A DNA stretch of 64,000 bases from Panorpa germanica (lineage: Eukaryota > Arthropoda > Insecta > Mecoptera > Panorpidae), in assembly GCA_963678705.1 (NCBI GenBank), contig OY783209.1:17298001-17362000 (forward strand). Reading direction: 5' to 3'. A program made the position numbers and the translations under genes. Below are positions 1 to 64,000 of this stretch, in pieces. How positions within the stretch are numbered: the stretch's first letter is position 1; every line of letters begins with the position of its first letter. The notes under the pieces are model-generated. The model had not been told where the DNA came from, did no database searches, and saw only the letters and a list, made by a program, of their open reading frames with translations.

Positions 1-753
1 CTAACGTAATGTACTGAATCAATTTCAATGTCCAATTCAATCCTACCTAAAGAATTTACTCTACAGTTTGACAAACCACGTATTGTTATTTCAGAGTCAT
101 TTGATTTAACATTCTTTAATGTTTTAAAATAATCTTCGCGCACTGCTGATAAATCACTACCGGTATCTATTAAAGCATTTACATTACTCCTGTTATTAAC
201 ACAAATTGATTTTATCATTTCTACTTTCATAACATTATGCTCCGCTTTAACAGTTTTTATTTTAGTATTACAGTTTCGGCTAACATGTCCATAATTACCA
301 CAATTAAAACATTTATAACCCTTGTCTTTATCAGGACACACTTTAGATGAGTGTGATAAAGAACCACAATTAAAACATTTAATCTCCTCACCTGTTGTCT
401 CAATTTTAGTTTTGGTACCTGGCCTAGATCTCTTATCATAATCCTGGGTATCCATTTTCATTTTTTCATATTGTTCCAGCTTACGTCTAAGTTGTCCATT
501 ATTCTCAGCTCCATAAAGTATTACTTTGTTAACTGCACTGTCGCGAATGCCTGCTATGATATAATCCATAATAGCTGCTTCTTCGACGTCTGCTTGTCGA
601 GCTATATCTAAAATATCATACACTTATTGACGAATATTTTCACCTGATTTCTTCACCCTTTGTTCAAGCATTTTGTGAACCTGTGCGCTATTTAAACTCG
701 TATCGAATTCATCAATCAAATACGATTAAAATGTATCCCAATTTATTATCCTG
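1..753 (-). pseudogene. Ty3-type gag-protease, 3' portion of copy A (interrupted and decayed)
   Basis: Read on the minus strand, this matches the gag-protease frame of copy B (30859-33105) from the middle of the capsid region through two CCHC zinc knuckles (around 280-400) into an aspartyl protease with a DTGSD-type active site (around 150-175). It packaged element RNA and began polyprotein processing. The frame carries nonsense codons where copy B has sense codons, for example TAA at the conserved RQYVYD stretch (about 625) and TAA close to the insertion junction (about 725), so it is dead. The 5' half of the same gene continues at 13063 on the far side of the Polinton insertion. The 3' part of the element lies outside the window. 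Confidence 0.85.
748..753. repeat. Left 6-bp target site duplication (ATCCTG) of the Polinton-like element
   Basis: ATCCTG directly precedes the first base of the left arm (AGTAGATGAAG). The same six bases directly follow the last base of the right arm. Removing the element plus one copy of ATCCTG rejoins the gag reading of copy A (in copy B: accaggataataaattggg). Six-base duplications are the known signature of Polinton/Maverick integrases. Confidence 0.93.
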
Positions 754-798
754 AGTAGATGAAGAAAGCGGGTTCTAGGACAGTTTAGAAATTGAGAT

Positions 799-936
799 GT
801 AAAGTATTGTGGTGGGGATGCATATAGGTCACGGTATGAAGAAGGGGGCGTGGCTAGACAATGTTGGGTAAAGTATTGTGGAGGGGATGCATATAGGTTA
901 CGGTATGAAGAAGGGGGCGTGGCTAGACAATGTTGG
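799..936. repeat. 69-bp tandem duplication near the left Polinton tip
   Basis: Two consecutive units (799-867 and 868-936) share gtaaagtattgtgg, the ggcgtggctagacaatg stretch and the text between, with only a few differences. The right arm carries a single unit near 12950-13017, so this is a left-arm expansion after the palindrome formed. Confidence 0.85.
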
Positions 937-1262
937 GGGTAATAGTGGGGTAATATGAAAGAGTGAGATAGCGATAATAAGTATTACGTGTGTGTTAGTA
1001 TTGGCGTAATTATTGCATTCTTCGTCAATTTCCGGAAACCAATCGTTTATGTTCGTGTCCTAGATGTATCTGTACTATATACTTATATGGTTTAGAAGAT
1101 GATGACGTCATTACAGCTTTTATCTGTTGGTACATTCTCTACAATACCCAAGGTTATGAGTGAGAAAGCAATAGTAGTAAAGAGTAAAATACCGATATTA
1201 ATTCTTATGTTTGATTTGTTATTGGTTATAAGATTATGACGTTGTAGGTGCAAAAATCGTTT

Positions 1263-1445
1263 ATGTTCGTATCCTCGATGTGCCTGTGGATGATGACGTT
1301 AATATATATTCCCACTTATGCATTTTTATGTATGTATGCATATGTAAGGAGATTCTGTTGTTGGAGGTGGTATTTAATATGGAGTGGTAGAGATGGTAAA
1401 TTAATGCATAAATGTCATTTAAATAGAGATGATGTTGAGCTGTAA
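1263..1445 (+). CDS. Small hydrophobic ORF (unknown), left arm
   Basis: This ORF encodes about 60 residues from the first in-frame ATG. The N-terminal half is hydrophobic and aromatic (LWMMTLIYIPTYAFLCMYAY), compatible with one membrane segment. The rest is basic and Cys/Trp-rich, followed by a polar tail ending in DDVEL. The right arm keeps the same frame (12440-12622) with one obvious change. Since the arms are nearly identical everywhere, this conservation is weak evidence for coding. No family was recognised. It may be a membrane peptide or chance open frame in the terminal region. Confidence 0.3.
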   Translation: MFVSSMCLWMMTLIYIPTYAFLCMYAYVRRFCCWRWYLIWSGRDGKLMHKCHLNRDDVEL

Positions 1446-1488
1446 TTACAGAGTAATGTTTTCTTAGTTCAAGCTAAAGTTTAATAGT

Positions 1489-1803
1489 ATGAACGGATTT
1501 AAGAATATTCCATGCGTAACATGGTTATTGGATTCGGGGGATATACGCGTCGGCATTGACAGTGAAGATAGATATTATGTGCAGGATATAACTGACGATT
1601 TTGATATAGATGACTGTGATTTAGAGGATATGACGGATGAAGAAATAATAATAGGTCACGAAGAAATTGAAATACAGGAAAAAGATTCTGATGTGGAAAT
1701 CATAGAATTATTAGACGATGATAATGAAGTTATTGAAATATTAGACTCTGACGATGAAATTGTAGAAGTGTTAGACTCTGATGATGAAATTGTAAAAGTA
1801 TAA
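1489..1803 (+). CDS. Small acidic protein with tandem SUMO-interaction-like motifs, left arm
   Basis: This is a 104-residue protein with an ATG start. An N-terminal globular-looking part (about residues 1-40, GVT/CVTWLLDSGDIRVGID region) is followed by a very acidic tail. The tail contains three successive units that each pair a short aliphatic beta-like run with acids: VEIIELLDDD (about residue 69), VIEILDSDDE (about 81) and IVEVLDSDDE (about 92), then a terminal IVKV. Aliphatic tetrads followed by Asp/Ser/Glu are the established form of SUMO-interacting motifs, and the DSDDE runs look like casein kinase 2 sites. I infer a SUMO-binding or chromatin/PML-directed accessory factor; an acidic nucleic-acid mimic is the alternative. 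The right arm has a full-length copy with about four substitutions. An AATAAA lies about 40 bp downstream. Confidence 0.7.
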   Translation: MNGFKNIPCVTWLLDSGDIRVGIDSEDRYYVQDITDDFDIDDCDLEDMTDEEIIIGHEEIEIQEKDSDVEIIELLDDDNEVIEILDSDDEIVEVLDSDDEIVKV

Positions 1804-1911
1804 CATAGTGGTTAATGCATATTTTTTTATGTAAAATTATATAAATAAATGAACTTTTAAAAACAATTGTGATTTATATTTTGATTTTGAAACTGAAATA
1901 TATAAGTTACA

Positions 1912-2148
1912 ATGGATAACGGTTGAAAGATTATTAAGCATATAAGAACAATTATTGAACATTTGAATAGTTCAAATTATTTAAGTATTCAGTGGAAAAA
2001 GTGGTCTGATTATAATAAAATAAATGTAAAGTTGTTAAATAAGTTATTAAAAAATAATAAAAATACCTATTCAATTGGATATAAGCGAAGCATTGAAAGC
2101 AATATAAGTGTCTTAAAATATTTTCAAACATTGTTAGAACTTGCTTAA
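1912..2148 (+). pseudogene. Unknown Polinton ORF, N-terminal frame, left arm (stop at codon 5)
   Basis: An ATG at 1912 opens a frame that reads MDNG and then meets TGA at 1924-1926. The right-arm copy has TGT there, so the stop is a left-arm mutation. Beyond it the frame stays open to 2148 and encodes a polar, Lys/Asn-rich, probably helical segment (SIQWKKWSDYNKINVKLL). It overlaps the next ORF by a few bases in the +1 frame, with the same arrangement in both arms. The pair may be one gene read through a frameshift or joined by splicing. No homologue was recognised; in Polintons this area usually holds lineage-specific or capsid-related genes. Confidence 0.45.
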
Positions 2149-2827
2149 TATATCTAATTGTATAACAGTGACATTAAAAAATTATAATTTGTGTTCTAAA
2201 TTAGTGGATAAATTTTTATATCAAGTGACTGCAGTTCCATTTTTATTTAATGAAGCACCTATATTATTAAAAAAAGATATGTATTTAATCAAAATAGGTT
2301 TAAATTGTATTAATCAGTTTGAACCAGAAATTTACATATATATTAAATATAATTTCGGACTAAAGTTAAATTTATGTGATTATTTTGAGCTTATAGAGCA
2401 TATTAAGCAATTGATTAATATGTTTAATGGTCAATTGGTAATACCATCGAATATATTAATTGGAACAAACTATAAAATAAATATATTTAATCCAAATAGT
2501 ATTGCAATTAATTCAAATTGTAAAACTCAAATATCAGTATTTTTAAATATTTTTGATTTAATACATTTCTTATCCTTAAATGATTATATTAATGCTATTG
2601 GTAAACATTTTTCTAAACTGCAAATTGATTTGTTTAATACATATAATATATTTTTAAATAGTATTGTAATGTATTTAAAAAATAAAAATATTGGTGTTTC
2701 GAAAGAGATTTTGACTCAATTTTTATTTTACGAATGTGAAGAGTTAAATTCTAATGATATATTATTAAAAATGATAGTAATTTCAAACATGTCGTATATA
2801 TTAGAAGAAATATCAAAACTATTGTAA
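2141..2827 (+). CDS. Unknown Polinton protein (about 228 codons), left arm
   Basis: This is a long open frame without an ATG at its beginning. It opens at 2138 just after an in-frame TAG, and the first ATG is near 2279. The product is rich in Asn, Ile and Leu, with alternating hydrophobic stretches (FEPEIYIYIKYNFGLKLNLC; IFDLIHFLSLNDYINAIGKH). There is no transmembrane signal or recognisable catalytic motif. The 3' end is convergent with the Cys-rich ORF across a 50-bp AT-rich gap that has AATAAA-like signals on both strands. In the right arm the last quarter is replaced by unrelated residues because of the 586-bp deletion. It is possibly the C-terminal part of a larger protein that begins at 1912. 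Function unknown. Confidence 0.5.
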   Translation: MLNISNCITVTLKNYNLCSKLVDKFLYQVTAVPFLFNEAPILLKKDMYLIKIGLNCINQFEPEIYIYIKYNFGLKLNLCDYFELIEHIKQLINMFNGQLVIPSNILIGTNYKINIFNPNSIAINSNCKTQISVFLNIFDLIHFLSLNDYINAIGKHFSKLQIDLFNTYNIFLNSIVMYLKNKNIGVSKEILTQFLFYECEELNSNDILLKMIVISNMSYILEEISKLL

Positions 2828-2883
2828 TTACTTAATTTATAATATATATATATATAAATTTAAAATGTATATAATTCTTTTAT

Positions 2884-3249
2884 TTATTTATTTGTTAGGG
2901 TATAACTACATCCATTAGAATCATAATATAACATATAATTACAATCATAACAGTTTCTTATTTGACATGGAGGACCATCTCTTTGTATGTTTCCTTTGTT
3001 ATAATGTTTGTAACATAATCGACGTCCTTGTATATTTTGATTTTCTTTTAAATACATTGGAAGCCGGTTCCAGTTTTGTTCAATATCGGTAGAGAACATT
3101 ATATAATGCAAGAAAAACTCTGTCGGTAAATAATGTAATTCTTCATCAGTAAGATTTTCTAGTAAACACTCATTTTCTTTATATTTTTTTAAAATAGCTC
3201 CAACTTTTGAAATCGTTTTCGAAACTTGTTCATGATCATTTAAACCCAT
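2884..3249 (-). CDS. Cys-rich 121-residue protein, present only in the left arm
   Basis: This ORF starts ATGGGTTTAAAT on the minus strand, divergent from the ATPase. The N-terminal two thirds are charged and helical-looking (residues about 1-75, including ENLTDEELHYLPTEFFLHYI). The C-terminal third is basic and Cys-rich (RRLCYKHYN, then PPCQIRNCYDCNY and a final GC), consistent with a small zinc-binding fold. Its start lies in the last unit of an 11-bp repeat series that recurs in the element's spacer, suggesting shared control. The right arm lost the whole gene. No family was recognised; a DNA-binding or transcription-related accessory factor is a guess. Confidence 0.55.
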   Translation of the reverse strand: MGLNDHEQVSKTISKVGAILKKYKENECLLENLTDEELHYLPTEFFLHYIMFSTDIEQNWNRLPMYLKENQNIQGRRLCYKHYNKGNIQRDGPPCQIRNCYDCNYMLYYDSNGCSYTLTNK

Positions 3250-3291
3250 TACGTTTAATTTACGTTGAGTTTACGTTCAAATTACGTTCCC
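3246..3291 (-). promoter_or_regulatory. Four 11-bp repeats overlapping the start of the Cys-rich ORF
   Basis: Read on the minus strand, four consecutive 11-mers run gaacgtaattt, gaacgtaaact, caacgtaaatt, aaacgtaatgg. The last contains the ATG of the Cys-rich ORF. The same 11-bp unit forms the spacer array at 7093-7190. The phase equals about one DNA turn, as expected for stacked protein binding sites. Confidence 0.6.
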
Positions 3292-3367
3292 ATATAATAT
3301 TTTCATATATAAAGATTAAATATTTAAAACGTATTTTATTACTTTATAACACATGCCTGGTTAAACA

Positions 3368-4069
3368 ATGAAGTTTATAAAGCAAAAAGAAACTCTTTCT
3401 GTAAAAAATATTGATAATCAAAGTAATAATTACACTAATAATTCAAAACATGGATCACTATTACCAAATGACATTAGATGCATTATTTGTGGACCTTCAA
3501 ACTGTGGAAAAACTAATGTTATGTTTAATCTAATTGAACATCCAAATGGGTTGCGATTTAAAAATATATACATTTATTCAAAATCTTTATATCAACCAAA
3601 ATATAAAATATTACAACAAATTATGAAGAATATTAATGGTATGGGATACTATACATACACTGACAATGAAGAGATTATTAGACCTGAAGATGCTAGCCCA
3701 AATTCTATATTCATATTTGATGATGTTGCTTGCGATAAACAAAATAATATTCGAAATTTTTTTAGCATGGGCCGTCATAATTTGATAGACTCTTTCTATT
3801 TATGTCAGACTTACAGCAAAATTCCAAAGCAATTAATACGGGATAATACTAATTTTATTATATTATTCAAGCAAGATGACTTAAATTTAAAGCATATATA
3901 TGATGATTATGTTAACTTTGACTTTCCAAGTTTTCTAGAGTTTAAACAAGTTTGTAATTTATGTTGGGATTCAAATAAATATTCCTTTATGGTAATAGAT
4001 AAAAATAGTGACTTAAATAACGGGCGATACAGAAAAGGATTTGATATGTTTTTAGATATAACCAAGTAA
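3368..4069 (+). CDS. Packaging ATPase (FtsK/HerA-type, Polinton A32-like), left arm
   Basis: This is a 233-residue P-loop ATPase with an ATG start. Walker A is GPSNCGKT (about residues 42-49) and Walker B is FIFDDV (about 115-120). An RHNLIDSFYLCQTYSKIPKQ stretch (around residue 138) fits the sensor region of the poxvirus A32-like genome-packaging ATPases that are a hallmark of Polintons and related DNA viruses. It would pump element DNA into a capsid, yet no capsid gene is present. It is divergent from the Cys-rich ORF across a 118-bp intergenic region, and the polymerase frame follows about 17 bp downstream. The frame is intact here but frameshifted in the right arm. The left copy reads DDVAC where the right reads DDVGC. 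Confidence 0.85.
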   Translation: MKFIKQKETLSVKNIDNQSNNYTNNSKHGSLLPNDIRCIICGPSNCGKTNVMFNLIEHPNGLRFKNIYIYSKSLYQPKYKILQQIMKNINGMGYYTYTDNEEIIRPEDASPNSIFIFDDVACDKQNNIRNFFSMGRHNLIDSFYLCQTYSKIPKQLIRDNTNFIILFKQDDLNLKHIYDDYVNFDFPSFLEFKQVCNLCWDSNKYSFMVIDKNSDLNNGRYRKGFDMFLDITK

Positions 4070-4086
4070 TCTTTACAATAATATTT

Positions 4087-6531
4087 GTGATATATGGAGA
4101 TTTTGAAACATTATTAAAACCCATTAGTACTTGTTATCCTGAAACTAATACATCATTTTCAAATAATATTCAAATTCATGAACCATATTCTTTTGCTTAT
4201 TATATTAAATGTTCCTTAAATGATTCCTTAAGTAAGTTTGTTACGTACAGAGGTATTAATTGCGTTAAAGTATTTATTGAAACAATAACTGAAGACGCTA
4301 AACAAATTTATAAAATCTTAAATAAAGTAAAGCCTTTAAATAAATTATCTGATTGGCAAAAACAGGAATATGATGAAGCTTCTATTTACCATATTTGTGA
4401 AGGTATCCTCAATGGTGATAAAGTGTTAGATCATTGTCACTTAACTGGTAATTACCGAGGAGCTGCTCATAATCATTGCAATTTAAAATTTACAATTAAA
4501 AAGTTTATACCTGTCATATTCCATAACTTAAGTAATTACGATAGCCATATAATTGTAAAAGAATTAGGTAATGATAGTGAAAAAATTAAAGTTATTCCAG
4601 AAAATAAGGAAAAGTATATATCTTTTACGAAACATATTTTGGTGGAATCAAAAGTCGATAAAAATGATAAAGTTCATAACTGCTATATTAAACTTAGATT
4701 TATTGATTCTTTACGATTTATGCATTCTAGTTTAAAAACACTTGCAAAAAATTTATTATCAGAACAATTTTTCGAATTAAAAAAATTCTATCCGAATGAA
4801 AATCATTTTAATTTATTAAAACGTAAAGGTGTATTTCCTAATGAATATGTAAATAGTAGGGATATGTTCAATGAATCTGACTTGCCATCTCAAAATAATT
4901 TTTATAGCTCACTTAATGGCTGTAATATATCTGACGATGCTTACAATCATGCCAAAATGGTTTGGTATGCATTTGAAATGAAAACATTAGGGGAATATTC
5001 AGACTTATATTTAAAGATCGATGTTCTGTTGTTAACAGATATTTTTGAAAATTTTCGAGATGTGTGCTATAAAACATATAATTTAGATCCCTGTCAATAT
5101 TATACAGCACCAGGACTATCTTGGGATGTTATGTTAAAGTATACAAGTATTGAATTAGAACTTTTAACAGATATTGATATGTTACATTTTATTAAAAAAG
5201 GTATAAGAGGTGGAATATCACAATGCTCTCACAGACATGGAATTGCAACTAATAAATATATGTCCAATTATGATTCAAATAAAGATTCTCAATATTTAAT
5301 GTATTGGGATGCAAATAACTTATATGGTTGGGCTATGAGTCAATATTTACCACATGAGGGATTTAAATGGTTAGATACATATAAATTACAAACATTTAAT
5401 GTAGAAGCTATTGAAGATAACTCAGATGTTGGTTATATATTAGAAGTCGATTTAAGATATCCTAATTATTTGCACGATGAACACAATGATCTACCTTTCT
5501 GTGCTAAAAATATTAAACCACCTTGCATTAAAACAAATGACGTTAAATTAATACCAAATCTAAATAACAAGTATAATTATGTGCTTCACTATAGATCGTT
5601 AAAGCAATGTCTTAAAAATAATCTGAAAATAGATAAAATTCATAGAATTTTGGAATTTAAACAGTCTGATTGGTTAAAAAGTTATATTGATCTAAATACA
5701 TTAAAAAGAAAGAACTCTGCAAATACATTTGAGAAAGACTTTTTTAAATTAATGAATAATTCAGTTTATGGGAAAACAATGGAGAATGTAGATAAACGTG
5801 TCGATGTAAAGTTAATAACTCATTGGGATAATATAGGACATAAAATGGGTGCTAATACACTTATAAGTAAACCAAACTATCATAGTTGTTCTATATTTCA
5901 TGAAAACTTAGTTGCTATTCAAATGCAAAAACTTAAAGTTTTTTATAATAAACCATTGTATTTAGGATTAAGTGTACTTGATATATCAAAAACTTTAATA
6001 TACGATTTTCATTATGATTTCATCAAAAAAGTCTATAAAGGTAATGCTAAATTGTTGTATACAGATACAGATTTATTAATATATCAAATTAAAACAGATG
6101 ATATTCATGACGATATTAAGTGTAATCTAGATAAATTTGATACACCTAATTATACATTTAATAATGAATTTTCATTACCTTTAATGAACAAAGCTAAATT
6201 AGGCTTAATGAAAGATGAATGCGCGGGTAGTATAATTTGGGAGTTTGTTGGGTTAAGGTCAAAAATGTATGCAATTGATATTGAGGGTTCATGCACAGCT
6301 AAAGCAAAAGGAATTAAGAAAAATATTGTAAACAAATTCAATATTAAAGATTATGTAAATTGTTTATCTCAGGATAACATATTATTGATCACAATGAATA
6401 CCTTTAAATCGATTAAGCATACAATTTATACTCAAATGATAAGTAAAGTAGGTCTTAGTGGAAATGATAATAAAAGATATGTATTAACTGATGGTATAAG
6501 TACTTTAGCACATGAACATTATAAAATTTAG
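4087..6531 (+). CDS. polB: Protein-primed type B DNA polymerase, left arm (814 codons, altered motif C)
   Basis: This is a replicative polymerase of the protein-primed family B. Visible motifs are Exo I DFET near residue 5, an HNH-like zinc segment DHCHLTGNYRGAAHNHCN (about 115), Exo II FHNLSNYDSH (about 145), Exo III YLKIDVLLLTDIFENFR (about 308), palm motif A DANNLYGWAMSQ (about 408), motif B NNSVYGKTMEN (about 556) and motif C YTDTDL (about 658). Two features suggest it is compromised. Motif C normally reads DTDS, as it does in the right arm, and the Ser is Leu here. The open frame also has no ATG before Exo I (it opens at 4045 and the first codon counted is GTG), so an N-terminal region is missing or spliced on. 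It is convergent with its twin across the spacer. Confidence 0.9.
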   Translation: MIYGDFETLLKPISTCYPETNTSFSNNIQIHEPYSFAYYIKCSLNDSLSKFVTYRGINCVKVFIETITEDAKQIYKILNKVKPLNKLSDWQKQEYDEASIYHICEGILNGDKVLDHCHLTGNYRGAAHNHCNLKFTIKKFIPVIFHNLSNYDSHIIVKELGNDSEKIKVIPENKEKYISFTKHILVESKVDKNDKVHNCYIKLRFIDSLRFMHSSLKTLAKNLLSEQFFELKKFYPNENHFNLLKRKGVFPNEYVNSRDMFNESDLPSQNNFYSSLNGCNISDDAYNHAKMVWYAFEMKTLGEYSDLYLKIDVLLLTDIFENFRDVCYKTYNLDPCQYYTAPGLSWDVMLKYTSIELELLTDIDMLHFIKKGIRGGISQCSHRHGIATNKYMSNYDSNKDSQYLMYWDANNLYGWAMSQYLPHEGFKWLDTYKLQTFNVEAIEDNSDVGYILEVDLRYPNYLHDEHNDLPFCAKNIKPPCIKTNDVKLIPNLNNKYNYVLHYRSLKQCLKNNLKIDKIHRILEFKQSDWLKSYIDLNTLKRKNSANTFEKDFFKLMNNSVYGKTMENVDKRVDVKLITHWDNIGHKMGANTLISKPNYHSCSIFHENLVAIQMQKLKVFYNKPLYLGLSVLDISKTLIYDFHYDFIKKVYKGNAKLLYTDTDLLIYQIKTDDIHDDIKCNLDKFDTPNYTFNNEFSLPLMNKAKLGLMKDECAGSIIWEFVGLRSKMYAIDIEGSCTAKAKGIKKNIVNKFNIKDYVNCLSQDNILLITMNTFKSIKHTIYTQMISKVGLSGNDNKRYVLTDGISTLAHEHYKI

Positions 6532-7092
6532 TACTAATTTTAAGTTAAGTTTAAGTTTTGTATAAATTTATATCTGTTTTAGTTAAGATAATTAAAATGT
6601 ATATTTATATAAAAATTTAAAAATAGCATATTTGTAAACAAATAATAATATATAAACACAAACCATTGAGTTTTATTATTATAAGATTTAATGTTTTAAT
6701 ACATCCATATAAAATAAGATACACATATTATATTAGTAATGTTTTGTTATATATAATTCTTATATGATTAACACTGGTCATAAGAGCTCTAATATATATG
6801 CATAGACATATTAATGTATGAGTATGCGTACATAAACTGGATGACAATTGTATACGTTATATGCAGGAGCAGTACCCAAATCAATTCATTAGTGAATGCA
6901 GGCATGTCAAAAAAACCAATATTTCATTTTTTATTATCATACCAACGTAATGGGAATGTAACTTGGAATATTGGAATAGTGGTGTAGGTTAGGTTACACA
7001 CCCGCATAGCGTGATTTATTTTAGAGCCCAAACCCAGGCCTAGTGGTTTTTTAAGTCAGTCAACATTGTGACATACAAACTTTAAATAGTTC

Positions 7093-7190
7093 GAACGTAA
7101 CTTGAACGTAATGGGAACGTAACTGAACGTAATGGGAACGTAACTTGAACGTAATGGGAACGTAACTGAACGTAATGGGAACGTAACGTA
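7093..7190. repeat. Array of about nine 11-bp units (GAACGTAA core)
   Basis: Units of 10-11 bp alternate between gaacgtaactt/gaacgtaact and gaacgtaatgg, giving a higher-order period of about 21-22 bp, and end in a degenerate gaacgtaacgtaa. Similar units lie at 6943-6964 and at the start of the Cys-rich ORF. An array of helically phased units fits an origin-binding or transcription-factor platform. Confidence 0.85.
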
Positions 7191-7215
7191 ATTCTAAAAT
7201 AAATACTCTACGTTA

Positions 7216-7524
7216 TTACGTCGTTGTTACTGTATTTGTTTCGTAGCTTTGTAGCTTCAAGAAACTACAGATTTTATATATAGCAGGTCGAGAACGGCTT
7301 TCTAGGGTTTCTGTACTATTTGCACCGATAAGGATCACATTATCGTTGGCAAAACATATGTCTACACAACCTTTCGAGTTAGAAACACAGTTCTCGTCGA
7401 ATACCATGTTCCAGAGCTCAGGCCCCATTACAGATCGCTGAGGACAACCTTTAGATAGTTGCCTTTTCATGGAACAATATTCGGTTTGTAAAATTAATGT
7501 TCGACAATGAAAATGGTTTTCCAT
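7216..7524 (-). pseudogene. Non-LTR reverse transcriptase remnant in the spacer
   Basis: The product contains SKGCPQRSVMGPELWNMVFD, the region between RT motifs of R1/LOA-type LINEs that usually reads KGCPQGS(V)LGP, followed by FANDNVILIGANST where the catalytic YADD/FADD is expected. The catalytic Asp pair is broken (AND) and only about 100 codons survive, so this is a dead fragment. It predates or accompanied formation of the element and is not part of a Polinton gene set. Confidence 0.65.
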
Positions 7525-7943
7525 AGCGCTGTAGACATACCTAGAGGTTTTTGCCGGCCTAATTCTTTAAAGGTCACTTGGCCACCAGACATTAGCAAAG
7601 GCACACTGAATTTCTATAAATATCTCATGTACATACTTGTACTTAAGCCTACTTACTTACCATTTGTTTGTTACCATTGATATTAGAGCTCTTATGACCA
7701 GTGTTAATCATATAAGAATTATATATAACAAAACATTACTAATAAAATATGTGTATCTTATTTTATATGGATGTATTAAAACATTAAATCTTATAATAAT
7801 AAAACTCAATGGTTTGTGTTTATATATTATTATTTGTTTACAAATATGCTATTTTTAAATTGTTATATAAATATACATTTTAATTATCTTAACTAAAACA
7901 GATATAAATTTATACAAAACTTAAACTTAACTTAAAATTAGTA

Positions 7944-10388
7944 CTAAATTTTATAATGTTCATGTGCTAAAGTACTTATACCATCAGTTAATACATATCT
8001 TTTATTATCATTTTCACTAAGACCTACTTTACTTATCATTTGAGTATAAATTGTATGCTTAATCGATTTAAAGGTATTCATTGTGATCAATAATATGTTA
8101 TCCTGAGATAACCAATTAACATAATCTTTAATATTGAATTTGTTTACAATATTTTTCTTAATTCCTTTTGCTTTAGCTATGCATGAACCCTCAATATCAA
8201 TTGCATACATTTTTGACCTTAACCCAACAAACTCCCAAATTATACTACCCGCGCATTCATCTTTCATTAAGCCTAATTTAGCTTTGTTCATTAAAGGTAA
8301 TGAAAATTCATTATTAAATGTATAATTAGGTGTATCAAATTTATCTAGATTACACTTAATATCGTCATATATATCATCTGTTTTAATTTGATATATTAAT
8401 GAATCTGTATCTGTATACAACAATTTAGCATTACCTTTATAGACTTTTTTGATGAAATCATAATGAAAATCGTATATTAAAGTTTTTGATATATCAAGTA
8501 CACTTAATCCTAAATACAATGGTTTATTATAAAAAACTTTAAGTTTTTGCATTTGAATAGCAACTAAGTTTTCATGAAATATAGAACAACTATGATAGTT
8601 TGGTTTACTTATAAGTGTATTAGCACCCATTTTATGTCCTATATTATCCCAATGAGTTATTAACTTTACATCGACACGTTTATCTACATTCTCTATTGTT
8701 TTCCCATAAACTAAATTATTCATTAATTTAAAAAAGTTTTTCTCAAATGTATTTGCAGAGTTCTTTCTTTTTAATGTATTTAGATCAATGTAACTTTTTA
8801 ACCAATCAGACTGTTTAAATTCCAAAATTCTATGAATTTTATCTATTTTCAGATTATTTTTAAGACATTGCTTTAACGATGTATAGTGAAGCACATAATT
8901 ATACTTGTTATTTAGATTTGGTATTAATTTAACGTCATTTGTTTTAATGCAAGGTGGTTTAATATTTTCAGCACAGAAAGGTAGATCATTGTGTTCATCG
9001 TGCAAATAATTAGGATATCTTAAATCGACTTCTAATATATAACCAACATCTGAGTTATCTTCAATAGCTTCTACATTAAATGTTTGTAATTTATATGTAT
9101 CTAACCATTTAAATCCCTCATGTGGTAAATATTGACTCATAGCCCAACCATATAAGTTATTTGCATCCTAATACATTAAAGATTGAGAATCTTTATTTGA
9201 GTCATAATTGGACATATATTTATTATTTGCAATTCCATGTCTGTGAGAGCATTGTGATATTCCACCTCTTATACCTTTTTTAATAAAATGTAACATATCA
9301 ATATCTGTTAAAAGTTCTAATTCAATACTTGTATACTTTAACATAGCATCCCAAGAAAGTCCTGGTGCTGTATAATATTGACAGGGATCTAAATTATATG
9401 TTTTATAGCACACATCTCGAAAATTTTCAAAAATATCTGTTAACAACAGAACATCGATCTTTAAATATAAGTCTGAATATTCCCCCAATGTTTTCATTTC
9501 AAATGCATACCAAACCATTTTGGCATGATTGTAATCATCGTCAGATATATTACAGCCATTAAGTGAGCTATAAAAATTATTTTGAGATGGCAAGTCAGAC
9601 TCATTAAGCATATCCCTACTATTTACATATTCATAAGGAAATACACCTTTACGTTTTAATAAATTAAAATGATTTTCATTCGGATAGAATTTTTTTAATT
9701 CGAAAAATTGTTCTGATAATAAATTTTTTGCAAGTGTTTCTAAACTAGAATGCATAAATCGTAAAGAATCAATAAATCTAAGTTTAGTATAGCAGTTATG
9801 AACTTTATCATTTGTATCGACTTTTGATTCCACCAAAATATGTTTCGTAAAAGATATATACTTTTCCTTATTTTCTGAAATAACTTCAATTTTTTCACTA
9901 TCATTACCTAATTCTTTTACAATTATATGGCTATCGTAATTACTTAAGTTATGGAATATGACAGGTATAAACTTTGGAATTGTAAATTTTAAATTGCAAT
10001 AATTATGAGCAGCTCCTCGGTAATTACCAGTTAAGTGACAATGATCTAACACTTTATCACCATTGAGGATACCTTCACAAATATGGTAAATAGAAGCTTC
10101 ATCATATTCCTGTTTTTGCCAATCAGATAATTTATTTAAAGGCTTCACTTTATTTAGGACTTTATAAATTTGTTTAGCGTCTTCAGTTATTGTTTCAATA
10201 AATACTTTAACGCAATTAATACCTCTGTACGTAACAAACTTACTTAAGGAATCATTAAAGGAACATTTAATAATATAAGCAAAAGAATATGGTTCATGAA
10301 TTTGAATATTATTTGAAAATGATGTATTAGTTTCAGGATAACAAGTACTAATGGGTTTTAATAATGTTTCAAAATCTCCATATATCAC
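7944..10388 (-). pseudogene. polB: Protein-primed type B DNA polymerase, right arm (nonsense before motif A)
   Basis: This is the twin of the left-arm polymerase, more than 95% identical by eye and with all the same motifs. The Trp codon directly before motif A (DANNLYGWAMSQ) is TAG here (9168-9170), splitting the frame into N-terminal 406 and C-terminal 398 codons. Motif C keeps the canonical YTDTDS. The two arms are therefore inactivated at different places, meaning their decay was independent after duplication. Other changes are scattered substitutions. As on the left, no ATG precedes the Exo I motif. Confidence 0.88.
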
Positions 10389-10419
10389 AATTATTATTGT
10401 AAAGATTACTTGGTTATAT

Positions 10420-11103
10420 CTAAAAACATATCAAATCCTTTTCTGTATCGCTATTTAAGTCACTATTTTTATCTATTACCATAAAGGAATATTTATTTGA
10501 ATCCCAACATAAATTACAAACTTGTTTAAACTCTAGAAAACTTGGAAAGTCAAAGTTAACATGATCATCATATATATGCTTTAAATTTAAGTCATCTTGC
10601 TTGAATAATATAATAAAATTAGTATTATCCCGTATTAATTGCTTTGGAATTTTGCTGTAAGTCTGACATAAATAGAAAGAGTCTATCAAATTATGACGGC
10701 CCATGCTAAAAAAATTTCGAATATTATTTTGTTTATCGCAACCAACATCATCAAATATGAATATAGAATTTGGGCTAGCATCTTCAGGTCTAATAATCTC
10801 TTCATTGTCAGTGTATGTATAGTATCCCATACCATTAATATTCTTCATAATTTGTTGTAATATTTTATATTTTGGTTGATATAAAGATTTTGAATAAATG
10901 TATATATTTTTAAATCGCAACCCATTTGGATGTTCAATTAGATTAAACATAACATTAGTTTTTCCACAGTTTGAAGGTCCACAAATAATGCATCTAATGT
11001 CATTTGGTAATAGTGATCCATGTTTTAAATTATTAGTGTAATTATTACTTTGATTATCAATATTTTTTACAGAAAGAGTTTCTTTTTGCTTTATAAACTT
11101 CAT
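10420..11103 (-). pseudogene. Packaging ATPase, right arm (C-terminal frameshift)
   Basis: This is identical to the left-arm ATPase through Walker A (GPSNCGKT) and Walker B (FIFDDVGCDK). Near 10450 four bases are missing compared with the left arm (aaatagcgata against aaataacgggcgata), so the last roughly 15 residues are replaced by SDTEKDLICF. The catalytic core is intact and the loss of a short tail may be tolerated. The start codon and upstream leader are the same as on the left for about 65 bp, up to the deletion junction. Confidence 0.8.
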
Positions 11104-11744
11104 TGTTTAACCAGGCATGTGTTATAAAGTAATAAAATACGTTTTAAATATTTAATCTTTATATATGAAGTCAAAATCTCTTTCGAAACACCAATATTTT
11201 TATTTTTTAAATACATTACAATACTATTTAAAAATATATTATATGTATTAAACAAATCAATTTGCATTTCAGAAAAATGTTTACTAATAGCATTAATATA
11301 ATCATTTAAGGATAAGAAATGTATTAAATCAAAAATGTTTAAAAATACTGATATTTGAGTTTTACAATTTGAAATAATTGCAATACTATTTGGATTAAAT
11401 ATATTTATTTTATAGTTTGTTCCTATTAATATATTCGATGGTATTACCAATTGATCATTAAACATATTAATCAATTGCTTAATATGCTCTATAAGCTCAA
11501 AATAATCACATAAATTTAACTTTAGTCCGAAATTATATTTATTATATATGTAAATTTCTGGTTCAAACTGATTAATACAATTTAAACCTATTTTGATTAA
11601 ATACATATTTTTTTTTAATAATATAGGTGCTTCATTAAATAAAAATGGAACTGCAGTCACTTGATATAAAGATTTATCCACTAATTTAGAACACAAATTA
11701 TAATTTTTTAATGTCACTGTTATACAATTAGATATATTAAGCAA
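11100..11744 (-). pseudogene. Unknown Polinton protein, right arm, truncated by the 586-bp deletion
   Basis: This is the counterpart of the frame at 2141-2827. After GVSKEILT the deletion joins it to the former ATPase upstream region, which adds an unrelated tail (SYIKIKYLKRILLLYN) and brings the stop into the ATPase start region. Like the left copy it has no ATG at its beginning. The residue changes relative to the left arm are scattered. Confidence 0.6.
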
Positions 11745-11973
11745 GTTCTAACAATGTTTGAAAATATTTTAAGACACTTATATTGCTTTCAATGCTTCGC
11801 TTATATCCAATTGAATAGGTATTTTTATTATTTTTTAATAACTTATTTAACAACTTTATATTTATTTTATTATAATCAGACCACTTTTTCTACTGAATAA
11901 TTAAATAATTTGAACTATTTAAATGTTCAATAATTGTTCTCATATCCTTAATAATCTTACAACCGTTATCCAT
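11738..11973 (-). pseudogene. Unknown Polinton ORF, N-terminal frame, right arm (internal stop)
   Basis: The ATG at 11973 reads through codon 5 (TGT, where the left arm has TGA) but meets TAG at the codon that is Trp in the left arm (SIQWKKW). The overlap with the downstream +1 frame is the same as in the left arm. Confidence 0.45.
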
Positions 11974-12081
11974 TGTAACTTATATATTTCAGTTTCAAAA
12001 TCAAAATATAAATCACAATTGTTTTTAAAAGTTCATTTATTTATATAATTTTACATAAAAAAATATGCATTAACCACTATG

Positions 12082-12396
12082 TTATACTTTTACAATTTCA
12101 TCATCAGAGTCTAACACTTCTACAATTTCATCGTCAGAGTCTAATATTTCAATAACTTCATTATTATCGTCTAATAATTCTATGATTTCCACATCAGAAT
12201 CTTCTTCCTGTATTTCAATTTCTTCGTGACCTATTATTATTTCTTCATCCGTCATATCCTCTGAATCACAGTCATCTATATCAAAATCGTCAGTTATATC
12301 CTGCACATAATATCTATCTTCACTGTCAATGCCGACGCGTATATCCCCCGAATCCAATAACCATGTTACGCCTGGAATATTCTTAAATCCGTTCAT
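12082..12396 (-). CDS. Small acidic protein with tandem SUMO-interaction-like motifs, right arm
   Basis: This is a full-length, 104-residue copy of the left-arm protein, ATG to stop. Differences include GVTWLLD for CVTWLLD, DCDSEDM for DCDLEDM, IQEEDSD for IQEKDSD and LDDNNE for LDDDNE. All three aliphatic-acidic units and the terminal IVKV are retained. It is the only gene besides the small hydrophobic ORF that is uninterrupted in both arms. Confidence 0.7.
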   Translation of the reverse strand: MNGFKNIPGVTWLLDSGDIRVGIDSEDRYYVQDITDDFDIDDCDSEDMTDEEIIIGHEEIEIQEEDSDVEIIELLDDNNEVIEILDSDDEIVEVLDSDDEIVKV

Positions 12397-12439
12397 ACTA
12401 TTAAACTTTAGCTTGAACTAAGAAAACATTACTCTGTAA

Positions 12440-12622
12440 TTACAGTTCAACATCATCTCTATTTAAATGACATTTATGCATTAATTTACCATCTCTACCA
12501 CTCCATATTAGATACCACCTCCAACAACAGAATCTCCTTACATATGCATACATACAGAAAAATGCATAAGTGGGAATATATATTAACGTCATCATCCACA
12601 GGCACATCGAGGATACGAACAT
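12440..12622 (-). CDS. Small hydrophobic ORF (unknown), right arm
   Basis: This is the counterpart of 1263-1445, differing at one residue in the hydrophobic stretch (AFFCMYAY against AFLCMYAY). The same caveats apply: short, unrecognised, and possibly chance coding. Confidence 0.3.
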   Translation of the reverse strand: MFVSSMCLWMMTLIYIPTYAFFCMYAYVRRFCCWRWYLIWSGRDGKLMHKCHLNRDDVEL

Positions 12623-13062
12623 AAACGATTTTTGCACCTACAACGTCATAATCTTATAACCAATAACAAATCAAACATAAGAATTAATATCGGTATCTCA
12701 CTCTTTACCACTATTGCTTTCTCACTCATAACCTTGGGTATTGTAGAGAATGTACCAACAGATAAAAGCTGTAATGACGTCATCATCTTCTAAACCATAT
12801 GAGTATATAGTACAGATACATCTAGGACACGAACATAAACGATTGGTTTCCGGAAATTGACGAAGAATGCAATAATTACGCCTATACTAACACACACGTA
12901 ATACTTATTATCGCTATCTCACTCTTTCATATTACCCCACTATTACCCCCAACATTGTCTAGCCACGCCCTCTTCTTCATACCGTGACCTATATGCATCC
13001 CCACCACAATACTTTACATCTCAATTTCTAAACTGTCCTAGAACCCGCTTTCTTCATCTACT

Positions 13063-13068
13063 ATCCTG
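13063..13068. repeat. Right 6-bp target site duplication (ATCCTG)
   Basis: This immediately follows the last base of the right arm and matches the left copy exactly. Confidence 0.93.
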
Positions 13069-13424
13069 GTTTCGAAATTAACAAATTGTTTTGCTGTATC
13101 AGTCAACAATCTCCTGGCATACAAATATCTGTATTTTGTATCTATTTCTGCCTGGTTACAGAAATCATCAAATTGTTTAATCCATAATCTAACATTTTTA
13201 AGCCCATCATATTTAGGTAAAGCCAATTCTAAATCTAAAAATGTATAATTAGTTTTATTGACTGTTTCATTGTTTACAGACCTATTATTCTGTTTACCGA
13301 CTCGGCTATTAAACGAGTTCATTCTTGACAATAATTCAGCACGATTCCCACGCTGACTAAGTCTAACAAAATTAAGTTCCTGTCGTTACTCTGCCACTGA
13401 CAAATTGTCTAATTCTTGTGTCAT
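13063..13424 (-). pseudogene. Ty3-type gag, 5' portion of copy A
   Basis: The minus-strand ATG at 13424 begins MTQELDNLSVAE and then meets TAA at codon 13, where copy B reads CTA (Leu). Past the stop the SAP-like N-terminal segment and start of capsid continue to FVNFETRI, where the Polinton insertion interrupts. Copy A lacks the short IDAKI duplication present in copy B (AEIDTKYRY against AEIIDAKIDAKYRY). It was already damaged or has decayed in parallel with the 3' half. Confidence 0.85.
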
Positions 13425-13603
13425 TGTTATAATTTTCACTACTGTACAATTACTTTAATGAGCAAACTGTACACTAAGTTTTCCTCTTGATTCCGCTGGA
13501 GAACAGTTTCCGCAGAACAGTTGACCGTTCTGGTTCTAAGGTTAAGTATATTTTTGACTAAATATACTTGGTTTTACCTTAATCCCGGTTCGAGCCCCCA
13601 ATT
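13425..13603 (-). promoter_or_regulatory. Copy A leader and primer-binding site
   Basis: On the minus strand the PBS-like sequence tgggggctcgaaccgggat (13600 down to 13582) starts three bases inside the 5' LTR. Its TGGGGGCTC...CCGGGAT form resembles proline-tRNA primer sites of retroviruses. The leader then runs to the gag ATG. Confidence 0.7.
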
Positions 13604-14617
13604 TGTAGACTTTTTTCTTCTACATTAGTAGTTTTTGAATCTAATACCATCCCGGTTCAGACTCCGCTTTGCAGGTTAGAATATACAACCACCTGTTGTG
13701 ATTCTACTTTGCAGCCTAGAACTATTCAATCCCATACAAGCCTCAATTTGTAGAGTATACCCTCTAACCATCCAAATATATCCCGGTTGATCAATAAGTC
13801 TCGTTCTAAGGTTAAAAATAATCTTAACTGAATATTTTTGATTTCGCCCTTATCCCGTTTGAGAGCCCTCAATTTGTAGGTAATTTCTACAACTATCCGT
13901 TGAGACGATCAATTTGCAGTATAACATAACAACATAGTTTCTTTTATACGAGCAAACACATGATTTGATATTAATAGTTCATTTAATATTTACACAAAAT
14001 TATACAATTACATCTGAATAAAGCGAATTAATCGTAATTAAATTCACAACGAAAATAACATCACTTGATTAAAATACAATACAGTTCTTTCAATGTTTTT
14101 GCGTGTTACCCCGTAATACGCAGTTTTTCGATTGTTCATAGATTACCAACACAATGTTCTTAATGATAATACAACCTAGTATTTAACATTACATTTGCTG
14201 CATAATTCTTACACCTGTCATAACTAATAACATTGTTCACAATTATTAAATTATATTAACACCCGTTCATAATATTTTAATTCACAAAAGCATGGACACT
14301 GATACAACCTATGTATTCGACTGGTCGCCATTTTACTTCTGACTACAACTGTTGTTTGTTCCATGAGAGCCAACGCCCTGATGTGTCATCATCTTTTACA
14401 GCTAGCTAGCGAACGGCGTTCTGCTGTTCGCTGTAAGCGAACTGCTTAGCATGTCTCAGTGAACGGCTATAGGGTCTGCCACCGGTTTATTTAAAACATT
14501 TAAATATACCCCGTTCTTAGCAAAGATTTTTACCTAATCTACAGTGTTCTTTATATTTCTATTTCTTAAAACTAATTATATTTACACTTAAAACTATTCT
14601 TAAAAAATAATCCCACA
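13604..14617 (-). repeat. 5' LTR of Ty3-type copy A
   Basis: On the minus strand this begins TGTGGGATTATTTTTTAAG and ends GTCTACA, matching the copy B LTR in both ends and much of its text (taagaacggggtatattta, gttcgct modules). The inner end holds several degenerate copies of the ctacaaattgggg / gagtctgaaccggga module. The partner LTR lies beyond the left window edge. Confidence 0.8.
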
Positions 14618-15620
14618 TTTATTTTGTCCTCTCGTTTTAATTTAATTTTGTTGTTGTATGTATTTAGGGGCCGGACATTCTGTAACAAACTTTTCGTACA
14701 AATTTTAACATCCGACAAGTGGCGGTCTCATAACGGAAAACCAGAGTTAACAGTTTTTTTAAACGCGGGTACCACATATCGCATGGGTAACACTGAATAA
14801 TAAAATTATCGACAATTATCGTCAACAATCGTGAACAACCGTCAAAATTCAAATATGCACATGGATGCTTATGTCAAATGATGTCAAAATTCAGCAAGTG
14901 CGAAACTTGTGTATAAATATTTTAAAATAAGAAGGACTAGACTTCTGAATAATGTGGTTAATCTACTAGTGTTGTGTGAGGACCCAAGCACAAGAAATAA
15001 TTGTAAGTACAAAAATTCCATATTAAATTTTTCTATAATTAAATCACAAAAATAGAATCTCCCTTGTTTGATCAATGACAATTAATTTGGATCATGATCA
15101 TAATTATCTTGAATAAATAATGTATAACACTCGTTATTTTCAAAGGACTTATTTTTCTTGCAACAGTTCAATTCCACGTCAACACAATTAAACCAATTCA
15201 AAGTCAACATCAAAACCAAGGAGGATTTAATGGAAGCAAGAGCTCGAAACCATTCAAATATTTGAGGTAATCATTTTTGCACTTAGTGTTTAAAGTAATA
15301 CATTAAAAACAAAATATAAGACTTTAGTATTAACATCTTTTATCAGGTGCAGTACTCAGCGATAACAGTGGTTTAATCCTCTGTATGAAGTTTCTCAAAT
15401 TATGAAGTACATCAGAAATGACATTTTTGGATGGCAGTTACACTTATGTTTTAAAACATGTAAACCTAATTGTGCAGCATATAGAAGAGTCATAAGGGAG
15501 GTTCATACCCGAAGAACATTCCTGGGACACATAACTTAGTGACACGTCAAAAAGAACATAATTCAAAAATTGAAAACATGTAGTAGACATGCTGTACAAA
15601 TATTACGTCAATGAGTAGGA
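14618..15620. other. Unassigned AT-rich DNA
   Basis: No transposon protein was recognised. Two short stretches have exon-like character: about 15169-15268, after a pyrimidine-rich tract and AG and before GAG/GTAATC; and about 15382-15540, a frame containing YEVSQIMKYIRNDIFGWQLH. No coherent gene model could be built. Confidence 0.4.
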
Positions 15621-15944
15621 ATGCATTTACTTCAAACGTCTTCTAGTTCATTTATTTATATTACAAACAAATCTATTTTCTTCAACATTATTGTTGACTC
15701 TTTTATTTTTCAATTTAGGTCAAGACAACTCTTAGAAAAATATACTAACTATACTGGAGAATTGCTTCTCCTTTGCGATCATCTGTTAGATAGTTTAAAT
15801 GGTTTTAATCATAATCAGGAGGATACAGTGAGAAAACCATCCAAAAGCCCACTAGAAGAAAATTCACCACACAAAGCGTTTTGGAATAAACATCTACGAA
15901 CTATTAGAAATGAAAGCAAAACTTTTAAAGACTGGCCAAGTTAA
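15621..15944 (+). CDS. Unrecognised ORF, possibly an exon
   Basis: An open frame of 107 codons. Its polar second half (RQLLEKYTNYTGELLLLCDH to SKTFKDWPS) is preceded by a textbook splice acceptor (ttttatttttcaatttag, AG at 15717-15718). This suggests a true exon from about 15719, with the hydrophobic first 30 codons being intron. Base composition is less AT-biased than the flanks. No domain was recognised. It may belong to a host gene or to an unidentified transposon; the frame downstream is broken. Confidence 0.3.
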   Translation: MHLLQTSSSSFIYITNKSIFFNIIVDSFIFQFRSRQLLEKYTNYTGELLLLCDHLLDSLNGFNHNQEDTVRKPSKSPLEENSPHKAFWNKHLRTIRNESKTFKDWPS

Positions 15945-17090
15945 ACTAAAATTACGTGTCTCAAGAATTTGGCATCGATATTTTGCAATAGACTACAAAG
16001 AACTTTTCGTTTCTATAAACTTGTATTGAAACATGTAAACCAAGACGCGTACTTGAACATTTCTTTGGACAGATAAGGTCCTTTAATGGTAGGAATGTTA
16101 ATGCCGAGTACTTATCAGTTTTGCTTGTTCTATATTTATTTTTAATAACATATTAAAGTTTACCTTAGGTATTTGGTACAAATTGTGAATATGATTATGG
16201 CAATTGTCTTGATTAAGCTGATACTTTCCTAACACAAGCAAATTCATTATGGAACGACACCGGTAACTATATTGCCATCGAAAATTCGAGAGAGCACAGT
16301 ATAATGTGCCCCTCAGGAGCACTCGGTGTACGATGCTCTTACTATGAAAATTATAAAAGAACTGAAACCATCATGTAACAATTGTATTGAAGACCATAAA
16401 TCTGGTAAGCGTTTGATTAATATAATTCAATAAACCTTATCTTTTTTAAAGGTGCTTCATATTATATATTGATTTTAGACGAATATTTAAGGATAGCTCT
16501 ATAAAATAATATTAGTACAAATGTTGACGCTGCCAGAAACCATACAAGGAACTTGATTCCGAATGTTTGCTACAACAAGTGATCCAGTCTAACGATGCTG
16601 CTCTATTTGCAGAACAAAGCAGAATACTAAACTATGCTGGAGAAAAATAATATTATGCAGCTATTAGAACTCTATCAAATAAATCATGTGGCAGTATGAA
16701 TACCTTGCTGAAAGGAAATGATCTACTCTTTGATTTAGATTAAATGCAAATGAAGAGCTACAGATTTTTATAAAGCTAGAATTAAAGGTATACTTGCATA
16801 ACTTAGTACATTAACGTTTACATTATTATTTTCTGTTTAGTAATTCTTTTTCTATTGCTTTATACTTAATTTCTTTTGTACACAGTTTCCTTTAAACTCA
16901 AAATGTTAACTGATTTATTAATGAGTTATCGTTTTATTATTTACCGAAATTTAACATAATTCTGCTACATTATCATTAAATAAATGCAGAAGACTTTAAT
17001 AAAATATCTTTTGCTGCTATCGTAATTTGATGTGTAACATTATATAATCATTAAAAGGTTTATTAACGTCTGAAAACTTAAATTATTGTT
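15945..17090. other. Unassigned AT-rich DNA
   Basis: I see no recognisable gene. Short open pieces occur on both strands without start codons or motifs. Confidence 0.4.
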
Positions 17091-17099
17091 TATGTACAG

Positions 17100-17710
17100 A
17101 AATTTATGTTATATAAAACATATACCTTTAATTCTTCGTCGGCGTTTTAAGTATTTACATATTTTTGGGATTGTAATACAACTTTTTAAATGAATTTGTA
17201 TTCTTAACCGAATAATAGTTATTGTGTATGAATAATAAAGAATATGGTTAGAGAGTGATCGGCCCCTGGTATTTATTTGTATTGCTGTAATATACTTATT
17301 TTGTTTTACACATGGCACATGTGTTCATGTACATTTTTAATAAGTTCTTTACTGAAATCTTCTGATAAAATAATTTTCATGTTTTTTAACGTTTTTATAA
17401 TAAACAGTGTGTCTTGATATTAACGTTGATTTATTATTTTGTATATTTTCATTGTTTTCCTAATCTGTAACAATATTAAAGAATTTTATCATATTTTTAA
17501 TTTTTCATTATTCATCTTTATCCTCCTTTGCATTTAATACTGGGTTTCTACTTAAGCAATCTGATTCTACATTTTCTTTTCACCGAGCGTATTTAATGTT
17601 AAAATCATATTGTGATAAAAAATAAATAAATCTAGACTTAATTTTTAAATTTTCCAATGGTTAAAGGTCAAAATATACTGTAAATATATCTTATTGCTAA
17701 AAACTCTAAG
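17100..17710 (-). pseudogene. Ty3-type RNase H/integrase remnant, left of the BEL insertion
   Basis: On the minus strand, starting at the insertion point, the frame-shifted translation reads like the end of Ty3 RNase H (SRFIYFLSQYDFNIKYA, then ESDCLSRNPV). This is followed by an integrase zinc-finger-like stretch (ELIKNVHEHMCHV near 17300). Many stops and indels interrupt it. It is continuous with the fragment at 24387-24900 once the BEL element and one TSD are removed. Confidence 0.6.
17706..17710. repeat. Left TSD (CTAAG) of the BEL/Pao element
   Basis: CTAAG directly precedes TGTTTGCG at 17711, and CTAAG directly follows GCCAACA at 24386. Five-base duplications are usual for this superfamily. 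Confidence 0.92.
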
Positions 17711-18236
17711 TGTTTGCGAATATCTTTAATTTTAAGGTTTAAATATTAAATAATAACAAACCGCCACCTAGTTGTCTAACTTAAACAACTCAGTTGGTAG
17801 TTATAGACTTAACCAAGGCAAACATAATACATTGCGTAATATACTGAAGGTAGACAACGGAATTTTTTGTCTACTGACACGTAAGGGATGGCTTGCATCA
17901 TGGTGGCCATTACATCAATCCTTACTTTTTCGACCGTCGAAGCAACAGGTTGCTCTCTTAATTTTAAGAGTCTAAATTAGCAACATATATATACATTGTT
18001 ATTTTGTACACGTGCTTTTTCTGCTTATTTCAAATAAATTCATTTAATTATTAAATAGTGTGTTTCTCTGTGTGAAATCTTAATAAAAATACAGTCCACT
18101 ACTAAATGTAAATTATCAACATCAGATTTACATAAACACTTGGTTTTTTCGTGTTTTAATCGACAAGTAACAATCAAGACAACGCTTAATATTGTGATTT
18201 GAGTTACATCGAGAATCGCGACATTTTGCGCCAACA
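17711..18236 (+). repeat. BEL/Pao 5' LTR
   Basis: It runs TGTTTGCG...GCCAACA, 526 bp. It is followed within a few bases by tggtccaatcgaccc, a plausible primer-binding site at 18240. AATAAA-type signals lie near its middle (around 18030). Confidence 0.9.
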
Positions 18237-18734
18237 TTTTGGTCCAATCGACCCAGATATTTCAACACGGAGTGCTGAAACCACGAGGGAAAGATTTTAC
18301 ATACGAGGCCAAACACACAGAAGCAAGCGGCGTCCACTACCAGAGGAGGTCGCTATTTTGAGATAAGTCCACATTCTTTTAATTATTCCATATCATTTAA
18401 ATATCCTATGTTTTAATTGATTCTGTTTGATATTCGTAATATATACAGTAAATAGATTAATAGAATAAAGTAATTTATGTTCCAAGCACCGTTCAGAAAA
18501 TTTACATGTGCAAAACACGTTTCGATACACGTGTTCAACAATTATAACGGCAAAGTATAATATACGGCATACGTATAATTATACGGCATCACTACATCTT
18601 GTTATAAAATATTTTAAGTAAACGGATCTTACGAAGCTACATAGAGCCCTAGATTGTTTATTGTTATGGTATTTTATAGCATTTCAGAAAATCAAGTTTA
18701 GTTCAGTTACTTTCATTAAGCTAAATAAATTAGA
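18237..18734 (+). promoter_or_regulatory. BEL/Pao leader (PBS and 5' untranslated region)
   Basis: About 500 bp of non-coding sequence between the LTR and the gag ATG, beginning with ttttggtccaatcgaccc. No gene is seen. Confidence 0.65.
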
Positions 18735-20206
18735 ATGGATAATTCACAGCAATTATTAGAACAAAAATTGATGGTAAGATTAGTAGAGTCATTTTTAAGT
18801 TATTTAAGTAAATTAGATGAAGACAATATATCAGAAAACGATTTCTTTAAAATTCAAACGAAATTAGAAAGATTACCTACAGTAACTAATTTCAAAATGA
18901 ATTTAATGAGTATTGCAGATGTAACTGATTTAGATATTTGGGATGATTTTGAAGAAAAATCGTCGAATGCTGTTAGCATGGCAAAACGATTTTTAGCAAA
19001 AAATAACTCTTCAAGTCTCAACGATCTAGATCAGTTATCTATTAAATCGGGAAATTCTTCTTTCGTTAATAATTCTCATTTACCAAAATTGAAATTACCA
19101 ACATTTAATGGTGATATATCTGAATGGCCGCGATTCAGAGATCTATATATCTCAATGATACACAAAAATGACTCCATTGATAATATCCACAAATTCTACT
19201 ATTTAAAATCATCGTTAACGTCTATGGCACTACATGTCATAGACTCTATTGTAATAACTGCAGATAGTTATTCAGAAGCGTGGGAACTAGTTTTTAAACG
19301 TTTTGAGAATAAACGAATAGCAACAAACCACCACATTAAGGCTTTAGTTAATCTATCAGCTGTGCCCGGTAATTCAGCAGTAAGGCTTAGGCCCCGGTAG
19401 ATAACATGAAAAGCCACATGTGTTCTCTATCCACATTAGGCGAACCTGTGGATAGATCGAATGTGTTATTTGTTTATCTTATGACACAAAATCTAGATAG
19501 TGATCTGCGTGATGATTGGGATAAAGAATGCTTTGGGTCAGATAACATTCCAACAACGGAGCAATTTTTAAATTTTATAACAAAAAGGGCTGAACTATTA
19601 GAACTAAACAATTCTCGAACTAATTCACGTTCGACAATACGTCACAAAGAGTCACGTACATTTTCGGCTGTAGAGACGCCATCATGTGCTTTTTGTACAA
19701 ATACGAACCATAAACCGTTTCAGTGTAATGTTTATTTGAATATGACTATTGATAAACGTTGGGCTGAAATTAAAAACAAGAAATTATGTTATAATTGTTT
19801 GTCATCATCTCACTGGATAAAGGAATGCAAAAAGGGAACTTGTAAAATGTGTCATAAAAAACATCATACTACTTTGCACCCGAGTGCTAATATTTCTGTA
19901 GAGCAGGTAGCAACAAAACCGGTTGTCGCTCTTTCAAATAACGGTAGATCATTCAACGCCGTGTTGTCTACCGCATTAGTTAACGTAACTGATTTGCATG
20001 GCAACCAACATACTGCTCGGGCTTTATTGGATTCGGGAAGTCAAAGCAATTTTGTAACTGCTAGGTTTTTTATGAAATTGGGATTAAGGGCAGGCACGGT
20101 CCATTATTCAATTAAGGGAATTAATAAGAGGGCGACCGCTGTACACGACGCTGTTAATCTTAAACTAAAATCAAAAATTTCAAGGTTCAATTCGAACATA
20201 AATTAA
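18735..20206 (+). pseudogene. gag: BEL/Pao gag and start of protease (single-base frameshift)
   Basis: The ATG at 18735 opens 221 codons with a coiled N-terminus and the DUF1759-type capsid signature (LPKLKLPTFNGDISEWPRFR about residue 118; FYYLKSSLTSMALHVI about 150). Near 19395 a one-base indel in a CCCC run ends the frame (RPR stop), while the adjacent frame continues at 19406 with MKSHMCSLSTLGEP. The second part has CCHC-like clusters (CAFCTNTNHKPFQC; CYNCLSSSHWIKEC; CKMCHKKHHTTLH), then the retropepsin-like active site ALLDSGSQSNF (about 20020-20055). The gag binds genomic RNA; the protease matures the polyprotein. Confidence 0.88.
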
Positions 20207-21471
20207 TTAGTTATTCCATCAATAACCGAGCCGTTGCCGAACGCTTTTATTGATGCGAACAATTTAAATATTCCTAATAATTTACATTTAGCTGTTCCCA
20301 CATTTAATATTCCAAATGACATTGACATACTGCTCGGTGCAGAATTATTTTGGGGAATACTAGGAACCCGTAAAATCAGGATAGGAAACAGCAATCTAGC
20401 ATTGCATCAGTCACAGCTTGGATGGATTGTAACAGGGCATTGTGTATCTAATACTGAACGTAACACAACTTGTTTACATACATCAACACGGTTGCTTTAA
20501 AGTCAACTTCAGACATTTTGGGAAATAGAAGAATCACCATTAGTCAGGGCACTATCATTAGAAGAAGAAGCTTACGAGAAGCACTTCCTGCACCATGTTA
20601 GTCAAGACAACACAGGTAGATTTACAGTTCGAATTCCGCTGAAGGAGACCCCAGATCGGCTAGGCGACTCAAAGGCTTACGCGTTAAATCGATTTTATGC
20701 ACTTGAGAAACGATTAGCAAAAAACTCAAGTCTAATGCAACAATATACTGAATTCATGAACAACTATGAACGTCTAGGACATATGTCCAGAGTTCATTCA
20801 GACGACAGTAATTCAAATAGCTACTTAGCCAAATAGCAAATTTACCACATCATGGTGTGCTCAAACTTTTGAGTACGACAACAGAAGTGAGAGTAGTGTT
20901 TGACGGCTCTATGACAACGACGTCTGGAGTCTCTCTCAATAATATTCAATCTGTAGGGCCCACGATACAATCAAGTCTTCTGTCAATCTTACTTAGGTTC
21001 AAGACACATAGATATGTGGCTACATCGGACATCGCAATGATGTATAGACAGGTGCTAGTCGAACTAGCACAACGAAATTTACAAAAGATACTTTGGAGAC
21101 CATCTCCTGACGTACCAGTACAATCATATACGTTGAATACTGTAACATATGGAACTACATCAGCGCCATATTTAGCTATTAGAACCTTATGCCATATAGC
21201 GCAATAAAACAAAACCGAGTTTCCGATCGCATCAGAAACTATATTGAAAGATTTTTATGTTGATGATCTGCTCACTGGAGCATCATCAGTAGATTCGTTA
21301 ATTGAACTATGCAAGGACATTGACTTGATTTTATCAAAGGGTTGTTTTAAATTAAGAAAATGGGTGTCTAATCATCCTGACTTCCTAGCTAAAACATGTT
21401 TAGAATCACCAAATACCGACAGCGCGGTCTATTTGGTTTTCGAACAAAGTAAAACCTTAGGAATACAATGA
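20207..21471 (+). pseudogene. pol: BEL/Pao protease end and reverse transcriptase (multiple frameshifts)
   Basis: Pieces in changing frames follow the BEL order. The end of protease is IDILLGAELFWGIL and HQSQLGWIVTG. The RT N-terminus is about 20510-20835 (KHFLHHVSQDNTGRFTV; ALNRFYALEKRL). The RT fingers/palm is 20857-21207 (EVRVVFDGSMTTTSGVSLN; YVATSDIAMMYRQV; NTVTYGTTSAPYLA). In another frame lies the catalytic box FYVDDLLTGA (21250-21280). Stops or shifts lie near 20206, 20500, 20835, 21207 and 21470. The polymerase is dead, although its catalytic residues are all present. Confidence 0.88.
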
Positions 21472-23799
21472 TTGCCTAATACTGATTCATTAAAACACAA
21501 TGTCCCACCATTAGAACACGTAAATAAAGTTACAAAAAGAATTTTACTGTCGTACATAGCTCAAATCTTCGATCCACTAGGTTTGCTAGGTCCAGTAGTA
21601 ATTCTTGCAAAAATTTGGTTGCATAAACTATGGCAATTACAAATAGATTGGGACACACAAGTTTCCGATAAAATTAAGAAATCTTGGTTCGATTTTAGTA
21701 ATCAAATACAAGATTTAAAAGAATTTACCATTCCAAGACATGTACTATGCATAGATCCTACATCTATAGAACTACATGGTTTCTGCGATGCTTTATTACA
21801 AGCATACGGAGCATGTGTTTATGTCAAAGGTATTAAACTGTTATGTGCGAAATCTAGAGTAGCACCCTTAAAGGCACTAACAGTTCCACGACTTGAACTA
21901 TGTGGGGCTAGTATTTTGACAGACCTAATGAAACAGGTTAAGGCATCCCTTAATCTAACTGTCACGAGAACGATATTGTGGACAGATGCAACAATTGTGT
22001 TAGCATGGATTAAAACTCCATCTAATCAGCTAAAAACATTTGTGGCAAACAGAGTTGCTCACATTCAGCGTAACACTAATGCAGATTGTTGGTCCCACAT
22101 ATTAACGAATCAAAACCCAGCTGATCTTATATCCCGCGGTGTATATGCTAGTGAATTGAGAAATGCTTCTTTATGGTGGAACGGTCCAGGTTGGTTGCAC
22201 TTAACACCGACACACTGGCCAATTCCAAACGACTTGGAAATATTAGATTTACCTGAAGTCAAACCGCCAGTAATTATCAATGCACATAGCAAAACGGTAT
22301 ATGACATATTTACCAGATATTCAAATCTAAACAGGCTCGTTCGAATCGCAGCCTATTGTTCACGTTTTATAAATAATGCTCGCGCACTGCAAGGCAACAG
22401 AAGTACAGGTGTTTTAACTTCTGTTGAATTAGAAACGGCTACTACAAAACTGATTCGGATAGCACAGGAACAAGAATTTTGTAAAGAACTGACATTATTG
22501 TACAAAGGACAATCCGTCAGTAACAGTAGTAATCTGCGTTCATTACAACCTTTTGTTGACACACTTGGTTTAATTCGAGTGGGCGGAAGACTTAAACAAT
22601 CAGACATTGCTTATGATTTCAAACACCCGATTCTTTTACCCAAGGCACACGCGATCACAAAATTGATTATGAAAGCAAAGCATTTAGAATGTTTGCACCC
22701 AGGTCCGCAGGCACTATTATTTTCTGTTAGAGAAAAATACTGGCCTATCTCAGGGCGCACACTTGCTAAACAAGTCACCAAAGAATGCATAATTTGTATG
22801 AAACACAAACCCGCTTCTCATTATGCACCATTAGGTGACTTGCCAGTTGAACGCATAACAGCCGTTTACCCGTTTAGCACAATAGGTATTGATTATGCAG
22901 GTCCAGTAATGATCAAAAATAGATATGGTAGGAGTTCTAAATTATTAAAATCATACATAGCGTTATTTGTTTGTTTTACTACTAAAGCTGTACATCTGGA
23001 ATTGGTAACAGATCTTACTACGCAAGCATTTCTGTTAGCATTTCAACGATTTATCGCACATAGACGTACGCCTGCACAAGTATTTTCTGACAATGGAACA
23101 AATTTTGTAGGCGCTAGAAATTATCTGAGAGACCTAGGTCAACTATTATCAGATACGTCATTCCAACATACTGTATGTACTTCTGTAGAATCTCGCGGAA
23201 TTTCTTGGAAATTCATACCTCCACGATCACCACATCATGGGGGTCTGTGGGAAGCTGCAGTAAAATCGGTCAAACATCACCTTCGACGTGTGATGCATAA
23301 TTCGAATTTAACTTTTGAAGATCTATATACTGTATTAACTCAAATAGAATCAATTATAAATTCAAGACCTATCACTGCCCTTTCTACTAATCCTAATGAC
23401 CTAAATCCTCCCTGTCCTGGACATTTTCTCATTGGTCGACCTCCAGTCTCCACTCTGGTAACTGCCGAGGACACACCAGTTAAAACAAGAATAACTGCCT
23501 TCAATATTATCCAACAGATGAGGACGACATTTTGGAAACGCTGGCACAAGGAATATCTGAACACACTCCAACAGCGTACCAAATGGCAGCACGGACAACC
23601 ACGAGTTCCACAGCTTGGTGATTTGGTAGTTTTAAAAGATGAAAACGCCCCCACGCACAAATGGACCACAGGCAGAGTTCTAGAATTGCACCCTGGAAAG
23701 GATGGAATCGTACGAAACGTCTCTATCAAGACTCCAGGAGGAACCCACCAAAGAGATATTCAAAAAATCTGCCACCTACAATCCCCAGATCTCGAATAA
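21472..23799 (+). pseudogene. pol: BEL/Pao RNase H-integrase region (775 open codons)
   Basis: It opens directly after a TGA at 21469-21471 that separates it from the RT. Order: RT thumb (SYIAQIFDPLGLLGPVVI), BEL-type RNase H (ELHGFCDALLQAYGA; VPRLELCGASILTDLM; ILWTDATIVLAWI; NPADLISRG), integrase zinc finger (HLECLHPGP ... ECIICMKHK), the DDE core (IDYAGP; FSDNGTNFVG; GGLWEAAVKSVKHH) and a DUF5641-like C-terminus ending DIQKICHLQSPDLE. The catalytic Asp, Asp and Glu are visible. This is the best preserved part of the element. It would need upstream frames to be expressed. Confidence 0.9.
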
Positions 23800-23860
23800 T
23801 CTTAAATAATATGAAACTTAATTAATGTAATTAATAGGAACCGTTTCATAGCGGCCAGGA

Positions 23861-24386
23861 TGTTTGCGAATTTCTTTAATTTTAAGGTTTAAATATTAAA
23901 TAATAACCAACCGCCACCTAGTTGTCTAACTTAAGCAACTAAGTCGGTAGTTATAGACGTTACCAAGGCAAATATAATACATTGCGTAATATACTGTAGC
24001 TAGACAACGGTATTTTGTGTCTACTGACACGTAAGGGATGGCTTGCATCATGGTGGCCATTACATCAGTCCTTACTTTTTCGACCGTCGAAGCAACAGGT
24101 TGCTCTCTTAATTTTAAGAGTCTAAATTAGCAACATATATATACATTGTTATTTTGTACACGTGCTTTTTCTGCTTATTTCAAATAAATTCATTTAATTA
24201 TTAAATAGTGTGTTTCTCTGTGTGAAATCTTAATAAAAATACAGTCCACTACTAAATGTAAATTATCAACATCAGATTTACATAAACGCTTGGTTTTTTC
24301 GTGTTTTAATCGACAAGAAACAATCAAGACAACGCTTAACATTGTGATTTGAGTTACATCGAGAATCGCGACATTTTGCGCCAACA
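23861..24386 (+). repeat. BEL/Pao 3' LTR
   Basis: 526 bp, same ends as the 5' LTR. It is preceded by cgtttcatagcggccagga, which takes the place of a polypurine tract. Confidence 0.9.
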
Positions 24387-24391
24387 CTAAG
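24387..24391. repeat. Right TSD (CTAAG) of the BEL/Pao element
   Basis: CTAAG immediately after the 3' LTR matches 17706-17710. Confidence 0.92.
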
Positions 24392-24900
24392 TAAACTGCC
24401 ATTTTTTTCTTTTGAACTTGATTTAATTTTTTTGAGAAGTATGCCACTCCCTTATCTTTCCATTTGGTTGTGTTTTTTTCTTAACACTGCCCCAATACCT
24501 TTAAAAAATGCATCTGCTTTGTGAATGTTTATTTTCAAATTCTGATCATATAGTCTTAAGACTGGTTGTGAGCACAATAAGTGTTTTATGTCTTCAAAAG
24601 ATTTATGACAATCTGCAGACCATATAAGTTTCTGATATTTCCTAAATAAATTATACTATTTTAGTTATACTAAATAAATTCCTAAGTATAATATACTCAT
24701 AATAGAAATTAACTTTTCCTAGAAATTGTCTAACATCTTTCAGAGTTTTGGGTATTGGAAAATCCTTTAATAAAACTAAATTATCTCTTACTGGATGTAT
24801 TTATATTACTTATTTATGACTGAGATATTTTAGTGAATCTGAAGCAAATGTACATTTAGTGAATTTTAGTCTAGAACCATCCCTGTTTATAGCTTCTAAC
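24387..24900 (-). pseudogene. Ty3-type reverse transcriptase/RNase H remnant, right of the BEL insertion
   Basis: The minus strand reads, with frameshifts, RDGSRLKFTKCTFASDSLKYL (RT palm/thumb), FPIPKTLKDVRQFLGKVNF (thumb), then RNase H start with GIGAVL- and VAYFSKKLNQVQKKK-like pieces ending at the BEL junction. It joins the fragment at 17100-17710. It is old and heavily mutated. Confidence 0.65.
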
Positions 24901-25759
24901 AATTGTTATTTTGCTCAGACAAATCTCAGAAAATATTACGACAGCTCCAAATATCCACTGTGTTGAAAGGTATTAGTTACAACGTTACTGGTTTACTACA
25001 CACACTACAATGATAGTAGATATAACTAATATATACAGTTACCTCATCTGAGCAGAATGCAATTGTAACATTTCTGGTCAGTGGGACCAACTAAAGAAAC
25101 ATACATATATTTTAAACATAACAGTTAAATACGAGGAATCTTTTTTGTTTCAGATTAATTTTGAAATAATAAGAACAGCAGATATGGCTAGGAGCCGACC
25201 GTTGAACTATTTATTTATTCCGCTACATTATTTATAGGTAAGATATTGTCATTATTTTGATATAATATTTGTAATTTGGTGTGGTAGTTCACTAATTTAA
25301 CCAATTTTTTATAAAATTTAATAATTATTAAATATGATGTAAGTAATACGTTAAGTTATTACATTAAGTGATACGTTAAGTTATACGTAAGTTATAAGTG
25401 TAATTAACTTAGTTACAAAATTTCAAATGTTTTAAAGTAAAATATTATTAAATGAAGTGCGCAAATATGTACTGCAAATACACCGTTTTACCGTATAAGT
25501 ATAAATCGAGAACGGTTCTCCAGATATTTTTAAAAGCTGATGTATTATAGAGCATAACATAAGAAAGTTCTGTCTGTAATTAAGATTATTTGACCAGTTA
25601 GTAAAACAGATATAAAGTTATTCTTTTTTTAAAACTGCATACGACAGTAATTGCTATTTTAACTTGGCAACGTTATTTGTTGATATTCTCTGTGCATGCT
25701 TGCAAACGAAGTACACTAAAATTTTGTTTGGTTGCTTTTCTTTTTAAGCTTCCTAGTAA
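24901..25759. other. Unassigned AT-rich DNA
   Basis: No gene. A short series of related tacgttaagttat-like words occurs at about 25343-25400. Confidence 0.4.
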
Positions 25760-25928
25760 AACAAGAAGCAGCATTCTCAGATTTAGAAATAAAAGCAGTG
25801 GTTCCACGGGGAAATCTTTTGGGTCCGTTACTGTACCTGTTATATACTGCAGATATTCCATCGCGCGGTAATTGTACAATAGCAACTTTTGCTGATGATA
25901 CTGCAATACTAGCAGGTAGCAGGTAGTA
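25760..25928 (+). pseudogene. Jockey-like LINE reverse transcriptase fragment
   Basis: The sequence LLGPLLYLLYTADIPSRG followed by TIATFADDTAILAGSR is the RT palm of Jockey-like LINEs, including the catalytic FADD. Only about 55 codons remain. The usual PQGS is degraded to PRGN. Confidence 0.8.
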
Positions 25929-26060
25929 TTAATTGTTGTGGATATAGAAAAGAACCCCACACTTGATAACATTAGTTGTGGATTACCCCACATCGGACAT
26001 AATTTGTTGTAGATGTCGCGAGGAAACTCACATCTGACACCATTTGTTGTGGATGCGTGA
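25929..26060 (+). repeat. Short interspersed modules GTTGTGGAT / ACCCCACA
   Basis: GTTGTGGAT or a one-base variant starts at 25935, 25975, 26006 and 26046. The intervals hold ACCCCACA-like words and GACA(C)CATT. The layout resembles the leader modules of the Ty3 copies here, with different words, so it may be the LTR/PBS edge of another retrotransposon. Confidence 0.55.
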
Positions 26061-27379
26061 GAATACCTTCAGCCTATTACGTCCTTTTGGGTCGCTAGCT
26101 TCTGAATGTAGATTACCCTGTAGACGATATCCAGATAAGAATTTGGTCCTTTATTTTATTATAATAGTTTCTTGTCCGATTAGTGATGTTGAAATTGAGA
26201 CCTCTTCGAGCGGTAAAAGTGTACCTTTCTTCCAACATACCTCGTTGAAGAATTAATATCTTTTTATTTTATTAGTTAAACACTTTTATTTAAAAATAAG
26301 TAATTAATTATTTATTCTTAAACGTAATTTATTATTTAAATTTCTAGATACGTGGTTACATTAGTATATCACTTAATTAAATAGGATGTTAAATATTAAA
26401 CTTAATATAACAATACTTGTAAAATGTTTAATTAACAGATCATGTGTATTTAGTTTTATACAACATGGAGACCTTCTTGTATATCGTGTTAACGGTCTAA
26501 CGACAAGCAAGGAACTCTGGCGCTCGTTTTGCGTTCACATTCCATGTGCACGAGTAGTGTTGCCCATGACTAAAAAGAACAACGAATGTGGATCACAAAA
26601 CCAGTGCCAAAGTTTTAAAGCGCTAATTTTAAATAATAATTTGTTAGGCTTTCAATATTAAAATTAGAACTAACATAATACACAAGAATTATATAACATT
26701 TATATTAGATATTAGATTAGATAAGGACGATATTGTATGTACTTACAACAAAATAAAGAAGAATCTACAAAAAGTTTCAAGCAGCTGTTGGAAAATTAAA
26801 TTAAATTTTTTTTATTTTGTAATAATATCCCGAGTCAAAATGTTGACCCCATTGATGACTTAAAAGAACCAATTTCTGGGTTTATTTACATATAATTTTT
26901 GCTCCTTCTTTGGGCCTACATGTGGCAGTTATTGGACATATTGCGATGCTTAGGCTCAAATGAGAATAATACTAAAAACCTATTTATCACTAGTCACGCT
27001 CTCAATTTTTATAGTTATATTAGTTTACGCGGTGTTGCCGTGTCGACGAGACGAAGTTTACTTTACTGTTTTCAGGACGTAAAGAGAGGCAAAGATCCAT
27101 TTTAGGATCAAAATAGGTCCAAAATTTCGACTCGAGATGCCACGTTACAATCTGTGACAATAAATATAAACAATAAGATGAGAAATAGTCCTCCAGTGAC
27201 GGTTATATCTAAGAATGACAATTAAAAACGTTGTAATAGCTTTATTACACTATCTATTTTTAGTCTTCAAGTGTAGTTCACAGCTAGATAGTTTGGATTA
27301 TTAAATTAAATGAATTGAAATCAGTTCATATAAACTTTACAAGTAGTAAGATCGCGATCATCCAAATATATATCAACAA
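26061..27379. other. Unassigned AT-rich DNA
   Basis: Open frames of 60-90 codons occur but show no motif, and none is supported by a start context or similarity I recognise. Confidence 0.4.
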
Positions 27380-27590
27380 TAATGTAGTTTTCTCAAACAC
27401 AGCGAAGTAGCTGGGCTTCATACTAGATGCTAAACTGCACTGGAAAGATTATATAAAGAAGAAAAAAGAACAACTTTAATCTAAAATACAAAGAATTGTG
27501 CTGGCTGATTTGGAAGGATTCCACTCTGTCAGTACAAAATATGTTTCTAATATACAAACAGATCCTTAAACCAATGTTGATTTTTTTTTA
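27380..27590 (+). pseudogene. Jockey-like LINE RT C-terminal fragment
   Basis: It reads LGFILDAKLHWKDYIKKKKE, then SKIQRIVLADLEGF- and IQTDP-like pieces. This corresponds to the LGV-LD-KLTWK thumb segment and following region of Jockey-like RTs. Frames shift and stops are present. Confidence 0.65.
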
Positions 27591-27689
27591 TATAACTATA
27601 ATACTACAACTAAGTATAGATATACTTATCCAGTGACTTACATTTTTATAATTACACGGTGTGGTAGATGTTGCTCCAATGAACAATTC

Positions 27690-28620
27690 GACATGACCAG
27701 ATTATTAGGTCAGACGAAGCCCTGCGTAGTCTTCGAACATCATTACTATCAAACAACATTTGCATCACGGTGATGTTTTCATGGTTACGAAGTCTCAATT
27801 CGTGCTTTGCTGCTATAGTTTTGATTTCTTCTCCGACTGTATTGATCTTCAGGTCTCTATGTATGTCGTCATTGCGGATATACCACGGTGCATTAACTAT
27901 TCCTCGCAGAACTTTATTCTGGAACGTTTGTATTTATTTAATGTTCGACTTCTTAGTGCAACCCCAGAGTTGCACTTCATACGTCCACACTGGTTGTAGT
28001 ACTTGTTTATATATAAGCAGCTTGTTTTAAATGGTTAGTTTAGAGCGTCGTCCAATTAACAAATACATATTTCTGTATTTTATGTTTACTTCTATCTTTG
28101 TTTTTTTGGCATGTGTTTTTCACCTTAACTTAATATCTGGCGTCATTCCTAGATATTTTACTTCATTTGCATGATGGATAGTGTTTGCGTTTATGAGTTT
28201 GGGCAGATTTTTAGTATTTTTTTGGTATGTGAAATTTACGTGTGTTGACTTAGAACCATTTAGTTTAATTCGCCACACTTTTGTCGAAGAGCTGACCTTG
28301 TCCACTGCTCTTGTGTAGAGCAAGTACAGTGTTGGGCCAAGCACACTACCTTGCGATACTCTTGCACAGATGTTCTTTCAGCCAGATAGGATATTAGAAT
28401 TGCGCAGATTTGTTTCGGAAGATCTCGTTGCAATTTAAATTGCAGTCCCTACTTGCAATCCATACTTTATCAAACGTTTGAGACACGTCAAAGAAGACGC
28501 TTTTTCATACAAACATATTTTCTTTCTTTCTAAGGTATCTTTGATTATATCAACTATTTTGTGAACCTAGTCAATAGTTGAGTGATTGTGTCTACAGCCA
28601 AATTAGAGGTTGGACTGAAA
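27690..28620 (-). pseudogene. Jockey-like LINE reverse transcriptase (3' half)
   Basis: The minus strand reads FGCRHNHSTI (about 28600), LGPTLYLLYTRAVDK (28345), VWRIKLNGSKSTHVNF, NEVKYLGMTPDIKLR and, in a shifted frame, the YKQVLQPVWTYEVQLWG-like segment near 27970. The catalytic FADD segment between LYT and VWRI is deleted. It lies opposite to the plus-strand fragment just upstream, so the two C-termini converge. Confidence 0.75.
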
Positions 28621-29167
28621 AGAAGTAAACCCTTTAAGTTAGTTTAATTAAATTAAATATTATAAAATGTAATCGTGCAAAACGTAATACATATTTATGT
28701 CAAATATTTGATGTAGTACAATAAGGAATGCTGAAGAGCAAAACGTTGCAATTTGTCCCAAAAAGCAACGAAATTTAGATTTTCCCATTGATTTGAAAAT
28801 TACAAAAGAGCGCCAGCAAAACTTGTAATTCGTTCGATATCTCTGGAATGCAATTGTGAGTAGATGAAATTGATTCCGTTGTTTTCGCAATTTTTATAGA
28901 TACGTATAGTAACTTATAGTATGCTAGCAACTAAAATATGCGAAGCTACTAAAATTGCCTTTGTTATGACATTGCTGTATTGCCTTTGTTATTGCATTTG
29001 TATCGACAAAGTCTATTATACAAAAATATAAAATATTAATAAAATATAAAAAGATTATATATATAAACCGATAATATTATTTTAAACTTAACCCCTTTTA
29101 CACAGAAAACCACAGAATATTAGAATCCAAAATGATTACAACTTATCTAATGTACCAAATTATTAAC
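28621..29167. other. Unassigned AT-rich DNA
   Basis: I see no gene or clear repeat. Confidence 0.4.
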
Positions 29168-29170
29168 TTA
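29168..29170. repeat. Left TSD (TTA) of the PIF/Harbinger element
   Basis: TTA precedes GGCCTGTCTCAG. The same TTA follows the other terminus at 34526-34528. A 3-bp TTA/TAA duplication is the PIF/Harbinger standard. Confidence 0.8.
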
Positions 29171-29553
29171 GGCCTGTCTCAGTATGGCACCGTATTTAAG
29201 CCAATTTCTCCCGGACGTATGCGGGGTACTACGTTTTACCTATCCGAACCCTGTAAATGTAATGAGACCTCTCTGGACCTCTCAGACTGCAAGCTACAAA
29301 GCAGTCCGAATACGGGCGGCACTACCTCGCACATTAGAACCGTATAAAGGCGAATTTTATCCAAGCGTTACCACTACTACAACGATATCCTATCTGAACA
29401 TTTGTAAATGCAAACAACCGTCTCAGACTGGAGGGGATACCTAAGATCGCTTGTAGTTTCGCTGCAATACGGTTCAAATGAGATCTATCGGCGACATCGC
29501 TTGTGACGAGTATATTCAGTATGCTTCAGTTTATGTTTGTATTTCAGTGAATC

Positions 29554-29638
29554 ATGGACACCGAAAAATAAATTCTTTTAATTCAAGAAAGAGAGAGTTT
29601 GTGGAACCAGAAAAATTCAAACTATCATTCGATATATA
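29554..29638 (+). pseudogene. MADF-domain protein, N-terminal remnant
   Basis: The ATG at 29554 reads MDTEK, then TAA, then in the same frame ILLIQERESLWNQKNSNYHS. This is the first helix and Trp-containing turn of a MADF domain (LI-ERP-LWN---NYH). It is cut by the retrotransposon insertion at 29639. The TAA at codon 6 already kills it. Confidence 0.65.
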
Positions 29639-30590
29639 TGTGGGTTATTTTTTTTAAGGAGTAATATTAAGTTAGATTATATTTAGTTTTAAGTAATAGT
29701 AAGAAACTGTAAACTAGGGTAGAGATCTTTGCTAAGAACGGAGGTATATTTAAATGTGTAAATAAACCAGTAAAAGACACTAAAACCGTTCAATGGTAAA
29801 TGCTTAGCCGTTCACTTTTGATGTCGAGCGTACGTCTCAGAGAACGTGGCATATACAACTGTTCGCTAACTATGAACGTGATGAGACATGTTTTGGGCGA
29901 GGCACAATATAAAGATTGTTATATGGTGTACAGAGTTTTTATAAAAGCAAATGGCGATAGAAATATGTAATGATTATGTATGGTCGTTATTGTGTGTTTT
30001 ATAATTAAGTTAACTTTATTACGGTGTAATAATTGTTATTTTGATCAGTGTTTTTGTTAGAGTTAGGCAGCAAGTGTAATGTTTAGTACTAAGGTGTATT
30101 TTCATTGAAATCATTGTGCTGATAACTATAGACAATTGCAACTGCGTATTATGTATTGAGACGTAAAATATTGTGAAGAGACATTTTAATCTAAGTACTG
30201 TATTTAATCTAGTGTATTTTGTTGTGAATATAATTAAGATTGATTAACTTTATTTAGATATAATTTTATGACTTTGATAAGTGATTAAACTATTAATAGC
30301 CAAATTATGTGTTTACTCGTTTTAAAGGAACTATATTGTTGTATTGTACATTAACCTAGGCTGATGTTAATTGTAACTTATAATTGTGGGAAAGTACCTA
30401 CAAATTAGGATCTCAACAGATGGTTAGAGATATAACCTACAAATTGTGAGCTATCAACAAGAATTGAATAGTTCTAGGCTGCATAATAGAATCGCAACAC
30501 GTGGTTGTAAATTCTAACCTGCAAAGCGGAGTCTGTACCGGGTTGGTAATAGATTCAAAAACTACTAATGTAGACGATAAAAAGTCTACA
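29639..30590 (+). repeat. 5' LTR of copy B
   Basis: It starts TGTGGGTTATTTTTTTTAAGG and ends AAAGTCTACA; 952 bp. Its last 200 bp contain three degenerate copies of the module that includes the PBS context (starts at 30398, 30437 and 30519). Confidence 0.92.
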
Positions 30591-30593
30591 AAT

Positions 30594-30611
30594 TGGGGGC
30601 TCAACCGGGAT
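30594..30611 (+). promoter_or_regulatory. Primer-binding site of copy B
   Basis: tgggggctcaaccgggat begins three bases after the LTR. It differs by a couple of bases from the well-known proline-tRNA primer site form. A near copy (tggggtctctcaaccggga) follows at 30645. Confidence 0.7.
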
Positions 30612-30858
30612 ATCCTTGGATGGTTAGGGGGTCTATCTACAAATTGGGGTCTCTCAACCGGGATAAGGGCGAAATCAAAAATATTCAGTTAAGATTATTT
30701 TTAACCTTAGAACCAGACTAATTGATCAATGGGATGAGGGCGAAATCAAAAATATTCAGCTAAGATTATTTTTCACCTTAGAACCAGAGGAATCAAGAGG
30801 AAAACTTAGTGTACAGTTTGCTCATTAAAGTAATTGTACAGCAGTGAAAATTTTAACA
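30612..30858 (+). promoter_or_regulatory. Copy B leader with duplicated modules
   Basis: It contains a second PBS-like module, then two tandem copies of a roughly 57-bp unit (gggat[a/g]agggcgaaatc to accttagaaccaga; starts near 30660 and 30731), ending just before the gag ATG at 30859. It probably includes packaging signals. Copy A has related modules. Confidence 0.6.
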
Positions 30859-33105
30859 ATGACACAGGAATTAGACAATTTGTCAGTGGCAGAGCTACGG
30901 CAAGAACTCAATTTTGTTGGACTTAGTCAACGTGGGAATCGTGCAGAATTATTGTCAAGAATGAACTCATTTAATAGCCGTGTCGGTGAACAGAATAATA
31001 GGTCTGTAAACAATGAAACAGTCAATAAAACTAATTATACATTTTTAGATTTAGAATTGGCTTTACCTAAATATGATGGACTTAAAAATGTCAGATTGTG
31101 GATTAAACAATTTGATGATTTCTGCGACCAGGCAGAAATAATAGATGCAAAAATAGATGCAAAATACAGATATTTGTATGCCAGGAGATTGTTGACTGAT
31201 ACAGCAAAACAATTTGTTAATTTTGAAACCAGGATAATAAATTGGGATACATTTAAATCGTATTTGATTGATGAATTTGATACGAGTTTAAATAGCGCAC
31301 AGGTTCACAAAATGCTTCAACAGAGGGTGAAGAAAGCTGGTGAAAGTATCCGTCAATATGTGTATGATATTTTAGATATAGCTAGACAAGCAGACGTCGA
31401 AGAAGCAGCTATCATGGATTATATCATAGCAGGAATTCGCAACAGTGCAGTTAATAAAGTAATACTTTATGGAGCTGAGAATATTGGACAACTTAGACGT
31501 AAGCTGGAACAATATGAAAAAATGAAAATGGATACCCAGGACTATGATAGAAGATCTAGGCCAGGTACAAAAACTAAAATCGAGACAACAGGTGAGAAGA
31601 TTAAATGTTTTAATTGTGGTTCGATATCACACTCATCTAAAGTGTGTCCTGATAAAGGCAAGGGTTATAAATGTTTTAATTGTGGTAATTATGGACATGT
31701 TAGCCGAAACTGTAATACTAAAATAAAAACTGTTAAAGCGGAACATAATGTTATGAAAGTTGAAATGATAAAATCAATTTGTGTTAATAACAGGAGTAAT
31801 GTAAATGCTTTAATAGACACTGGCAGTGATTTGTCAGCAGTGCGGGAAGATTATTTTAAAACATTAAAGAATGTTAAATTATATGACTCTGAAATAACAA
31901 TACGTGGTTTATCAAACTCAAGAGTAAATTCTTTAGGTAGAATTGAATTGGACATTGAAATTGATTCAGAACCTTACGTGGGTTATTTTGAAGTGTTACC
32001 ATCTCATGCAATGCATATGAACATGGTGATAGGATTGGACATTATAGCTAAAGCTAAAGTAGTTATTGATAAAACCGGGGTTAAATTTTATAAACTTTAT
32101 AGTGATAAAGATGTAGATGAAAGTGAGGTTAAACAATTAATGACAATGAAAATAGACTATGGTGATAAAGAAAGTGAATTAGATTTATCTCATATAAACG
32201 ATAAAATTGTTGTTAATAAAATACACGAGTCAGTGGACAATGACAAACGTAAAGAGTTACGCAACTCTGAAAGTGTAAAGACAATTATATTGAAAAATGA
32301 TACTCCTATATTTTCTAGATCGCTTAAACTACCACCTGCAGATCGACTAGTTGTTGCAGAGCAGCGGGGTGAAGGGTTAGAAAAGGATGTCATACAGGCA
32401 GCCCAGGAAATGAATGACCTAGGTTGTGCAGTGAAACAAGACATTGTTCGTCTATCTAAAGACAAGGTAAAAGCAGCCAAGCATTTTCCGAAGCCGAAGA
32501 TGAGGAAACAAGGCAATGTTCGTCCCTCTAAGGATAAGGTAAAAGCAGACAAGCATTTTCCGAAGCCGAAGAAGACGCAACAAGCAAAGAATTATACAGG
32601 GAAGTGTATAAAAGAAAATGAATTGAAGATTGGGGTTAAAATGAATACTAATCAAGACACTGTTCGTTCCTCGAAGGATAAGGATGAAGCCATTAAGCAT
32701 TTTCCGAAGCCAAAGGAGAGGATACAAGCAGAAGAAATACAAAATGAGTTTGTAGGAAAACGTAAGAAGCTGAGAGAAGAGGATAAAGGAATTATTCTAG
32801 AAGTTCAGCAAGAATACAGAATTAGCTACGGTAGAAAATGTAAGACAACAAGCAAAAAGTATAAACATATTCTCGTTAAAGTAAATGCTTTTACAAAGTT
32901 TGTTTGGTTGTTACCTACTAAAGCAACAGGAGCTAAAGCTAAAGCTAAAACCAAAGGACCATACAAAATAACGAGAATTAAAGGAAATGATCGTTATGAC
33001 GTGGAGGAAGCAGGAGAGTGTGAAGGGCCAGACAGGACTTCTACATCTGCAGACAAGATGACATCAAGGGCAAGGATGGATGTAGCAACTGAGGACAGTT
33101 ACTAG
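30859..33105 (+). CDS. gag: Gag-protease fusion with Lys-rich repeat and integrase scraps (748 codons)
   Basis: The ATG at 30859 gives MTQELDNLSVAELRQEL, a SAP-like DNA-binding motif (residues about 8-42). Capsid follows (about 60-225), two CCHC knuckles (CFNCGSISHSSKVC about 250; CFNCGNYGHVSRNC about 272), retropepsin LIDTGSDLSAV (about 318) and the RT entry motif PIFSRSLKLPPADR (about 485). Next are three copies of SKDKVKAxKHFPKPK (about 533, 557, 606), an integrase-core start (KHILVKVNAFTKFVWLLPT about 669) and a C-terminal tail (GPYKITRIKGNDRYDVEE). The whole frame has no stop. I infer a non-autonomous element that still makes particles and uses RT and integrase from relatives. The repeat may be a nuclear-localisation or nucleic-acid-binding patch. 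Confidence 0.88.
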   Translation: MTQELDNLSVAELRQELNFVGLSQRGNRAELLSRMNSFNSRVGEQNNRSVNNETVNKTNYTFLDLELALPKYDGLKNVRLWIKQFDDFCDQAEIIDAKIDAKYRYLYARRLLTDTAKQFVNFETRIINWDTFKSYLIDEFDTSLNSAQVHKMLQQRVKKAGESIRQYVYDILDIARQADVEEAAIMDYIIAGIRNSAVNKVILYGAENIGQLRRKLEQYEKMKMDTQDYDRRSRPGTKTKIETTGEKIKCFNCGSISHSSKVCPDKGKGYKCFNCGNYGHVSRNCNTKIKTVKAEHNVMKVEMIKSICVNNRSNVNALIDTGSDLSAVREDYFKTLKNVKLYDSEITIRGLSNSRVNSLGRIELDIEIDSEPYVGYFEVLPSHAMHMNMVIGLDIIAKAKVVIDKTGVKFYKLYSDKDVDESEVKQLMTMKIDYGDKESELDLSHINDKIVVNKIHESVDNDKRKELRNSESVKTIILKNDTPIFSRSLKLPPADRLVVAEQRGEGLEKDVIQAAQEMNDLGCAVKQDIVRLSKDKVKAAKHFPKPKMRKQGNVRPSKDKVKADKHFPKPKKTQQAKNYTGKCIKENELKIGVKMNTNQDTVRSSKDKDEAIKHFPKPKERIQAEEIQNEFVGKRKKLREEDKGIILEVQQEYRISYGRKCKTTSKKYKHILVKVNAFTKFVWLLPTKATGAKAKAKTKGPYKITRIKGNDRYDVEEAGECEGPDRTSTSADKMTSRARMDVATEDSY

Positions 33106-33121
33106 TCAGGAAGGGCCGAGA

Positions 33122-34073
33122 TGTGGGTTATTTTTTTTAAGGAGTAATATTAAGTTAGATTATATTTAGTTTTAAGTAATAGTAAGAAACTATAAACTAG
33201 GGTAGAGATCTTTGCTAAGAACGGGGGTATATTTAAATGTGTAAATAAACCAGTGACAGACACTAAAACCGTTCAATGGTAAATGCTTAGCCGTTCACTT
33301 TTGATGTCGAGCGTACGTCTCAGAGAAGGTGGCATATACAACTGTTCGCTAACTATGAACGTGATGAGACATGTTTTGGGCGAGGCACAATATAAAGATT
33401 GTTATATGGTGTACAGAGTTTTTATAAAAGCAAATGGCGATAGAAATATGTAAAGATTATGTATGGTCGTTATTGTGTGTTTTATAATTAAGTTAACTTT
33501 ATTACGGTGTAATAATTGTTATTTTGATAAGTGTTTTTGTTAGAGTTAGGCAGCAAGTGTAATGTTTAGTACTAAGGTGTATTTTCATTGAAATCATTGT
33601 GCTGATAACTATAGACAATTGCAACTGCGTATTATGTATTGAGACGTAAAATATTGTGAAGAGACATTTTAATCTAAGTACTGTATTTAATCTAGTGTAT
33701 TTTGTTGTGAATATAATTAAGATTAAATAACTTTATTTAGATATAATTTTATGACTTTGATAAGTGATTAAACTATTAATAGCCAAATTATGTGTTTACT
33801 CGTTTTAAAGGAACTATATTGTTGTATTGTACATTAACCTAGGCTGATGTTAATTGTAACTTATAATTGTGGGAAAGTACCTACAAATTAGGATCTCAAC
33901 AGATGGTTAGAGATATAACCTACAAATTGTGAGCTATCAACAAGGATTGAATAGTTCTAGGCTGCATAATAGAATAGCAACACGTGGTTGTAAATTCTAA
34001 CTTGCAAAGCGGAGTCTGTACCGGGTTGGTAATAGATTCAAAAACTACTAATGTAGACGATAAAAAGTCTACA
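33122..34073 (+). repeat. 3' LTR of copy B
   Basis: 952 bp. It follows AGGAAGGGCCGAGA, which is purine-rich and probably the polypurine tract. It is identical to the 5' LTR apart from about a dozen substitutions and no indels. Confidence 0.92.
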
Positions 34074-34082
34074 AATATATAT

Positions 34083-34343
34083 TTAAAATTTTTGGTAAAA
34101 ATAATTACAATGGATTGTTGGCAAAAAAGTCTTGAATTCTTCGCGAACATCGTAAGCTTTTCCAGCAGCACGTTTTTCACCTGTAGTACTAGATCGATTC
34201 GTGTCTGAGGTTTGTTGAGTTCCGCTGTATGTGGAATCAAAATTTATGGGAAGACCTTCACACTCCATTAAAATATTATGCAGTAAGCATATGCGTTTGA
34301 TTATGTTATCTGCTCGGTATCCAATAACATAATAAGATAACAT
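34083..34343 (-). pseudogene. PIF/Harbinger transposase C-terminal remnant
   Basis: The minus strand gives IGYRADNIIKRICLLHNILMECEG and ends AYDVREEFKTFL. These are the late helix (I-ACVLHNF-like) and the terminal DVRDEF-like motif of PIF/Harbinger DDE nucleases. The catalytic part is absent. It faces the MADF remnant, the convergent layout normal for this group. Confidence 0.65.
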
Positions 34344-34525
34344 CCAGGCACACTAGATTTAAGACGTAAACAACAACTGAATGCTGTATCAAAAATATAG
34401 ATAAATAAATTAGTATAAACATGTATTGTTACACACACAGGCGGTTTGCTTTGTAGCTCATCCAATCCGTTGATTTACGTCCGAATTCGCCGTCGCTTAA
34501 ATACGATCTCATACTGAGAGAGGCC

Positions 34526-34528
34526 TTA
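34526..34528. repeat. Right TSD (TTA) of the PIF/Harbinger element
   Basis: TTA immediately follows the terminal GGCC at 34525. Confidence 0.8.
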
Positions 34529-35179
34529 TACATATGCGTAGTTCCATAACATCTAAGAAAATCATCTTATTTTCTGTTTTATAGGGAAAAACCGACAGAA
34601 CTACACAAAGAAGAAAGAAATCGCTCATTTAAAAAATCTAAAATCTATTAAAATTAAATATTTATATATTTGTTTTTATTTATTTGTATTGTTAATACCA
34701 TTTTTTTCCATGTAAATAATTGTATATACTGTTCACATATTATGTTTAAATTAAATGAATAAATTTTTTAATGTGACCTTTAAATTTTTAATTAATAAAA
34801 TAATATGTTAAGAACCATAGAACAGTGCTTTTTTGTACGCTGTGTAGCAGTTCAAATAAAACGTCTGTTTATTTAGACATAAAGTTAGGCATTTTGCTGA
34901 TAAGCAAAATTGCTTTGCTAATACTATTTTAGTGACCTAATTATTATAAATACCAAGCGTGTAACAACAATTTTAAATTTTTGTCTTACTTCAGTCTTAC
35001 AACACCTACATCACCTTTGTTTTTGTTGAAAATGTTACAAGCGAAATTGATGTTAAGTCTAATTGTTATAAACGAAATTATACGAGTATGTATTTATTAG
35101 TTAATATGTGTGTTGTTAGAATTTACATTCTTTGAATATTAAATCTCGTAATTTCTAGCATTTTTTTATAAAACTCAAA
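34529..35179. other. Unassigned AT-rich DNA
   Basis: I see no gene. Confidence 0.4.
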
Positions 35180-36480
35180 GACACTTTCTGAATCTTATAC
35201 TCTTGTGTATCCCCTTATTTCCTCATTCTTTTTCACCTTTTCTTCCTTCTTCCCGTATCCCAGTCACTCACCTCTAGCCTTTCCTGCCTTGTCTTAACAA
35301 ACCTCTATTATCTTTTTACTATCTATCCTAGCATATAGTATCTTTACCTCCTGTTTAACGTCTCTTTCTCTTGCTTACACCTTATGTTACGTTACCTCTC
35401 CTTTCTTAATTTTTTATTCTCCTGTTTGTACCTCCTTCATCCATTTCGTTTTCCACTTTTCTTTTATACCTATTTTTGATATACTACAGCATTTGCTGTT
35501 TCCTGTCACACACCTGCCAGGTTTCTCTTCTACTGTTCGCCAATACGAACTGTCCTTCTCTTCATTCCCCAGTCTAAATCTAGCAATCATTTTTACATTC
35601 ATCTCTGTTGATTTTTCAGGTACCGTGACAGTACTTTCGTCATTATCCTTCTGTGTCTTGTGGTGTTTCTTTCCTAGTTTATCTTCGTCATTCTTTTCAG
35701 TTGCTAAATATTAAACGTCTTTTTCATTTATCATGCTTCTTACCTCCATTCCCTCACCTCAATCTTTCCACTTCCGTTACTGTTATCCCTCTTTCTTCAT
35801 AATACCTTCCCCCTGCCTTTTGCGTTCTTTTATTCTTCCCTTACTTATTTGTTCCAACCATTCTCACAATTCCACTCTCTGCTTTTTTTACTTTTCTCTT
35901 GCCATCTCATCAGCCTCATCCATACCTCTATTGTCAGGTTAGACAACTTTACTTCTTTCATTATCATGTAACCCGGAATACACCTGTCTGTTCTAAGTTT
36001 ACATTTTAATTATTTTTCTTGTACTGGTTTCAACTTCCTCAATTCTTTCCATCCCCAAATTTTTGCTCCATGCATTCTACCAATCTATAGAACATCCATT
36101 CCCATTTCTTTTAGCCACACCCTACACCCTTCCCCTCACTGCATTTTCCTTTTTTGCTATTGCTTTTACTTGCGTCTCTCCCCACTACATTTTTACAAAT
36201 TTATATCCCAAGTATGTAATTCCTTCTACCTGTTGAATCTCCTGCCCTTTCCATTTCCATCCCACTCTCCTTTTTTTTCCTTTTCTTTGTTATAATACCA
36301 TTATTTTTGTTTCCCTTACGATAAGTTTCATTTTCTTCCCATTACCTTAATTTTCCAAACTCTCTATTATTTCATTAATTTTTTCCTTCGCTTTCGCTAA
36401 ACCCACAATATCATCCGCAATGCTAAATAATAAATCTTCTTTTTCTTACTGATTTCAACTTATAACGAATATTTCAATGG
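35180..36480 (-). pseudogene. Non-LTR retrotransposon remnant (same family as 47530-48640)
   Basis: The strand shown is strongly pyrimidine-rich. The minus strand reads, in broken frames, IADDIVGLAKAKEKINEIIE near 36420 (RT catalytic ADD), then a GITYLGYKF-like motif near 36210, and finally MIARFRLGNEEKDSSYW (about 35590), a C-terminal motif also present in the plus-strand remnant at 48350. All frames are broken by stops. Confidence 0.6.
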
Positions 36481-37549
36481 GGTTGTTATCTCTGTTATGA
36501 TAATTTAACAACAATAACCACAAACATTAAATAAATACAAAGTCGACACATCTGTTAATTATCTGTATGTCTATTTAAAAAAAACCAAGTGTAATAGGAA
36601 ATTATTATAGTAATATTAATGAGTTATGTATCAGAATTGGAGTCTCAACTATTTACAAGAAAATATATTACAAACGTAGGGTAGTGACAATTTACATCAA
36701 AATTAATTATCATAACTGAATAAGGTAATAAATAATACATCCCGTGTATGATATGTGTATGATTTTTAGGCGACAATATTACTGAGCAACCACTATGCTA
36801 GTAGTATAATGATCAAGAGGCGATTATTATAAAAAAATAATTACATTAAATTTTTTATGTAAAAATAATAATAATGGCGCAAGTAGCATTTGGATTACGT
36901 AAATAATATGATTAAAACATTAAAAGCCAAAAATAATCTACATCATAGGTAGGTAATGGAAAAAAATTCATAATATTGCCTTTCCCCTTTTTAAAGTATA
37001 TAAATTTATTGATATTTCTTTAGAAAATTTCGAAATTTCATATAATGTTAATGAAATTTTATATTATTTTAATTTAAACAATTTATATATACCTTAGAAA
37101 ATAGTATTTCAACATTATATTCTATTAACTAAAGTACTTATAATATTACCCATACAAAACATTTATCATCTTTATTCTGAATATATATGTTTATATATAA
37201 TAAGTTTCATTTTATTTATATTGAAAATTTATATTCAAATATATATGTTCTTCTTCTTTAGCTGTTTGTAAAACAAATTTACTGTGAGACATTACATCAA
37301 CTTCTCTCAAAACATATTAATTCACGTTATACGTTACCAAACCAACGTCTTTTTTGATAATTCTGACCAACATCGCGTCACCACCACTGGGTGGCTCTAC
37401 AACAATAACATAAAATATGCCACTTACCACTTAATATTTATTAAAAATTAACCTTATTACAAATCACAACTTCTGATTAAAGAAGTAATTAGAGGACTAT
37501 CCCTCGACACCACTGTCGCCGTGGTATAAGAATACTTATTTAGTTATAT
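36481..37549. other. Unassigned AT-rich DNA
   Basis: No gene or strong repeat was noticed. Confidence 0.4.
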
Positions 37550-37555
37550 TTTTAG

Positions 37556-38075
37556 TTTTTCCAAAATTACGGGTTTCCAGGAAATTCAGTAAAAATTTCG
37601 GGGACGCCAAAAGTCTTAGAATTTTTTTCTCTACGAAATAACAAACTTTGACGAAACCGTTTTCGAGCTACCATACGAATCGCGTAAGAATAGAATATAT
37701 ATTTAGAATAGAATATATTTATAATTTTTACACTCGGTAAAAATAATGTCCCCCGTGCCCCCAAATAAAATTTTGAATTTTCTTTTATTAATGAAGAATA
37801 ATTAGAATTCAGAATATGAACTTTCTCCAACGTTCCCTCCGGTCCCCCGAATTTCTTTAACCGCCCCTTTTTCAATTTTTGAATTTCTAATTTTTGAGAT
37901 ATGTCAGCATTGAATATCTTAATGCACATGCAAAATTTCAACTTTCTATCTTTTACGAATTACAAGTAATACAGCAAAAAAGAACTCACTTTTTTCCAGT
38001 TTTTCCAAAATTACGAGTTTCCAGGAAATTCAGGGAAAAATCCGGGGACGCCAAAATTCTTAAAATTTCTTTCTC
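37556..38075 (+). repeat. Pair of 70-bp direct repeats about 440 bp apart
   Basis: ttttccaaaattacg, then tttccaggaaattcag and cggggacgccaaaa occur at about 37556-37625 and again at about 38000-38070 with the same order and spacing. The second copy is followed by a perfect stem cgtcgc-aaa-gcgacg near 38098. They may be the ends of an unidentified element or part of a dispersed short repeat. Confidence 0.55.
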
Positions 38076-40463
38076 TTTAAAGTCTAGAGAGTACCCCCGT
38101 CGCAAAGCGACGTCTTTTTGGCGTGTTTGATTTGAATACAATAAAGTAATTCGCAATTACATTTCATATTTAACTCTATTTTTAAATTGAAATAATAAAT
38201 AAACTCGCACACATATATATATTATTTTTTTTTTATTAAGCTTCGGCTTATTCAGCCTTCTTGCTATTTTGAAATATAAACAAGTATTACATTTTATAAT
38301 ACATAAAAATTATTTATAAATATACACATATATCTACTATATTTATTACTCTTGTTTTTTGAAGATTTTCCTTGCATTTTATATATCAATTCCATTGTTA
38401 AATATAAATTAAATAACATATTTTGCAGTGATACTATTTATATCGTATATTAGACTTAACACGGTTACTGGCATCATAGTATGTTTACATAAATTATTCC
38501 ATAAGTGGTCGACTGCCTGCTTTTTGAATTTACATCCTAGTATCATGTGGTCTATATTACCTTGCTCTCTACAGATGCAATTAGAATATTGTATTATTTT
38601 TATTTTTGCTAGATGTGATGGGACTTTACAATGGCCTGATCTTAGTCGGCATATTGTATAAATGAATTTCCTAGATAAGTTTTTATTGATCCACATGTTA
38701 TCTTTAATGTTATTGTTAAAAAGGTAAAATGTTTTGCCTGTGGTTTGACTTGCCTCTTTGTATATTATTTGCCAGTCCATATATGCCTTTTCCTTGATAA
38801 TAATTTTCATTTCATTTAAGGAAGATTTTATATCTATTAATTTACCGTCACTACATGCTTCTTATCTGCAGTTTCATTGCCTAAAAATCTAGAATGACCT
38901 GGTACCCATAAAAATTTTATGTTAACTCCACTCTTTTTCAGTTTAAAATATATTGCTTTTATTTTACAAATTTTATCATTATTATTGTTTTTGAAGTTGT
39001 TATTATTTATAGCTGCTAATACGCTATATGCATCTGTTACTACTAATATGTTAGACTCTTTTGTGTTTTTAATTATCTTCATTTTCTTCAATATAGCTAT
39101 AAGTTCAGCATTGAATGAACTTGATATATTATTTAACTTAAACTTATATTGCTTGTTTGTTGTAGAGTTGTATAAGCCCGCACTTCCTTTTTTAAATTTA
39201 CTATTTACGGAACCATCTGTACACCATATGTCCCATTTTATGTTTTCAGTGCATATAAAATTCATATATCGTTGATACATAATAGTGATGTCTTTCTTAT
39301 TGAAATATTTAATTTCGGTATCTATTTTAATAGTTTTTAGTTCATATGAAGATTTAAAGTAAGGCATGATCTCAAAACTTTCTATAGGTATATTTTTGTA
39401 ATGATTGTAGCTTATTAAAAGAAGAGGTTGGTTCTTGTGGCTAAATTTGGCTTAAAGTATACATTTTGAAGTTCTTCTATTCTAGATATAATATTTTGGT
39501 ATTTACTTTGGATTATTTTGATGAAGAAATTGTCACTTAATATCTTTCTTCGAATTTTCAGATGTGGCATATTGGTTTCCAGGTTAAGAATATGTATAGG
39601 AGTAGAACCCATTGCACCTATTATTATTCTTAGTCCTTTGTTTTGTACTGTGTCTAATTTTTAAAGTCTTGTATTATTTGCGGTACAAACTAATGTACTG
39701 GAGTAGTCAAAATGGGGTCTGACAATGGCTTTGTAAATACTGAAGAGAGTTAGAGGATGACTGCCCCAGCTGCTTCCAGCTAGACATCTTATTACATTTA
39801 TTCCTTTGTGACATTTTGCTATAATTAAGTTGATTTCTTTGCACCATGTGCTTTTTGAACCAAACACCCAGGAATTTAATGTTACTTGTAACAGTTAAAC
39901 ATTTATTTTTCATAATAATTCTTGGATTTTGATCTAAGTTGTGTCTGGTAAAAATTATTACTTTTCTTTTATTATTGCATACCTTTAGATTTAAATCACT
40001 TAACGTAGATTCTAGCATCTTGATTTTCTTTTGAAGTCTTTTTTGCGCTATGTTAAGTGAGTAGTCCTTGCTGTAGATAACTATCTATAGTAAGATTTGC
40101 GTAGAATTATCCGCCAGTTTGATGATATCTTTTGTGTATATATAGAACAGTAGAGAAGACAATATTGAGCCTTGCGGCACTCCTTGAGGGTTCACGTAAG
40201 GACCTAATAATTTGTTGTTGTGTCTTAAAAAAAACTTCTCTTAGTTGGTAATAATTTAAAATCCATTTTATAATTTTTGTAGATATACCAATCTCTGTCA
40301 GTTTGTTTTTTAGATTTATAAGATTTACATTATCATACGCGGATTTGATGTCTATAAAAGCTGCGACGATGTAATGATTGTTACTATATACTTTCTGTAT
40401 GTCCAAGTTTAATATATTTAAGCTATGTTGGGTGCTTTCTCCTTTTCTGTAGGCAAATTGAAG

Positions 40464-40468
40464 GTCAG
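40464..40468. repeat. Left TSD (GTCAG) of the insertion in the LINE
   Basis: GTCAG precedes TGTACACG at 40469, and GTCAG follows TTAACA at 42479. Deleting one copy plus the insertion restores the LINE codons LPDLQFAY. Confidence 0.88.
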
Positions 40469-42479
40469 TGTACACGATGATGTTCGTGATTTTTGAAGCA
40501 CAGAGATTTTAGTTGACTCTGATTCGATTTAAATGGACTGTATATTTTAATAAACTTTAATAATATTAAATTTAAATAATGTAATACAATCTCTGGTTAC
40601 AATTTATATAACTCAAGCAATAATAAGGTTGTTTAATATAATTAGTTTATTTCATCAATGAATATGAGATTTGTGGTTGTCATTAACCAATATTTTACTT
40701 AATGTAAGTACGAAAACTTGTTGTATTTCAACAATGAATATGAGATTTGTGGTTGTCATTAACCAATATTTTACTTAATGTAAGTACGAAAATAGTTTTA
40801 TTTCAAACAGTGAATATGCGATTTTTATGAATTTTCATAAGCCAATATTTTACTTTGTAAGTACGAAAACTTGTTGTATTTGAACAATAATTATGAGATT
40901 TGTGGTTGTCATTAACCAATATTTTACTTAATGTTAGTACGAAAATAGTTTTATTTCAAACAGTGAATATGCGATTTTATGAATTTTCATAAGCCAATAT
41001 TTTACTTAATGTAAGTACGAAAACTTGTTGTATTTCAACAATAAATATGAGATTTTGTGGTTGTTATTAACCAATATTTTACTTAATGTAAGTACGAAAA
41101 TAGTTTCATTTCAAACAGTGAATATGCGATTTTTATGATTTTTCATAAGCCAATATTTTAATAAATATTTTAACAATAAATATGCGAGTTTTTAGCTATT
41201 ATTAAACCAAGATTTTAATTAATATTTTAACATTAAATATGTGAGTTTTTAGCTCTCATTAAACCAAGAATTTTAATTAATATTTAAACAATAAATATAT
41301 GAGTTTTTAGCTATCATTAAACCAAGATTGTAAAAATATAAATACAACAAATTGTTTTAATTCAACAATAAATATGAGATTCTTTAACTCTCACTAAACC
41401 AAGACTTAACTAAATATTTTAACAATAAATATGCGAGTTTTTAGCTCTCATTAAACCAAGACTTAACTTAATATTTTAACAATAAATATGCGAGTTTTTA
41501 GCTCTCATTAAACCAAGATTTAAATTAATATTTTAACAATAAATATATGAGTCTTTAGCTCTCATTATTCCAAGATTTTAATAATACAAATACGACAAAT
41601 TGTTTTATTTCAACAATAAATATGAGATTCTTTAACTCTCACTAAACCAAGACTACGAAATATTTTAACAATAAATATTCGAGGTTTTAGCTCTCATTAA
41701 ACCAAGACTTTTCTTAATATATTAACAATAAATATGCGAGTTTTTAGCTCTCATTAAACCAAGATTTTAATTAATATTTTAACAATAAATATATGAGTTT
41801 TTAGCTCTCATTAAACCAATATTTTAATTAATATTTTAACAATAAATATATGAGTTTTTAGCTCTCATTAAACCAATACTTTACTTAATATTTTAACAAT
41901 AAATATGCGAGTTTTTAGCTCTCATTAAACCAAGATTTTAATTAATATTTTAACAATAAATATATGAGTTTTTAGCTCTCATTCAACCAGGATTTTAATA
42001 ATATAAATACGACAAATTGTTTTAATTTAACAATAAATATGAGATTCTTTAACTCTTACTAAACCAAGACTTTACTAAATATTTTAACAATAAATATATG
42101 ATTTTAGCTCTCATTAAACCAAGATTTTAATAATACAAATACGACAAATTTGTAATTCAACAATAAATACACAAACCAAGAAATACGCTGGTATTAATAC
42201 GAAGACTCAAAACAATCATATAACAATAAACATAAAAACATCAAATATCAACATATAAAAGTCCACAATCTATATTTTTAATAAAATAGAAGGGAAAAAT
42301 AATTTGAATATAGTTAATATATACAAATGCCTGAATATTCTGTTTGTGAGAGTTATTAATGAAAAATTCTATTCAAGAATTTGAAATGATTATATTATTG
42401 AATATATGTATTTTCGTTATGAAAAAATAGTTGATTATTTTATTTTTTTTTTCCGGTATTTCGGATTTGATACTTAACA
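40469..42479. mobile_element. Probable solo LTR (2,011 bp) made largely of tandem repeats
   Basis: It begins TGTACACG and ends TACTTAACA (TG...CA, TGT/ACA ends) with a perfect 5-bp TSD, and contains no coding potential. This is the form left by recombination between the two LTRs of a retrotransposon. An alternative is a terminal-repeat-only element. Orientation and family are unknown. Confidence 0.75.
40630..42200. repeat. Tandem repeat array inside the LTR-like element
   Basis: Two related unit types. From about 40630 to 41160 the units are 75-80 bp (atgagatttgtggttgtcat, then taaccaatattttacttaatg, then gtaagtacgaaaa), alternating in two variants. From about 41160 to 42200 the units are shorter, about 58-65 bp (aacaataaatatgcgagttt, then ttagctctcattaaaccaag). 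A shared skeleton (AATAAATATGNGA...CATTAAACCAA) links both. It is AT-rich and non-coding. Confidence 0.85.
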
Positions 42480-42484
42480 GTCAG
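42480..42484. repeat. Right TSD (GTCAG)
   Basis: It directly follows the terminal ACA of the insertion. Confidence 0.88.
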
Positions 42485-43328
42485 GCAGTTTTTGATAATG
42501 TTCCAGATACCATTCTAATCTGTTTTTGATAATGGATTCCATTGTTTTACCCATGCATAAAAGTAGAGTGATAGGCCTGTATGATTCTGCTGAGTTTGGA
42601 TCTTTATTCGATTTTAATATTGGTACAATAATATGTTTTTTCCAATCCTCGGGTATAATTTGAGTGTTGAATATACTATTAAAGATTTAAATTAGAAGTG
42701 ATTTAGCTATTGGAGGTAATAATTGTATCATTTTGTAGTTATATCTGTCGAAACAGGTGCTTGTATTGTATTGTTATGATTTAGAGAGTAGTGAAGTTCA
42801 TTTATGAGTATAGGATTGTCCAAAATTGGAATGTTACTGTTTGGAATGTTTGTAGTGTCAGTAGAGAGATTAACATTGTTCTGAGGAAATTTGTTTTTAA
42901 TTAAATCATCCAACTAATTGTCATTATCACAACATTGTTTTGGTGCTGTAGTTTTTGTTGTTAATTTTTCTTATATTTTCCCAAATAGTTTTAGAGGTAG
43001 TATTGGGATTTAGATTATCACAGAATTTCCGCCACTCCGTTTGTTTCCTAGCTCTGAAATACCTTTTGGTTTGCGCTTGTTGCTTCTTAAATGCAAGGAA
43101 TGTTTCAATAGTGAAATAAATGTCTGTTAAAGTTAGTTAAAGCTAGTCTTCTTTTAGCGATCATTTTGTTACATTCCGTATCCCACCATATTGGCTTATT
43201 CTTATTGAGCCTTAGATTGTATTTTTCTGTAGTTAATATAGATCGCTCAACGGCCTCATTGACAATCTCAGTGAAGCTAGCGTAAAGAGATTCCACATGA
43301 GTTTCACTGGACGAGTTAAGATTATTAT

Positions 43329-43467
43329 TTTTTTTTTTTTTTATTTATTAGGCTTGGGCTTATTCAGCCTTCTTGTCATTCTTAAATACAAATAAATATT
43401 ACATTCTATAATATATAAAAATTACTTAAAACTATACATATATAACTACTATATTTACTACTATAGT
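43329..43467 (-). mobile_element. Very short 5'-truncated copy of the I-like LINE 3' end
   Basis: A poly(T) run followed by attaggcttgggcttattcagcc and the same 100 bp of 3' UTR found at 38240 and 56652. It is joined directly to the truncated 5' end of the preceding copy, with no obvious TSD. Confidence 0.75.
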
Positions 43468-43589
43468 GAACCGATCGTAGAATCAGAAATATATACGAGT
43501 ATACAGACTAATTTATCTGAAAAAGAACAGAAAAACTTGTGTTAACAGATAATTAAAAAGCGTGAATGTTTTGCGAAAAATGTTTCAGA

Positions 43590-44100
43590 ACATTAAATGC
43601 TAAGACACGACGCAAGGAATTTCTCATTGCGTTAATCGACGATCAGTTGAGTTAACTCGCTAGAAATAAGTATTTCACAACATTAGACATTGTAAGTGGT
43701 TACCACCAGATATCGATGTCAGAAGATTCAAAATATTTGACCGCATTCATCACAAGCAGTGGACTATATCAGTTTAAAAATTTATCAGACGAAGAATGCA
43801 TATGAGGATTTCTTGCAGATGCAGATTCTTAGGATTATGTAGTTATTTCCGCAGATTTATTCAAACTTTGCAAATATCGCTAAACTACTGAATTAGGAGA
43901 AAACAGACTGACAGACCAATATTACAATTGTTTGATGTCAATGCAAAACACGAATTACGACTTTAAAATCTTCAAGTTTTTTTTCAAATAACACAGATGC
44001 TTAAAACTAGTTTAGGTACACATCTGACAAATACAAAAATAAAACAATTAGCATATCAATTAAAAAAATACTGTTGAAATTCAACTGTCAGAAATTGGGT
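43590..44100 (+). pseudogene. Ty3-type reverse transcriptase remnant
   Basis: It reads NKYFTTLDIVSGYHQISMSE then DSKYLTAFITSSGLYQF (RT motifs A/B region), continuing after a deletion with FPQIYSNFANIAKLLN (thumb). The catalytic YxDD region is missing. Several stops. Confidence 0.75.
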
Positions 44101-44370
44101 TTTCATAAAAATAACATAAAAGTAGCAGTAAAAAAAAATAATCAGACATCGCCTAAGACAAGTATGGCTCAAAATGTTCTAAATGGTGTCAACTATCTTC
44201 CCCTTAACCCTTTGCACCTTGCTACCAAACAAGCTGTATATTAATATATGTATGTATTATATATATAATGTAAATTTAATTGTAAGTTGAAGTATATGAA
44301 ATGTATTAAGAATGTAGATTGTAAAGCCGAAAGGCGAACAATAAACAATTAATAATATAAAATATATAAA

Positions 44371-44520
44371 ATGTCTGCAAAAAATATTGATCCTAATCTT
44401 GATGAGCAATTAAATTTAGATAGTGAACCTTTGTTTATTGCTGATGATTTTTTATTAAGTGAATTATTAAATGCAGATATTGTTATGCAGAATATTATTG
44501 AAATTATAAATTTTTTTTGA
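44371..44520 (+). CDS. Short acidic ORF (49 residues), unrecognised
   Basis: The ATG at 44371 is in an A-rich context. The product is acidic and leucine-rich (NIDPNLDEQLNLDSEPLF, then LLSELLNADIV), and a TGA in an 8-T run ends it. The adjacent frame continues with similarly acidic sequence for a dozen codons to 44555, so a homopolymer frameshift may have truncated it. No family was recognised; it could be chance. Confidence 0.25.
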   Translation: MSAKNIDPNLDEQLNLDSEPLFIADDFLLSELLNADIVMQNIIEIINFF

Positions 44521-44539
44521 CAATGAGGGGGATTTTTTA

Positions 44540-44690
44540 AATTTATTTAGATAATGTCAGCTTATATCTGATGCTGATACTGTCCTATCACCGACGATCT
44601 CTCCCGATTGTTGTTAGTTTCTATGGCGTCGTTGTCTCGTATATGTGAACTACACCACTGCCTAAAAGTTTTGTGATATATGTGAGCTAT
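44540..44690 (-). mobile_element. Degenerate SINE fragment (same family as 56761-57034)
   Basis: On the reverse strand it matches the 3' half of the SINE: tttattta, ctgatgctga, ctatcaccgacga, tatggcgtcgt, then tacaccactgcctaa, in the same order and at similar spacing. No tail or TSD was identified. Confidence 0.65.
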
Positions 44691-44819
44691 CACATTATCA
44701 ATTAAACTTTGACAACAATCAAACCCAGGAAATATACCTCTGATTTAAAGACACAGTTGTCTAAAATAGAAAATGTTGAAAATTAAAGAATAATGGTATT
44801 CTATTAAATATTTTGTATC

Positions 44820-45195
44820 TATTAAGCTCCAGAAAGACATCCCAATAGCATCCATCAAAGATGAAATATACCTATCCAGCACAAAATATAGTGATAGATT
44901 AATCAACCATCCCAATGCGTTGGCGAATCAACTGAACGTGTGTGACAACAGGGAACCCCGCAGATTAAGGCGATATCAACCAATAGACCAAACTTTAGGT
45001 CCGCGATAGGGAATAGTGTACAATGTATGATATATTATAATAGTTTATTGTATATAAAAACAAGAGGGCATTCACTGGAATGTTTCTCTTACATGTCTTA
45101 ATTAATTATGTAAGTTATCATGTAAGAAGCTTATTGCCTATTTAGGCAGATTGCTGAAACAATAGGAGAAATTAAAAAAAAAAAAAAAAAAAATC
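44820..45195 (+). mobile_element. Jockey-like LINE 3' end with poly(A)
   Basis: The end of ORF2 (LQKDIPIASIKDEI; YSDRLINHPNALANQL; PRRLRRYQPID) is followed by a 3' UTR and a 20-base poly(A) at 45175-45194. It is severely 5'-truncated. Confidence 0.8.
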
Positions 45196-45429
45196 TATTA
45201 AGTAATCTATCAAAAATATTATAGCTACATAATTTTAAAAAATAAAATAATATTAAATGGAAAATGTATATATTTTTCTTTTAAATTATTTAATAAGTAA
45301 TATATATTTTTCTTTATTAAATATATTTTTATTGCAATCTGTCATAAATCGTTTAACAATAGGTTTACAAATAAAAAAAAAATAATATGCTCGGTATGTG
45401 TCCAGTTACACAACCGTATCTATTAATTA

Positions 45430-47330
45430 TTAAATTTAATTAAGTTCTAAGGTGACCTTCTCTTTAACCTGTTGAAGGTAGTTTTGTCCTACATTAGGCT
45501 GGTGACCAATGTATTTGGATGGTTCACAACTCGGTCTTTGTATTTAACCGTTCGAGTTTTAATTTCTTGTGTAAGACCTGTCTTGTAGATATGACCAGAT
45601 AGTGATCTAGTCTTTCGTTTGTAATATACTATAATGCATCTACAATACAATGCGTAATGTTTTTGATTGAAATATTTGCAAGATGTCAATGTTTGAGTCA
45701 GCTGTTTTATCTTAAAGTTGTTACCATAAATTCTTATTGATTTAGGTATGCAGCTATATATTATTAATTTGTTTTCTATCGATATCTAATAATTTTTGTT
45801 TATTAGCCAGTATAGTTTGCGAAGTTGTAGTCAGACCATTTGGCCATACGTTTCGTAAATATATGAGTTCTTCATGTGAGACGATTATCAAGGTATACTA
45901 ACAAATATTTTGCTATATTTGATAAAGGTGTTCGAACGGTGATTAATATGACAGTTGGGCACGTTTCCAATTAGGTGGTAAATGTCACTTGTACTGATTT
46001 AGTTTCTTTTGCCTCAATGCGCTAGTCATGAAGCCAGTGTGTTATGTTGTTAAGACTTTTCTGAAGCCTAGCGAATGTTTTAATTAATCTAATATTGACG
46101 TATAATACTGTTGTGTCATGGACGAATGTTCCTGTAACTAGCAATTATAGGAACATTTACATCACATTCTCTTGAAAAACTGTAGCTTGAATGTTATAAA
46201 TGTTTGCTGTTTCTCCTCTCCATTTCACAAAAAAAGTTTCTTTTACTTAAGACCCAATGGAAATATAATAGTTGTTAGGAAACAAATTTCTGATCTTATA
46301 TAGAAGTCCTTCATGACAGACTTAATCGAAGGCCTGCAATATGTCAAGACAGGCTTGTTCACAGTATTGTTTCTTTTTAAACCTTATGTTTATGTTATCT
46401 TTTCGTCTGTGGACATGTTCAACTGTGCCATGTTTTTGTCTAAAGCCAAACTGGTGGTCAGGGATCAATTATTTTTGGGTAATTTTTAGCATAAATCTTT
46501 TCAGAAATAGCGTTTTCATTATCTTAGAAGCGATAGGTAGCAAAGTGATTCAACCATAAGACTGTACTGCATCAACTCTTTTAAAACCTCTTTATAGTTT
46601 GGCATAATATAATTATCTTAGATAGGTCAATTCTGCTTCAGGCAGTTGTTTGAGTAATTCAGCTGTAATAAGTTTGTAGCCAGGAGCTTTATGCCGTCTT
46701 TTTCTTCTTGTAAATATCTATATAGGATATGTTGATATGTTAATATGTTTGACTTAAGGCGCTATGTATGTTATTCTCTATTATATTGTGTCCTTCATTT
46801 GGTACAGAAACTTTATTTGTTCCATCCTATTAATAGTTGTTGGGTTAATGTCTTGTAGTTTAGATATTCAATTATTTCCTTGTATTGACTGTAGTTTGTA
46901 TGGTAGTTCTTATCACAAAGTAAGCATTCCGCTTTAATGATCTGTTGCTGTTACAGTCATATTCCGTGTAATTAAGTACACTTAACGCATCTTGTCTTTA
47001 TTGCAGTTTTCTGCCGCGTGCCCAAAACGTTAGCAGTTAAAGCACTGCGTTACACTACTTTTGTTTTTATATTTTTCCCAACGTACTACATAATGGCAGA
47101 TGTTTTTTTTTGTTTGTATTAGTTCTGTTTCGTCCGTGTTGTTCTTGGTGGTTACAAGAAGCATGGGATATAAAAAAATTCTAGTTATTTATTGCTTTGA
47201 ACAATTGTTCCACTTTATTAGCGATTGATGTTATATTGATTAGATCCTCTTATATGTTATCGCATGATTATGTTGATTGTACCCCTTTCATGACGTTTTT
47301 TTTTTAATCTTTCAATAGCTATACTCTACT
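45430..47330 (-). pseudogene. Jockey-like LINE remnant (ORF1 zinc knuckle and RT)
   Basis: From right to left on the minus strand: an ORF1 CCHC segment (QCFNC-RFGHAAENCNK, near 47050), pieces of RT (LPIASKIMKTLFLKR and HQFGFRQKHGTVEHVHR near 46500-46400; QACLDILQAFD near 46350) and the C-terminal end (VNHPNTLVTSLM near 45500). Endonuclease and RT catalytic segments are missing. Multiple stops. Confidence 0.7.
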
Positions 47331-47529
47331 ATAGGCAGTGAAAGTGAGTAGTCATGTTTTTGCTCTCTGAAGGATATATAACTTATTTATTGAAATATAC
47401 AATAGTGTAATTATAATATTATTTGATTTTTAATGTTTTTGCCATTTGGCACTACAGTCTTGAGTCTTAACTCACATTTATTTACATATCATTGTGCTTA
47501 ATTTAATTTTGATCCCTAATATATCTTAA

Positions 47530-48640
47530 AGCGATCTTAAAGCAGCTTTTGATATGGTGGATAGGGAGAAGCTTTGGGGATTAATGGGATGTAAAAGAAA
47601 TTTATAGAGAGACTAAAATAAGATAAAAAGTGTCTGGGGCAAGGAGTCAGAGGAGTTTTGGATGGACAAGGGTGCATTTTACAATCTACATATCGGATAT
47701 GGAGGAAGTAATGCAAAGAGGTCAAGACTACTGAATACGGAGAAAACTATGGCGTTTTAATAAAAGAGAGAAAAAAGGATAAATAGAACGTGGAAATTTA
47801 AAGAAGGTGACATTAATGAGGTAAAGGAATTTAGATATCTGGGATACACGTTCAAAAAAACAATGAAGAAAAAGCAGATACAAGAGGTAGCAAAGAAGGC
47901 GGATTTAGCGATGTGTGGAGATTAGGGGAAAAGGTTTAATGTGGATTTACAAAGAGGCTATGTATGTTTAATAAGCTCATGATGAGCATGATGCTGTACG
48001 TAACAGAAATACTCAATTGGTATTAGAACTAGACAAATGCATGCTAGGATATATGGTAATGAAGGAGGTGAAAAAGTACAAAATAAGAATCGATGCAGGA
48101 AGTGGGACATTTAGATTCGAGAAGAAAATGAGAAATGCTGATGGGTAGATCCTAAGGAAAATAAAAGAGAAGAGTGAAATGTAGTGTGAAAGAGGAGGAA
48201 CAAAAACGAGAAAGTAGTACTTTGAAAGTAACAAATTAAGAGTTAGAGAGAAGAGGGGAAGAATGCAAATATAATAGCATTATATTAATAGCAAATATAA
48301 CGACAGTAACATTAAATTTTCGGAGAGAGATACCCGAGGAAACATAAGAAAAATCGCAAGATTTAGATTGGGAAACCTATAGAAAAGCAGTAAATACTGT
48401 GAAAATAGAGAGGAAAGGATATGTGCTAAAGAGGAGTGTGCTTAAGAGATGCAGAAACGCTGTAGCACATTAAGTATTTATACGAGTAAAGAATAAATAG
48501 TTAAAACGAGATTTTGCAGTTATTAGAAGGAGGTGGTGAAGAGAACCGGTGAATGGAGAGATGAAATAGAGAAGGAATGGCAGAGAAGAAACAGGAAAGA
48601 GAGTACCTGGAAGAAAGAATCAGTAGGGATTTAACTTTAT
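47530..48640 (+). pseudogene. Non-LTR retrotransposon remnant (RT and C-terminus)
   Basis: It opens LKAAFDMVDREKLWGLM (RT motif A region, D-K-AFD), followed by broken frames with DMEEVM, TEKTMAF, FRYLGYTFKK and RKIARFRLGN-like pieces. The same order is seen on the minus strand at 35180-36480. Purine-rich, no intact frame; the clade was not assigned. Confidence 0.6.
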
Positions 48641-48645
48641 CTGTT

Positions 48646-48659
48646 TTGTTTCTATTTTT
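48646..48659. repeat. Left TSD of the truncated Jockey-like insertion
   Basis: ttgtttctattttt here and at 49410-49423. The left copy runs into the poly(T) tail so its exact end is uncertain. Confidence 0.75.
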
Positions 48660-49409
48660 TTTTTTTTTTTTTATTACTAAAGATTATTACAATCTGTCCT
48701 GCCTATAGGACATTCAGTGATAGGTATGTCAAAATAAAATGTCTTGTGCGGGACTCATCCCTCAATTTTAATAGGTCCTAGATTCTGTTTATTTGGCTAG
48801 TAGGTCATAAGGTACCTTCTTTTTCAGTCTGCGTACTGTGGAAATATTGGACATTAGACAGCTGGCCAAAATGTTTGGATGTTCCATTATTCTCTCCTTG
48901 TATACTTTGGTTCCAAGCACTATTTCCTCTTTTACTGTAGGTATATCCAGGTCTCGATGTATTATGTGACAATCCCTAGCATTTTTGGCTTATATCTTTG
49001 GAGTATCTCAATATTTGAGGTAGATGCAGTACCCCATAGTTGTATACCATATGACCATACCGGTTTAAGTATGGTTTTATAGAGCAGGAGTTTGTTTTCT
49101 GTGCTAAGTTGTTACTTCCGTCCTATCAGCCAGTACATCTTGCGCAGTTGTAGACCTAGTTGCGTTCTATTAGTAAATGTGTGCTTCTTCCAAGTAAGCT
49201 TCCTGTCAAGGTGTATTCCCAGGTACCTTACATAGTCAGCCTGCGGTATATTGGCATTATTTAAAGCGATACTTGGGCAGTTTCCTTGTCTAGTTGTAAA
49301 TGTGACATGTATTGATTTTGATTCGCTGGCCTTGATTCTCCAGTTCTTCATCAATGAAGAAAGTTTTCCTATATTTTTCTGTAGCATAGTCCAGGCATTA
49401 GCTGGATCA
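48660..49409 (-). mobile_element. 5'-truncated Jockey-like LINE insertion with TSD and poly(A)
   Basis: A poly(T) on this strand marks the 3' tail. The coding part encodes the RT end: NWRIKASESKSIHVTFTTRQ, VRYLGIHLDRKLTWKKH, LRKMYWLIGRK, then PVWSYGIQLWG in a shifted frame. The 5' end stops at 49409 directly before the second TSD. This is classic target-primed insertion of a truncated copy. Confidence 0.85.
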
Positions 49410-49423
49410 TTGTTTCTATTTTT

Positions 49424-50439
49424 AATTTTCTGTAATAAGACACAATGATAAGTAATTTAATGATTTAATGCGGAAGTATGTAGTTGCTTATGGCAAAACC
49501 ATTACATAAAAATAATCATAACGTGATATTAAAAAAATGTGTCTTCTTTCTAGAAGAACTTAATTTTTCAACCTTCATTCTTCGGTTCTTGAAAAAAAAT
49601 TCATTATTGAAATTTCAAAATTCAAAATCTATCTTAACCTTGTTTTAAAATACTGCGACTAATAATTTCGATGATAAATAAATATATGCCACGACTCACA
49701 AACCAATATTTAATTATATAAATAAGTCAGCGCACGGAGATACGACAATTGTAAACAATAGGCATTAAGTTAAAGCCAAAGAATTAGTTCCTGAAGTATT
49801 GTAAAAGTAATTCATTGTAAACAAACCGGTTTCTACACAATGCATATTTATTTTTCCAAAATTAAGCATTAAGCAAAACAAGCAAAAGAAAAAGCTAATA
49901 TTCATTCAAATACAGAACGAATCAAATTAAATAATTAATCGTAACGGTACCTTAACTTAAATAACTCAATTTTTCAACTTAAATTTTTATTTGTAGCCAT
50001 CCTTCTTAATGAGACAAAAAATGTGTATTCTGCTCGGCCTGAGATCTTTGTGTACGAGCCATAAACATAATTATTGTGCCCCGAATGTGCCAGTGCTCCA
50101 TAGCTGTATAAGTCGATATCTTTTTGCTTCTGGAACCTATGTGGCCAAATCATAAATCAAATAGATATACCATAACTGCCTTGTTGCACCCTCATAAATT
50201 GCATCTATACCACACAAATAAAAAATATCATTATAATCAGTGCATTGATATGAAACAGTACGAATTAGAAGAAAAAAATATGCAACAATATTTCAACTAA
50301 AAAATAATATCAGGAAATCAGAAAAAAAATCAAGAATAAAAATCTTCCCCTACTTCTACTACTAACCCGAATTGACCTGTTCGCATCACGAACAATGCCG
50401 ATCAAACTCAACTTATCAAAATGCAACACTTTAAACATG
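49424..50439. other. Unassigned AT-rich DNA
   Basis: I see no gene. A-rich tracts only. Confidence 0.4.
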
Positions 50440-50635
50440 AAGAGAAAGAAGGTTTTCAGCTATTGTCATCTAAGAAGCTGCTTTATCTTTACGTCTGAAT
50501 TATATGCTATAAAAGGAAGTTTGCAAGGCATCATAACAACTGACAACAAAAGAAGACTGAGACTCACTGAGTGCCCTATTGGCTATAAAAACGCTATATA
50601 CCAACACTAAATAGTTTAAACCATCCACCGTATAG
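50440..50635 (+). pseudogene. LINE RNase H domain fragment
   Basis: It reads FTSELYAIKGSLQGIITTDN then RRLRLT, and after a one-base shift SLSALLAIKTLYTNTK. These are the E- and D-containing motifs of the RNase H domain of I-type LINEs (TAELYAI; TDSLSAL). About 60 codons survive. Confidence 0.65.
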
Positions 50636-50894
50636 TAAACAACTTCCACAATAAGCAAATAGATACTATTTTATGAAAAGAAAAAAAAAATTATGGATTT
50701 CCTCCCAAACGAACAGTAAATAGGTCATCAGTTAGTGCTTTATGCAATGAACTGTGCCTTCTTTCGTCAGTTATAGGATAAACAGCTATATTACACCTTG
50801 CTTTATCAGATTTATGAAGTGAATAATTTTTCTATTTTCCTGCAAAGTATTTTGCAGCACTAGAATTGAAACATTTGGCAAATTTATTATTTAC

Positions 50895-51250
50895 ACTAGC
50901 TGTCCCGGCCACGCGTTGCTGTGACTAACGTTTTTGTCATATTACATTACATAGCGCCATCTATTAAATATTTACTCAATCTAGTCAACAGATTTCGATT
51001 TACTTAACAGAATATTTACTCAATCTAGTCAACAGATGTCGCCATCATCGTCGCCCGATGTCATATGTCATATACAGTTAATTAATAGACAAATAATTAG
51101 CAATAAGATAAATAAATTGAGATGTAAGCTATCCTATCTTTCAAATTGGGTCAAACTGCACACGGTGTACAAATTTCATTAAAATCGGTTAAGTAGTTTA
51201 GGAGTCCATAGCGGACAACACAGTGACACGTAATTTATATATATAAATTA
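50895..51250 (+). repeat. Dispersed repeat beginning actagctgtcccggc
   Basis: It starts actagctgtcccggccacgc and ends with the tail aaatttcattaaaatcggtt, aagtagttt, then gtgacacgtaatttatatat, a form of untranslated tail common on insect dispersed elements. It contains an internal duplication of atttactcaatctagtcaac. Class uncertain (LINE or SINE 3' tail). Confidence 0.5.
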
Positions 51251-51428
51251 ATAATCTACATGAAAACAAAAAAGTGTTATTATTGTGTAACTAAATACTA
51301 TCCTAAAACAAATAAAGTACCTACTATATAGAAAACAACTACAAAATGAAACTGTGTTTAAAAAGTAATATTACGATGATAATTATATCGCATAAAAACA
51401 AATTAGCGCTGCATTCAACCGTTCAGTA

Positions 51429-51545
51429 AGGAGCCGACCGCGCGAGTGGGCCGCGCGGCATGGTATCTCGTTGAGCTACACCCCCCTCCCGGCTTGCCCG
51501 CAAGCACCGCCTCTCTCCCGCCGCGCCGGCCACCGCAGAGAGCGA
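51429..51545. other. GC-rich island
   Basis: About 115 bp of C/G-rich sequence (gagccgaccgcgcgagtggg to ccgccgcgccggccaccg) in otherwise AT-rich DNA. It leads directly into a second dispersed repeat, so it may be the 5' (promoter) part of that element. Confidence 0.5.
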
Positions 51546-51960
51546 GTTGGTTTTGTTTCGAAGTTATTTATCATTGTAATCTTTAAAGTTTTTTGTTGAA
51601 ATACCATATAAACGGTTTTTGTGAGTTATTCTTAAAAGATAGACATATACTATCGCGGACTTTTTTGTAGATCATTAAAAGAGCTAGTATTCTTTATTAC
51701 ATATTTTTTGTGTATCTTGAATCGTTTTCACGGCGCACGCAACGGAAGGCTTCAAAGATGAAATAATTTCTCCCGTTTTTTACACATTTACCACTATATC
51801 TTTGCTCCTATTGGTCGTAGCGTGATGTTATATAGCCTATAGCCTTCCTAGATAACTGGACTATCCAACACAAAAAGAATTATTCAATTCGAACCAGTAG
51901 TTTCGGAGATTAGCGCGTTCAAATAAACAAACTCTGTCGCTTTATAATATTAGTATAGAT
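51546..51960 (+). repeat. Second dispersed repeat ending tataatattagtatagat
   Basis: It ends with tagcctatagccttcctaga, then accagtagtttcggagatta, gcgcgttcaaa and tataatattagtatagatta, a tail very common in insect genomes. With the GC-rich island it may form one element of about 530 bp. Confidence 0.5.
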
Positions 51961-52076
51961 TACAAATTAGACTCTTTGCTTGATTAATAGCAAAATTCAA
52001 TATATAGTTTATATCGGACCACTCGTTTGCAAATCAGGCACAATATGTCAGCTATTCATTTACTTGAGGGTGCGTT

Positions 52077-52301
52077 TTATTTAATTCGATGTTTCACAGT
52101 CCTTTGTACTACAGTTACAAGGCTTTCAATATTATCTTTTAGCTTCACTTTAAGTATATGTGGCAGAACTACTGACATTTTTAACATTTGCTTTATAATT
52201 TCGTCAAGTCTTCTCCAAAAATTCCTACATATTTGGCTGATGCAATTAGTTTTTTCACTTAGGTTAGGACCATAGAGTGAAGTTTTAGTTATTCGACCCA
52301 T
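52077..52301 (-). pseudogene. Unrecognised protein segment, probably transposon-derived
   Basis: The minus strand reads LYGPNLSEKTNCISQICRNF then DEIIKQMLKMSVVLPHILKV and a TVVQRTVKHRIK segment. It looks like an eroded coding exon downstream of the Cys-rich segment at 52500-52903 on the same strand. Family uncertain. Confidence 0.35.
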
Positions 52302-52499
52302 AACACTGCAATAATATCAGCTTCGAAACACTTAGCAGATTTATTCCAATTTTTACAACAAACATGATAGGTTTTAGATTGTTTTTGTTTTCTGCTGAGC
52401 TTCTAACACAAATGAAGCAATACGACTTTTGTAAACTGATAAATTAAACTTACCTTTTTATGCAATAACGCATGCTACACCTAAAAATAAATTGTAGTT

Positions 52500-52903
52500 T
52501 GTCTTAGTTCTTCTCCCAAAGCACCATCAGTTGCCACCGTTATTGGAGGGTAGCCATCTGCTTCCACACTACATTCAGATATTGATAGTTTAGCTTCTTC
52601 TTGACCAGCTTTATTCATAGATTTAAATTTTATCTTCTAACTTCTGGTCCTTTTACATACACCAGGCATATTACCAATTGCACTTCGCTCCGCTAACTGT
52701 TCATATCCACGACCTGTGTATATTGTACTTCGAATCATGTCTAAACATATGTTACAAGATTTGTTATTATCACTATTACATAATACATAGTCTTTATTAC
52801 AGTTTATACATTTGAAATGACACTTGGTGTAATATACACTTCTAACTTTTTTTACTAAGTTCATATAGATTAAGTCACAAGCAAACGGTTTATGATCATT
52901 CAT
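52500..52903 (-). pseudogene. Possible Mutator-like (Mutsu-type) transposase fragment
   Basis: The minus strand begins MNDHKPFACDLIYMNLV, then a Cys cluster (CHFKCINCNKDYVLC and CNICLDM), and after stops MNKAGQEEAKLSI and DGYPPITVATDGALGEEL. The last resembles the ITVVxDGSW motif of Mutsu-domain transposases found in insects, but the similarity is judged from memory and is weak. A host Cys-rich protein is possible. Confidence 0.35.
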
Positions 52904-52909
52904 TTTTCT

Positions 52910-53699
52910 AAATTGATTAAATAAATAATTAATATTAAAGATACGCCTGCCCTTAACTGAATAATTATTTTACGTCTTTTCACTGTTTGCACTATGCGAT
53001 GAATATAAAAATTCATCAGTATCATCAATTTTACTAGAATCTACAGATTGAATTGCTGAATTAGCTATGTCGAGACAATTATTGCTAGTTTTTTTTTAAC
53101 ACACTTTATTTCAATGTATTTTTATAGGATATATTTCTCACACTTAGAAATTGAACGCTATAATACTTTTTAACAAATTTTTTATTTAAAATTCAGAAAA
53201 AGTTTGTTAAGGCTGAAACCAACAACATATAACCGAGATTCAATAGAATAAGCCAGTCAAACGTTTCTTTTTTCGGTTGACGCTGTGAAAAGACTCTTCT
53301 TATTCGCTTCTATAAGTGACTGAATTTCTTAAATTAAACTGAAGGTAGTAAACTCCAACATGGTGGTAAAATCCAAGTATCATTATCATTTTTTATTTTT
53401 AATATATGTTCCGTCCTATATAGCAATACTCACTCATCGGTTCTGTAATTTTAGTTTTTTGTAGAAAGGTCATTTCATTGTAATATTTATATCATTCTTA
53501 GTCCAAGGCTTGTGCGAATAACATTGTAGTTTAGATTCTATTGTACTTGTGTTTATTTTAATTTTTACAACTATTATATTCAAACAAAAAACATTCTACC
53601 ACTGCACAGTTACTTGTAGTTTTTAATAAAATCAATTTTAAACGAAAAAACATTCACGTGGTTTTATTCACATAATTTCGGCGTACAACATCGCACAAA
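52910..53699. other. Unassigned AT-rich DNA
   Basis: I see no gene. Confidence 0.4.
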
Positions 53700-54062
53700 A
53701 TAATCGCGATAAACTAATTGCGGTTCAAACAATATATGTCTGGTCTTCTCCTTTTTGTATTCTTTACCTACTTGATATATAGATTTACTTTCTTCCTCCA
53801 TAACGAAATAAAAGGATGATTTGAGGCGGTAGTTTACTCTCTCTTTATGTATTTGTCTTATTTTGTTTTTACATTCTCATAATTGTATGTCAAAGTCGTT
53901 GTACATCCCTGGATTTTCAGACAATTCCATTAATACAGTTTCAGATAAGTTTAAAGTTTTATTCCGTTCCTTAGCATTGTGTATCGTACAATGTTTGTGG
54001 TGCTGTAGGATCTTAGGTTTGAATACATTATTCCACCATTTAATGCGTTCTTGAAAGGAGAG
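53700..54062 (-). pseudogene. Probable LINE fragment (region between endonuclease and RT)
   Basis: A nearly open minus-strand frame reads ERIKWWNNVFKPKILQHHKH, then LSENPGMYNDFDIQL and YQVGKEYKKEKTRHIL. The IKWWN and helical Lys-rich run resemble endonuclease-RT linkers of LINEs, but the family cannot be fixed from this piece. Confidence 0.35.
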
Positions 54063-54106
54063 TCATTTTTGTAAAGCTTACCGCGGTACTTATAATGTAG
54101 GGTGCG

Positions 54107-56270
54107 ACTCCCAAGGCCCCCAAGGGGAGCGCAATGAAGGCTCAGAGGGGGCCCAGAGCTTAATTGAAAAATAAATCAAATTCACTTACAAAATAATAAT
54201 GCAAATTTTTTATTTAAAAATTACAACATGTGTATAATTTTAGTCAACGTCGTAAGAGTGCCGAAATTTTTTTTTTTTTAGTTTAAAGACAGTAAAACGT
54301 AGCTGCAGGTAACATAGCAGTCCTCCATGATTTGTGGTTATTTTTATAGATACTTTTGTTTTGCGTAAGTTTTTGGTTGAGTACAAGTGTAAACATTAAC
54401 AAACTTACTTTATTTGTTGATGGCTAAATATCAATAATTTATCGAAATGAAAAAATTTCTTGTAAGAAGTGGTGAAAGTGGAGGCGCATCAGTAAAGACA
54501 GGTACGAATAGTGGTGACAGCCAAGGTCAAAATAAGGATCCCGGCGATACGGCAAGTGTAACCATTTCTTCTTTAAGTAAACCAAACAGTTATTTATCAC
54601 TAGGCTTTACAAAAACAATCATAAATGGCCAAGTGTGTAATCTGTGTAGCCGTCCTGGCCCCTGACAGCATGTAACCTAACAAACAGAAAAGACATCTTG
54701 ACACTAAACATGGAAATATCGCAAACAATACTATAGAGTTTTTTGAACGAAAACTTATTAGTGTTGAATCTACAAAAAATGCTTTTTCCAACATTACAAG
54801 TGTACCTTCAAAGGCTTTGTTGGCATTTTATTAGGTTTCTCACAGAATCGCTCTGAAGAAAAAACCGCACACTATTGGAGAAGACCTGATGTTACCAGAT
54901 GCAATCGATATAGTTTTAACTATATTTGGAGAATCCATGGCTCAACAGTTAAAGCCCATACCAATGTCAAATAATATGGTATCAAGACGTATAGCTGACA
55001 TTTCAGAAGATCTCCATGTGCAATTGATGGAAAAGGTGAACATTTACTATTTTGCCATACAAGTTGATGAAGCTATCGATCTTCATTGAGACGCACAAAT
55101 AATATGTTATATAAGATTTGTCGATAATTTTGTAAGAAGTTTTCAGCCGATACCACTGGTGAAAGCATTTTTCGAATGATTGATACATTTTTGAAAGATA
55201 ATGACATGTCTTAGAACAATTGTGCAGGAATTTGCACAGATGAAGCTCGGGCTATGTCAGGAAAATACACTCGACTTCAAGTGATAATCAAAAAGGTAGC
55301 TCCAGAAGCTAGATGGACACACTGCATAATTCATAGAAAGGCTTTAGCAGCAAAAGGTATGACCCCGGAACTTGATGAAGTTTTACATGTGGTCGTTCAA
55401 CAGTCAATCTCATTAAAGGGCAGCCTTTACAGTTTCGAGTTTTTAAAATTCTCTGTCAAATATGGGCTCAGAACACACAGCTTCACTGTTTCATACTGAA
55501 GCTCGCTGGCTATCGAGAGGAATGGCTTTGACCAGAAGAATATTGAAGCTTAAACATGAAGTCCTTGCACTTTTGCTTGACGAAAACCACCAAAACTCAA
55601 CGTTATTCACTGACTCAGATTATTTGCTGCGATTAGCGTACGTGGCAGATATCTTCGAGAAAATAAATGTACTGAACAAGTCTTTACAGAAAAAAGGTGC
55701 AAACCATCTACAATGGACTGAAAAGGTGAAAAGCTTTGTAATAAATCTAAGTTTGTACGGGGGCGGTCCGAGAAGTGACAATTTGGAGCTCTTTCTTAAT
55801 CTTAAAATTATAATTGAAGAAATCGATATTAAAAATATTCCTACCAATGCAAAGAAATGCCTTCTTAAACATTTAGAAATCTTTAAATATCGTTTTGAAA
55901 AATATTTTAATGAGAACTTAAATGGTTTGGCAAGGATTCAAAACCCGTTCAAACCATCAGTCGATGAATGCTCCCTCAACATGAAGGAAAAAGAAAATCT
56001 CATTGACCCCCAAGGTGACACTAGGCTTGAAATGAAGTTTAAAGAATCTTCTGTCACTTGCTTCTGGATTGGTGTACAAAAGGAACACACAATTCACTCA
56101 CTCCATTCGTTACAACTTATTCTTGTGAAACTGGGTTTTCTGCTCTAGCTGCCATAAAGAGTAAATATCTCTCAAGACTGAATGTGACCAAGAATCTCAG
56201 TGCCATAGTTATTACGCAAATATCTAATGTACTGTTGAACTTATTATTTTTGTCCCATTTTAATCTATAA
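54107..56270 (+). pseudogene. hAT transposase, ZBED5/Buster-like, decayed
   Basis: A GC-rich terminus-like stretch (tagggtgcgactcccaaggc) lies at 54107. Coding begins around 54447 (MKKFLVRSGESGG; SYLSLGFTKTIINGQVCNLC, a BED-like finger start). It continues through broken frames (CTDEARAMSGKYTRLQVIIK; EARWTHCIIHRKALAAKGM) and is best preserved at 55462-56148 (MGSEHTASLFHTEARWLSRG; LAYVADIFEKINVLNKSLQ). It ends with the hAT dimerisation segment (LTPFVTTYSCETGFSALAAIKSKYLSRL, in parts). These are the standard landmarks of ZBED5-like hAT proteins. Stops and frameshifts abolish function. No 3' terminal repeat was found. Confidence 0.8.
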
Positions 56271-56639
56271 GTTACATACCATCATCAATAATAAAGAAAA
56301 ATTTAGTAGCATCATTAACATCCCTTTCACATTGTTCAAAAATATCATATAGTGTTTATTTCGTCGTTTTCCTCATTCCAGCGTTATGCAAAAGCGAAAG
56401 AGGGTAGAGGCTAAGTTAAAATATTGGCGAAGTTCGTCATTACTTTTTCTCAAAAAGCATAAACGTTAAAAAATTAGATAAGGATCTACAGCAACTTAAA
56501 TTTTATTTAATTTAATTTTACTGCTTATGTTCAATAAAGAATTTGCTGTATTTTTTGTTAACATTTTCATATCTTTAAAGTTGAAACCTTAAATTAATTT
56601 CAGTATCAAATGCTTTGTGACAATTAATAGTATCTTTTT
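56271..56639. other. Unassigned AT-rich DNA between hAT and LINE
   Basis: I see no gene; probably includes the hAT 3' untranslated region. Confidence 0.4.
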
Positions 56640-56760
56640 AATTTTTTTTTTTATTAGGCTTTGGCTTATTCAGCCTTCTTGCCATTCTAAAATACAAATA
56701 AATATTACATTCTAAAATATATAAAAATTACTTAAAACTATACATATATAACTACTATAT

Positions 56761-57034
56761 ATAGACGACACAGTGGGCGAGAGCATTGATGCTTGACGCC
56801 GACTGCTGTGTCTTCGAATTCGATCCCCGGACTAGATATATATTTTCTGGGTTTGGTTATTATGAACTTATATTGATTATGGTCATACATAATCGTACAG
56901 TTATTAGGCAGTGGTGTAGCCCACATATATGAGGCCACGACACCATAAATACTGCCAACATTGAAGGAGGTCGTCGGTGATAGGACTCAGCATCGGAAAT
57001 AGGCCGACGTTAAATAAAAAAAAAAAAAAAAAAA
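56761..57034 (+). mobile_element. tRNA-type SINE with poly(A) and 11-bp TSD
   Basis: A 274-bp insertion between two copies of aactactatat (56750-56760 and 57035-57045). The head (cagtgggcgagagcattgat and tcttcgaattcgatcccc, 40 bp apart) resembles RNA polymerase III A and B boxes. The tail is about 20 A. The body contains gtggtgtagcccacatatat. It interrupts the LINE 3' UTR, restoring the family sequence when removed. Confidence 0.85.
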
Positions 57035-57179
57035 AACTACTATATTTACTACTATATATAACCAATTATATTTACATCACCATTTGTTTACTCTAAGTTA
57101 AAGTTCTTTAAAGATTTTCTATACATGTTATATGTCAATTTTATTGTCAAATATAAACTCAATCACACATTTTGCAGAG

Positions 57180-57880
57180 GCACTATTTACATCGGAGATC
57201 AAACTTATCACGTTCACTAGCATCATAGTAGACTTGCATAAATTACTCCATGAGTAGTCGACTGCCTGCTTATTAAGTTAACATTCTAAAGTCATATGAT
57301 CTATTGTGCCTTCCTCTCCACAACGACAGTTTGGAGATCTTAACAATTTTATTTTATGTAGATGATATGGACTTCTACAGTGACCTGATTTTATTCCAGT
57401 AATAGTTCAAATAAATTTCCTAGAGTTTGATTTGTTGAACCATAAATTTGTTGATATTTTTGGATTATGCTTATAAAATTTTTTTCCGGTGAGAGTACTT
57501 CTTTCGTTATAGTTGTTTTGCCAATCTACCAAACAGTTTTCATTGATAAGAGATTTAACTTCGCCCATCGTCCACCTCACATCAAACTCCTCTCCATTTA
57601 TACAAGCTTCTCTAGCCAATCTATCAGCCATTTCATTTCCTTTTATACCTGCATGACCGGTAATCCATAAAAATTTAACATTCATATTCTTTTCCTTCAT
57701 TTTTAAAAGATAAGCCTTAACTGAGCATATTTTGTAATTTTTATTGTTTTAGAATGTATTGTTATTTATAGATAAACAAACACTACGAGAGTCTGTGACG
57801 ATTAATATATTCTTATAATCAGTGTTTTGTATTAACTCTAAAAGTTTCATAATTGCAGTCAATTCTGTATTATAAGAATT
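57180..57880 (-). pseudogene. I-like LINE ORF2 C-terminus: RNase H and CCHC-like tail
   Basis: It continues ORF2 after a TAA at 57881-57883. RNase H residues are visible in NTELTAIMKLLEL, IVTDSRSVCLSI and WITGHAGIKGNEMADRLARE. The tail has CRCGEEGTIDHMTLEC, the zinc-binding C-terminus typical of these LINEs. A second TAA lies near 57750. Confidence 0.8.
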
Positions 57881-60868
57881 TTAGGTGTTCTTGAGTTTAT
57901 ATTTGTAATGTTGTTCTGTATTACGGTTATAAATACCTATTCCTCCAGTTTTATAATTTTTGTTCAAAGATCCATCAGTAAACCATATACTCCAGTTTTT
58001 ATTATCTTTTGTTATGTATTCCATATATTTTTGATAAACTTTTTCATTATTTTCATTCTTATTAAAGTAAATTACTTCTGTATCAATTTTTGTCAAACTT
58101 ATCTCAAGCGGGAATTTGAAGAAAGGGATAATCTCGTGTACCTCTATGTTTAATTTTTCATATCTGTCTAAACTATCTAGGAGGGCCGGTTTTTTCTTAT
58201 TTATCCAGTAGGGACTGTTAAAAAGAATACGTAATTTTCCTATTCTTGTATTTAAGGGAATACATGAATTATGTATATTTTTACAATAAAAATTATCTGC
58301 GATTTGTTGTATTCTGACGCTGACTGGAGGGATATTAGTTAAGTAATTAATAATTTGACATGGTGTTGAAATCATTGCCCCTAATATTATCCTTAAACAT
58401 TTATTTTGTATGATTTCAATTTTTTTTAATCTGGAGTTATTTGCGGTGCAGATCATGGTGCTAGAGTAATCAATATGAGGTCTAACTACCGCTTTATATA
58501 TTTGTATTAATGTTGTTGGATGTGCGCCCCATTTATAACCAGCTATACATCTCATCAAATTAAATCCTTTTTGACATTTGGAAATGATATGTGAAACTTC
58601 TTTCGCCGAAGTACTCTTTGTGTCAAAGAATATATTCAGAAATTTGATGTTTGATCTAACCGTTATGTTCTTATTTCTAATGGTAATTTTTGGACTAGAG
58701 ATAATTCTATGTCTTGTAAAGATAACAATTTTGTTTTTTTCTGAAGATATATTTAATTTGATTTCATTTAAAAGACCTTCTAGTTTTCTTAGTTTTGTTT
58801 GTAGTCTATTTTGCGCTATGTCTTGCGTATGACCCACACTGTAAATAACTATATCGTCTGCGTACATCAAAACTGTTGTATTATTATCTGATAATGATGT
58901 TATGTTTTCTGTATATATATTGAATAGCAATGGAGATATTATGGAGCCTTGTGGAATTCCATAATAACAAATAATTGGGTCTGTTGTCTTGTTATTGTAT
59001 CTAACTATTATCTCTCTATTTTGAAAGTAATTAGTAATCCAGTTGCACGTTTTAGAGGATATACCTATCTTTTCTAATTTCTCTTTTAAAGTTTTCAGAT
59101 TGACATTGTCATATGCAGCTTCTATGTCTATGAAAGCAGCTATCATATAATGGTTCTTACTATATGTTTTTTGAATATCGATATTCAATATATTCAAATT
59201 GTGCTGCGTACTCCTTGTTTTTCTAAAAGCAAATTGTAGATTCGGTAATCTTTTATGATGTTCTAGAAACCATTCTATTCTGTTTTTGATAACTGCTTCC
59301 ATGGTTTTGCCCATACATGATAAAAAAGTGATTGGTCTATATGATTCTTGTTTGTTTGGATCCTTACCTGGTTTTAAAATCGGAACAACAATATGTTTCT
59401 TCCAATCTAATGGCATACAAGCAGTACTGAATGATAGATTAAATATATTTGTCAGGTGGTTTATTGCATTGACCGGAAGGTTTTGAATCATTTTGTAATT
59501 TATTCTATCGAATCCTGTGCTACTATTTTTATTATGTTTTAACGCAAAATTAGCTTCTAGTATAGTTATCGAATTATCCAGGTAATTTTTTTTAATGTAA
59601 TTATGAGTTGTAATAATTGAGCTGTTAGTTTGTGAAAATCTATTTGTAACAAATTCTTCTATCAAATTTTCGTTATCACTTATTCTTTTAGTACTATAGC
59701 TTTTATTAATAATTTTTCTTATATTATTCCATACAATATTAGTTGCTGAGTTCGGATTTAAGCTCTCGCAAAAGTTTTGCCATTCTATTTTTTTCCGGGC
59801 TCTAAAATATCGTCTAGTTTTTGCTTGATGTTTTTTAAAATTTAAATAATTTGTCATTGTCATGTTTTTGTTAAATGTAGTTAGGGCTAATTTTCTTTGA
59901 GCTATCATTTTGTTGCACTCAGTGTCCCACCATGATGGTTTTATTTTATTAGAAGCTATATTGTATATTTTGGTAAATGGAATATATTTGTTTGCCGAAT
60001 CGTGAATAATATCTCTAAACTGAATATATTTGTTATCAACGTCATTAGGATCACTTGTGTTTCCGCTAGTGCAAGGAGATGATATTCTATTTTTTATTTC
60101 AATACTATATTTCTGCCAATCATCTTTTTTAAAATTTCTCCTCGTTATACGTTCTGATGGAGAGAATCGGTCCTTCTTGTCATTAAAACAGAAAAAGATT
60201 GGGTAGTGATCACTACCGAGGCTATCTGTAAGAGTTTGCCACGAAGTAATTTGCTGTGTTAACGTCATAGATACCAATGTGAGATCCAATATACTGTCCA
60301 TTGTACTGAGATTGCTTACTCTAGTTGGTTTATCATCGTTGATAATATTTAGATTTTCGTTTTCTATGAATTCTAACAATTCGTTACCTTTATACTGACT
60401 ACCTGGACAGTTTATATCCCAAGCAAGGTTAGTCGCGTTAAAATCTCCAGCCAGTATAACAGGAACAGTTATTTGTTGTTTTATCTGTGACCAGTTTGAA
60501 TTAGATAGTTTATGATTCGGTTTAGCATAGATTGATAAAATACATATTACATCAGTTTCGTTATGTGTTATAATTATTCCAGCTATTTCGACCGAATTAA
60601 ATGGATTATTTAGCATTACTCGTTTATATTTTATAGATTTATGAATCAAGATAGCAACACCCCCGTGAGGATTATAGTTTGTATTCTGCATCCTATCTTC
60701 TCTTTCAATAAAATAGCCTTTGATGTTTAAATTGAAATTTTTTGTTAAAAACGTTTCTGATAGTATGCATATATGTATGTTATGCTTCTGTAACATATGT
60801 TGTAGTTCCTCTTTAATATATCTGACTCCTCTACAGTTCCATTGAATAAAATTTATCATTTTAACCAT
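57881..60868 (-). CDS. I-like LINE ORF2: endonuclease and reverse transcriptase (995 codons)
   Basis: The ATG at 60868 gives MVKMINFIQWNCRGV. Domains: AP-type endonuclease, residues about 1-235 (QWNCRG; LSETFL; PHGGVAIL; LAGDFNATN; SDHYPI, which hold the catalytic Asn, Glu, Asp and His). A linker follows (WWDTECNKMIAQRKLAL, about 315). RT is about 480-750 (SYRPITFLSCMGKTMEAVIK; FAFRKTRSTQHNLNI; IDIEAAYDNV; GIPQGSIISPLLFNIY; YADDIVIY). After a thumb and connection region, the RNase H start (WFTDGSLN) is reached before a TAA. It performs nicking and target-primed reverse transcription. All endonuclease and RT catalytic residues are intact. Confidence 0.9.
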   Translation of the reverse strand: MVKMINFIQWNCRGVRYIKEELQHMLQKHNIHICILSETFLTKNFNLNIKGYFIEREDRMQNTNYNPHGGVAILIHKSIKYKRVMLNNPFNSVEIAGIIITHNETDVICILSIYAKPNHKLSNSNWSQIKQQITVPVILAGDFNATNLAWDINCPGSQYKGNELLEFIENENLNIINDDKPTRVSNLSTMDSILDLTLVSMTLTQQITSWQTLTDSLGSDHYPIFFCFNDKKDRFSPSERITRRNFKKDDWQKYSIEIKNRISSPCTSGNTSDPNDVDNKYIQFRDIIHDSANKYIPFTKIYNIASNKIKPSWWDTECNKMIAQRKLALTTFNKNMTMTNYLNFKKHQAKTRRYFRARKKIEWQNFCESLNPNSATNIVWNNIRKIINKSYSTKRISDNENLIEEFVTNRFSQTNSSIITTHNYIKKNYLDNSITILEANFALKHNKNSSTGFDRINYKMIQNLPVNAINHLTNIFNLSFSTACMPLDWKKHIVVPILKPGKDPNKQESYRPITFLSCMGKTMEAVIKNRIEWFLEHHKRLPNLQFAFRKTRSTQHNLNILNIDIQKTYSKNHYMIAAFIDIEAAYDNVNLKTLKEKLEKIGISSKTCNWITNYFQNREIIVRYNNKTTDPIICYYGIPQGSIISPLLFNIYTENITSLSDNNTTVLMYADDIVIYSVGHTQDIAQNRLQTKLRKLEGLLNEIKLNISSEKNKIVIFTRHRIISSPKITIRNKNITVRSNIKFLNIFFDTKSTSAKEVSHIISKCQKGFNLMRCIAGYKWGAHPTTLIQIYKAVVRPHIDYSSTMICTANNSRLKKIEIIQNKCLRIILGAMISTPCQIINYLTNIPPVSVRIQQIADNFYCKNIHNSCIPLNTRIGKLRILFNSPYWINKKKPALLDSLDRYEKLNIEVHEIIPFFKFPLEISLTKIDTEVIYFNKNENNEKVYQKYMEYITKDNKNWSIWFTDGSLNKNYKTGGIGIYNRNTEQHYKYKLKNT

Positions 60869-60962
60869 TTTAATTAATGATTAATTTTTATATCTGATGT
60901 CTTGTTGTTCGATTTATTTATATATTATATTTTTTCTTTATGTTTATATAATTATTGTTGAT

Positions 60963-62459
60963 TTAATATTTTAGTAAATTTATTAAACGATTAGGTTTAG
61001 TGATGTGAATAGAGTTTTTATTAAAAAATAAACTTAATTTATATATCGATGTTTTCTTACGAGTTTGGCCATTGTACACTAGATATTTGTTTCTTGTAGC
61101 TTCTAAGAGATTAGGATGTAATATTTGGGTCTTTGTTTGTATCTTTAATTTTGTCATCATTATTTTTATTATATATTGATGAATAGCAGGTATCATTATC
61201 ATTGTTTTCCATTGTAATATCAGGTTTCTCTTGGTTGATTTGCTTTCTGTTTTTTTCTTGATTAGTTTTCTTAAGGAATGTGTCGCTTTCTTCATTGTTA
61301 GATTTCTTTTCTTCTCTTCTTCTTTTTTGAATTGGTTCTTTAGTGGATGTCGTAGGTTGTGGTTGACTGTATTTGATTAATTCACTCTGGTATTGGTTCT
61401 TCTGGTTAAAGGGTTTGGTTCGTATGTTGGTATTATGTTGATACTATGGTATTTATTTGTGATATTGGGAAAAGTCTCAGTGTAGTTTAGAGTTTCAAAA
61501 GAGTTTTGAGTTCTTACTGAGTATAAATAGTCTGTATTTTTTTCTATTAATTCTAATTTTGCTTCATAAAAACTGAGATTGTGTTGGGCCATGAGATCTT
61601 TTATCTTGATTTGTCTTTTTTTTTCAGGACAATTATTGTCTGTAGCCTCGTGGTTAAGTTGACAATTTATGCATGTCGGGTTAGGAGATGTGCATGCAGT
61701 ACGTAAATGATCTTCACTTCCGCAGAAATTACATTTTGCTACTTTTGCTCTGCATTTTGTGGCTGCGTGTCCAAATTTAAAACAATTATAAAATTGTATC
61801 GTATGTTGTACAAATGGTTCGCATGCTCGTCTCACTCTCCACATGTAAACATAAGCAGGAATTGCAAGTCCTTCAAAGAATAGTTTCACTGTTGTACTGG
61901 GTTCATATTTTATAGCTCCGTCAACTCTTATTTTTCGATTTAGCTTTTGCACTCTCGTTACTTTAAAAGGTGGACACTCTATATTATTTAAAATTTTATC
62001 TTCCGTATATTCTATATCCACACCTTTTATAATAGCTACTTTTGTGCACCAGTAAAATGGGATAAACGCTTCTTATCCATTGTTTTTCAGCAATGTTGAT
62101 TTGGTAATTTCGTTAGCTAGTATTGCATTAGCATATTGAACGATTGCTCTATTTGTTCCCACTTTTTTAATTTCTTTTATATTAGATTTATTACTGATTT
62201 TACAAATTATTTCTGCTAATTTAAGAGAACTAAAAAATGTATTTCCATCACTATTATTTTTAACTATCATTACTATATACGAGTCATATTTTGTTTCTGT
62301 GTTGTATAAATTATTATATATTTTATTAACATTGTCACTATTGTTATTTAAGTTTTCTGCCATATCACTGGATGTGTTTTCTGTAGGAAATGATTTGTTA
62401 GTCACAGAGTTGTTTTTATTGTTCGTATTTTTATCAGGAGGTTCAGTCTCCATATCCAT
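60963..62459 (-). pseudogene. I-like LINE ORF1 (nucleic-acid-binding gag-like protein) with two stops
   Basis: The ATG at 62459 gives MDMETEPPDKN, a polar N-terminus. At 62070-62072 a TAA interrupts the frame, which then continues (EAFIPFYWCTKVAI) to a Cys/His array: CFKFGHAATKC, CNFCGSEDHLRTAC and CINCQLNHEATDNNC, three CCHC-type knuckles. A second TAA lies at 61377-61379, and a Lys-rich C-terminal part follows to 60963. It binds LINE RNA. No separate start is needed for the parts; they are one broken ORF. Confidence 0.8.
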
Positions 62460-62533
62460 ATTGTTAATTAACCAGTGATAATTAAATAGAAGTTACTTCA
62501 CTTCTTTGTAATTTTACTTAATAATAATCTAAA

Positions 62534-63436
62534 TTATAATTTAAATACAAATAAATCACGAAAAAATATTATAATTTGTAAAGAAAGATCACTATTTATT
62601 TTATTGTCTTGTTTATTATAAACACGTGCGCTCACCAAGGAGTCTCGCTCTAAACTGGTGTTTAGATTATTTAATCTCAAGTCTTTATAGTTGGAGTATT
62701 TTATCCAATAAGATTTTTTTAAGTTGCGTCGCATGATTTTTTTCCTGTTCTCAACATCATTGTTGTCACCAAAGCAATACATTATAGAGTAATGATCACT
62801 TTCCACATTGTCTGTTAGTATCCGCCAAGAGTGTATGTATTTAACGATAGAAGAGGATACTATTGTTAAATCTAAGATACTATTTCTTTTCCTTGGGTTT
62901 CTAACTTTAGTTGGATTACCATCATTTAATATTACTAAATTTTCATTCTCAATAAATGTTAGCAGCTCCCTACCTTCGTAATTTTGTCCTAGGGTGAAAG
63001 GGACTTGATGTGTTGAATTAAAGTCTCCAGCAAAAATTATGGGTACATCTATTTGATTTTTCATGAAAGACCAATTTGCGTTATTAATTTTGTGGTTTGG
63101 TTTGGCGTATGTGGATAATGTGCAGAATTTTTCTGATTTTAATGTACAATATATTGCTAAAATATCTAATGTGTTAAATGGATTTTGTAAGTGTATTCTT
63201 CGAAATTGGATTGATTTATAAATTAGTACTGCTACTCCTCCATGTGTATTATATTTATTTAGGTAATATCTATCATATCTTTTAATATAATATCCTTAAA
63301 TGTTAAAATTAAGGTTGGAAGTTAAAAAAGTCTCACTTAAGATACAAATATGTATGTTATTCATCCTAATTAAATGATTAAATTCTTCTTTTATGGAACG
63401 TATACCCCTGCAATTCCATTGTAAAATGTTAATCAT
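62534..63436 (-). pseudogene. I-like LINE endonuclease fragment of a second copy
   Basis: The ATG at 63436 reads INILQWNCRGI. The endonuclease continues with LSETFL, HGGVAVLIYKSI, FAGDFNSTHQ and ESDHYSIMYCF up to about 62600, with a stop near 63295 (FNI stop GYY) and possibly others. It is about two thirds identical to the endonuclease at 57881-60868, so it is a different subfamily. It ends immediately upstream of the 5' end of the full-length copy, in the same orientation. Confidence 0.8.
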
Positions 63437-64000
63437 TTCTATGTATATTCTATGTATTGAATTTAGTCTCAAAGTATGTAATGTTAATGTTATTAATAAT
63501 TATCTTCAAGAGTTACATCACTGCAAACTCAACTCAAACTCAAGTGTTTTATTTTATGTTTTAAAGTAAAACACTGAGGTGTTTTTTAAGTCTAAATGTT
63601 TTGTATCAAAACGTTTTAAGTGATTAATAAAATTATCTTAAACACTTTGGTATTTAGTTTTAAAACATTTCATCTGTTTTACCAATAAATACACTTCAAA
63701 CGCTTTAGTTTTAAAACATTTCATCTGTTTTACCAATAAATACACTTTATTAACTGCTTTATAATAAAACATTTTTAATTTGTGAAACGTTTAGTATACA
63801 GTCAAACTTTTTGAAACTAATCAGGTATTAGGAATTAAAACATTTCTAGAAAAAAAAACGGTTATCTGTAAAACATTTTTATTGTAAAACACCTATTAAA
63901 CAGAATACTTAACATAAATGTAAAATATATCATTAAAAATTCAAATGGTGTATACAGGTATACTTTACACAAATTCAATATAAATACATAAGTTTGTAGA
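63437..64000. repeat. AT-rich region with a 51-bp direct repeat and TTTTAAAACATTT words
   Basis: gttttaaaacatttcatctg plus ttttaccaataaatacactt occurs at 63657 and again at 63708. Related TTTTAAAACATT/AAACATTT words recur from 63545 to 63890. No gene is seen. On the minus strand this lies upstream of the LINE endonuclease start. Confidence 0.6.

What the first reader, a model, noticed from the sequence alone, without database searches (positions are those of the whole stretch)
754..13062. A head-to-head palindromic Polinton carrying only replication and packaging genes
Two arms of 6.0 and 5.4 kb, each with polymerase B and packaging ATPase, mirror each other around a 0.9 kb spacer. The whole is bounded by a perfect 6-bp TSD. 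Polintons normally have short terminal repeats and carry integrase, protease and capsids; none is visible. Protein-primed linear genomes are known to make inverted dimers by snap-back replication, as in defective adenovirus genomes. This could be an integrated defective or satellite genome mobilised by a helper's integrase.
Basis: partly seen in the sequence, partly recalled or inferred. Interest (0 to 1): 0.9.

Follow-up and report, generated by a model that had tools for sequence, protein, structure and literature searches.

The report
Mirror-image satellite family of Polinton transposons
A 12-kb piece of a virus-like jumping element (a Polinton) sits in this genome as a mirror image of itself; it belongs to a family of such mirror-image copies, which have lost the genes needed to copy and insert themselves and probably borrow them from more complete relatives in the same genome.

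Summary
The palindrome is real. The element is window 754-13062 (12,309 bp), with AG...CT ends and a perfect 6-bp TSD (ATCCTG), inserted in a retroelement gag gene whose uninterrupted paralogue lies in the same window. Its arms differ by 1.43%, evenly spread and without coding constraint. It is not unique: in its genome (464 Mb) 18 of 40 scored ATPase hits form nine facing pairs. Three other palindromes (P3, C2, C5) have their own perfect TSDs, so palindromes moved as units. Elsewhere the mirror symmetry runs to a hairpin-like tip; the window's "spacer" is inner left arm, that tip, and a foreign host repeat. PolB lacks its N-terminal region, and 1 of 18 arm pieces keeps the 828-aa frame. Longer non-palindromic relatives with the same ends carry, between them, integrase, double-jelly-roll capsid, longer PolB and ATPase: the likely helpers. 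In five copies, arms share 24 private changes (random pairings: at most 1), so one arm is copied onto the other; copy P9 is an exception. Most likely this is a non-autonomous, trans-mobilised Polinton lineage whose palindrome is renewed by fold-back replication. Fold-back is inferred; inter-arm gene conversion is the main rival.

The parts
748..753 (.). Left target-site duplication ATCCTG
754..6800 (+). Left arm as paired with the right arm; begins AGTAGATGAAGAAAGC
786..923 (+). 69-bp terminal unit duplicated in tandem in the left arm only
1468..1803 (+). Acidic ORF, 111 aa, with a 30-bp tandem repeat in the DNA (1683-1801); counterpart 12082-12417 (-)
2138..2827 (+). ORF of 229 aa, no Pfam match; counterpart 11100-11747 (-), altered at its end by the deletion in the right arm
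2716..3301 (.). 586-bp stretch absent from the right arm (gap at about 11169); holds a 128-aa open frame 2884-3270 (-)
3249..3289 (-). Array of 11-bp GAACGTAA-type units, the same motif as at the palindrome tip
3365..4069 (+). Packaging ATPase (Pox_A32), 234 aa
4045..6531 (+). PolB (DNA_pol_B_2), 828-aa open frame, lacking the N-terminal region present in relatives
6801..7193 (+). Inner end of the left arm, with the 11-bp array 7093-7188; mirrored in other copies
7194..7215 (.). Palindrome tip, 22 nt, identical to the tip loop of copy P6
7216..7674 (.). Foreign host repeat with a weak, below-cut-off reverse-transcriptase-like remnant, in place of the inner end of the right arm
7675..13062 (-). 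Right arm
7944..10430 (-). Right-arm PolB, split by an in-frame stop into 9168-10430 and 7944-9167
10420..11106 (-). Right-arm ATPase, shortened at its C-terminus; 4-bp gap relative to the left arm
13063..13068 (.). Right target-site duplication ATCCTG
30419..31979 (.). Paralogous retroelement gag with the empty target site (about 31230-31242); 94.8% and 78.8% identical to the two flanks

Best explanation
The window holds one old copy of a multi-copy, non-autonomous Polinton lineage whose genome is one long inverted repeat: TIR, arm, hairpin-like tip, arm, TIR. Shown: the palindrome was inserted whole, with an exact 6-bp duplication. Other palindromes sit at other loci with their own 6-bp duplications. 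The element's polymerase is truncated and unconstrained. Longer relatives in the same genome have the same ends and encode, between them, integrase, capsid and a longer PolB. In five copies counted, the two arms share private mutations. Inferred: the palindrome replicates and integrates with proteins supplied in trans by the longer Polintons. During protein-primed strand-displacement replication a displaced strand folds back at the tip and primes its own copying, so each new palindrome is made from a single arm; this renews the palindrome and makes the arms evolve together. The integrase of a longer relative then inserts the linear palindrome by its normal ends.
For: TSD and empty-site paralogue. 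Perfect 6-bp TSDs at 4 of 5 palindrome-type copies whose two ends I hold: window ATCCTG, P3 CTTGGG, C2 TGTTTT, C5 AGTACA; the fifth, C46, has none. Nine facing pairs = 18 of the 40 scored ATPase hits. Interiors self-complementary: 7,017 bp at 99.4% (P2), 7,238 bp at 98.1% (P6), 6,895 bp at 98.6% (P7). Short tips. Relatives with the same termini and TSD: rve+Chromo integrase, A32 ATPase and a 1,089-aa PolB ORF (C210), DJR capsid and PLA2-like protein (C1:2.51 Mb). N-terminal truncation of the window PolB. Of 24 arm-shared pol changes 1 is synonymous, 22 non-synonymous, 1 a stop: no constraint, so replication in trans. A pol-breaking 112-bp duplication is on both arms of P2, P7 and P8. Concerted arms in five copies (window, P2, P6, P7, P8): 24 shared private sites against mean 0.135 and maximum 1 in 200 random cross-copy pairings of the same ten arms. 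In P3/P4, two copies of one insertion locus, L-L (2) and R-R (5) distances are smaller than within-copy L-R (6 and 11), against frequent later conversion.
Against: No replication intermediate, transcript or read was available. P9: its two arms differ at 13 of 564 positions, more than either differs from other copies, so it does not show concerted arms. P3/P4, P5 and P9 were left out of the shared-site count. In the tree the window's own two arms are not sisters: the left arm groups with the nearby C6 copies, and the window has 2 shared private sites against 29 arm-specific ones. Mismatches between arms are uneven in the inner parts of P2, P6, P7 and C5 and the outer parts of P7 and C2 (KS p 0.01 or less); tip or array misalignment may explain this, but gene conversion would too. 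C46 lacks a TSD. C6a/C6b are single arms in direct orientation. The C210 PolB ORF did not match PF03175 at E 0.01; it is called PolB from 49% identity to the window PolB.
Confidence: 0.6

Rival explanations
1. The palindrome arose once, moves as an ordinary non-autonomous element with very long TIRs, and its arms are kept alike by chromosomal gene conversion or gap repair, as proposed for foldback-type elements (recalled).
For: Uneven mismatch distribution along the arms in inner P2, P6, P7, C5 and outer P7, C2; concerted arms need only some copying between arms; P9 arms are not alike.
Against: Window arms diverge evenly (KS p 0.735). In the duplicated locus P3/P4, arms stayed closer to their positional counterparts than to their partner arm. 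P8 has 9 shared private sites and no arm-specific one, as expected from complete renewal before insertion.
Confidence: 0.28
2. Each palindrome formed in place, from a normal Polinton insertion, by a break and copying of one half onto the other.
For: Would also keep the original TSD; the window's interior contains host repeat DNA.
Against: C2 and C5 share the same unusual arm architecture (97.8-98.7% alike) at different loci with different TSDs; P3 and the window share the ATPase-PolB junction and tip at different TSDs. The same mosaic would have to form repeatedly.
Confidence: 0.06
3. Assembly artefact or two separate head-to-head insertions.
For: Palindromes are a known assembly hazard (recalled).
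Against: Arm-specific indels and 1.43% divergence, exact TSDs around the whole unit, empty-site paralogue, repeated occurrence with different TSDs.
Confidence: 0.03

Closest known systems
Polintons / Mavericks
   Same: AGT/AG-type ends, 6-bp TSD, PolB and A32-type ATPase; longer relatives in this genome (14.1-16.3 kb for C210, C1:2.51 Mb and C3:17.68 Mb) add, between those scanned, integrase (C210) and DJR capsid (C1:2.51 Mb).
   Different: The whole element is an inverted repeat. Intact vertebrate Mavericks have TIRs of 46-1,447 bp (mean 402) and sizes of 12.7-24.6 kb (PMC8097293, section 7 read). No integrase or capsid domain was found here and PolB is truncated.
Palindromic defective adenovirus genomes (incomplete particles; 'SYREC' symmetric recombinants)
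   Same: Protein-primed linear genome; mirror-image dimer of one end, dependent on a helper. Recalled from memory; the search for it found no paper in the library, and a wider one listed none on it by title.
   Different: Here they are chromosomal, multi-copy, with integration TSDs and arms that evolve together in the copies counted.
Foldback-type DNA transposons (FB, Galileo, Tetris)
   Same: Very long inverted repeats making up most of the element (search listing and starts of abstracts only; the rest recalled).
   Different: Different ends and enzymes; no PolB or packaging ATPase (recalled).
Self-complementary or rolling-hairpin parvovirus genomes (AAV)
   Same: Hairpin-primed replication of a genome with inverted terminal repeats, with a helper virus (PMC11575299, start of abstract in a search listing; the rest recalled).
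   Different: Single-stranded DNA virus with other replication genes (recalled).

Membership tests
Polinton / Maverick | Terminal inverted repeats with AG...CT (often (AGT)2) ends | tested here: met
   AGTAGATG / CATCTACT; relatives AGTAGGGT; compared with PMC8097293 section 7
Polinton / Maverick | 6-bp target-site duplication | tested here: met
   ATCCTG on both sides, empty-site paralogue
Polinton / Maverick | Protein-primed PolB, complete | tested here: not met
   PF03175 found, but the N-terminal region present in C210, C216 and L001 is missing and the right-arm copy has a stop
Polinton / Maverick | A32-type packaging ATPase | tested here: met
   PF04665 E 1.3e-8, left arm
Polinton / Maverick | rve integrase within the element | tested here: not met
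   None among the ORFs scanned; present in relative C210
Polinton / Maverick | Double-jelly-roll capsid and protease within the element | tested here: not met
   None among the ORFs scanned; DJR in relative C1:2.51 Mb; no protease domain matched in the ten relatives' ORFs scanned either
Satellite / defective genome dependent on a helper | Lacks its own mobility genes but shares ends with a more complete relative in the same host | tested here: met
Satellite / defective genome dependent on a helper | Replicated, packaged or integrated by helper proteins | not testable with these tools
   inferred from shared ends, TSD length and an unconstrained pol
Foldback-type transposon (FB/Galileo) | P-type or other cut-and-paste transposase | tested here: not met
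   No transposase domain in the ORFs scanned; ends and TSD are Polinton-type

The most novel reading that the evidence does not exclude
A lineage of hairpin-genome satellite Polintons: the heritable unit is one arm, which folds back at a dedicated tip and is copied into a full palindrome in every cycle. The lineage replicates, integrates and perhaps is packaged entirely with proteins of complete Polintons, and has done so long enough to form subfamilies.
Probability: 0.4. Interest if true: 0.88.

Novelty: new variant of a known kind. Interest (0 to 1): 0.76.

Why it matters
Protein-primed replication of Polintons is inferred from their genes, and virions of Mavericks had not been observed as of 2021 (PMC8097293, start of abstract in a search listing). 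A palindromic lineage whose arms share private mutations would be a genomic fossil of the replication process: renewal from one arm leaves exactly such a signature. It would also show that Polintons carry satellites that use their integrase and polymerase in trans, as defective viruses do, and it gives a simple tell-tale (element-length inverted repeats with a 6-bp TSD) to look for in other genomes.

Tried and rejected
Protein homologue searches could not be made. Scans of viral contigs for close relatives of PolB, ATPase and the 229-aa ORF, and for three degenerate motif patterns, gave no relative; nor did tblastn of PolB against phages or a sequence search of solved structures. One genome-contig scan found a PolB relative on a 6.6-kb contig filed under a bacterial MAG (L001, JANQHM010000025.1), used only for the PolB comparison.

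Rejected: 'spacer = captured loop'; other copies show that the arm continues into it. Rejected: 'ATPase under selection'; its low variation shows no excess of synonymous changes (0 synonymous, 10 non-synonymous, 1 stop in 9 matched arms), and its loci were chosen by an ATPase hit, which biases the comparison. Rejected: palindrome unique to this window.

Not done: a genome-wide count of palindrome axes (genome search did not complete); both ends, and so TSDs, of P2, P5, P6, P7, P8 and P9 and the right end of P4; TSDs of C135 and C1:9.95 Mb; partner arms of the 19 remaining ATPase hits (two of them, C15 and C9, were used as 3.6-kb loci only). Host species not identified.
Full report
OBSERVATION. 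The window carries an inverted repeat with arms 754-6800 and 7675-13062 and 874 bp between them. Aligned, the arms differ at 77 of 5,388 positions (1.43%); the right arm lacks 69 bp (a tandem duplication near the left end), 586 bp (left 2716-3301) and 4 bp. The unit runs from 754 to 13062, starts AGTAGATG and ends CATCTACT, and is flanked by ATCCTG on both sides. The flanks are the two halves of a retroelement gag gene. A second copy of that gene in the same window (about 30419-31979; 94.8% and 78.8% identical to the two flanks) is uninterrupted at this place; joining the flanks minus one ATCCTG reproduces it. So the palindrome entered as one unit.

GENES. The left arm has a PolB (PF03175) and, just upstream, an A32-type ATPase (PF04665); the right arm has both by alignment, and PF03175 in the half of PolB that matched. 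There are also an acidic ORF and a 229-aa ORF without Pfam matches. No integrase, capsid or protease domain appeared in the ORFs scanned. Between the arms, 12 synonymous changes in about 743 sites and 45 non-synonymous changes in about 3,277 sites give a ratio near 0.85 (summed over four ORFs): the arms have decayed without coding constraint. The PolB frame begins 16 residues before its exonuclease motif (motif recalled). Relatives have more upstream: the 1,089-aa PolB ORF of C210 aligns from its residue 282 (49% identity over 817 aligned columns); a 92% identical stretch in C216 has 119 further residues upstream in its open frame, with a zinc-finger-like segment by eye; L001, 45% identical, has about 300. 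Against this naming: PF03175 did not match the C210 or L001 ORFs at the limits used; they are called PolB from alignment to the window's. The eight other paired copies share the window's ATPase-PolB junction, so the truncation is old. Of 18 arm pieces examined (two of them short), one, the window's left arm, keeps the 828-aa frame.

A FAMILY. The window lies in a 464-Mb genome (G000). An ATPase probe gave 40 scored hits out of 547 first-look candidates; 18 of the 40 form nine facing pairs, one of them the window's. I fetched pieces of the other eight. Interiors are self-complementary over their whole fetched length in P2 (7,017 bp, 99.4%), P6 (7,238 bp, 98.1%) and P7 (6,895 bp, 98.6%). P3, P4, P5, P8 and P9 show shorter or interrupted mirrored blocks: longest 1,959 bp at 99.95% (P3), 1,959 bp at 99.6% (P4), 565 bp at 99.5% (P5), 2,256 bp at 100% (P8), 743 bp at 97.4% (P9). 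P4 has the same left flank as P3 and is a duplicate of that locus.

THE TIP. In other copies mirror symmetry runs on past window position 6800 to a short tip. The smallest loop with at least 23 of 25 flanking pairs is 22 nt in P6, 48 in P2 and P7 (the two loops are nearly reverse complements of each other, by eye), 61 in P8, 69 in P3 and P4, and 111 in C5. The window contains the P6 tip at 7194-7215. Hence 6801-7193, with its 11-bp GAACGTAA array, is the inner left arm. From about 7216 to 7674 lies a host repeat that also follows the tip in C6a and C6b (99.3%) and abuts or flanks other elements of the family. The window's asymmetry is secondary damage.

MOBILITY. Five palindrome-type copies have both ends in hand. 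Four have perfect 6-bp duplications (window ATCCTG, P3 CTTGGG, C2 TGTTTT, C5 AGTACA; the left end of C5 has one changed base, ACTAGGGT); C46 has none. C2 and C5 have the same arm architecture, different from the window's. Aligned blocks are 97.8-98.7% alike between the two loci and 98.7-99.7% alike between arms within each; C2 lacks an inner part of its right arm, and C5 has a 7.5-kb retroelement in its left arm. Formation in place at each locus is hard to square with this.

RELATIVES WITH THE MISSING GENES. A probe from the element's end gave 42 listed matches (40 of 952 candidates scored). Among the elements fetched around such matches, C210, C135, C1:2.51 Mb, C3:17.68 Mb, C216 and C1:9.95 Mb are not palindromes. 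C210, C1:2.51 Mb and C3:17.68 Mb have perfect 6-bp TSDs and C216 a 5/6 match; C135 and C1:9.95 Mb could not be tested. TIR matches in the five measured are about 0.2-0.8 kb. Pfam, run on ten ORFs from C210 and C1:2.51 Mb, finds rve plus Chromo (integrase) and A32 ATPase in C210, and a PLA2-like domain and a double-jelly-roll capsid (E 1.7e-61) in C1:2.51 Mb. Frames in C135, C1:2.51 Mb and C1:9.95 Mb open with residues that include the start of the C210 integrase ORF, and frames in C135, C210 and C216 open like the DJR ORF (by eye). TIR identity between the window and C210 is about 94-97%. These are the candidate helpers; whether any is active is unknown.

CONCERTED ARMS. Over positions 3900-6273 (P8 over 2,195 columns), arms within a copy differ by 0 (P8), 4 (P2), 6 (P3), 11 (P4), 11 (P6), 22 (P7) and 37 (window). 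Between copies, leaving out the duplicates P3/P4 and C6a/C6b, values run from 13 to 44. Over the shorter 3900-4463, P5 arms differ by 3 and P9 arms by 13, the latter more than either P9 arm differs from any other copy: P9 does not show concerted arms. Counting, in five copies, sites where both arms share a base found in none of the other arms: window 2, P2 2, P6 6, P7 5, P8 9, in all 24; arm-specific sites 29, 4, 10, 20 and 0. Two hundred random pairings of the same ten arms across copies gave a mean of 0.135 shared sites and a maximum of 1. A pol-disrupting 112-bp duplication sits on both arms of P2 (twice), P7 and P8, and on the left arm of P9. So changes that arise on one arm reach the other. 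Of the 24 shared changes 1 is synonymous, 22 non-synonymous and 1 a stop; of the 63 arm-specific ones 12, 47 and 4: pol was already a passenger while the lineage was multiplying. In the window, mismatches are evenly spread (KS p 0.735), as for two identical arms that aged in place. They are uneven in inner P2, P6, P7 and C5 and outer P7 and C2, even in the middle part of C5 (p 0.148), and too few to test in P8, inner C2 and outer P2; this leaves room for gene conversion. In the duplicated locus P3/P4 the positional counterparts are closer (2 and 5) than the two arms of a copy (6 and 11), which speaks against frequent conversion after insertion. In the tree the window's arms are not sisters; the left arm groups with C6a/C6b, 37-50 kb away on the same contig.

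MECHANISM. Shown: insertion as a unit, a family, a gene set that cannot suffice, copying between arms in the five copies counted. Inferred: helper Polintons supply PolB and integrase; a displaced single strand folds at the tip and is copied, so each new palindrome is a doubled arm. Palindromic defective adenovirus genomes (recalled) are the nearest precedent. On re-reading for this report, the P9 result led me to lower my confidence from 0.62 to 0.60 and raise the gene-conversion rival from 0.27 to 0.28.

LITERATURE. Intact vertebrate Mavericks have TIRs of 46-1,447 bp, (AGT)2 or (AG)3 ends and 6-bp TSDs (PMC8097293, section 7 and passages read). Ten searches were made. Those combining Polinton or Maverick with palindrom-, head-to-head, inverted dimer/duplication or defective interfering listed 20 of 44, 2 of 2, 15 of 16 and 2 of 2 papers; none listed describes palindromic Polintons by title or start of abstract. 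In PMC12721341 and PMC6431247 I read passages only; the first gives TIRs of 232-858 bp in a dinoflagellate's polinton-like viruses. The library holds open-licence papers only, so this is not proof of novelty.

Noticed in passing
window 7216-7674; L048:6591-7047; L041:3-170; L037:3-222; L046:1-196: One host repeat (weak RT-like remnant) flanks or interrupts several members of the family, as if it were a preferred target.
   Followed up: partly
window 7093-7188 and 3249-3289; L039:7553-7677; L036: An 11-bp GAACGTAA array marks the palindrome tip in several copies and some junctions between Polinton pieces, and recurs in the longer relatives; it may be a recombination or regulatory site.
   Followed up: partly
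L036:819-4950: The C216 element carries three ATPase genes in a row with the same array near them.
   Followed up: no
window 754-7221 versus C2/C5 (L044, L033): Window-type and C2/C5-type arms are different mosaics of Polinton pieces, so at least two palindromic architectures exist in this genome.
   Followed up: partly
window 1683-1801: The acidic ORF repeats a motif resembling SUMO-interacting motifs (recalled, not tested).
   Followed up: no
L001 (JANQHM010000025.1): A Polinton-like PolB with a Bro-N gene on a contig filed under a bacterial MAG; probably mis-binned.
   Followed up: partly
L042:5969-6841: A longer Polinton encodes a phospholipase A2-like domain, as parvovirus capsid proteins do (recalled).
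   Followed up: no
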